From contig WFWY01000076.1 in NCBI GenBank assembly GCA_015490895.1, forward strand, positions 1 to 36,650: a stretch of 36,650 bases of DNA, written 5' to 3'. Shown in pieces: positions 1-36,650 of this stretch. A program made the position numbers and the translations under genes. Numbering within the stretch: the stretch's first letter is position 1; the number at the start of each line of letters is the position of its first letter. The stretch is from Thiotrichaceae bacterium (GTDB taxonomy: Bacteria > Pseudomonadota > Gammaproteobacteria > Thiotrichales > Thiotrichaceae). The notes under the pieces were generated by a model. The model had not been told where the DNA came from. It saw only the letters and a list, made by a program, of their open reading frames with translations, and did no database searches.

Positions 1-318
1 ATTCTGGCGTTATATTCGGTGGGGAATGAGACCTCAATCTGTGAGAGTACCTGAGCCTGAATTCTGCCTGACCGCTTCAATAAACCAATAAGATGATAAA
101 TTTTAACAAAATTTATAACTACACTATTACTAACTACCATGTGCTCACTTGCAAGGTGAAGACACTACCGGGCAAATTACACGACTATGATGCCGTATAT
201 CTGTGTTGTAACTGTTTAAAAGGGAATAGCCATCCCACACAGTTCTGCCTTGATCTACGCCCTACAACCGACACCACTACGGCCGCATACCCTGCCCTGT
301 CCAACCGAGGATTTTAGG
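1..318. other. Intergenic left edge, no gene recognised
   Basis: The window opens in AT-rich sequence without a convincing coding region. An open frame starting near 93 gives a composition-poor peptide with no recognisable motif, and the open frame running into the prenyltransferase from 250 has a proline-rich, unlikely N-terminus. The stretch probably holds the promoter of the four-gene arabinose-donor operon, but I could not identify convincing -35 and -10 boxes. Confidence 0.5.
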
Positions 319-1188
319 TTGAAGAATTATTTAAAGTTAATGCGTATTCATCAATATGTTAAAAACGTATTGATTTTTGCCCCTATATTTTTCTTTCCGG
401 AGATCAATGATGCTGTCAGCCTTACCCAGGTTGTCTTAACCTTTGTATTCTTCTCCCTGATTTCCAGCTCTGTTTATATCTTAAATGACTACTTCGACAG
501 GGAAGATGACGCCCGTCACCCCACCAAGAAAAACCGTCCTATTGCCAGCGGTGCTGTCAAACCCTCTGAAGCACTCAGCCTGTTTGTTGTTTTATTACTG
601 GTAGGTTTTGTGGGTGCAATCGTCTTTTTACCCAGGACAGTCGCCATTATCATGCTCGGCTATTTTCTGTTAAATCTGGCATACAGCCTGCGCCTCAAAC
701 ATATTCCAATTCTGGATATCTGTATTATCGCCATTGGTTTCGTGATCCGGCTGTTTGCAGGCGGCGAAGCTATCGGTGTTACCCTGTCCTCCTGGATCGT
801 GATGATGACCTTTCTGCTGGCGCTTTTTCTGGCGATTGCCAAGCGGCGTGATGATGTGCTGATTATGGAAGCCACCGGGGAGGCCATGCGTAAATCCGTT
901 GCTGGCTACAATCTCCAGTTTGTCAATGCAGTCATTATTATGCTGGCGACCATGGTACTGGTTTCCTACATTATGTATACCGTCTCCGAAGAAATTATTG
1001 CAAAATGGCACAGCCAATATATCTACACCACATCACTGTTTGTTTTTCTGGGTATTCTCAGGTACCTACAACTGGTATTCGTTGAGGAAAAAAGTGGCAA
1101 TCCGACCCAAATAGTACTCAAAGACCGCTTTATCCAGATTGTGATTATTCTCTGGCTGGCACTCTTTGGCTGGTTCATTTATGGGTAA
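319..1188 (+). CDS. UbiA-family decaprenyl-phosphate phosphoribosyltransferase-like protein
   Basis: This integral membrane prenyltransferase of the UbiA superfamily probably transfers 5-phosphoribose from PRPP to polyprenyl phosphate, as mycobacterial Rv3806c (UbiA) does. From the TTG at 319 it is 289 residues, with about eight to nine hydrophobic segments. The first aspartate-rich motif is visible as NDYFDREDD (N56, D57, D60, D64), followed by KKNRPIASG. The second loop has LDICIIAIGFVIRLFAGG and the AKRRDD segment typical of this subfamily. I prefer TTG 319, preceded by GAGG at 307-310, over the upstream ATG at 250, because homologues begin just before a motif like MRIHQYVKN; the ATG at 340 is another option. 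The next gene starts 3 bp after the stop. The assignment to phosphoribosyl transfer rests mainly on the DprE1/DprE2 neighbours; a generic UbiA role is the alternative. Confidence 0.85.
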   Translation: MKNYLKLMRIHQYVKNVLIFAPIFFFPEINDAVSLTQVVLTFVFFSLISSSVYILNDYFDREDDARHPTKKNRPIASGAVKPSEALSLFVVLLLVGFVGAIVFLPRTVAIIMLGYFLLNLAYSLRLKHIPILDICIIAIGFVIRLFAGGEAIGVTLSSWIVMMTFLLALFLAIAKRRDDVLIMEATGEAMRKSVAGYNLQFVNAVIIMLATMVLVSYIMYTVSEEIIAKWHSQYIYTTSLFVFLGILRYLQLVFVEEKSGNPTQIVLKDRFIQIVIILWLALFGWFIYG

Positions 1189-1191
1189 GCC

Positions 1192-2553
1192 ATGATGAAA
1201 CTCAATGGTTGGGGCAACTTCCCAATAATCGACGCTGAACTGACTTCACTGGAGTGCTTCCAGAAAACACCTTCCGGGCAGTATAACCGTGTTATCCCCC
1301 GTGGCATGGGTCGCTCATATGGTGATTCTTCATTGAGTCAAACCGTGGTTTCTACTCTTCGCCATAACCGGCTACTTGAATTTGATGAGCAAGCAGGACG
1401 GATCAAGCTTGAGTCCGGCGTTGTATTGTCTGACCTGCTGGAAGTCATCGTTCCACGCGGCTGGTTTATGCCTGCCACCCCAGGAACCCGTTATGTCACA
1501 CTCGGCGGTATGGTTGCCTCTGACGTACATGGCAAAAACCATCATTGTGATGGCTCTTTTGGACGACATATCGAGCGCCTGACCCTGCTAACAGCGGATG
1601 GTCAACAGCTTGAATGCAGCCCTGAAAAAAACACACAGCTGTTCCACGCGACTATTGGCGGCATGGGCTTAACCGGCATTATTATGGATCTCACCTTCCG
1701 TCTACTACCCATAAAAACAGCCTATATTCGTCAGGAAAGTATCCGGGTGAATAATATCCATGAAGCTATGGAAGTTTTTGAAGCCTCTGCAGAGTGGACC
1801 TATTCCGTTGCCTGGATTGATTGTCTGGCAAAAGGTGACATGCTGGGGCGTTCCATTATTATGCGAGGCGAGCATGCAACACCGGATGAACTGAATGCCA
1901 CACAGGTTCAACAGCCATTGTATCTCACGCCCAAAAAGCAACGCAGTGTACCGTTTCACTTCCCCGGTTTTGCACTCAATCACTGGAGCATCAAGGCATT
2001 CAATGCCCTTTATTATCGCAAGGTACCGGCTGGCAGCAGTAGGGAAGTTGTTGACTACAACACATTTTTCTATCCGCTGGATACGCTGCTGCACTGGAAC
2101 CGGATATATGGCAAAGCGGGCTTTGTGCAATATCAGTTTGTCCTCCCCAGAGAAACCTCAAAAACTGCCATGCCCGCTATTCTGGAACATATTGCTCACG
2201 CAGGAACCGGCTCCTTTCTGGCGGTACTCAAGTTATTTGGCAAAGAGGATAAGGGCTATCTGTCCTTCCCCCGTGAAGGGTACACCCTGGCACTGGACTT
2301 TCCTGCCACATCTGCCACTTTTACGCTGCTAGATCAACTGGATGAGCTTGTTCATCAAGCCCAGGGGCGCGTTTATCTCACCAAGGATTCACGCCTGCAG
2401 TCACGCTGGATGCAAGCAGGCTATGAACAGCTCCCCATCTTCCAGAAAATCAAATACAGTCATGACAAGGCAGGCCTGTTCCGCTCCCTGCAATCAGATC
2501 GTCTGCAAATCACCGATAGCCCTCTCCCTACAAACAAAGAGAATCCATCATGA
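1192..2553 (+). CDS. dprE1: FAD-dependent decaprenylphosphoryl-ribose 2'-oxidase (DprE1-like)
   Basis: This flavoenzyme oxidises the 2'-hydroxyl of polyprenylphosphoryl-ribose to the keto intermediate, the first half of the epimerisation to D-arabinose. The 453-residue protein has a PCMH-type FAD domain near its N-terminus: RGMGRSYGDSS at 37-47 and GGMVASDVHGKNHH at 105-118, the latter very close to the flavin-binding segment of mycobacterial DprE1. The C-terminal substrate domain contains LTKDSR, whose K398 aligns with the catalytic lysine of DprE1. The position of the benzothiazinone-target cysteine appears to be alanine (A367, in TLALDFPA). No long signal peptide or membrane helix is seen. 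The start is ATG 1192 or 1195 (two adjacent Met codons), 3 bp after the prenyltransferase. The stop overlaps the next start (ATGA), so the two are translationally coupled. Confidence 0.9.
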   Translation: MMKLNGWGNFPIIDAELTSLECFQKTPSGQYNRVIPRGMGRSYGDSSLSQTVVSTLRHNRLLEFDEQAGRIKLESGVVLSDLLEVIVPRGWFMPATPGTRYVTLGGMVASDVHGKNHHCDGSFGRHIERLTLLTADGQQLECSPEKNTQLFHATIGGMGLTGIIMDLTFRLLPIKTAYIRQESIRVNNIHEAMEVFEASAEWTYSVAWIDCLAKGDMLGRSIIMRGEHATPDELNATQVQQPLYLTPKKQRSVPFHFPGFALNHWSIKAFNALYYRKVPAGSSREVVDYNTFFYPLDTLLHWNRIYGKAGFVQYQFVLPRETSKTAMPAILEHIAHAGTGSFLAVLKLFGKEDKGYLSFPREGYTLALDFPATSATFTLLDQLDELVHQAQGRVYLTKDSRLQSRWMQAGYEQLPIFQKIKYSHDKAGLFRSLQSDRLQITDSPLPTNKENPS

Positions 2554-3296
2554 GTCAGCTCTCCACCCCTACCCTTCTTATTCTTGGTGCAAGTTCTGAT
2601 GTCGGTCGTGCGATAGCTCACCAATACGCACGTCATGGCTATCAGATAATACTCGCTGGCAGACATCCCGAAGAGATGGAAAAGTCAGCAAACGACTTGC
2701 GTATCCGCTACCGGACAGAGGCAACGGCTGTGTATTTTGATGCACTGGATACTTCTTCACACAAGGATTTCTATCAGTCACTTGAAAGCAGGCCAGAGGG
2801 TGTGGTGAGTGTTATCGGCCTTCTGGGTGACCAGGACAAGGGGTTTGAAGACTTCGACCATGCAGAGCAGATTGTTACCACCAATTTTACTGCTCTCATT
2901 TCCATCCTGAACCTTGTCGCCAATGACTTCAAACAACGAGGCAGTGGCTTTATTATCGGTGTCTCATCTGTTGCTGGGGAACGCGGTCGCCAGAGCAATT
3001 TTCTTTATGGCTCTGCCAAAGCCGGCTTTACAGCCTACCTGTCGGGCTTGCGTAATGCACTCTATACCCATAACATCCATGTGATGACGGTGAATCCCGG
3101 TTTCATTCACACCAGTATGACTGAAGGCATGGATCTTCCCGGAGCCCTCACGCTAGAGCCGGAAGATGTTGCCAGGGATATCTATCGAGCCCAGCAAAAG
3201 AAGCGGAACATTTGTTACACTGGCTGGTACTGGCGCTGGATTATGTTGATTATCCGGACGATTCCGGAAAGTGTTTTTAAACGCCTGAGCCTGTAG
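2550..3296 (+). CDS. dprE2: SDR-family decaprenylphosphoryl-2-keto-ribose reductase (DprE2-like)
   Basis: This short-chain dehydrogenase/reductase is expected to reduce the 2-keto intermediate made by the upstream oxidase, giving polyprenylphosphoryl-D-arabinofuranose. The 248-residue protein shows the Rossmann nucleotide-binding motif GASSDVG at 13-19, a VSSVAG segment carrying the catalytic serine, and the YxxxK pair as Y153 and K157 (YGSAK). A hydrophobic C-terminal tail (WRWIMLIIRTIP) suggests membrane association, as expected for a lipid-linked substrate. It overlaps the DprE1-like gene by 4 bp and is followed 7 bp later by the HAD gene. The family alone fits many oxidoreductases; the specific call depends on its coupling to DprE1. 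Confidence 0.87.
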   Translation: MSQLSTPTLLILGASSDVGRAIAHQYARHGYQIILAGRHPEEMEKSANDLRIRYRTEATAVYFDALDTSSHKDFYQSLESRPEGVVSVIGLLGDQDKGFEDFDHAEQIVTTNFTALISILNLVANDFKQRGSGFIIGVSSVAGERGRQSNFLYGSAKAGFTAYLSGLRNALYTHNIHVMTVNPGFIHTSMTEGMDLPGALTLEPEDVARDIYRAQQKKRNICYTGWYWRWIMLIIRTIPESVFKRLSL

Positions 3297-3303
3297 TGCC
3301 GCT

Positions 3304-3909
3304 ATGCATCAAGCCACAACCAGCATTGCTTTTTTCGACTTCGACGATACCATCAGTAATGGCGACAGCCTGTGGCATTTTCTTCGGTACAGTTTTTCAC
3401 CGCTACAAATCAGTCTGAAGCTCGCCTCTATCAGCCCTTCACTCATTCTGTTCAAACTCAGACTGATGGACAATAACATCGCCAAGGCAAAACTCTTTAA
3501 AGCCTTTTTCTCACACATGACATTGCAAGAGTTTGATAACCTGGCGCGCAACTTTGCTGCTCAAAAAATAGATACCCTGATCAAGCCCGATGCGCTTGAG
3601 CGTATCTACTGGCACAAACAGCAGGGACATCAGGTAGTGGTCGTTTCCGCATCTCCAGTAAACTGGCTGAAACCCTGGTGCACTAAACACGAAATCCAGC
3701 TCATCGGTACCCAGCTTCACCACAATATAGCAGGAAAAATCACCGGCGAATTCGTTGGTGGCAACTGTTACGGTGAGGAAAAAAAACGCCGCATACTCAA
3801 ACACTATCCACTGGAAAACTATGACACCATTTATGCCTATGGAGACAGCCGCGGTGACAGGGAAATGTTGTCATTAGCAGATCACTCGTACTACCAGTAT
3901 TTCAAATAA
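3304..3909 (+). CDS. HAD-IB family phosphatase, probable phosphoribosyl-lipid phosphatase
   Basis: This is a 201-residue haloacid dehalogenase superfamily hydrolase of the SerB-like IB subfamily. Motif I is FFDFDDT, with nucleophile D12 and acid/base D14. Motif II serine lies in VVVVSASP, and motif IV is YGDSRGDREM with D181 and D185. A helical cap of about 70 residues sits between motifs I and II. It starts 7 bp after the DprE2-like gene and is the last gene of the operon. My inference is that it removes the 5-phosphate from polyprenylphosphoryl-5-phosphoribose, the step done by a PAP2-type phosphatase in mycobacteria. With the other three genes it would complete the pathway. A phosphoserine-type or lysolipid phosphatase activity cannot be excluded from sequence. 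Confidence 0.82.
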   Translation: MHQATTSIAFFDFDDTISNGDSLWHFLRYSFSPLQISLKLASISPSLILFKLRLMDNNIAKAKLFKAFFSHMTLQEFDNLARNFAAQKIDTLIKPDALERIYWHKQQGHQVVVVSASPVNWLKPWCTKHEIQLIGTQLHHNIAGKITGEFVGGNCYGEEKKRRILKHYPLENYDTIYAYGDSRGDREMLSLADHSYYQYFK

Positions 3910-3930
3910 ATCGAAAAGCCACTTCTACCG

Positions 3931-3948
3931 TATAAACAATAGTTTATA
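3931..3948. promoter_or_regulatory. Perfect 18-bp AT-rich palindrome, possible operator
   Basis: TATAAAC and GTTTATA are separated by AATA, forming a perfect inverted repeat between the phosphatase stop (3909) and the lipoprotein start (4013). No T-tract follows, so it is not an obvious terminator. It could be a repressor site for the lipoprotein gene, or chance in AT-rich DNA. Confidence 0.35.
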
Positions 3949-4012
3949 TTCACTACCCTCCCTTTTCAAACTGTGCTATAAAGGGTTCTGAACAAACCAA
4001 AGGGCTTATAAA

Positions 4013-6259
4013 ATGCACAAGACTGTTATCTTTTTAATCGCTTCACTTACCCTCTTACTGGTCACCGGCTGCGGCGGCGGTGGTGCCGGAACCACAGCTT
4101 CTACATTAGCCAATGCTTCAAAAAGCTATACCGGAAAACGCAGCCTGGCGACATTAAGCGAGGCAAACTATCAAACCTTTATCCGATTATTATTCAGAGG
4201 TTCGACAGTCAATAGTCCGTTAGCTTCAAAAGGCCTATCGACAGGCCAAACAGATTCATCCATTGGGAACCTTGCTGTCTATAATGCCATGCTCGATGCA
4301 ATTAATGCGACTAACCCTCTCAACCCGAGTATTCAGCGACGGGCGGTTACAGAATCAGGCACCTGCTCCGGTGGTGGAAGCTTGAATATCAATGGTAATG
4401 TTGATGACACAACATTAACGGGCACACTAAATATTAGCTATACAAACTGTACCCAAAACGGTGTCACACTCAATGGCCCTGCTGTTTTAGTGATACATCG
4501 CTACAACCCAGTCTATGATGAGCTTGAGTCATTTACACTCAGCTACAACCAGTTGAATGTGACCGAGAACACTGAAAGCTATACGCTCACTGGTACCAGC
4601 CTGATAGACAGGGATCTTGTTAACAGCCGTGTCACCAGCACTGAAAATATGATGAGTACCAAAGGTGGCAAGCAAGTCCTCTATGAGAACTTTGTCACCG
4701 AAATACCAGTGAACCTGTCTCTTAGCATGGGCGGAAAAATCTATCACGAAGATTTCGGCTATGTAACAGTACTTACTGAGACAGTACTTGGGTATTTCTC
4801 CAGCAATGATTCCTTTCCCAGTAACGGCGGCCCTGTCATTGCTACAGGAGTATCTGAAAAAAAACTAAAACTGATCCCCCTATCTTCCGAGCAAATACGT
4901 GCAGAACTGGATCTGGACGGTGATGGCACTTATGAACGCTTCGCCACAGTCGATAACACAGCATCAACATCACCACAAGGCAATAATAATACGCCCACTG
5001 CGGTCATTACTGGGGGGCAGAGCACCACCATCGCTCTTAATGTGGAAATTACTCTCGATGGTTCTGGAAGCACTGACCCTGATCCCAATGATATTATTTC
5101 CTACCGCTGGGAACTAACCCGGAAACCTGCCAGTAGCCAGGCCATCGTATCAACAACTAGCGCACCCACAACGGCCTTTACTGCCGATATACCAGGCACC
5201 TATGAAGTCAGCCTGACAGTTACCGATCAAGCTGGAGCAAGTGATACGCGTATTGCCAGCTTTAGTGCCATTACAGCACCTGCACCACTTTCACATAACG
5301 TACTGGATGCAGTCTATAGCAAACCCGCTAACCGTTTAATTGTCGTAACAACAAATCCCGCCGATACACTACGGATTATCAACCCGGAAACTGGTGTTAC
5401 CGAGCAACAGACCACGCTGCCAAAAACACCATTGAGTGTTGCTGTTAGCGCAGACGGTAGCACTATTGCTGTGGGTTATGATACCGGGGTTGGCTACTAT
5501 CCGGCCAATGCTATCTCCATGGGTAATGTATGGAGTGTTCCGTTAAAAGTAGGCGATATTGAAGTGGACGACAGCGGCTTCATCTATCTGTCTCCCGCAC
5601 CAGGAACACAATGGGATGCCATCTATACCTTCGACCCCAGCAATCAATCAAGCAATGCACATACCGGATCAAGCATTTACGCGGGCTCAAAAATCAAATT
5701 ACAGCCAGGCGCACAGGCGCTTTACGGCGCGAACAATGGCTTATCTCCATCGGATGTCAACAAGCTGGATATCTCATCCAACCCGGCTATTTTTCTCTAT
5801 GACTCCCCTTATCACGGTGATTATGCTTTCTCCGGAGACCTTTGGTTTACCGAAGATGGAAACTACTTTATAACAGCCTCGGGCAATCTGTTCCAGACAG
5901 CAGCTGACCGTAATACCGATATGCTGTACCGGGGATCTGCCATTGTAAACGCAAACTATCAAGTCTATCTGGTTCATGCTGACCACTCTCAGTCTGTCAA
6001 CCGATTTGTAACGGTGATTTCAGATTCTACGGCGAATTCTGCCGCGCCGGATTCAGAAATACGACTATTCGAGACACCTTTTTTGGCTCAGGTCGGCACA
6101 TTCTCCTTTAAGAACTACTCTCTGGATGGCAGCCCTAACAGGGTTATCGCACAGTTTGCTTTTTACAATAATGATGGTAGCAAATACTACGTTATTGCCA
6201 AAACCGAGGGTACGGATACCGCACAGCAGGGGGCAACTTACCTGATCCGCTTTCAATAA
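4013..6259 (+). CDS. Large PKD-domain lipoprotein with a possible beta-propeller C-terminal half
   Basis: The 748-residue protein begins with a lipoprotein signal (LTLLLVTGC, lipidated Cys near residue 20) followed by a glycine run (GGGGAG), so it should be anchored in the cell envelope. Residues of roughly 25-300 are Ser/Thr/Asn-rich, probably beta structure, and match no family I recognise. A PKD-like domain follows (about 325-420), recognisable by LDGSGSTDPDPNDIISYRWEL and the closing TYEVSLTVTDQAGASDT. The rest (about 425-748) has repeated beta-strand patterns such as LIVVTTNPADTLRIINPETG and PLSVAVSADGSTIAVGYD, resembling a YVTN/WD-like propeller. An AAAGGG ribosome site lies about 9 bp before ATG 4013. 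Architecture suggests protein or glycan binding at the surface; no catalytic residues are evident. It is not obviously cotranscribed with the upstream operon (103-bp gap). Confidence 0.8.
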   Translation: MHKTVIFLIASLTLLLVTGCGGGGAGTTASTLANASKSYTGKRSLATLSEANYQTFIRLLFRGSTVNSPLASKGLSTGQTDSSIGNLAVYNAMLDAINATNPLNPSIQRRAVTESGTCSGGGSLNINGNVDDTTLTGTLNISYTNCTQNGVTLNGPAVLVIHRYNPVYDELESFTLSYNQLNVTENTESYTLTGTSLIDRDLVNSRVTSTENMMSTKGGKQVLYENFVTEIPVNLSLSMGGKIYHEDFGYVTVLTETVLGYFSSNDSFPSNGGPVIATGVSEKKLKLIPLSSEQIRAELDLDGDGTYERFATVDNTASTSPQGNNNTPTAVITGGQSTTIALNVEITLDGSGSTDPDPNDIISYRWELTRKPASSQAIVSTTSAPTTAFTADIPGTYEVSLTVTDQAGASDTRIASFSAITAPAPLSHNVLDAVYSKPANRLIVVTTNPADTLRIINPETGVTEQQTTLPKTPLSVAVSADGSTIAVGYDTGVGYYPANAISMGNVWSVPLKVGDIEVDDSGFIYLSPAPGTQWDAIYTFDPSNQSSNAHTGSSIYAGSKIKLQPGAQALYGANNGLSPSDVNKLDISSNPAIFLYDSPYHGDYAFSGDLWFTEDGNYFITASGNLFQTAADRNTDMLYRGSAIVNANYQVYLVHADHSQSVNRFVTVISDSTANSAAPDSEIRLFETPFLAQVGTFSFKNYSLDGSPNRVIAQFAFYNNDGSKYYVIAKTEGTDTAQQGATYLIRFQ

Positions 6260-6261
6260 CA

Positions 6262-6280
6262 TGCCCTTATGAATAGGGCA
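6262..6280. other. Short hairpin after lipoprotein gene
   Basis: TGCCCT and AGGGCA form a 6-bp stem with a 7-base loop, starting 3 bp after the lipoprotein stop codon. There is no T-run after it, so at best it is a weak or factor-assisted terminator or an mRNA 3' end stabiliser. Confidence 0.35.
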
Positions 6281-6322
6281 CAAGGATATGCAACCTTCCG
6301 TAATATTCGCCATAACACCGCG

Positions 6323-6600
6323 CCAGAAGCTTGTCCGGGCACAAAAAACGTAGCAGAAGTCATCCTGTGATATAGGATTATTCTTCAAGTAACTACCGCA
6401 ATTAAACAGCGGAGGCGGTAAGTTATTGATTATTAGGGATGCTATGCATACATCCCTGTAAGCTCTGCGGCAGCATCCCTGCTGCCGAAGCCCTAATAAT
6501 CAGCAGCTTACCATCTTGCGTATCATTACGCTGAATAATTACTTCTTCGATTGAATAAGGCGAATAGCCGTCGCTATCTAATGAATGTGATCAGAAAACA
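6323..6600. repeat. Decayed S-family element, apparently interrupted by a hairpin-rich insert
   Basis: CCAGAAGCTTGTCCGGGC at 6323-6340 resembles the terminal inverted repeat of the intact S element at 17081-17248, and the next ~35 bases remain alignable with it. The segment from about 6550 (GGCGAATAGCC, then CGCTATCTAA) matches the centre of that element. Between these pieces is the structured sequence at 6394-6531. I infer an old S element that received a second insertion. A right terminal repeat is not clearly present. Confidence 0.45.
6394..6531. repeat. Highly structured inverted-repeat element
   Basis: A 22-bp arm at 6417-6438 (GGTAAG to TTATTAGGG) is complementary to 6491-6512, with 19 Watson-Crick pairs, two G-U pairs and one mismatch. 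Between the arms sit a perfect 8-bp hairpin (CGGCAGCA, loop TCCC, 6468-6487) and a competing pairing of GGGATG (6436-6441) with CATCCC (6451-6456). AGGGATGCT (6435-6443) is also fully complementary to AGCATCCCT (6472-6480). Small hairpins flank the arms (TACCGC/GCGGTA at 6394-6420, GCGTA/TACGC at 6518-6531). It codes for nothing visible and could be a mobile palindromic element or a folded RNA in the 5' region of the next gene. Confidence 0.6.
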
Positions 6601-6686
6601 GACACATGCGGTGTTAACACATTGATTCACCGAACCATAAAAGCTAAGCTTCTCTTTCAGTCACCACAGACCTGAAGAGAGGCGAC

Positions 6687-8870
6687 ATGGCATTACGTTT
6701 TTTCAATACCTTATCCTTGCTGTTGCTCATCCTTGTGATGAGCCAGAGCGCTGTTGCACAATTTAGCGAAAACCCTAGATTAGGTATTAATGTGGGTGAC
6801 CTGGGAAAGCTTTCCACCTCCATCCCCTTTGTCGATATTTTCAAACTATCAAAAGGCTGGTACACCTCCTGTGAATTTGACTGGGGTTCTGGCCAGCCCA
6901 TTGACCCTGACTGTACTCGCAAAACCTCCCTCAATACCCGTGAACAGCATTTGCTCCACCTGGACGCAAACGGCTGGGTTAAAAACCTGCCCTTACCACA
7001 GGATCAACCGGTTTTTACCAGTGTCACCAGTATCTGGAAGCTCTCCAGGCACTTCCCTACTGGTCGCTATGTCGTACAGTATGATGGTGAAGGGAGTCTG
7101 AAGATTACGGGTGACTTGCGTATTGCCTTGCAACGCCCCGGTCATATCGAATTTGACCTGCTCTCTCCCAAACGCAATCTGAAGTTACAAATTACCCGCA
7201 CCGATCCCGGCCGTAATGGGAACTATATTCGCAATATCCGTATCGTTCCCAAAAAGTATGAACATGACCGCCGGGTATTTAACCCGGACTATCTCGCCAG
7301 AATCCGCCCCATGCACAGCATCCGCTTTATGCCCTGGACCAACACCCGTTCCAATGAAGCGATTGAATGGAACGAACGAACCCGCATCAGTGCTGCACAT
7401 TACACGGGTGACAAGGGTGTGCCGGCAGAACGTATGGTGGATATGGCAAATGCCATTAACGCCACGCCCTGGTTAAGTATCCCTTATAAAGCCAGTGATG
7501 ATTATATGCGCCAGTACGCCAGAATGGTCAAACAGCGTTTACGCAAAGACCAGAAAGTTTATGTGGAGTATTCCAATGAAGTCTGGAATGTTATCTTCCC
7601 ATCCGCCACCTATGCTGCCCGCAAGGCGGACAAACTCTGGCATTTTCCCTATAAAGAGGTCAAGGGTATCAAGCGACGCTTCCTGCTGGCAGCCAACTGG
7701 TATGCCAAACGTAGTGTTGAAATGTGCCAGATATGGAAACAGGAGTTTGGTACACAACGCCATCGCGTAAACTGTGTCGCGGGCACGCTGTTTTCGGTAC
7801 CCTGGCTGGGCAAGGAAATCCTCGACTGCCCACTCTGGAAAGAGGCCAACGGCTGTGGTCGGCATATAGATGCCTTTGGTGTTGGCCCTTATTTCGGTGA
7901 TTATATTGCAAGAAAAGAAAACCGGGATACCGTTAAAAGCTGGCTACACGATGCTGACGGAGGCCTGACCCGTTTATTTACCGAAATCATGGAAGGGGGG
8001 CAGATAAAAAATGGCCCCAAAGGAGGAGCCATGCAACTGTTACAGGAACAGATGCTCGCCAATAAGAAAAATGCGGACAGGTACCGTCTACCCATGGTTG
8101 CCTATGAGGCCGGACAACACCTGATCCGCTTCGACCCCCCACATACGGTAAAAGAACCGGAAGTACTTAACCTGTTTATGCGTGCCCAGAAAGACCCACG
8201 CATGAAAGCCGCTTATGACAAGTACCTGCATACCTGGGCCAGTAACGGAGGCGATCTCATGTTGCATTTTTATGGTATCGGTGAGCCGGAACCCAAAAAC
8301 TTCTTTGGCATGCTCGACTACCTGCATCAGCCCAGCACACCCAAATATGCTGCACTGCTAGATTATCTAAACAGTGATATCACATATGCCACAGCAAGGC
8401 CAAAGCCCTATACTCCAACACCTGTCACTGTACAGCCACCCGTCGCCGCAGCGACTCCTCCTTCCACAACCACTCCAGTTATCCCCCAGACACACGCACG
8501 GGGTACAATCGCCCCATCTACCCTGGAGGACAAAATTAGTGGAAAAGGTGTAACGGGCTGGGCTATATGGGGAAATACAGCAAAATCTCCACTGTTAACC
8601 CTGCAACCGGGTAAAGCTCACAACCTGTCTATTCGCTGGCGTTTTGAAAATGCCCGACAAGTACAAAACCCCTACTTTCGCATCTATGCCATCGACCATA
8701 AAGGCGGACGCAAAATACTCTATGCCCAGTCCGCAGAAGAAATCTCTTATTTCAATGATATGGAACAGCTCTATGAGGAAGACATCAACCGCTATGTGGG
8801 TCCACCCATACAGTTATTATTTGATGCAAGCCCAGGACTGGAAATAGTTGTTGAGAAGGTGAGCTATTAA
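6687..8870 (+). CDS. Exported clan GH-A-like glycoside hydrolase-type protein
   Basis: The 727-residue protein starts with a Sec signal peptide (hydrophobic LSLLLLILVMSQS, likely cleavage after AVA at about 24). Residues of about 30-190 form an N-terminal beta-rich region. A probable TIM barrel (about 200-560) contains YVEYSNEVWN, in which N297-E298 looks like the Asn-Glu acid/base pair of clan GH-A glycosidases. MVAYEAGQ supplies E474 as the candidate nucleophile. A Pro/Thr-rich linker (about 570-605) leads to a C-terminal beta-sandwich-like region of roughly 110 residues that I cannot assign. ATG 6687 follows GAGAGGCGAC, a good ribosome site. It is a distant paralogue of the convergent gene ending at 8931, sharing the order of motifs. 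The substrate is unknown; the D-arabinose-donor genes upstream make a surface glycan a reasonable guess. Confidence 0.72.
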   Translation: MALRFFNTLSLLLLILVMSQSAVAQFSENPRLGINVGDLGKLSTSIPFVDIFKLSKGWYTSCEFDWGSGQPIDPDCTRKTSLNTREQHLLHLDANGWVKNLPLPQDQPVFTSVTSIWKLSRHFPTGRYVVQYDGEGSLKITGDLRIALQRPGHIEFDLLSPKRNLKLQITRTDPGRNGNYIRNIRIVPKKYEHDRRVFNPDYLARIRPMHSIRFMPWTNTRSNEAIEWNERTRISAAHYTGDKGVPAERMVDMANAINATPWLSIPYKASDDYMRQYARMVKQRLRKDQKVYVEYSNEVWNVIFPSATYAARKADKLWHFPYKEVKGIKRRFLLAANWYAKRSVEMCQIWKQEFGTQRHRVNCVAGTLFSVPWLGKEILDCPLWKEANGCGRHIDAFGVGPYFGDYIARKENRDTVKSWLHDADGGLTRLFTEIMEGGQIKNGPKGGAMQLLQEQMLANKKNADRYRLPMVAYEAGQHLIRFDPPHTVKEPEVLNLFMRAQKDPRMKAAYDKYLHTWASNGGDLMLHFYGIGEPEPKNFFGMLDYLHQPSTPKYAALLDYLNSDITYATARPKPYTPTPVTVQPPVAAATPPSTTTPVIPQTHARGTIAPSTLEDKISGKGVTGWAIWGNTAKSPLLTLQPGKAHNLSIRWRFENARQVQNPYFRIYAIDHKGGRKILYAQSAEEISYFNDMEQLYEEDINRYVGPPIQLLFDASPGLEIVVEKVSY

Positions 8871-8930
8871 ATCAGGAACCATTTCCTCGAAACTAAGAGA
8901 TAGAATTCACCCCATGTACAGCACGACCCG

Positions 8931-11351
8931 TTACCGGCCACTCATCAGAATCATCCCGAAATCTTTCGGCACAGGTTGAGAATTACGTGTATTCCAGCCA
9001 ATACGTGCATCCCTGTCACCACCATCATCATCGTCATTCACAATGACATCCATACCCAGTTTATTGCCCACTTTAGGCGTTATCCCCAACTGGCTCCAGG
9101 CAATACTGACTCGCATCTCATAGCCATCGTATTTTTCTTCCCAGGCCACGGGAGCATCCAGCAGGATTTCATCTGCATTGCCTGCTCCAAAGATCACGCC
9201 TGCTTTGCCCCTGACAAAAATCAGGTGGAAATCATTCTGCTGATCAAACATGGCACTACGTCCGTTATCACCATCTATAAAGAATTCAATGGAGTCATCC
9301 TGTGCAGGATCACTGGAATCTACCTGTGCCTCCTTGTCATACACTTTGACAATCAGATACAGACGCTCTTTGTCCCATTTGACTTGCCATTTACCGGAGA
9401 TATCACGTTTATCCCAGGTGTTGCCTTCCAGCAATATGTTCAGGGCTCTCGGGTTTTCCAGACGGAAAAAATTCTCCACATCACCCGTCGCTGGACGAAT
9501 GACAATACGGGGCTTGTCAGGATCTAGACCAGGCTGATATTTAACCAGGGTTGAGGCGTCAGGCTTAGCCTGATTTTTACGCCTTTTCCAGTCCCACCAG
9601 GGCGGGTTTGCCTCACTAAATGCAGTAGATGCCTGTAGTTTTGGAGCAGCTGACGGCTTTTGCCGAATATGCTCCTTGAGTCCCCAGCAACCATCCCAGT
9701 TACAGACTCTCGGCGCACTGAAGGCAACAAACACATCAGCCCCCAGGTCGCGCCACTGCTGATAAAGACTTGTGTACAAGTCCCCCATACGCTCATCCCG
9801 GTTGGCTGCAAAAAAAAGTGGGTTGGGATGCTGCAAATAATTTTTGGCGGCCCAGTCAACCAGCCCCTGCCCGCCTTCGTAGGCGATCAGGCTTACCCCG
9901 AAGTCTCGCGCCAGTTTAGCCTGCTTTTTGATCTCTTTGATAACCTGTGGCAAGGAGCGGTATGAGCCTTCATCGGTTAGCAAATGAAAGATATCATCGA
10001 CCGTTTCAGCAGCCCTGAAGCCGCGTATATTACCCCCGACATAGGGGGCTATCGCCAGTGCGTCAACCTGTTTATAGGTGCCGTTATACGAAAGAATGAT
10101 CCCGCTGATATCCGGGCGTGTATCCCAGCCACCGATGACACGCACAAAACGCTCCTGCCCACCGTATACTGCTTCCCATATTTTGAAAAACTCCACGGAG
10201 CGTTTGGCATAGTACTTGTAGCCTGCCATTAACGCATCCTGATCCAGTTTTTCTGCAATGCCCATTTTTTGCATGTATTCGTTATGTATAAAGTTGGCAT
10301 TCCAGGCCTCATTCGTATATTCGATATAAGGGGTCAGTCCCGGGGACAGGTGCTCATGTACATATTCGGCAAACTTTCGCATATAGTCATCATCGGCAGC
10401 ATGAGGGACATTCAACCAGGGATTAGCCCGCAGCCGGTTCGCCAGTTCAATCTGAATCTCCAGAGGCGCACCACGTTCTCCATAAACTCCGCCCCAGGTT
10501 GCCTCCTGCATCTGTGGACGCTGATCCCAACGTGCATGAGGGTTGCGCGTCACCCCGGACATAGGCATAAAACGAATAACGCCAAAGTTTTTCATAAAGT
10601 CCAGATAGTCCGGGTTGAAAATAATGGTGGCATAATACGTTCTAAAGTCCAGATACCGGGTATTCTTGCACGCACTGGCATCACTGACCTGATGGAAGGG
10701 ATCATGCTGACAAATCCCCCCCGGCATCAGTATCCGAATATTTCGCACCGGATCATTCGGGTCAGATTCCGTGATCTGCAAAGCGGCTGTCATAAACCCG
10801 TCAGCACGCGCCGTGAAACGGATGCTGTCCTCACCCGGCTGACGCGAGATCACTGTGACGTTGTGCAAATATTCAATCCGCCCCTTGCCCTCATAACGCA
10901 CGCTGTACTCTCCTTCCGGCAAGGCGGCCAGGGGAATATTTCTGAGAAAGAAAGCACCTGCCCTGCCACCATTCAGACGAACCGGCCAGCCCTGTTCATC
11001 ATATTGCACATTCGCCGAGGTTAGACATGGCTGATCCTGTGGACGACAACGGATATTCTCGTTAAAAGGAGTTGCAGCACGAAACAGATCCACAAAAGGC
11101 AAACTGGCATCCTGCTCATACACTTCATTGGTATTTATTCCCAGGGGTGATTGATATTCCCGCTGCGCCGGGTATATCACCTCGGCGGGTGCGCTTTCTG
11201 TCTGTGTCGCAGAACCCACAGCTGATGGCAACTGCTGTGTTTCGACTGGCTGACTACCGCGTATACTTTTCACCATATATATCGCGACAGGTGTCATCAA
11301 CATGACAATGAAAAGTACTGTAAGAAAAACCAGAATAGAGCGGATTTTCAT
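8931..11351 (-). CDS. Exported clan GH-A-like protein with C-terminal CBM9-like domain
   Basis: This 806-residue protein has an N-terminal hydrophobic segment (about 5-27) acting as signal peptide or membrane anchor, followed by a low-complexity stretch to about residue 65. The N-terminal beta region and barrel parallel the neighbouring 727-residue protein: both share phrases such as LPFVDLFR/IPFVDIFK and FNPDYL, a PWLxxPxxAxDDYMR segment, and a YAKRSVE helix. IEYTNEAWN gives candidate acid/base E348 and LIAYEGGQ gives candidate nucleophile E492. Residues of about 615-806 look like a CBM9/DOMON-type sugar-binding domain (DDSIEFFIDGDNG, WSQLGI). The gene converges on its paralogue with only 60 bp between stops. 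An AGGTGG ribosome site lies about 10 bp before the ATG. A glycan-active role is inferred from these motifs, with the substrate unknown. Confidence 0.75.
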   Translation of the reverse strand: MKIRSILVFLTVLFIVMLMTPVAIYMVKSIRGSQPVETQQLPSAVGSATQTESAPAEVIYPAQREYQSPLGINTNEVYEQDASLPFVDLFRAATPFNENIRCRPQDQPCLTSANVQYDEQGWPVRLNGGRAGAFFLRNIPLAALPEGEYSVRYEGKGRIEYLHNVTVISRQPGEDSIRFTARADGFMTAALQITESDPNDPVRNIRILMPGGICQHDPFHQVSDASACKNTRYLDFRTYYATIIFNPDYLDFMKNFGVIRFMPMSGVTRNPHARWDQRPQMQEATWGGVYGERGAPLEIQIELANRLRANPWLNVPHAADDDYMRKFAEYVHEHLSPGLTPYIEYTNEAWNANFIHNEYMQKMGIAEKLDQDALMAGYKYYAKRSVEFFKIWEAVYGGQERFVRVIGGWDTRPDISGIILSYNGTYKQVDALAIAPYVGGNIRGFRAAETVDDIFHLLTDEGSYRSLPQVIKEIKKQAKLARDFGVSLIAYEGGQGLVDWAAKNYLQHPNPLFFAANRDERMGDLYTSLYQQWRDLGADVFVAFSAPRVCNWDGCWGLKEHIRQKPSAAPKLQASTAFSEANPPWWDWKRRKNQAKPDASTLVKYQPGLDPDKPRIVIRPATGDVENFFRLENPRALNILLEGNTWDKRDISGKWQVKWDKERLYLIVKVYDKEAQVDSSDPAQDDSIEFFIDGDNGRSAMFDQQNDFHLIFVRGKAGVIFGAGNADEILLDAPVAWEEKYDGYEMRVSIAWSQLGITPKVGNKLGMDVIVNDDDDGGDRDARIGWNTRNSQPVPKDFGMILMSGR

Positions 11352-11393
11352 GCTTTTTTTACCACCTTTCGACTATCGATCCAGCCCCGCAAA

Positions 11394-11410
11394 GGGCTTA
11401 TAAAAAGCCC
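11394..11410. other. Hairpin in the leader of the CBM9-containing gene
   Basis: GGGCTT and AAGCCC form a 6-bp stem around ATAAA, about 43 bp upstream of the minus-strand start codon. An overlapping alternative uses AGCCCC just beside it. It may be a leader structure; the missing T-run argues against a terminator. Confidence 0.3.
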
Positions 11411-11477
11411 CGTATCATACATGAAAAGTACAGCCGGTTCCGCTATTTAGTCCACTCAGGAACGTGCATGAAATAAG

Positions 11478-11536
11478 AGGCACGAAACCCAGCAGGGTAT
11501 GGTTTGTTGGGGTTCCTTCGTCACCGCCAACCTACA
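11478..11536. repeat. REP-like palindromic repeat
   Basis: TGTTGGGGTTCC at 11505 and GCCAACCTACA ending at 11536 form an imperfect hairpin. The adjacent CGAAACCCAGCA at about 11483 is complementary to GGGGTTC further on. The GTTGGG/CCAACCTAC pattern resembles widespread bacterial intergenic palindromes. It lies between the divergent CBM9-protein gene and priA. Confidence 0.4.
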
Positions 11537-11553
11537 AATTAGCCCTATACATA

Positions 11554-11676
11554 TAGAGATATGTCCGAGAATAGGTATCTAAAAGTCAGATATAGCATAT
11601 ATAGTATTTTTATAGATAATAACACACTATATATTGCTTGATGGTTGCATTTTCGAGTTCTCGAACAAGCTCCTGG
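11554..11676 (-). repeat. R-family MITE-like element, copy 3
   Basis: Read on the minus strand, this ~123-bp stretch begins CCAGGAGCTTGTTCGAGAA, continues through CAATATATAGTGTG and ends near CTCGGACATATCTC. The order and much of the sequence match the copies at 15286-15411 and 19134-19260, including the imperfect terminal inverted repeats. It carries no coding sequence and lies 61 bp upstream of priA. Its left end is more diverged than in the other copies. Confidence 0.65.
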
Positions 11677-11737
11677 TACAGTATCCGGCACCTGCCAGCA
11701 GGTACACCTCCTGTATACCCCGTGTTAAGCTTGCCCT

Positions 11738-13936
11738 ATGTCAAAACCGTTGCCTATTCTACGCGTTGCTGTTCCGCGCCCCCTGTATCAATATCTGGAC
11801 TATTTGCCTTTATCCAGCGACAACTTGCCTCAGCCTGGTACTCGGGTACGAGTGCCTTTTGGCCCCTCGGAGGTGACGGGAGTCGTGGTTGATCACGCCG
11901 GTGAATCCGCGTTTGAATCACTCAAGAGCATTATTCGTGTGCTGGATCCCGAGCCCTTGCTGGATCAGCACACTCTCAAGCTGCTGCGGTGGGCAAGCCA
12001 ATACTATCACCATCCGGCAGGAGAAGTGATTGCCCATGCCCTGCCTCTGGCTTTACGGGGGCAGCGCCAGATCCCTGCAACAGCCATCTGGACATGTTGC
12101 CACAGTATTGATGAAAAGGATCTGCAAAAGCTACAACGTGCTCCCAAACAACAGGCGGTTTTTGATACCATCCAGCGGCATCCAGAAGGGCTGAATCAGG
12201 TACTACTGCAAACCCGCTTTGGTCCAGGTGTGAATAATCTGCTACGTGCATTAGCCCGTAAAAAGCTGATTGAGAGCCTACAGTTCGAATTCTATTTCCC
12301 GCTACCAGAGCCTCCTGCCGCCCCGACAAGGAACCCTGTCCGGCTGAGCACGGAACAACAAAACTGTGTCCGGCAGATTCAGGCAGCCAAACCTTACTTG
12401 CTACATGGCGTTACCGGCAGTGGCAAAACTGAAGTGTATCTGCATGCGATGGAACCACTCCTTACAGCCGGCAAACAGGTATTGATACTGGTACCGGAAA
12501 TTGGCCTGACACCACAATTATTGAGCCGTTTTCAACACCACTTTCCAACGTATACTATTGCAGTCATGCATTCCGGCCTGGCTGACGGCGAGCGCATGAA
12601 AGCCTGGTTAGGCGCACAAACAGGGCAAGTTGATATATTGATTGGCACTCGCTCGGCCATCTTTGCACCCATGCCAAGGCTTGGCATGATCCTGATTGAT
12701 GAAGAACATGACAGTTCCTTTAAGCAACAGGAAGGTTTTCGTTATCACGCCAGGGATCTGGCCGTCAAACGGGCACATGATTTAAAGATACCTGTCATCC
12801 TGGGCAGTGCCACTCCTGCACTGGAAACGCTACACAATGCTATGCAGGAACGCTACCAGTATCTCAGCCTGAAGCAGCGCCCCGGCACTGTCATGCAGCC
12901 AACCGTGCTGGTACAGGATATCCGGGGGTTGCCACTGGAGTCCGGTGTCTGCCCTCCCCTGCTTGGCCAGATTCGTGAACATACCGAGGCGGGCAACCAG
13001 GTGATGCTGTTTCTAAACAGACGCGGTTTTGCGCCTGCGCTTATGTGTCCTGCCTGTGGCTGGCATGCTGTTTGTAACCGTTGTGATGCCAATATGACTT
13101 ATCATGCTCATTCGCTAAAGTTGATCTGCCATCGCTGCGACTTTGAACGTGCTGTTGATAATCACTGTCCTCAATGTGGTAATACGCATATCACTACCCG
13201 TGGACAGGGTACCGAGCGCATTGAACAAAAACTGCAAACCCATTTTCCTGACGGTCGTATTATCCGTATAGATCGTGATACCACGCGCCGCAGAGGTGAA
13301 CTCCAGCGAAAACTGGCATTAATTCATGACGGTCAGGCCGCCATCCTGATCGGTACCCAGATGTTAGCCAAAGGTCATGACTTTCCCAACCTTACACTGG
13401 TGGGTATCCTGGATGTAGACCAGTCCCTGTTCAGTACGGATTTTCGTGCCTGGGAGCGCCTGGCACAAGTCGTTATTCAGGTAGCCGGGCGTGCTGGGCG
13501 TGCTGATAAAAAGGGTACTGTTGTACTACAAACCACACAGCCGGATCATCCGTTTTTCCAGATATTGCTATCTGAAGGCTATCTCGCCATCGCCAGACAA
13601 TCTCTCAGTGAACGTCAGAACTGGCACTTTCCTCCCTTTGCCTATCAGGCTCTGATTCGGGCGAATGCCAACAAACAACAACATGCCCTACAGTTTCTGC
13701 AACAAATAAAGACTTTGCTCGAACCTTATCAAGCGGCAGATTTCACCCTGCTGGGCCCAGCGCCTTCACCGATTGAAAAACGTGCCAACCGCTATCGCGG
13801 GCAGTTATTAATTACCAGCCTTCAGCGCCAGCGTTTGCATCAGGCACTGGACTCCCTGAGTCAGAGCAATAAAAAACTGCGGAAGACGGGTGGTGTGCGC
13901 TGGTCTATCGATGTAGATCCTATTGATTATTCATAA
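11738..13936 (+). CDS. priA: Primosomal replication restart helicase PriA
   Basis: PriA recognises abandoned replication forks and reloads DnaB, unwinding DNA 3' to 5' at the expense of ATP. The protein is 732 residues, the same length as in E. coli. The N-terminal DNA-binding domain occupies about 1-200. The helicase core shows Walker A GVTGSGKT (224-231), DEEHD as motif II (321-325) and an AGRAGR-containing motif VI. Between the helicase lobes is the zinc region with CPACGWHAVCNRC, CHRC and CPQC, giving the paired cysteines expected for two zinc ions. No strong ribosome site precedes ATG 11738, but the reading frame matches the family start. The gene stands alone, between the R-family element upstream and a 400-bp intergenic space downstream. 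Confidence 0.97.
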   Translation: MSKPLPILRVAVPRPLYQYLDYLPLSSDNLPQPGTRVRVPFGPSEVTGVVVDHAGESAFESLKSIIRVLDPEPLLDQHTLKLLRWASQYYHHPAGEVIAHALPLALRGQRQIPATAIWTCCHSIDEKDLQKLQRAPKQQAVFDTIQRHPEGLNQVLLQTRFGPGVNNLLRALARKKLIESLQFEFYFPLPEPPAAPTRNPVRLSTEQQNCVRQIQAAKPYLLHGVTGSGKTEVYLHAMEPLLTAGKQVLILVPEIGLTPQLLSRFQHHFPTYTIAVMHSGLADGERMKAWLGAQTGQVDILIGTRSAIFAPMPRLGMILIDEEHDSSFKQQEGFRYHARDLAVKRAHDLKIPVILGSATPALETLHNAMQERYQYLSLKQRPGTVMQPTVLVQDIRGLPLESGVCPPLLGQIREHTEAGNQVMLFLNRRGFAPALMCPACGWHAVCNRCDANMTYHAHSLKLICHRCDFERAVDNHCPQCGNTHITTRGQGTERIEQKLQTHFPDGRIIRIDRDTTRRRGELQRKLALIHDGQAAILIGTQMLAKGHDFPNLTLVGILDVDQSLFSTDFRAWERLAQVVIQVAGRAGRADKKGTVVLQTTQPDHPFFQILLSEGYLAIARQSLSERQNWHFPPFAYQALIRANANKQQHALQFLQQIKTLLEPYQAADFTLLGPAPSPIEKRANRYRGQLLITSLQRQRLHQALDSLSQSNKKLRKTGGVRWSIDVDPIDYS

Positions 13937-14007
13937 CTTTCTATTTTTCCACCCGGTCAGGATGATACACAAAAACACCGCTAGGCCTCTCCAAATGACA
14001 AATCAAC

Positions 14008-14032
14008 AAGCACTGTGTTCTGCTTTCTTTTT
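14008..14032 (+). terminator. Weak candidate terminator after priA
   Basis: AAGCA and TGCTT form a 5-bp stem with an 8-base loop, followed by a T-rich run (TTTCTTTTT), about 70 bp past the priA stop. The stem is short, so the call is tentative. Confidence 0.3.
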
Positions 14033-14148
14033 GCTCATCAGGTTTTTGTACCCGGAACGCTAAATATAAGTATCAGAAATCAGCTCATATTATTAAAAAC
14101 TATACTATCCTTTGGGTGCAAAAGGATGAAAGTATCGGCATCTATTGC

Positions 14149-14235
14149 GCGAATATCCCCGTTGAAATAAGTATGCCTACGTAATCTCTGCTTAGGATGC
14201 TCGTAGGGCTTGCAGTCGCTTTATTCTTCCGGGAT
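14149..14235. repeat. Partial S-family element
   Basis: GCGAATA at 14149 and AGGATGCTC at 14194 are spaced almost as in the intact S element (38 versus 36 bases between them). The following segment, through TTGCAGTCGCTT and TTCTTCCGG, aligns with TTGCAGTAGCTT and CTTTTCGG there. The left terminal repeat is not recognisable. The rest of the 13937-14372 gap shows nothing else I can support beyond a small CAGGG-TAT-CCCTG hairpin at 14308-14320. Confidence 0.5.
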
Positions 14236-14372
14236 AGCCGCCATAGCAATAGTTGCATGCTTGTCGTTTTTCAACCCCCCGTTCGATAGTACTGGATTGG
14301 CTAAACTCAGGGTATCCCTGTACTTGATCCACTGACGAAATGGGAATTTTCTATAAGGATATAGTTTCGATT

Positions 14373-15290
14373 ATGCGTATTGCCATTCTCTCCCGAAATA
14401 AAAAGCTGTATTCCACTCGGCGTCTGATTGAAGCTGCCAAAGAGCATGGTCACGACCCTATCGTTGTTGATTTTCTTCGTTGCTATATGAACATTACTTC
14501 TCACCACCCTACTATTCATTATCATGGCAAAGAACTGCAGGGTATTAACGCCATTATTCCCCGTATAGGTGCATCGGTCTCTTTTTACGGTGCAGCAGTC
14601 GTGCGCCAGTTCGAAATGATGGGAGTCTACTCACTGAACAAATCAGTCGGGATTACCCGCTCACGTGACAAGCTGCACTCCCTGCAAATGTTATCCAGCA
14701 AGGGTATTGGCCTGCCTGTTACCGGCTTTGCCAATAAACCGGGAGATATTGAGGATCTCACAAAAATGGTGGGCGGCGCACCACTGGTAGTAAAGTTTAT
14801 CGAGGGAACCCAGGGAATTGGCGTGGTACTCACCGAAACAGATCAGGCAGCAGATAGTGTCATTCAAGCATTTATGGGACTTAGAGCCAATATTCTGGTG
14901 CAAGAGTATATAGAAGAAGCCAAGGGTGCTGACATACGCTGCTTTGTTATTGGCAATCGCGTCGTAGCAGCCATGAAACGCCAGGCACGAGAAGGAGAGT
15001 TTCGATCTAATATCCATCGCGGAGGCAAAGCCGAACTTGTCAGGATTACCCCGGAAGAGCGTTCTACGGCCGTGCGCTCTGCAAAAATCATGGGTCTCAG
15101 TATCGCGGGTGTAGATATCTTGCGCTCAAATCATGGCCCGGTTGTTATTGAGGTTAATTCAACGCCAGGGCTGGAGGGTATTGAGAGCGCATCCGGAAAA
15201 AATATCGCCGGCATGATTATCGACTATATTGAGAAAAGTATGAAACGAAAAAAGCCTCGGACAGGAAAACCTCCAGCAAAAAAAGCCTAG
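14373..15290 (+). CDS. rimK: Ribosomal protein S6 glutamate ligase RimK (ATP-grasp)
   Basis: RimK adds glutamate residues to the C-terminus of ribosomal protein S6 and can make poly-glutamate. From ATG 14373 the protein is 305 residues, and its start [18 protein letters not shown] parallels the E. coli protein, so I reject the in-frame ATG at 14340. Family signatures run through the protein: [24 protein letters not shown], the ATP-grasp segment [44 protein letters not shown] and [19 protein letters not shown] at 14355 is the likely ribosome site, although its spacing to the ATG is long. The C-terminus is basic ([15 protein letters not shown]) and unlike E. coli. The TAG stop coincides with the outer end of an R-family element. 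Confidence 0.95.
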
Positions 15291-15411
15291 GAGGCTGTTC
15301 GAAAACTCGAAAATTTAGAACTTATATCAATATATAGCCCTTTTTTAATACATAGACACACTATATATCGTGGTGATATTTTAGAAGTGCTAGCTCTCGG
15401 ACAAGCTCCGG
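15286..15411 (+). repeat. R-family MITE-like element, copy 1
   Basis: This element of about 126 bp begins CCTAGGAGGCTGTTCG and ends CTCGGACAAGCTCCGG, giving imperfect terminal inverted repeats of about 20 bp. Internally it contains CAATATATAG, TTAATACATAGA and CACTATATATCG, which recur in the same order in the copies at 19134-19260 (inverted) and 11554-11676. The first bases overlap the rimK stop codon. No clear target duplication flanks it, and it carries no transposase, so any mobility depended on an element elsewhere. Confidence 0.75.
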
Positions 15412-15455
15412 GGCTGGATGGCAAACCGCTTAATCAGAATCGTCAGCTGGTTGTA

Positions 15456-15497
15456 TTTGAATTTGAATTTGAATTTGAATTTGAATTTGAATTTGAA
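15456..15497. repeat. Hexanucleotide microsatellite TTTGAA x7
   Basis: Seven perfect tandem copies of TTTGAA occupy 42 bp in the space between the convergent rimK and rpsI genes, about 45 bp past the R element. A multiple-of-three unit in an open frame would encode alternating Phe-Glu, but the surrounding frame has no family match, so I regard it as noncoding. Such a tract is prone to slippage and copy-number change. Confidence 0.9.
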
Positions 15498-15591
15498 AAA
15501 GATAATTTGCCCTTTCTATTAAGAAGTTTAAAGAGGATATTCTCACACACTGGCAAGCGCATAATTGAAATTTTCCAGAAAAGACACGCAC

Positions 15592-15627
15592 AAAAAAACA
15601 GACACCTGTAACGGGTGTCTGTTTTTT
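15592..15627 (-). terminator. Intrinsic terminator of rplM-rpsI (bidirectional form)
   Basis: CAGACACC and GGTGTCTG form an 8-bp stem around a 7-base loop, extended by flanking A and T runs (seven A, six T) to about 14 pairs. On the minus strand it ends in a U-run about 60 bp after the rpsI stop. The symmetrical A/T tracts mean it could also stop plus-strand transcription coming from rimK. Confidence 0.85.
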
Positions 15628-15686
15628 ATGTATGCTTGCAGCAGCGTCCAGGTCTCTGCCGGATAGCAGAGACTGATCCATTATTA

Positions 15687-16079
15687 TTAACGTTTCGAGA
15701 ACTGGGTTGCGCGACGTGCTTTGTGCAGTCCAACCTTTTTACGTTCCACTTTACGTGCATCACGTGTCAACAGACCTTCTTTTTTCAAATCACCACGTAA
15801 TGATTCATCATACTTCAGCAGTGCTCTGGCAATACCAAGACGAATCGCCCCTGCCTGACCACTGTCACCACCGCCTTTAACAGTAGCCACTATATCAAAT
15901 TTGTCATTATTATCAGTGACATCTAGTGGCTGACGCAGGATCATATGAGCAGTTTCACGCCCAAAATATTCTTCCAGTGTCTTTTTATTAATCGTGATAT
16001 TACCGCTACCCGGTTTCATGAAAACACGTGCTGTAGAAGATTTACGACGACCTGTTCCGTAGTATTGTGTGTCTGCCAT
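15687..16079 (-). CDS. rpsI: 30S ribosomal protein S9
   Basis: S9 is a small-subunit protein of the 30S head whose extended C-terminal tail reaches the P-site tRNA. The 130-residue product matches the family end to end: [16 protein letters not shown] at the start, [14 protein letters not shown] in the middle, [16 protein letters not shown], and the invariant basic C-terminus ending FSKR. Length equals that of E. coli S9. It follows rplM with an 11-bp gap and is closed by the terminator at 15592-15627, so the two form a two-gene operon. Confidence 0.98.
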
Positions 16080-16090
16080 TCTGATTTACC

Positions 16091-16519
16091 TTATATTTCC
16101 AGAAGCTGCGGTTGCTGAGCTTCATGCTTGTGCTCAGAACCCGCATATACTTTAAGTTTTCTGTACATTTCACGACCTAGCGCATTTTTGGGTAACATCC
16201 CTTTCACAGCCAGTTCGATAACACGCTCAGGTTTTTTGGCAATCTGCTTTTCAAAGCTGATTGACTTCATATTACCAATATACCCCGTGTGCTTATAGTA
16301 CATCTTGTCTTTTGCCTTGTTACCCGTTACACGAATCTTTTCGGCATTAATAATGACAATGTAATCACCGGTATCAACATGCGGTGTATAAATTGGTTTA
16401 TGTTTGCCACGCAGACGAGTTGCTACTTCGCTGGCTAATCTTCCCAATGTTTTCCCATCGGCATCAATTAAAAACCAGTCGCGTTTGACTTCTGCTGCTT
16501 TGGCACTGAATGTTCCCAT
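16091..16519 (-). CDS. rplM: 50S ribosomal protein L13
   Basis: L13 is an early-assembly protein of the large subunit. The 142-residue product has the family landmarks [39 protein letters not shown], the [17 protein letters not shown] segment, and a C-terminal [15 protein letters not shown]. Length equals that of the E. coli protein. It is the first gene of the rplM-rpsI pair. The start ATG is preceded by GTGGAGTC, and a promoter and a leader hairpin lie just upstream. In E. coli L13 represses its own operon by binding the rplM leader, so the hairpin here is a candidate for the same control. Confidence 0.98.
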
Positions 16520-16542
16520 TTCGAGACTCCACTCATGAATGG

Positions 16543-16581
16543 AACAGGTTTAAGGCTCTACTTCACTCCCCGCTACCTGTT
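16543..16581 (-). promoter_or_regulatory. rplM leader stem, possible L13 autoregulatory site
   Basis: AACAGGT and ACCTGTT form a perfect 7-bp stem with a 25-base loop in the untranslated leader, between the predicted promoter and the rplM start at 16519. Position suits an autogenous control site, but sequence alone does not show L13 binding. Confidence 0.4.
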
Positions 16582-16612
16582 ACCATTTTGTTAATCATAT
16601 TAAGGACGGCGT

Positions 16613-16641
16613 ATTCTATTTGAATACGGTTTTAGACTCAA
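16613..16641 (-). promoter_or_regulatory. Sigma-70 type promoter of rplM-rpsI
   Basis: On the minus strand, TTGAGT (16636-16641) and TAGAAT (16613-16618) are separated by exactly 17 bases. The -10 matches five of six consensus bases and the -35 four of six. Transcription would begin near 16606, giving a leader of about 85 bases before rplM. Confidence 0.65.
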
Positions 16642-16740
16642 GCGATTATTCGTTGAGATTAGAACTTTAAACCTGCTTTCTTCTGTATCTTCCCAATCAG
16701 ATACACATATCACCTGCAGGGTATTTCACCGACAAACTCC

Positions 16741-16907
16741 TTAAGGAGCCTCTGAATAAGTCCGGTCGAATTTCCTGTGAGATGAAATTCGTCAGTTTTT
16801 TGATAGAAAAGTTAGCAATAGTCATTCTATTGGTCACTTTTATAGCGAAAAAATGGCGATATTTCAGCCTCAGGAGAACGATTGGGGCTTGATCAGAGTC
16901 TCCTTAA
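16741..16907. mobile_element. IS5-type MITE, 167 bp with TTAA flanks
   Basis: The left end TTAAGGAGCCTCTGA and the reverse complement of the right end, TTAAGGAGACTCTGA, start a terminal repeat matching at 19 of 23 positions. If the outer TTAA is the duplicated target, it fits the YTAR rule of the IS5 group, and the GGAG...AAGTCC ends resemble that group. Inside are an 8-bp hairpin (CGAATTTC/GAAATTCG, 16767-16791) and a second weaker one around CAATAGTCATTCTATTG. No coding sequence is present, so this is a non-autonomous element. Confidence 0.7.
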
Positions 16908-16926
16908 TAAGACATTTTTTCGAGAC

Positions 16927-16956
16927 AAAAAAAAGCACGATTCCGAAGAATCGTGC
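16927..16956 (-). terminator. Strong intrinsic terminator with TTCG loop
   Basis: On the minus strand GCACGATTC and GAATCGTGC form a perfect 9-bp stem closed by the stable TTCG tetraloop, followed by eight T residues. This is a near-ideal Rho-independent terminator. It ends the candidate small RNA below and would also stop readthrough from the M23 peptidase gene. Confidence 0.93.
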
Positions 16957-17008
16957 AATTACCACCAAAGGAGGATGGAGGAGTATCGATCAATCTCTCA
17001 ATCAATAT
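16927..17008 (-). ncRNA. Candidate small RNA with C-rich anti-Shine-Dalgarno stretch
   Basis: A perfect consensus promoter and a near-ideal terminator lie only about 60 bp apart on the minus strand, with no gene between them. The predicted transcript, starting near 17008, is about 80 bases. Its 5' part is AU-rich with GATTGAGAGATTGATCG, then come CTCCTCCATCCTCC and TTTGGTGG, then the terminator hairpin. The CTCCTCC and CCTCC stretches are complementary to Shine-Dalgarno sequences (GGAGG). This matches the mode of action of several known C/U-rich sRNAs, but the sequence matches no named family I recognise. There is no ATG in the predicted transcript. It is flanked closely by two MITEs (ending 16907, starting 17081). 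The start point is estimated from the -10 box. Confidence 0.72.
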
Positions 17009-17014
17009 GAGTAT

Positions 17015-17043
17015 ATTATAATTCTCTAATTTACTAATGTCAA
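17015..17043 (-). promoter_or_regulatory. Perfect consensus sigma-70 promoter
   Basis: TTGACA (17038-17043) and TATAAT (17015-17020) on the minus strand are separated by exactly 17 bases, all 12 positions matching consensus. Nothing downstream is a protein gene before the terminator at 16956, so it should drive the small RNA. Confidence 0.88.
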
Positions 17044-17080
17044 CATTGTTTTGGCCTTTTTTATTTCCCATGAAAAAATA

Positions 17081-17248
17081 CCAGGAGCCTGTCCAAGAAT
17101 AGGAAGCATAGCGAAAATCACAGGAGCATCCCAAGGTGAAATTATTGGAAGAGGCGAATAGCCGTTGCTATTTAACGATTTCACTAAGCTCAGATCAGGA
17201 TGCTCATGGGATTTGCAGTAGCTTCTTACTTTTCGGACAGGATCCTGG
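17081..17248. mobile_element. Intact S-family MITE-like element, 168 bp
   Basis: The left end CCAGGAGCCTGTCC and the reverse complement of the right end, CCAGGATCCTGTCC, begin terminal repeats that stay similar for about 28 bp (both reach GAAGC). Pairing continues inward: AGCATCC near 17124 recurs in inverted form near 17199, so nearly the whole element can fold on itself. AATAGC-CGTT-GCTATT makes a central hairpin. Its outermost bases resemble those of the R family. No coding sequence and no clear target duplication are seen. Confidence 0.68.
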
Positions 17249-17251
17249 TTT

Positions 17252-17341
17252 CTGGCCAGTCTGATTTCCACCTCCGGATCCCTCTCAACCTGAACAATAC
17301 CCCTCTTCCTCTCCCCCTGCTCCTGGTCGATTTTTTATGTT
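17252..17341. other. Purine/pyrimidine-biased 3' region of the M23 gene
   Basis: On the minus strand this stretch downstream of the peptidase stop is strongly purine-rich, with several GGA triplets (GGAGCAGGGGGAGAGGAAG and GGATCCGGAGGTGGA). It could be a low-complexity 3' untranslated region. The GGA clusters superficially recall CsrA-binding RNAs, but they are not displayed in clear hairpin loops. Confidence 0.3.
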
Positions 17342-17362
17342 ACAGAAGAGAGTTTGTTGCAA

Positions 17363-18277
17363 CTAAAAATAACGCGCTGGGTTTTGCTGTACACCATTTT
17401 TCAGTACTTCCAGGTGCAAATGAGGGCCTGTTGACCTGCCCGTACTGCCTACCAGCGCAATTTGCTCACCTTTCTTTACGACTTGTCCTGGCTTCACCTT
17501 AATGACACTAAGGTGTGCATACCGGCTAACGACGCCATCACTATGGTCAATCTCAACAACTTTTCCATAGCCTCCCTTCAGGCCAATAAACTGCACAACG
17601 CCACCCCCTACTGTATTTACGGGGGTTCCCTTTCTACCAGCAAAGTCAATGCCTTTATGCATCCGTTTTTTTCCCGTAAAAGGATCACGCCGAAAACCAA
17701 ACTTTGATGAAATATAACCTTTTTCGACAGGCATGCCATCAGGCATTACTTCTTTATCCAGTATGCGTCCATTTATGACCTGTAGCACACCTTCCAGGCG
17801 GTTACGCTGGTCCAGTAACTGCTTCTCCAGTGTATTAATGGTCTCCATTAATGCGTCCGCAGAGATGCCATAACCCGATTCTGCCTCACCCTCTTCATTC
17901 AATGAACGGGCACCACCCACCGAAGGAGCATCATCAAAAGCAAATTCCTCAGGATCCAGGCGTGCCATTTTGACAATACGTGTGCCAAAGGCATTCAAAC
18001 GCAGACTCTCAGCCTCAAGAATTCCCAGACGTTTTGCCAGCGTATTGATCTCAATCTTATAAATATCATCACCTGCAGTAGCGCTTTGCGCTTTTTCCCC
18101 ACTTGCTTGCCCACCCCTGTTCGGGAATGTCTGTGTTGTTGAAACCTGAATATGGGTTGTTACGAATATCCCCATGAGTATTGCAACAAACATGGCGGGG
18201 ATAACTAGATGCAACCATATATTTAGTGAAAACGTAACACGGTGTGACTCGTCCTGATTACTACAGATAATCTTCAT
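17363..18277 (-). CDS. M23 family murein endopeptidase, membrane-anchored
   Basis: This 304-residue zinc peptidase (LytM/NlpD-like) is expected to cut peptide cross-links in peptidoglycan from the periplasmic side. Residues of about 19-40 form one transmembrane segment (IWLHLVIPAMFVAILMGIFV), followed by a probable coiled-coil region (about 70-170) and the LytM domain. The catalytic motifs are complete: HKGIDFAG (H207, D211), YAHLS (H255) and HLHLEV (H286, H288), so the enzyme should be active rather than a degenerate activator. I choose ATG 18277 over the GTG at 18286, because AGGAG sits at the right distance from the ATG. In other gammaproteobacteria an M23 gene and a DUF721 gene also lie near lpxC, often beside secA; secA is not here. 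Confidence 0.9.
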   Translation of the reverse strand: MKIICSNQDESHRVTFSLNIWLHLVIPAMFVAILMGIFVTTHIQVSTTQTFPNRGGQASGEKAQSATAGDDIYKIEINTLAKRLGILEAESLRLNAFGTRIVKMARLDPEEFAFDDAPSVGGARSLNEEGEAESGYGISADALMETINTLEKQLLDQRNRLEGVLQVINGRILDKEVMPDGMPVEKGYISSKFGFRRDPFTGKKRMHKGIDFAGRKGTPVNTVGGGVVQFIGLKGGYGKVVEIDHSDGVVSRYAHLSVIKVKPGQVVKKGEQIALVGSTGRSTGPHLHLEVLKNGVQQNPARYF

Positions 18278-18312
18278 TGTTAACACTCCTACCCGGCTAA
18301 TAGTATGGATCT

Positions 18313-18341
18313 TTGGTAATAAGTCCGTTTAAAATTATTTT
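18313..18341 (+). promoter_or_regulatory. Possible promoter for the DciA-like gene
   Basis: TTGGTA (18313-18318) and TATTTT (18336-18341) are 17 bp apart in the divergent region between the M23 and DUF721 genes. Each matches four of six consensus positions, so this is only a candidate. Confidence 0.3.
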
Positions 18342-18396
18342 TATAAACAGGTTCACCTGACAGGAAAGATTGCTTTTCCAGAGGTACAATGGAAGC

Positions 18397-18819
18397 ATGA
18401 AGAATATTCGAACATTAGTTGACTCAAATTTGGTCGAAAGGCTAAATCATGTCGATGATCTGACCAAAATTATCTTTAAGGCGGCAGGGCTGGAGCAAAA
18501 AAAGAACCTGATGTGGGTCATCAGGGAACGGCGCACACTCACTGTCTTCACACATGACAACCTTCTCGCTACACGCATCAGGCTGGAGCAAAAGCAAATT
18601 ATCCACTATCTGAAAGACAACAGCGCTCTGCTCATTGATCACATCAAGGTCAGAATGGCTATGCCAGAAACGACTCGACGGAAGAGAAAAGTAACTCCCT
18701 ATCAATTATCCAGAGAAAATGTCCGTACTCTCGTATCTATCGCTGAAGGTATTGAAGATGAGGCGTTGCGAGAGGGTTTGTTACGAATCGCCAGAAGCGG
18801 TAATGGTAACGATCAATAA
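18397..18819 (+). CDS. DUF721/DciA-like protein
   Basis: This small protein of 140 residues resembles the DUF721 family, whose DciA members bind the replicative helicase DnaB and help load it at the origin in bacteria without DnaC. The N-terminal ~95 residues have the family pattern: a helical start, then LMWVIRERRTLTVFTHDNLLATRIRLEQKQIIHYL. The C-terminus is basic and probably flexible. I favour ATG 18397 (MKNIRTLVDSN), but TTG 18370 in the same frame has AGGAAAG upstream and cannot be excluded. It is divergent from the M23 gene, with 119 bp between their starts. Its place near lpxC agrees with pseudomonad gene order. The DnaB-loading role is inferred from family and context. Confidence 0.78.
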   Translation: MKNIRTLVDSNLVERLNHVDDLTKIIFKAAGLEQKKNLMWVIRERRTLTVFTHDNLLATRIRLEQKQIIHYLKDNSALLIDHIKVRMAMPETTRRKRKVTPYQLSRENVRTLVSIAEGIEDEALREGLLRIARSGNGNDQ

Positions 18820-18935
18820 CAGCTGTGGACAAGGGCAACTACACGAGAACAGGCTATCTTGCGAGCCACAACAGACTACAGGGGATGATAACGCCGTTAT
18901 CAAAAGTTTACCGTCAGATTATTAGTTAGTCGTCA

Positions 18936-19102
18936 GTAACTGTTCAGACTGCCCTCGTGTTGTTCAAGAGCAAGGCGAAACGCACAGTTTATAAAACATA
19001 AGTGAGCACTTTCAAAGCTTCCACATGCTGCTCTCGCTCCTCACCTTCATCCCTGTAGACAACGCAACGATTAGACAACACGAGGGTAAGCTGAGTCGTT
19101 AC
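18936..19102. repeat. 167-bp element bounded by imperfect 28-bp inverted repeats
   Basis: The left end GTAAC, TCAG and CCCTCGTGTTGT (18936-18963) recurs inverted at the right (ACAACACGAGGG, CTGA, GTTAC; 19075-19102). Twelve inner bases are perfectly complementary and at least 22 of 28 match overall. There is no coding sequence. It differs in sequence from the R, S and IS5-type elements, though its length equals the IS5-type one. It fills most of the gap between the DciA-like gene and the R element beside lpxC. Confidence 0.6.
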
Positions 19103-19133
19103 ACTCGTCATTGCTGTTTACTGTACTATTCTT

Positions 19134-19260
19134 CCAGGAGGCTATCCGAGAACGAGCATTTCTAAAATATTACCACGGTATATAGTGTATCTATGTATTA
19201 AAAACACACTATATATTGATTGAAGTTCTAGTTTTTCGAGTTTTCAGACAGCCTTCTAGG
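19134..19260 (-). repeat. R-family MITE-like element, copy 2
   Basis: Read on the minus strand it begins CCTAGAAGGCTGTCTG and ends CTCGGATAGCCTCCTGG. It is clearly homologous to copy 1 at 15286-15411 over its whole length (roughly four bases in five by eye), but inverted with respect to it. Its first bases contain the TAG that ends lpxC. No terminator for lpxC is visible, so the element may form the 3' end of its messenger. Confidence 0.75.
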
Positions 19261-20185
19261 AAAATGCAACGGATGCACTGCCATCGTAAGCAAAGGGTGA
19301 CTTGTCATCCTGGTCTGCTGAAACAAGCTCCCAGGCATCCTGTTGCTGGAGCAGTTCCCGCATCAACAGATTGTTAACAGCGTGCCCTGACTTATAACCA
19401 TAAAAGCGACCAATGATGCCGTACCCCAATGTATATAAATCACCAACTGCGTCCAGTATTTTATGTTTTACGAATTCATCGTCGTAACGTAGCGTGTCAT
19501 TTAATACCCGGTACTCGTCCAGCACCACCGCATTAGTTAGGTTACCCCCCAGGCCCAGGTTCTTTGAGCGAAGCATTTCCACATCTTTCATAAAACCGAA
19601 GGTACGAGCACGCGCAATTTCTGTACCATAAGACTGCCGGGATAAATCCACTTCAAGAAACTGACGGGTATCTTTAACGGCTGGATGCTGAAAATCAATC
19701 TCAAAAGCCAGCTTGAAACCATCATAAGGTTCTAATGAAGCATAGATATCCCCTTTTCGAACCTCTATCCGGCGTTTGATCCTGGCAAATAATTTGCTGG
19801 CATTCTGTTCTTCAATACCTGCGGACTGAATTAAATACAGGAAAGGGGAAGCACTACCATCCATAATGGGAATTTCTTCCGCTGTAATATCCACATACAG
19901 GTTATCAATCCCCATAGCTGCCAATGCAGACATCAAGTGCTCAATCGTAGAAACTTTAACACCCTCCCTGACCAGGGCGGTACTTAGCATAGTTTCCCCA
20001 ACATTCTCAGGGTCAGCCTTAATGGATACAGGGTTATCCAGATCAATACGGGTAAAAACAATCCCTGTATCCGGTGCAGCGGGACGCAAGGTTAGCCTGA
20101 CTTTTTTACCGGAATGTACCCCAATGCCCGTGGTTTGCACGCTTTGCTTAAGCGTTCGTTGTTTCAATGTTTGTTGAGCTTGCAT
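19256..20185 (-). CDS. lpxC: UDP-3-O-acyl-N-acetylglucosamine deacetylase LpxC
   Basis: LpxC removes the N-acetyl group from UDP-3-O-acyl-GlcNAc, the committed zinc-dependent step of lipid A synthesis in the cytoplasm. From ATG 20185 the product is 309 residues, close to the usual 305. Zinc ligands are visible: [10 protein letters not shown] (H83), [12 protein letters not shown] (H241 and D245), and GHAVNN (H268) as the catalytic histidine. I choose this ATG over the GTG directly before it, because GAGG lies 5 bp upstream. lpxC follows ftsZ, as in other gammaproteobacteria, but behind a terminator and a 250-bp leader, so it probably also has its own promoter. The last residues (ASVAFS) differ from relatives, and the TAG stop falls at the end of an R-family element. 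Confidence 0.96.
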
Positions 20186-20216
20186 CACTACCTCTTGGAA
20201 ACTTTACTATCCGGGT

Positions 20217-20246
20217 GGCGGATACCTGGCGGATACCTGGCGGATT
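20217..20246. repeat. 11-bp tandem repeat in the lpxC leader
   Basis: GGCGGATACCT occurs twice in perfect tandem, followed by a partial third copy GGCGGATT, about 32 bp upstream of the lpxC start codon. Copy-number change here would alter the leader length. Confidence 0.75.
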
Positions 20247-20268
20247 CTAGTCCTCAGAAACCGCTCAC

Positions 20269-20290
20269 GACTTGTTCAGAGCCTCCTAAA
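20269..20290 (-). repeat. Solo terminal repeat of an IS5-type element
   Basis: On the minus strand TTTAGGAGGCTCTGAACAAG matches the terminus of the MITE at 16741-16907 at 19 of 22 positions. No partner end is visible nearby, so this is probably a remnant of an insertion in the lpxC leader. Confidence 0.5.
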
Positions 20291-20374
20291 GGAACCGCAT
20301 ACTATTTTTCATCACTTGAACAGGTACTGAATCCTGTCATAAATATAGAACAAAACCCGACTATTGGCGCAATA

Positions 20375-20414
20375 CAAACAAAATCTAGCCTTCTCCATCA
20401 ATTACAGAGAAGGC
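20375..20414 (-). terminator. Intrinsic terminator after ftsZ
   Basis: On the minus strand GCCTTCTC and GAGAAGGC form a perfect 8-bp stem around an 11-base loop, followed by TAGATTTTGTTTG. It lies about 25 bp after the ftsZ stop and should end most dcw-operon transcripts before lpxC. Confidence 0.75.
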
Positions 20415-20437
20415 ACCACACTGAGAACGCGACTGGG

Positions 20438-21586
20438 CTAATCTGCCTGATTTCTCAAAAATGCAGGTATATCCAGATAGTTAGAGTCACTTCTGCTCTT
20501 TGCCGCCTGAGCGGGTTCGTAGCTGTCACCTATAGGCGCATCACCTCCGACAGCAATTTTTCGGGTTTGTTCCAGCGCTACTGGACGCAAGTGGCTGGCT
20601 CGACCTGTACTCTCCTTGCTGACAGGGGCTTCCAGGCCCAGCCCGGTAGCAACCAATGTTACCCGGATTTCATCACTCATCTCCGGGTCAACAACATTAC
20701 CCACAACAACCGTTGCATCTTCGTGAGCGAAACCACGAATAATATCACCCACTTCTTCAAACTCATGGATACCCATGTCCAGGCCACCCGTGATATTCAC
20801 CAGGATACCTTTAGCGCCACGCAACTCAACTTCATCCAGCAACGGGCTGGAAATCGCTGCCCTGGCAGCCTTGGTCGCACGCTCATCACCACGTGCCACA
20901 CCCGTTCCCATCATGGAAACACCTTTATCGGTCATGACAGTTCGGACATCCGCAAAGTCAACATTGATCAGTCCCGGGCGAGTAATCAGCTCTGCAATCC
21001 CTTGTACTGCGCCTAATAAAACATCATTCGCTGCTTTAAAAGCGTCGAGCAATGTAATGTTATTTCCCAGGGAGGTCAACAACTTTTCATTGGGAATGGT
21101 GATCAGGGAATCCACTGACTTGCGTAATTCGGCAATACCCGTTTCCGCTGCCTTCATCCGTTTGGGACCCTCAAAAGGAAATGGCTTTGTTACTACAGCA
21201 ACTGTAAGTACACCTAGTTCTTTTGCCATTTCAGCGACCACGGGGGCAGCACCGGTTCCTGTGCCTCCTCCCATCCCGGCTGTAATAAACAGCATATCGG
21301 TACCCATGATGAACTCCTTGATCGTTTCGCGATCTTCGAGTGCCGCTTCGCGTCCTACATCCGGGTTGGCTCCCGCTCCCAGACCTTTAGTCAGGGCACC
21401 TCCCAGCTGGAGCAATGTATCCACTCCAGTACCCTGTAAAGCCTGGGCATCGGTATTGGCACAGATATAGTCCACACCTTCAATACCCGACTCCACCATG
21501 TTTTTGACAGCATTACCACCGCCACCACCTACGCCAATAACTTTAATATTAGCGTTACTTTCATTCGCATCCATAAATTCAAACAT
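20438..21586 (-). CDS. ftsZ: Cell division protein FtsZ
   Basis: FtsZ is the tubulin-like GTPase that polymerises into the Z ring at mid-cell. From ATG 21586 it is 382 residues, one less than E. coli FtsZ, beginning MFEFMDANESNANIKVIGVGGGG. The tubulin signature GGGTGTG is in GMGGGTGTGAAPV, and the T7 loop is in NVDFADVRTVM. A ~50-residue linker leads to the conserved C-terminal peptide YLDIPAFLRNQAD, which binds FtsA and ZipA. GGAG sits about 7 bp before this ATG. The reading frame stays open upstream for 44 more codons, to an ATG at 21718 only 2 bp after the ftsA stop; I treat that as probably untranslated or as a possible N-terminal extension. Confidence 0.97.
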   Translation of the reverse strand: MFEFMDANESNANIKVIGVGGGGGNAVKNMVESGIEGVDYICANTDAQALQGTGVDTLLQLGGALTKGLGAGANPDVGREAALEDRETIKEFIMGTDMLFITAGMGGGTGTGAAPVVAEMAKELGVLTVAVVTKPFPFEGPKRMKAAETGIAELRKSVDSLITIPNEKLLTSLGNNITLLDAFKAANDVLLGAVQGIAELITRPGLINVDFADVRTVMTDKGVSMMGTGVARGDERATKAARAAISSPLLDEVELRGAKGILVNITGGLDMGIHEFEEVGDIIRGFAHEDATVVVGNVVDPEMSDEIRVTLVATGLGLEAPVSKESTGRASHLRPVALEQTRKIAVGGDAPIGDSYEPAQAAKSRSDSNYLDIPAFLRNQAD

Positions 21587-21720
21587 CACTGTCTCCTGCT
21601 TCGTTGTATTACACTGTTGGGTTTCACAACCCGACCCGTTAGTTAAATCCTGCTCCCTGTGCTCTGGCATCTCCAGATCCATGGGCAAGGTTAATTGCTG
21701 CTCGGTCATCATCGCCATAA

Positions 21721-22953
21721 CTAGAGATTCCCGTTAAACCAGTTACGCATTCTTTCCCATACCGTGTCAGAAGACACATTAGAAAATGAATGACTATCAC
21801 CATAGGCCTGCTGTGCCGCTCCATAAAGCAATAGACCCACACCTGTAGAATGCATCGGGTTTTCTACTTCCCCTTTAAGCCCCCCTACTTCACGAGGGGA
21901 TCCTATTCGAACCGGCATATGAAAAACTTCTTCAGCCAGTTCAACCATACCTTTCATTCTGGATGAGCCACCTGTTAGCACAACACCTGCACCAATTCGA
22001 CTGTCGTAACCACTACGTCGCAGTTCATCAAGAATCATCAGGAACAATTCTTCAAAGCGTGGCTCGATCACCGACGCCAGAGTCTGCGTCGATAAACGAC
22101 GTGGCTCCCGTTCACCCACACCAGGCACCTCAATTTCTTCATCTTCGGCCAGTTGCCTCAGCGCCACACCATGTTCAATCTTGATTTTTTCAGCACTGAC
22201 TGTTGGCGTACGTACTGCGACCGCAATATCATTAGTGACCTGGTCTCCTGCAACCGGAATCACAGCCGTATGCTGAATAGCACCATTCAGGAAGACCGCA
22301 ATATCACTGGTGCCTCCACCGATATCGACAATACACACACCCAGTTCTTTCTCATCATCCTGCAAGACCGACTGACCCGATGCGACCTGTTCCAGAATAA
22401 TATCTTCCACGACCAGGTTGCAGCGTTCCACACACTTGACAATATTCTGAGCCGCACTGCGGGAGCCGGTGACCATATGCACATTGGCTTCCATGCGAAC
22501 ACCGGACATACCAATGGGTTCACGAATACCATCCTGATCATCAATAATGAACTCTTGCGGCAAGACATGCAGGATCAACTGATCTGCTGGAATGGCAATA
22601 GCACGCGCTGAATCCATCACCCGTTCAATATCTGCTTCGGTAACTTCGTTATCTTTTATAGCCACCACACCATGCGAATTCATGCTGCGAATATGGCTGC
22701 CTGCAATGCCGGCAAAAACGGTTTGAATATTCACACCCGCCATTAACTCGGCTTCTTCAACTGCACGCTGAATGGAGTCAATGGTGGCATCAATATTGAC
22801 TACCACCCCCTTTTTCATACCACGCGAAGGGTGTTTACCAATACCGACCACATTGAGCCTGCCTTCTTCATTGATTTCACCGACCAGTGCAACCACCTTC
22901 GATGTACCAATATCCAAAGCAACGATCATGTTTTCACTATGTTTGCTTGCCAT
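21721..22953 (-). CDS. ftsA: Cell division protein FtsA
   Basis: FtsA is the actin-like ATPase that tethers FtsZ filaments to the inner membrane and helps trigger septal synthesis. The 410-residue product has the actin-family phosphate motifs, MIVALDIGTSKVVALVGEI at the N-terminus and VDIGGGTSDIAVF in the middle, the 1C subdomain between them, and VLTGGSSRMKG for adenosine binding. The C-terminal WERMRNWFNGNL can form the amphipathic membrane-targeting helix. It follows ftsQ by 76 bp, which is one of the longer gaps in the cluster and could hold an internal promoter, although I see no strong one. Confidence 0.97.
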   Translation of the reverse strand: MASKHSENMIVALDIGTSKVVALVGEINEEGRLNVVGIGKHPSRGMKKGVVVNIDATIDSIQRAVEEAELMAGVNIQTVFAGIAGSHIRSMNSHGVVAIKDNEVTEADIERVMDSARAIAIPADQLILHVLPQEFIIDDQDGIREPIGMSGVRMEANVHMVTGSRSAAQNIVKCVERCNLVVEDIILEQVASGQSVLQDDEKELGVCIVDIGGGTSDIAVFLNGAIQHTAVIPVAGDQVTNDIAVAVRTPTVSAEKIKIEHGVALRQLAEDEEIEVPGVGEREPRRLSTQTLASVIEPRFEELFLMILDELRRSGYDSRIGAGVVLTGGSSRMKGMVELAEEVFHMPVRIGSPREVGGLKGEVENPMHSTGVGLLLYGAAQQAYGDSHSFSNVSSDTVWERMRNWFNGNL

Positions 22954-23029
22954 GTTTCACTCCAAACGGTTTCCCGTTAACTCAATCTTCGTTGTGTTAC
23001 CGTCAGGTATCTTTAATACTCTCTGGTAT

Positions 23030-23776
23030 TCATTTCCAACTCACTGCCAATCCATTTGTATAACGCAAATCAATCTTTTTCACTTTCTCAGCCTTATCCG
23101 CCAGCTCTTTTTTGTAAGCCACCAAAAACCGCTTGATGCGTCTTTCCTGTTCTATCTTGCCAATTTCCAGCAACCAGCCATTCGTCAGGCGGATCTGCCA
23201 GGAACCTCGTGCATTGACAATGAATTCACTCACACCCACGGGTGCTGTTTTTAACCACTGCTGTATCTGCTTATATTTGCGGATCATCTCCAGACCATCA
23301 TCTTCCTGGTGATACAACATGGGCATAATGCCCTGCTTTGAGGGCAGGCTGGCATCAAAAATCTCTCCCTGGTGATTCAACAGCCGGTCATCACCCCAAA
23401 AAGCCACCGGACTTTGCTCGGTAATTTTCACAACCAGGTCACGAGGCCAGCGCCTGGTTATCGCAACTGACTTGATCCAGGGCTCAAACTCCAGCTCTTC
23501 CTCCATGCCTGAGGCATCCAGAAGATACAAATTGGTCTTGATAAAAGGCTCAATGATTTCCTGTATGGTCTTTTGATCGGTATGTTGAATATCACCAATG
23601 ACTTCAACATTGGTAATGCGTAAATGCGAACTATCCTTCAGCCAGTGCCATATATAAAAAACACCGGCCAGCAATACCACCGGGATCATTGCCAGAGCTA
23701 TCAGTTTCCAGGGAAAACGAAACGGCTGCCGGGGTTGTTTGGCTTTCACTCGGGTATTTTGCTTTTTTCGCGCCAT
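23030..23776 (-). CDS. ftsQ: Cell division protein FtsQ
   Basis: FtsQ is a bitopic inner-membrane protein of the FtsQLB divisome subcomplex. The 248-residue product has a basic cytoplasmic tail, one transmembrane helix (about 26-46, LIALAMIPVVLLAGVFYIW), a POTRA domain starting at LRITNVEVIGDIQHTDQKTI, and a beta domain with the segments WIKSVAITRRWPRDLVVKITEQSPVAFW and IDLRYTNGLAVSW. Length is slightly below that of E. coli (276). It begins 16 bp after ddlB, inside the operon. Confidence 0.95.
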   Translation of the reverse strand: MARKKQNTRVKAKQPRQPFRFPWKLIALAMIPVVLLAGVFYIWHWLKDSSHLRITNVEVIGDIQHTDQKTIQEIIEPFIKTNLYLLDASGMEEELEFEPWIKSVAITRRWPRDLVVKITEQSPVAFWGDDRLLNHQGEIFDASLPSKQGIMPMLYHQEDDGLEMIRKYKQIQQWLKTAPVGVSEFIVNARGSWQIRLTNGWLLEIGKIEQERRIKRFLVAYKKELADKAEKVKKIDLRYTNGLAVSWK

Positions 23777-23792
23777 CCGTTACCTCGTTAAC

Positions 23793-24707
23793 CTATGAGC
23801 TTGTCTGTAAAATACGCACAACCAGAGATTCAAAACTCAAACCGGCTTGTTTTGCTGCCATCGGAACCAGAGAGTGATCAGTCATTCCCGGTACTGTATT
23901 GACTTCTATCAGAATAAAATCACCCCGAGCATCCCGCATCACATCAACACGCCCCCAGCCCTGGCCACCCACTGCCTTGAAAGCACGGCTTGCCAATGCC
24001 TGTATCTCAAGCTCACTGTCTTCGCTCAAACCACTAGGACAAAAATACTGTGTTTCATCTGACTGGTATTTTGCATCATAATCATAAAAGGCACTGTTGG
24101 CCTGCAAACGGATGGAGGGCAATACCTCATCACCCAGTATCGCCACGGTGTACTCATCACCACTTATCCACTGCTCGGCAAACACTTCTCCATAACGGGC
24201 AGCAAGATCATAGGCCGCAGCCAGACTACTGCGGTTATCAACCTTGCTCATTCCAATACTGGAACCTTCCAGTGACGGCTTGACAATCAACGGCAAACCC
24301 AGCGCATCAACGACTTCATCCAGATCCGTTGTCGCCTCCAGCACACGATAATCAGCTGTTGGCAAATGCATCCCCAGCCACAGTCGTTTGGTCATCAACT
24401 TATCCATGCTAATAGCGGAGGCCATGATGCCGCAGCCGGTGTAGGGTAGCTGCATGACTTCCAGTACACCCTGTAATTCGCCATCCTCTCCCCCACGACC
24501 ATGAACGATATTAAAAACACGGTCGAACTGCCCTGCTTTCAATATCGCAGCCACATCACGCCCCATATCAACTTTATGTGCATCGACACCTGCATGAAGC
24601 AAGGCATTCAGCACCGCCTGCCCACTCTTTAGCGAGACCTCGCGCTCAGCTGCCCAGCCACCCATGACGACAGCGACCTTGCCGAATTCCGTCACTGCCA
24701 CACTCAT
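23793..24707 (-). CDS. ddlB: D-alanine-D-alanine ligase
   Basis: Ddl joins two D-alanines to give the dipeptide that MurF adds to the peptidoglycan precursor. The 304-residue ATP-grasp enzyme matches DdlB in length (306 in E. coli). It shows [19 protein letters not shown] at the N-terminus, [15 protein letters not shown], the ATP-grasp region [20 protein letters not shown], and the metal-binding C-terminal [16 protein letters not shown]. Its start overlaps the murC stop (ATGA), so translation is coupled. No murB lies between murC and ddlB. Confidence 0.97.
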
Positions 24708-26122
24708 GCTTTTCCCCTTAGTTGCTCTGGCAACTCGGCGGCAATACTGCCTACACTGCCTGCGCCCAGTGTTAATACGACATCTCCATCCTGAATAATG
24801 TGTTTGAGTGTCGGCACAACTTCATCCAGCTCCGGAACAAAAACGGGGTTAACCTTGCCACGCATACGAATCGCACCCGCCAATGCCCTGCCATCCGCTC
24901 CAGGAATTGGTTCTTCACTGGCAGCATAAACATCCATCAGAATCAAGACATCTGGCTCAGATAACACATGCGCCAGATCTTCAAACAAATCCCGTGTACG
25001 GGTATAGCGATGTGGCTGAAACAACACCACTTTACGACGCTCCGGCCAAGCACCCTGCAATGCCTTGAGCGTCGCTTCCATCTCGGTCGGATGGTGCCCA
25101 TAATCATCTACCAGCGTAATCGTACCCTTGTCTGTTTCTATATCGCCGTACTGGGTAAAACGACGACCTACACCCTGAAATTCATTTAAAGCGCTTTGAA
25201 TAACGCTGTCTGGCACACCCAGTTCCACGGCAATCGCTATCGCTGCCAATGCATTGAGTACGTTGTGTTCGCCAGGCATATTCAAACCAATATCCAGCGA
25301 GCGACCATCCTTGCAGCAGCGCAAGGTAAAATAGCTTTTTGCACCCTGATAGCGAACATTCTCGGCACGGATATCTGCCTCGTGCTGAATACCGTAAGTA
25401 ATCACGGTTCGGCTCACTCGCGGCATAATCTCCCGAACATGCTCGTCATCAACACAGAGTACTGCCAGACCATAAAAGGGGAGATGATGTAAAAACTCGA
25501 TAAATGTATCCTTGAGCTTGTTAAAATCACCGTCGTAAGTACTCAAGTGATCCGCATCTATATTCGTCACCACAGAAATCAGTGGTTGCAGTAGCAAAAA
25601 GGAAGCATCACTTTCATCGGCTTCAGCAACGATATAGTCCCCTGTTCCCAGTCGGGAGTTACTGGAGGAGCTGGTAAGCTTGCCGCCAATAACATACGTG
25701 GGATCCAGACCTGTTTTCTCTAAAATACTGGTGACCAGTGAAGTCGTTGTGGTTTTGCCATGTGTCCCTGCAATCGCAATACCATGTCTAAAGCGCATTA
25801 ACTCGGCAAGCATCTCCGCACGTGGAATAACTGGAATCGCGTTTTCCTTGGCAGCCAGTACCTCAATATTATCCGAGCTCACTGCCGAAGAAATAACCAC
25901 GACATTGGCACCCGAGATATTGTTGGCTGCATGTCCTATTTGCACATCCACCCCCAGGGACTGCAGTCTTCGTGTCATGGGACTTTCGGCGATATCCGAG
26001 CCACTTACCCGGTAACCCAGGTTGACCACGACCTCCGCAATACCACCCATACCTGCACCACCGATACCAACAAAATGTACCTGCTTGATCCTTCGACGCG
26101 CCAGGTCATAGCCACTCTTCAT
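24704..26122 (-). CDS. murC: UDP-N-acetylmuramate-L-alanine ligase MurC
   Basis: MurC adds L-alanine to UDP-MurNAc, the first peptide-forming step. The 472-residue Mur ligase has the N-terminal [16 protein letters not shown] (UDP-binding Rossmann domain), the ATP loop [10 protein letters not shown], the central [10 protein letters not shown] and [10 protein letters not shown] segments, and the C-terminal [14 protein letters not shown] and FQPHRYTRT. Length is close to E. coli's 491. It overlaps murG upstream by 4 bp and ddlB downstream by 4 bp. Confidence 0.97.
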
Positions 26123-27285
26123 ACTTCACCCCCGGATACCTGTTCAGAATCCGTAGCGAAATCAGGCTCCTGTAGTACATCATCCTGATGCACCTGAAAG
26201 GGATATCCTGCAATATCCGCACAAATAATCGCAACCTTCTCAGTCGCATCAGTCATTGCCAGCTGTCGGGCTTTTTGACTCATGCCTAGTAGCTGCCCCC
26301 GGTTACGGATAAGCGCTTCTACTACTTGCGCCAGAGATTCCTGGGTCAAATCCGCCTGTTTTGCCAGGATTGCCGCTCCCTGCTCTGCCAGGTATTTGGC
26401 ATTTTCAGTTTGATGATCATCAATGGCATAAGGATACGGCACCAGAATAGAGGCCAGACCAGCTGCTGCCACTTCAGCAATAGTGAGTGCTCCTGCCCGG
26501 CAAATAATTAAGTCTGCCCATTCATAAGCACCTGCCATATCTTCAATAAAAGGCACAATATGAGCTGTTACCGCGGCAGCTTCATAGGTTTTTCTGCATA
26601 GATCCAGCGTAGTTTCTCCTGCCTGGTGAACAACCTCTACCGACAATTCTTTTGGCAATGCACACAAGGCCAGGGGTACTTTTTCATTCAAGGCCTGGGC
26701 ACCAAGGCTGCCACCGATAACCAGCAGACGGAAAGCACCTTCGTGGCTTGCCAGCCGTGTTTCAGGATCGGGCAAGGCAGCAATCTCCGGGCGCACCGGA
26801 TTACCTACTGTAATGGCATCTCGCTTCTCGGGAAAAGTGCCCGGAAACCCCTCCAGCTTTTCCAGCACCAGCCGGCTGAGCAAGGCATTCGTTGTCCCTG
26901 GTATGGCATTTTGCTCATGAATAATCACCGGAATCCCCATCAGACTGGCAACCAGGCCACCAGGGCCTGCCACAAAGCCTCCCATCCCCAACACTGCAGC
27001 CGGACGGTAACGGCGCATAATCTTCACGGATTGAAACAATGCCTTCAGCAACCGAAAAGGTGCCAATAACAGGGCTGCTACTCCTTTTCCACGAATCCCG
27101 GAGACTTCCAGCCATACCATTTCAATACCGGCTTCAGGTATAATTCGTGCTTCCAGACCCTTACGTGTTCCCATCCAGACCACCGGGATATCCTGCTCCT
27201 GCAACGCCCTGGCAACTGCCAGACCAGGATAAACATGACCACCGGTGCCACCTGCTGTAATCAAAATAGGGGCTTGATCAGACAT
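26119..27285 (-). CDS. murG: UDP-GlcNAc:lipid I N-acetylglucosaminyltransferase MurG
   Basis: MurG is the peripheral GT-B enzyme that adds GlcNAc to lipid I at the cytoplasmic face, producing lipid II. The glycine-rich acceptor loop [17 protein letters not shown] is at the N-terminus, followed by [20 protein letters not shown], the second glycine loop [16 protein letters not shown], and the donor-binding [15 protein letters not shown]. At 388 residues it is about 30 longer than the E. coli enzyme. The excess is a C-terminal tail after ICADIAG that is acidic and probably disordered. It overlaps ftsW by 8 bp and murC by 4 bp. Confidence 0.97.
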
Positions 27286-28513
27286 AGACTTTTCCTACCT
27301 TATCTTTCACCTTGAGTGGTTTTTTTGCAGGCTTGCGCTTCACAGCCTGTCGCCTTGAAGCGCGTTTGCGGGGACGGCTCATAAGAGCTTCTCGGTATAC
27401 CCGCATCAAAATCGCCATTGCAATCAACGTCACTAAAAGACTACTCCCTCCGTAACTCATAAAGGGCAGCGTCAATCCTTTAGGTGGTAACACAGCCAGG
27501 TTGACACCGATATGAAATAAAGCCTGAAAGCCTACCCAGAAGCCAATGGCATACGCTACATAAGCACCGAAAAACTGCTTTTTGGTATCGGCCATAAAAC
27601 CAATCGCAAAAGCGCGTTTTACTAACCAGGCATAAAGCAACAACGTCACCACAATACCGACAAAGCCAAACTCATCAGCCAGTACTGCAAAAATAAAATC
27701 ATTGTGCGCCTCTGGCAGATAAAACTGCTTTTGCACACTACCGCCCAGACCGGAGCCAAACCAGCCACCATCACCAATCGCCATCAGCGCATTGGTAACC
27801 TGATACCCGGTTCCGGTTGAATCCTTCCAGGGATCCAGAAAAGAAATAAACCGTCTGCCCCGGTAACCCATTAGCAGCAACGGAATCATGACCAGAATGG
27901 TACCCGACAGCAGCAACGCCAGGCGCGACAGCTTGACGCCCCCGAGGAACAGCATGGCAAGCCCGGTCGCAAAGACCACCACCACCGTGCCAAAATCCGG
28001 TTCCAGCAACAGCAAGGCTCCAAACACACCCAGCACGATCAACGGCATGATCAGCGGCTTATAGGATTCAGACGTTTTTAACTTGTCACCATGACGTACC
28101 ATGTATCCCGCCAGGTACATGAAAATAATCAACTTGGCGATCTCTGATACCTGAAGACTGGCGAACCCCAGATTAATCCAGCGGCGACTGCCATTGACCT
28201 GTTTGCCAATACCCGGAATCAGGACAGCAATGAGCAACAACAGAATAATAGGCAGTAATGCTACTCCCAGGTTTTGCCAGAACGACATGGGCACCTGGAA
28301 TACCAGCAAGGCCAGCACAAGACCCATACCCATAAATACAAGCTGACGTGACATAAAGTAAGTTTCTTCACCCACCAGGCGATCACCAGTAGCAACAGAT
28401 GCCGATGTCATAATAACCAGCCCGAAGCCCAGCAAAAGCAATACCACTGTCAAAAGCTCGGCATCCAGCACCTGGCTCCAGCGTGTCAACCATGCATCCA
28501 GACGCTTAATCAT
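27278..28513 (-). CDS. ftsW: Septal peptidoglycan glycosyltransferase FtsW (SEDS)
   Basis: FtsW is the polytopic SEDS glycosyltransferase that polymerises lipid II at the septum together with FtsI. The 411-residue protein has about ten hydrophobic segments. SEDS landmarks include INLGFASLQVSEIAKL, LLLEPDFGTVVVVF, the EAHNDFIFAVLADEFGFVG stretch near the catalytic centre, and the C-terminal LPFMSYGGSSLL. The C-terminal tail is long and strongly basic (RKRASRRQAVKRKPAKK), probably cytoplasmic. Its place between murD and murG and its overlap with both (8 bp each) support FtsW rather than RodA. Confidence 0.95.
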   Translation of the reverse strand: MIKRLDAWLTRWSQVLDAELLTVVLLLLGFGLVIMTSASVATGDRLVGEETYFMSRQLVFMGMGLVLALLVFQVPMSFWQNLGVALLPIILLLLIAVLIPGIGKQVNGSRRWINLGFASLQVSEIAKLIIFMYLAGYMVRHGDKLKTSESYKPLIMPLIVLGVFGALLLLEPDFGTVVVVFATGLAMLFLGGVKLSRLALLLSGTILVMIPLLLMGYRGRRFISFLDPWKDSTGTGYQVTNALMAIGDGGWFGSGLGGSVQKQFYLPEAHNDFIFAVLADEFGFVGIVVTLLLYAWLVKRAFAIGFMADTKKQFFGAYVAYAIGFWVGFQALFHIGVNLAVLPPKGLTLPFMSYGGSSLLVTLIAMAILMRVYREALMSRPRKRASRRQAVKRKPAKKPLKVKDKVGKVYV

Positions 28514-29852
28514 CCGCCAATCTCTTCACTGCTTTCACAAAAACTTCGCCTCTTTCCTCATAATTCCTGAACATATCAAAACTGGCACATGCTGGAGAGA
28601 GCAACACATTATCACCAGGCCGGGCTTGTTCAGCAGCCCGTCTCACCGCCTCCTGCATATCTTTCACAAAAATCTTATGTGGATAATCCGGTAGAGCCTG
28701 TGCCAGCCTGTCAGCATCCTCCCCCATTAAAATCACCGCCCTGGCCTTGTCGGTTACGACTTCACGCAATGGCGTGAAATCAGAACCTTTACCCTGTCCG
28801 CCAGCAATGAGTACGGTTTTTCCTGGTAACCCTGATAATGCCGCCAGAGTCGCACCGACATTGGTACCCTTGGAGTCGTTGTACCAGTTCACCGCATTGA
28901 TTTCTGCAATCCACTGGCTGCGGTGAGGGACACCCTCAAAACAGCGCAGGGCATCCAGCATACCCGTCATGGGCAAACCGGCCTGATCCCCCAGTGCTAA
29001 CGCCGCCAGGGCGTTGCATATATTATGGCGACCAGGGAGCTTAATCTCCTCCGTTGGCATCAGATAGCTTGATCCTTTTGCCAGCCATTCCTTTCCATCT
29101 TTGGGCAGCAGGCCAAAATCTTCCAGTCGCGCTGGTGCTCCCAGGCCAAAGCTGATCGACTCATGCACGCCCGCCAGCCGGCTGACACGTGCATCATCCC
29201 GATTCACGACCGGTATCTCACACTGATCGTATATACGCGCCTTGGCTGCCACATAGCTGTCCAGACCATCATAACGATCCAGATGGTCTTCACTGATATT
29301 CAGTATCACAGCGGCAATAGCATTCATGGAGTAAGTGGTCTCCAGCTGAAAGCTGGACAACTCCAGCACATACAAATCCGGTATTTCCTCATCCAGTAGC
29401 TGCAAAACAGGAATCCCCACATTGCCACCAATCAGAACCCGCCTGCCGGACTTCTCTGCCATCAATCCCAGCAAGGTCGTTACCGTGGTTTTACCATTGG
29501 AGCCGGTAATAGCGACCACGGGCTGTTGTGAAATACTGCGTACAAACAGCTCGATATCACCGATGATTTCAGCGCCTTTGCTATGTGCATGCTGAATTTC
29601 ATCCGTCAGTACCGAAATGCCCGGTGAGACAATCAGCTGCTTTGCCCGTTGAAAGACCGAGGATCTGAAAGACCCAAAATAGGCTGGCACGGTAGGGAAC
29701 TCAGCTTCAAACTCTGCTTTTCCTGGTGGATTTTCACGGCTGTCTGCAACCGCAAACGGCTCTTCCCGTGCGCTCAAATATCGTGCAACTGAAAGCCCGG
29801 TCACTCCCAGACCGACGATCAGTGTTTCCCATTTTTGGTGTTTCTTATCCAT
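28506..29852 (-). CDS. murD: UDP-N-acetylmuramoylalanine-D-glutamate ligase MurD
   Basis: MurD attaches D-glutamate to UDP-MurNAc-L-Ala. The 448-residue enzyme (E. coli 438) has the N-terminal Rossmann motif LIVGLGVTGLSVARYL, the ATP loop [14 protein letters not shown], the ELSSFQLE and NISEDHLDRY segments, and the C-terminal NDSKGTNVGATLAAL and LLSPACASFDMFRNYEERGEVF, all typical of MurD. It lies 33 bp after mraY, the only real gap in the rsmH-to-ddlB part of the operon, and overlaps ftsW by 8 bp. Confidence 0.97.
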   Translation of the reverse strand: MDKKHQKWETLIVGLGVTGLSVARYLSAREEPFAVADSRENPPGKAEFEAEFPTVPAYFGSFRSSVFQRAKQLIVSPGISVLTDEIQHAHSKGAEIIGDIELFVRSISQQPVVAITGSNGKTTVTTLLGLMAEKSGRRVLIGGNVGIPVLQLLDEEIPDLYVLELSSFQLETTYSMNAIAAVILNISEDHLDRYDGLDSYVAAKARIYDQCEIPVVNRDDARVSRLAGVHESISFGLGAPARLEDFGLLPKDGKEWLAKGSSYLMPTEEIKLPGRHNICNALAALALGDQAGLPMTGMLDALRCFEGVPHRSQWIAEINAVNWYNDSKGTNVGATLAALSGLPGKTVLIAGGQGKGSDFTPLREVVTDKARAVILMGEDADRLAQALPDYPHKIFVKDMQEAVRRAAEQARPGDNVLLSPACASFDMFRNYEERGEVFVKAVKRLADD

Positions 29853-29885
29853 ATATAACCAAAACCTTTCGTGTATGTATGAGGC

Positions 29886-30968
29886 TTATCTCACCTTGAG
29901 CGTTGCCAGACCAACCAGCACCAGAATCACCGTAATAATCCAGAAACGAACGATGACTTTTGGCTCTGCCCAGCCTTTTAATTCGAAATGATGATGAATC
30001 GGTGCCATACGGAAAATTCGCCGACCTGTGAGCTTGAAGGAGCTCACCTGCAGTATCACCGAAACGGTTTCCATGACAAACACACCACCCATAATGACCA
30101 GAACCAGCTCCTGCCTGACCACTATTGCAATCATGCCCAGAGCAGCTCCCAGTGCCAGCGCCCCAACATCTCCCATGAAAACCTGGGCAGGGTAGGTGTT
30201 AAACCAGAGAAACCCCAATCCGGCACCAAAAATGGCCGTGCAAAAGATAACCACTTCTCCCACACCCGGTATCATCGGGATATCCAGATAGTGAGCAAAG
30301 TTGGCATGTCCACTCACATAGGCGAAAACCGCTAACCCGCCCGCCACCAATATGGTTGGCATAATGGCAAGACCATCCAGACCATCCGTCAAATTAACCG
30401 CATTACTGGATCCCACCAGTACCAGATAGACCCATGGCACAAACAGCCAGCCCAGATTCCAGTTCCATTCCTTGATCACAGGGAAAAACAGGGTGGTCTC
30501 CACGGCACTATCCGCAGTGACATACATCACTACCGCCACTATCAGGGCAATCAGTGATAAACCCAGATACTTAAACCGGGCAGGTAAGCCTTTGCTATTG
30601 CCATACTTCAGTTTCAGATAGTCATCCAGGCCACCCACCGTTCCAAACGCCAGCGTGACCAGTAATACCAGCCACATATAGCGGTTATTCAGGTCGCTCC
30701 ATAACAAGGTTGATACGGTAATAGCCAGCAAGATCAAGGCACCTCCCATGGTTGGTGTACCCGCTTTAACCAGGTGTGACTGTGGACCATCGTCACGGAT
30801 TACCTGTCCCACCTTCATTTGTGTCAGATGAACAATCATGCGTGGCCCCAACAGCATGGCAATACCCAATGCTGTCAACAAGCCCAGAATGGCTCTTAAT
30901 GTGATGTACTGAAAGACATTAAACCCGCTGTAGAACTGACTTAAATAGTCAAATAATGCGACTAGCAT
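29886..30968 (-). CDS. mraY: Phospho-N-acetylmuramoyl-pentapeptide transferase MraY
   Basis: MraY transfers phospho-MurNAc-pentapeptide to undecaprenyl phosphate, making lipid I in the inner membrane. The 360-residue length equals the E. coli enzyme and the similarity runs end to end. Visible catalytic signatures are GTPTMGG, the [14 protein letters not shown] loop, [37 protein letters not shown], and [13 protein letters not shown] with the histidine triad. About ten transmembrane helices are expected. The start overlaps the end of murF by 7 bp. Confidence 0.98.
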
Positions 30969-32317
30969 GGCTCGCTCCTGCTCGTTTCATGTGCTTTTAG
31001 TGCCTCGACCACATACTCCATCCGGGCACTACGCGAACCTTTGATCAAAATGGTCATATCACTATCCACTTCCTGTTTTAATGCATTAATCAATGCATCC
31101 CGCTCAACATAGGCCGTCTCCGGACTACCAAACTGTACACACGCTCCGGTGCTGTGGCGCCCCAGACAGTACAGCCTGTCAATACCCAGACGTTTAGCTG
31201 TCATACCAGTTTCAGCATGCAAGGCCGCACTGTTTTCACCCAGCTCCCCCATATCGCCTAGCACCATCAGGCGTACTCCCGGTGCCTCAGCCAGCACCCC
31301 CAGCGCAGCATCTACAGAAGCGGGGTTGGCATTATAGGTATCATCAATCAACAGACTGCCTCGCAAGCCAGTTACCATCGACAGGCGACCCGGCACACTG
31401 GACAATGACTCCAAGCCTTCCTTTACCGTTGCCAGATTCACACCAAGAGCACGTGTTACCGCTGTTGCCGCCAGAGCATTCATAGCATTGTGCCGACCCA
31501 GCAGTTGCAGCTGTAGCGACTGCTCACCCTCCTCTGTTCTGATCAACAGCTGACCGTTACCCTGGTATACACCTTGCACATCCGCTGGCTGATCCAGACC
31601 AAAGCGGATAATGGATTGCCCTTCATTGATTAACCCTGCCCAGTAATCCGCATAAGTATCATCCGCATTAATAACTGCCGTGCCCTGCGCGGCCAGCCCC
31701 TGAAAGATTTCCCCCTTGGCTCTGGCTACGCCCTGGATATCACCAAAGCCCTCCAGGTGTGCAGGCCCGGCATTGTTAATAATGGCAATATCTGGCCTGG
31801 CAATATCCGTCAACATGGCAATTTCACCAAAATGATTGGCACCCATTTCGATAACAGCCACATCATGTGTGTCACGAATACGTAATAGCGTCAATGGCAT
31901 ACCAATGTCATTGTTAAAATTACCCAGGGTCGCCAGTACATTCAGCTGCCGGGACAGGATTGCCGCAATCATTTCTTTTAGTGTTGTCTTGCCATTACTG
32001 CCCGTTAAACCAATCAGGGGCTTCCTGTAGCGACTGCGCCAGGCTTTCGCCAACGCGACCAGAGCCAGCCGGGTATCCTTAACAAGTACCTGAGGGATAT
32101 CACACTCCAGCCTGTGGCTAACCAGTGCCCCGCAAGCCTTGCCTTGCAGCTTGCACACATAGTCATGTGCGTCATGGTTCTCGCCCCGGATCGCAAGAAA
32201 CAGGTCACCCCTTTGTACCTTGCGCGAGTCGATACTAATCCCATTGACAGCCGTGTCATTTCCATGCAGTACGCCCTGCGTCATGCTGGCAATCTCAGTT
32301 AGACGCAACCAGCTCAT
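30962..32317 (-). CDS. murF: UDP-MurNAc-tripeptide D-Ala-D-Ala ligase MurF
   Basis: MurF adds the D-Ala-D-Ala dipeptide made by Ddl to the tripeptide precursor. The 451-residue enzyme matches E. coli (452). It has the N-terminal [26 protein letters not shown] domain, the ATP loop [14 protein letters not shown], the central [14 protein letters not shown] and [12 protein letters not shown], and the C-terminal [18 protein letters not shown] and [11 protein letters not shown]. It overlaps murE by 4 bp and mraY by 7 bp. Confidence 0.97.
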
Positions 32318-33900
32318 GAGATACGCTCCCGCAATGCCGCCATTGCTTCCAGCCGGTCATCAAAGGGGTATTTCTCACTACCAACGATCTGCACGGTTTC
32401 ATGCCCTTTGCCTGCTATCAACACAGCATCTCCTGGCTGTGCTGCATTCACGGCAAAGCGGATAGCTTTTGCGCGGTTATGCTCTACCGCCACATGCTCG
32501 GGTCTTTCCAGACCACGGATCATGTCGTGCATTATCTGGAAAGGCATTTCAGAACGCGGGTTATCATCCGTCAGCACCACCATATCCGCATACTGCTCGG
32601 CCACTTTCGCCATCATTGGGCGTTTGCCCTTATCCCGATCCCCACCACAGCCGAATACGCAAACCACACGGTAGCGAACATGATGGCGAACTGCTTTTAA
32701 AGCCGCCTCCAGTGCACCTGGGGTATGGGCATAATCCACCACAACCAGCGCCTCATCAGCCGCAGAAACCTTTTCCATGCGACCAGGCACACCCTTGACC
32801 TGCTGCACAGCCTCCGTCGCTGTTTTAAATGAAAGCCCCAGCCCCATCAGACAACCTGTAGCTGCCAGCAAGTTATAGACATTAAATTCACCCAGTACCG
32901 GGGCAGAAACCGTTTCTGTGACGACTTCTGCTCCTGCCTTCTGATACCGGATAGTGGTACGAATTCCACTATCAAGATACTGAGGAGTGGTTGCCAGCAG
33001 ACATTCAGCAGAAGGCTTGCAAGTAGCCGCTGTGTGATTCTGGTCTGTCATTTGGGCAGTGTTCTTTTTCTGTTGTGTCGTATTCTGGGTACTATAAGTT
33101 ATCAATCTTGCCGCTGAATGATCTTTCGCGCATTCACCAATGAGCTGTTTACCAAAGCCATCATCCTGATTCAATACGACAGCCTGCAAGCCCTCCTTGT
33201 AAAACAGGGTTGCTTTGGCTGCTGCATAGGCTTCCATGGTTTCATGGTAATCCAGATGATCCCGACCCAGATTAGTCAACAATGCCACCGCAAAACGTAC
33301 ACCAGCTACCCGCTGCTGATCCAGCGCATGGGATGACACCTCCATCACTGCATACTGAATACCCTGTTGCTTAAACTGCGCCAATAGACGATGCACACTC
33401 ATGACATCAGGAGTTGTCAGACCGGTTGCTTGCAGTTCGCCGGGAATACCTACACCCAAAGTACCAATCACAGCTGCCTTGTTTCCACAGGCATTCAGGG
33501 CATCCGCAACAAAATGACTCACGGTACTTTTACCGTCTGTTCCGGTCACACCCACAACGGTAACACTCGCACTGGGATCACCAAAAAACCGATTGGCCAT
33601 CACACCCAGCTTTTCTCTTAGTGCATCCACAGCAATCACCGGCACCGAATATTCTGCGGCACCCCAGGCATCATCATTTTCCCAGACTATCGCAGCAGCA
33701 CCTTTATCTATCGCGCTGACTGCAAATTCCAGGCCGTGCTTTTGCACTCCTTTCAGGGCGATAAATAAACTACCTTCGGTGACATCCCGGCTATCCAGCA
33801 CCAGGTCGGTAATCACAATGTCGGCGTGTTCTTCACCGTCAGCGGTCAACCCTGCCAGCAGTTCTGATAATGTCATGGGCGCTGTCAGCGGAGTCTTCAT
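32314..33900 (-). CDS. murE: UDP-MurNAc-L-Ala-D-Glu:meso-diaminopimelate ligase MurE
   Basis: MurE adds the third peptide residue. The DNPR motif (446-449, in TDDNPRSEMP) is the marker of meso-diaminopimelate specificity. Other landmarks are VLDSRDVTEGSLFIALKG, the ATP loop GTDGKST (120-126), EVSSHALDQQRV and VVVDYAHTPGALEAAL. At 528 residues it is about 30 longer than E. coli MurE. The excess is a Thr/Gln/Asn-rich insert at about 269-302 (TYSTQNTTQQKKNTAQMTDQ and on), between conserved parts of the central domain, probably a surface loop. It overlaps ftsI and murF by 4 bp each. Confidence 0.97.
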   Translation of the reverse strand: MKTPLTAPMTLSELLAGLTADGEEHADIVITDLVLDSRDVTEGSLFIALKGVQKHGLEFAVSAIDKGAAAIVWENDDAWGAAEYSVPVIAVDALREKLGVMANRFFGDPSASVTVVGVTGTDGKSTVSHFVADALNACGNKAAVIGTLGVGIPGELQATGLTTPDVMSVHRLLAQFKQQGIQYAVMEVSSHALDQQRVAGVRFAVALLTNLGRDHLDYHETMEAYAAAKATLFYKEGLQAVVLNQDDGFGKQLIGECAKDHSAARLITYSTQNTTQQKKNTAQMTDQNHTAATCKPSAECLLATTPQYLDSGIRTTIRYQKAGAEVVTETVSAPVLGEFNVYNLLAATGCLMGLGLSFKTATEAVQQVKGVPGRMEKVSAADEALVVVDYAHTPGALEAALKAVRHHVRYRVVCVFGCGGDRDKGKRPMMAKVAEQYADMVVLTDDNPRSEMPFQIMHDMIRGLERPEHVAVEHNRAKAIRFAVNAAQPGDAVLIAGKGHETVQIVGSEKYPFDDRLEAMAALRERIS

Positions 33901-35705
33901 AATGCAGGCTCCACTAAAGCATGGCTGGCCTGCACCTGTAATACATTTTGCTGACTTTTATCCGGTGCAACGTCCAGGACACGCAAGGCTTGTGTCATGA
34001 CTTTTGCAAACACGGGCGCAGCACTTTCACCACCCGTTGAATCCAGCTTTGGCTCATCCAGCATTACCGCCACAACCACTCGGGGATTACTGACCGGCCC
34101 CAGGCCGATAAAGCTGGTGATGCGGCGATGCTTGCGATATTTTTTGTTAACCAGCTTGTATGCTGTGCCGGTTTTACCCGCCATCCGGTAGCCATCAACA
34201 GCGGCTCGTTTGCCCGTTCCCCGCTTGTCCACCACTGTCTCCAGCATCTGCAATACTGCATTGGCAACTTCGGGAGACAATACGCGCTGGCCAACAGATG
34301 GCCCTGTTTTTTTCAGAATAGACACCGGATACAGCACGCCGCCTGTACCAAAAATGGTATAGGCATGCGCCATCTGCAACAAAGTGGCAGAAACACCATA
34401 GCCATAACCCAAGACCGCCTGATCTACATCCGCCCATTTTTTGTAATGCAACAAATGGCCTTGTGATTCATTACTGAAACCGGAGTCCGCCACCCTGCCC
34501 AGACCGATACGACTCAGAAACATCCAGTACTTGCGCCGTTCCATCTTCATGGCAATCTTGCTGGCACCCACGTTGCTGGACCGGGCAAGGATACGTGCCA
34601 GAGAAAGCGTGCCCAAATCTGCCGGATCCCTGACGGTATAGGTTCCAAACTCGATGAGCCCCGGTGATGTATCAATATGGGAGTTAATGCTTACCGCACC
34701 AGAATCCAGCGCAGCCGCTACTGTAAAAGGCTTGATAGTCGAACCCATTTCCAGTGCATCCGTAACCGCTCGATTACGGACGTTCCAGGCTTTCAGTGCT
34801 GTACGGTTATTGGGGTTAAAACCCGGCATGTTAGCCATTGCCAGGATTTCACCACTTTGTATATCCAGTACAACGACTGCCCCCGCCTGTGCCTTGAGCC
34901 GGTATACCTGCTTTTTTAATTCCTTATAGGCAGCGTATTGAATCCGCCTGTCCAGTGACAGCTGCACGTCCTTGCCAGGAATCATCAACTCCAGCTGCTC
35001 AACATTTTCAATCAGTTTACCCCGACCATCTCGCACCACACGATTTCTGCCAGCCTGCCCACCCAGAGTCTCATCCATAAAGCGCTCAATGCCCTCCGTA
35101 CCTTTGCCATCAATATTGGTAAAACCCACAACATGTGCAAACAGCTCGGAAGAGGGATAAAACCGGCGATACTCCTGTGAAGCACTCAGATCCGGAAGGT
35201 CGAGGGAAAGAATGCGTTCTGCCACTTCCGGTTCCAGTTGCCTGCCCAGGTACATAAAGTGTTTAGATCGGTACTTGTGTAGCTTTTCCAGCAATACACC
35301 CTTCTCCATACCCAATTCATTTGCCAGCGCCGACAATGATGCTTCAAACTCCAGAAGCTTGTTCTCTGCGATACGCGCTTCAATGTCAGACGCATAATCA
35401 CGCTCATACGCATCAATCAGTGCTTCCCTTTTCTTTAATAGTTTACGCGGATTGCAACTCACTGAACGTACCGGAGAGCTGACTGCAATAGGTTCACCAC
35501 TACGATCCAGGATCATGCCCCGATAAGGTGGCACTATCACTTCCCGCACCTGACGCTTGTCTGCCCGCTCCTTCAACCAGCTTTGCTGAAACACTTCGAT
35601 CCAGGCAGCCCGTAACAACAACACACCCAGCCCGGCAAACAGTAAAACCATCAGGGTGGTACGCCGCCCCCGGGACAGGGGTTTCGATGTGGATTTACGG
35701 CTCAT
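33897..35705 (-). CDS. ftsI: Septal peptidoglycan transpeptidase FtsI (PBP3)
   Basis: FtsI cross-links septal peptidoglycan on the periplasmic side, in complex with FtsW. The 602-residue class B penicillin-binding protein has a short basic cytoplasmic tail, one transmembrane helix (about 16-36), a dimerisation/pedestal domain, and a transpeptidase domain. All active-site motifs are present: GSTIKPF with nucleophile S322 and K325, RSSN with S376-N378, and AGKTGT with K511-T514. Length is close to E. coli's 588. It overlaps ftsL and murE by 4 bp each. This is the expected beta-lactam target. Confidence 0.97.
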   Translation of the reverse strand: MSRKSTSKPLSRGRRTTLMVLLFAGLGVLLLRAAWIEVFQQSWLKERADKRQVREVIVPPYRGMILDRSGEPIAVSSPVRSVSCNPRKLLKKREALIDAYERDYASDIEARIAENKLLEFEASLSALANELGMEKGVLLEKLHKYRSKHFMYLGRQLEPEVAERILSLDLPDLSASQEYRRFYPSSELFAHVVGFTNIDGKGTEGIERFMDETLGGQAGRNRVVRDGRGKLIENVEQLELMIPGKDVQLSLDRRIQYAAYKELKKQVYRLKAQAGAVVVLDIQSGEILAMANMPGFNPNNRTALKAWNVRNRAVTDALEMGSTIKPFTVAAALDSGAVSINSHIDTSPGLIEFGTYTVRDPADLGTLSLARILARSSNVGASKIAMKMERRKYWMFLSRIGLGRVADSGFSNESQGHLLHYKKWADVDQAVLGYGYGVSATLLQMAHAYTIFGTGGVLYPVSILKKTGPSVGQRVLSPEVANAVLQMLETVVDKRGTGKRAAVDGYRMAGKTGTAYKLVNKKYRKHRRITSFIGLGPVSNPRVVVAVMLDEPKLDSTGGESAAPVFAKVMTQALRVLDVAPDKSQQNVLQVQASHALVEPAL

Positions 35706-35974
35706 TCGTGGATCACCCTGATTTCAGAGCGCCGGGGAAGGCGCATATTCATTTCCTGCCGGGCACGGGTTTCCACGACAACCTGGTTCAATAAGGTACC
35801 TTCCTCCAGCTTCAGGCGACTCCATTGTGCCGTTAGTCTGTCACGTTCTTTTTCCAGCTGCTGCAATTCAGAAAACAGACTGCGCGCCTGATGACGATTC
35901 ATGACAACCTGAATCGCCGTCGCTATGACACTCACGTATAAAATGACCACCAATGACAGTTGCCAAAATTTCAT
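35702..35974 (-). CDS. ftsL: Cell division protein FtsL
   Basis: FtsL is a small bitopic membrane protein that, with FtsB and FtsQ, activates FtsWI. From ATG 35974 it is 90 residues: a transmembrane helix (about 5-25, LSLVVILYVSVIATAIQVV) followed by a leucine-zipper-like coiled coil (ARSLFSELQQLEKERDRLTAQWSRLKLEEGTL) and a short tail ending in RRSEIRVIHE. I choose this ATG because AAGGA lies about 8 bp upstream; the frame is open back to a TTG at 36034 that overlaps rsmH. It overlaps ftsI by 4 bp. Confidence 0.93.
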   Translation of the reverse strand: MKFWQLSLVVILYVSVIATAIQVVMNRHQARSLFSELQQLEKERDRLTAQWSRLKLEEGTLLNQVVVETRARQEMNMRLPRRSEIRVIHE

Positions 35975-36017
35975 TCTGCTTCCTTCGTTGCTCTTGTTAG
36001 TTGTTACCGATCCGCTC

Positions 36018-36650
36018 TTAAAGTCTTTCGCCAATACGCATAATGGCGCTTCGTGAACGGCTATTTACTGCGATTTCTGCTTCACCTGGTTTTATGGCCT
36101 TACCTACCTTACGCATTTTTGGCTGATACTCATTGCCCATCACGGGCAATCTTCTCGGAACCCTGGGGCCCCGTTGTTGCATCTGCAAAAAGCGCTTGAC
36201 GATTCTGTCTTCCAGGGAATGAAAACTGATAACAACGAGACGACCCTGCTGAGCAAGATGTTGCAAAGAGCGCTGTAGACAATCCTCAAGATCATCCAGC
36301 TCCCGGTTTATAAATATCCTGATCGCCTGAAAACTCCGCGTGGCAGGATGTTTCCCGGGTTCTCTTTTGTACACTGTGTCAGCAATCACATCTGCCAACT
36401 GCTTCGTTGTTACTATTTTTTCCTGTTCCCGATATTTCACAATAGCTTTGGCAATTTTTCGGGAAAACCGCTCTTCACCATAACGCCAGATCACATCAGC
36501 AATCTGGTCTTCTTTCGCTTCATGCAGCCATTCACTGGCACTATAACCAACATCTGGATTCATTCTCATATCCAGGGCGCCATCGCGCATAAAACTAAAA
36601 CCTCTTGATGCATCATCTAGCTGTGGCGAAGACACGCCCAGGTCCAACAA
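36018..36650 (-). CDS. rsmH: 16S rRNA m4C1402 methyltransferase RsmH (N-terminus outside window)
   Basis: RsmH (MraW) methylates N4 of C1402 in 16S rRNA, using S-adenosylmethionine. Only the C-terminal ~210 residues are present; the gene runs off the right edge, and the SAM-binding glycine-rich N-terminus is missing. The visible part begins with [19 protein letters not shown] and contains [53 protein letters not shown] and a C-terminal [15 protein letters not shown], all strongly conserved in the family. It is followed by ftsL 43 bp downstream, the normal order at the start of the dcw cluster. Confidence 0.97.

Follow-up and report, generated by a model that had tools for sequence, protein, structure and literature searches.

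The Betaproteobacteria toxic sRNA family (RF02278), whose members inhibit the growth of E. coli when cloned, reportedly goes back to Kimelman 2012. RF02278 and the double-hairpin RNAs of B. cenocepacia (ncS03, ncS05, ncS27 and ncS62) share a CUCCUCCA start, a C/U-rich core with a central hairpin, a GGUGG arm and a short link to a U-tailed terminator, within ~60-90 nt. Burkholderia carries 3-5 homologues; overexpression of ncS27 slows growth, whereas antisense directed at the CU-rich end speeds it (PMC5688073). In Bordetella pertussis, the gene for S17 adjoins coq7, and the RNA represses a sigma-54 activator through two single-stranded anti-Shine-Dalgarno sites in an Hfq-dependent manner; S17S arises through RNase E cleavage of a 190-nt precursor, and a 27-nt stretch is fully conserved, with conservation reported in Betaproteobacteria only (PMC11722255). 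The Neisseria sRNAs NmsRA/NmsRB (RF02877; NgncR_162/163) are Hfq-bound tandem siblings between dsbB and lrp. They form three stem-loops and repress TCA-cycle mRNAs via two anti-Shine-Dalgarno motifs, one in a single-stranded link and one in the SL2 loop (PMC5362039; PMC9973317).

The window analysed here is the whole stretch of 36,650 bases. To judge from its sequence and that of its relatives, positions 17043 to 16927 of the minus strand hold what we take to be a real, conserved and unannotated sRNA gene of this known working type, with the following features in and around it.

17015-17043, minus strand: sigma-70 promoter, -35 TTGACA (17043-17038), 17-bp spacer, -10 TATAAT (17020-17015), 12/12 consensus positions
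16927-17008, minus strand: predicted sRNA of ~82 nt, start placed 7 nt past the -10 and 3′ end set by the T-run
16985-17006, minus strand: 5′ hairpin whose sequence differs among species, form always kept
16961-16984, minus strand: conserved core ACUCCUCCAUCCUCCUUUGGUGGU with two anti-Shine-Dalgarno motifs, from invariance in aligned loci and the consensus fold
16935-16956, minus strand: intrinsic terminator stem-loop GCACGATTC-TTCG-GAATCGTGC with a 9-bp stem, from sequence, fold and covariation
16927-16934, minus strand: U8 tail of the terminator (T8 in the sequence), a probable Hfq contact in a genome that has hfq
16613-16641, minus strand: rplM's own promoter, TTGAGT-17-TAGAAT, lying past the sRNA terminator and outside the sRNA
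16091-16519, minus strand: rplM, encoding ribosomal protein L13, the conserved gene downstream
15687-16079, minus strand: rpsI, next after rplM

Architecture and conservation of the unit

Read along the minus strand from 17043 to 16927, the unit runs from the promoter through ~24 nt, ACTCCTCCATCCTCCTTTGGTGGT and GCACGATTC-TTCG-GAATCGTGC to T8. The promoter is the sole full TTGACA-17-TATAAT consensus within the 36,650 bases, where dinucleotide shuffles yield a mean of 0.01 per window. On folding, the predicted RNA reaches -22.7 kcal/mol compared with -15.4 for shuffles (z -2.8). In the consensus fold, a small hairpin of the core, CC.CCA/UGG.GG, exposes the loop UCCUCCUU (16975-16968), a copy of the 16S anti-Shine-Dalgarno; it is the second of two motifs, after CUCCUCC, that both resemble the 16S tail. 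The stretch CTCCTCCATCCTCC at 16983-16970 (minus strand) occurs once in the window, even when 2 mismatches are allowed. Taken alone it is weak evidence because 0.33 exact or near matches are expected per window; promoter, core and terminator together exceed chance expectation. The original prediction, made from the letters alone, had already named the 12/12 promoter, the stem with TTCG loop and U8 (here at 16956-16927) and an anti-Shine-Dalgarno core, and all of these hold, the core with two motifs and kept in relatives. It had also placed no protein gene in the unit, which agrees with our rejection of one on either strand: the open reading frames through the unit are mechanical, and non-triplet indels among relatives break the frame. 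On the plus strand AAAGGAGG adjoins an ATG, but that frame is short and unconserved, and it was rejected as well.

Searched as DNA against relatives, the 126-bp unit gave matches across the family, all with a single architecture of promoter, variable 5′ hairpin, constant core and variable terminator. Twenty-seven loci were aligned, 26 of them found through similarity of the whole unit to the window; the set was restricted to loci with CCATCCTCCTTTGG, leaving out two variants (L025, L026) and one decayed copy (L027). Across this alignment CCAUCCUCCUUUGGUGGU and CCATCCTCCTTTGGTGGT are invariant. The terminator varies in sequence and keeps its pairing: 94.3% of cells are paired compared with 80.6% in shuffles, double changes occupy 57 cells compared with 13.6, and both-side compensatory changes occur in all 10 terminator pairs, for which 92% of cells are paired. 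The core helix gave no evidence of covariation in the same 27 sequences, where it is invariant except for one pair. Over 138 loci the 5′ segments have a mean fold z of -3.4 against shuffles, and 88% fold below -3 kcal/mol. Of 148 loci, 120 have a TTGAC 55-97 nt ahead of the core motif; at 17-bp spacing in these TTGAC-bearing loci, positions 2 (A) and 6 (T) of the -10 each stand at 0.86. Alignment in relatives, on which the original prediction had staked itself, finds promoter, core and terminator conserved, and its central proposal of an unannotated, independent sRNA gene is borne out by conservation of the unit in the family and in much of the class.

Three departures from the common layout were seen. 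The variant copies L025 and L026 (~1501-1554) precede rplM; their core reads CATACATCCTCCTTTGGTGG and lacks the first anti-Shine-Dalgarno motif. Outside the family, the -10 region behind a perfect TTGACA is often TATTAGAAxxT (GAAACT, GAAAAT), not TATAAT, which is possibly an extra regulator site. One Thiotrichaceae MAG (L099 5787-6024, same record as L163) carries three head-to-tail core copies ~100-120 nt apart, with a long T-run in the last copy only.

For the wider distribution, a covariance model of core and terminator (R1) was trained on loci with the exact 17-mer core. It matches 26 of 36 family genomes (E ≤ 1e-3), with none in genus g7 in this search, and the window's own genome has a single match to the model and to the unit. 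In a class-wide sample, 148 of 369 genomes and 112 of 272 genera match, spanning by our count 78 family codes, the weakest of which are uncertain. All 10 matches at E ≤ 1e-6 in a phylum sample belong to the same class. The exact 17-mer occurs in at least 117 stretches of the GTDB contigs; ~30 chance matches are expected in that collection, and some are visible (Bacteroidales, Latescibacterota, without terminator). Among the matches listed, most titles are Thiotrichales, Chromatiales, Sedimenticola, Thioalkalivibrio, Arenicella and other gammaproteobacteria. Phages, plasmids and E. coli genomes gave zero matches to the sRNA unit, and reading it as a mobile element was rejected.

Genomic neighbourhood

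The unit is closely flanked by two MITE-like repeats, which the original prediction had suggested may have carried or preserved it. The repeats themselves are real and multicopy: counting matches that span ≥140 nt with ≥80% identity, 1.48 Mb of the genome contains 53 for the left one (~16737-16910) and 14 for the right one (~17080-17250), and these totals include the copies in the window. A MITE-borne or MITE-preserved transcription unit nevertheless has next to no chance of being the right explanation. The congener L002 keeps a 98%-identical unit at the same locus with neither MITE, other relatives keep it at the rplM locus without them, and the unit was found once in its own genome. In L003 the left repeat occurs once, elsewhere. 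MITE cargo is thus refuted by the MITE-free relatives; the MITEs landed beside a pre-existing sRNA gene. The position of the gene invites another reading, in which the unit is a 5′ leader or attenuator of rplM-rpsI, beginning at the promoter and stopping at the terminator, with read-through feeding L13/S9 synthesis. The gene does lie on the same strand upstream of rplM in 67 of the 129 loci with room to judge, and when adjacent to rplM it is never on the opposite strand. We nevertheless regard a leader as very unlikely, because rplM has a separate promoter past the sRNA terminator and because the sRNA gene keeps its own promoter and terminator where it stands elsewhere. The equivalent TTGAGT-17-TAGAAT is found in the terminator-rplM interval of L003, L004 and L012. 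Many loci are free of rplM, including 26 in which the sRNA gene is flanked by queA and tgt, is oriented opposite to the two and keeps its own promoter and terminator, and pairing of the core to the rplM start is unremarkable. On the separate promoter and the many loci without rplM, a cis element fixed in the rplM 5′ UTR was rejected. What these loci point to instead is a gene that stands alone.

The queA-tgt position is a relocation common to one clade; such loci include Chromatiaceae and Thiodiazotropha records (e.g., L106, L158). Among loci with the gamma core, coq7 adjoins 28 and OsmC 15, mostly upstream. At the window locus the upstream gene is an M23 peptidase; coq7 and OsmC are absent there and present beside other carriers of the identical core. 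In the RF02278-bearing family considered below, rplM is not a conserved neighbour: it lies 3.8 kb to 94 kb from the sRNA in several genomes and on other contigs in others, and the loci there are coq7/OsmC-adjacent. Between rimK and rpsI, at 15451-15497, the window also has a tandem array of 7.8 copies of TTGAAT, possibly a phase-variable or slippage tract.

Kinship with RF02278 and other named sRNAs

In an Rfam search of the window, every family stayed below its cut-off. The best subthreshold scores were 30.5 bits for NmsRb (RF02877; cut-off 52), 26.8 for RF02278 (gathering score 50) and 23.7 for ncS16 (RF02866; cut-off 48). The statement of the original prediction that no named family is recognisable therefore stands at the level of Rfam cut-offs and falls short in that subthreshold relatives, RF02278 and NmsRb, exist. 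The RF02278 match is full-length (model positions 1-64), and the RNA has the layout of that family, in which a hairpin with a C/U-rich anti-Shine-Dalgarno core precedes an intrinsic terminator. RF02278 passes its cut-off in 2 of the 369 class genomes and is subthreshold in ~100, many at exactly the places matched by R1. A Gallionellaceae locus (L076) with the identical 17-mer core scores 51.8 bits against RF02278, enough to pass. In the family of G258, which we take as betaproteobacterial because RF02278 is, the model passes in 41 of 61 genomes, and coq7 and/or OsmC adjoins the sRNA in 29 of the 30 best loci; with L179, which has such a neighbour as well, this makes 30 of the 31 RF02278 loci examined. 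The beta cores are UUGUCUCCUCCACCUCCUCCUUUGGUGGAU and variants, and their arms CCACC/GGUGG and CCAUC/GAUGG form a compensated stem.

The window RNA resembles RF02278 and the double-hairpin RNAs in the start, core, arm, link and length given above, and the coq7/OsmC neighbourhood is common to other gamma carriers. It differs in a core shorter by 2 nt whose stem contains a U.U mismatch, in an extra 5′ hairpin on a separate -35/-10, in its usual place, either ahead of rplM or flanked by queA and tgt, and in number, having been found once in the genome against several homologues in Burkholderia. With S17/S17S it shares two single-stranded anti-Shine-Dalgarno sites and a terminator, whereas its consensus promoter lies directly ahead, ~7 nt before the predicted start, in place of a long precursor. 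The likeness to NmsRA/NmsRB lies in the three stem-loops, the two motifs and the probable Hfq contact; the core sequence differs, and tandem siblings were not found, the window's genome having one match. Burkholderia ncS16 is likewise a C/U-rich sRNA with a terminator, with a different core layout.

We place the window RNA with moderate confidence in a gammaproteobacterial branch of the RF02278/S17/double-hairpin sRNAs, the gamma and beta members probably sharing descent. Common descent is argued by the subthreshold RF02278 matches at the same loci, the bridging locus L076 and the shared coq7/OsmC neighbours. Confidence is moderate because the window locus is without coq7. Convergence would hold that CCUCC repeats arise in any anti-Shine-Dalgarno sRNA and that the gamma and beta RNAs originated independently; the motif is indeed short and functionally constrained, and the beta cores differ by ~2 nt and often have a perfect central stem. 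This is unlikely in our judgement, since the shared stretch exceeds the anti-Shine-Dalgarno itself (CCUUUGGUGG plus the spacing to the terminator), the Gallionellaceae copy bridges the two sets and both have coq7/OsmC neighbours. The strictness of core conservation, beyond what loose Shine-Dalgarno pairing needs, could also suggest a sponge or decoy, acting for instance on an RNA-binding protein or on a different sRNA, in place of an mRNA repressor. That function seems very improbable, as the core is without the GGA motifs of CsrA decoys, and direct repression of mRNAs is established for homologues that have both sites (PMC11722255, PMC5362039). The reading we favour, and consider likely from the sequence comparisons, is a stand-alone trans-acting sRNA gene of the gamma branch of the RF02278/ncS27/S17 lineage that would block mRNAs by anti-Shine-Dalgarno pairing.

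Most trans-acting sRNAs are conserved among close relatives only. Here a core of ~20 nt is kept near letter-for-letter in many families, and a family recorded as betaproteobacterial extends far into Gammaproteobacteria, which makes the 'betaproteobacterial' toxic sRNAs part of a much wider lineage. We lean slightly toward the view that one trans-acting sRNA gene is older than the split of Beta- and Gammaproteobacteria, with its core near-invariant since, and that a single anti-Shine-Dalgarno metabolic regulator operates across much of the class, unrecognised outside Betaproteobacteria. Among open-licence papers we found no published report of the gamma branch. Its carriers include the sulfur oxidisers Thiothrix, Beggiatoa, Chromatium and Thioalkalivibrio, in which sRNA annotation is almost nil, and the covariance model offers a ready means of finding such genes. 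It also raises the question of why the core is constrained far above the needs of simple anti-Shine-Dalgarno pairing.

Proposed mechanism and targets

By analogy with the described homologues, the RNA most likely acts in trans, with Hfq, by blocking translation at Shine-Dalgarno sites. Its own promoter would give an ~82-nt RNA ended at the intrinsic terminator. A set of mRNAs would then be bound at their Shine-Dalgarno sites by CUCCUCC and the loop UCCUCCUU, with Hfq as the probable platform, and 30S binding would be blocked; the window's genome has an hfq gene. By the same analogy the targets may be metabolic and transport mRNAs, so that uptake and central metabolism would be trimmed.

The original prediction had proposed a target search for Shine-Dalgarno pairing. 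Among 1,123 crude gene starts in 1.48 Mb, 62 pair with the core at ≤-20 kcal/mol, compared with a mean of 35.7 and a maximum of 61 for shuffled cores (n=25). The excess is slight, as for any anti-Shine-Dalgarno RNA. The top predicted target was nuoA, at -29.0 kcal/mol and at -25.5 in one congener. Over 18 carriers in the wider family its mean is -17.0, compared with -13.8 for the rplM control, so pairing is strong in the two closest genomes only. Given this and the modest enrichment, we claim neither nuoA nor any other gene as a target. The nuoA start itself (G000 contig C56, L245) has an unusually strong double Shine-Dalgarno, AAAGGAGGAGTTAGGAG, which pairs with both anti-Shine-Dalgarno motifs and recurs only in the closest genome.
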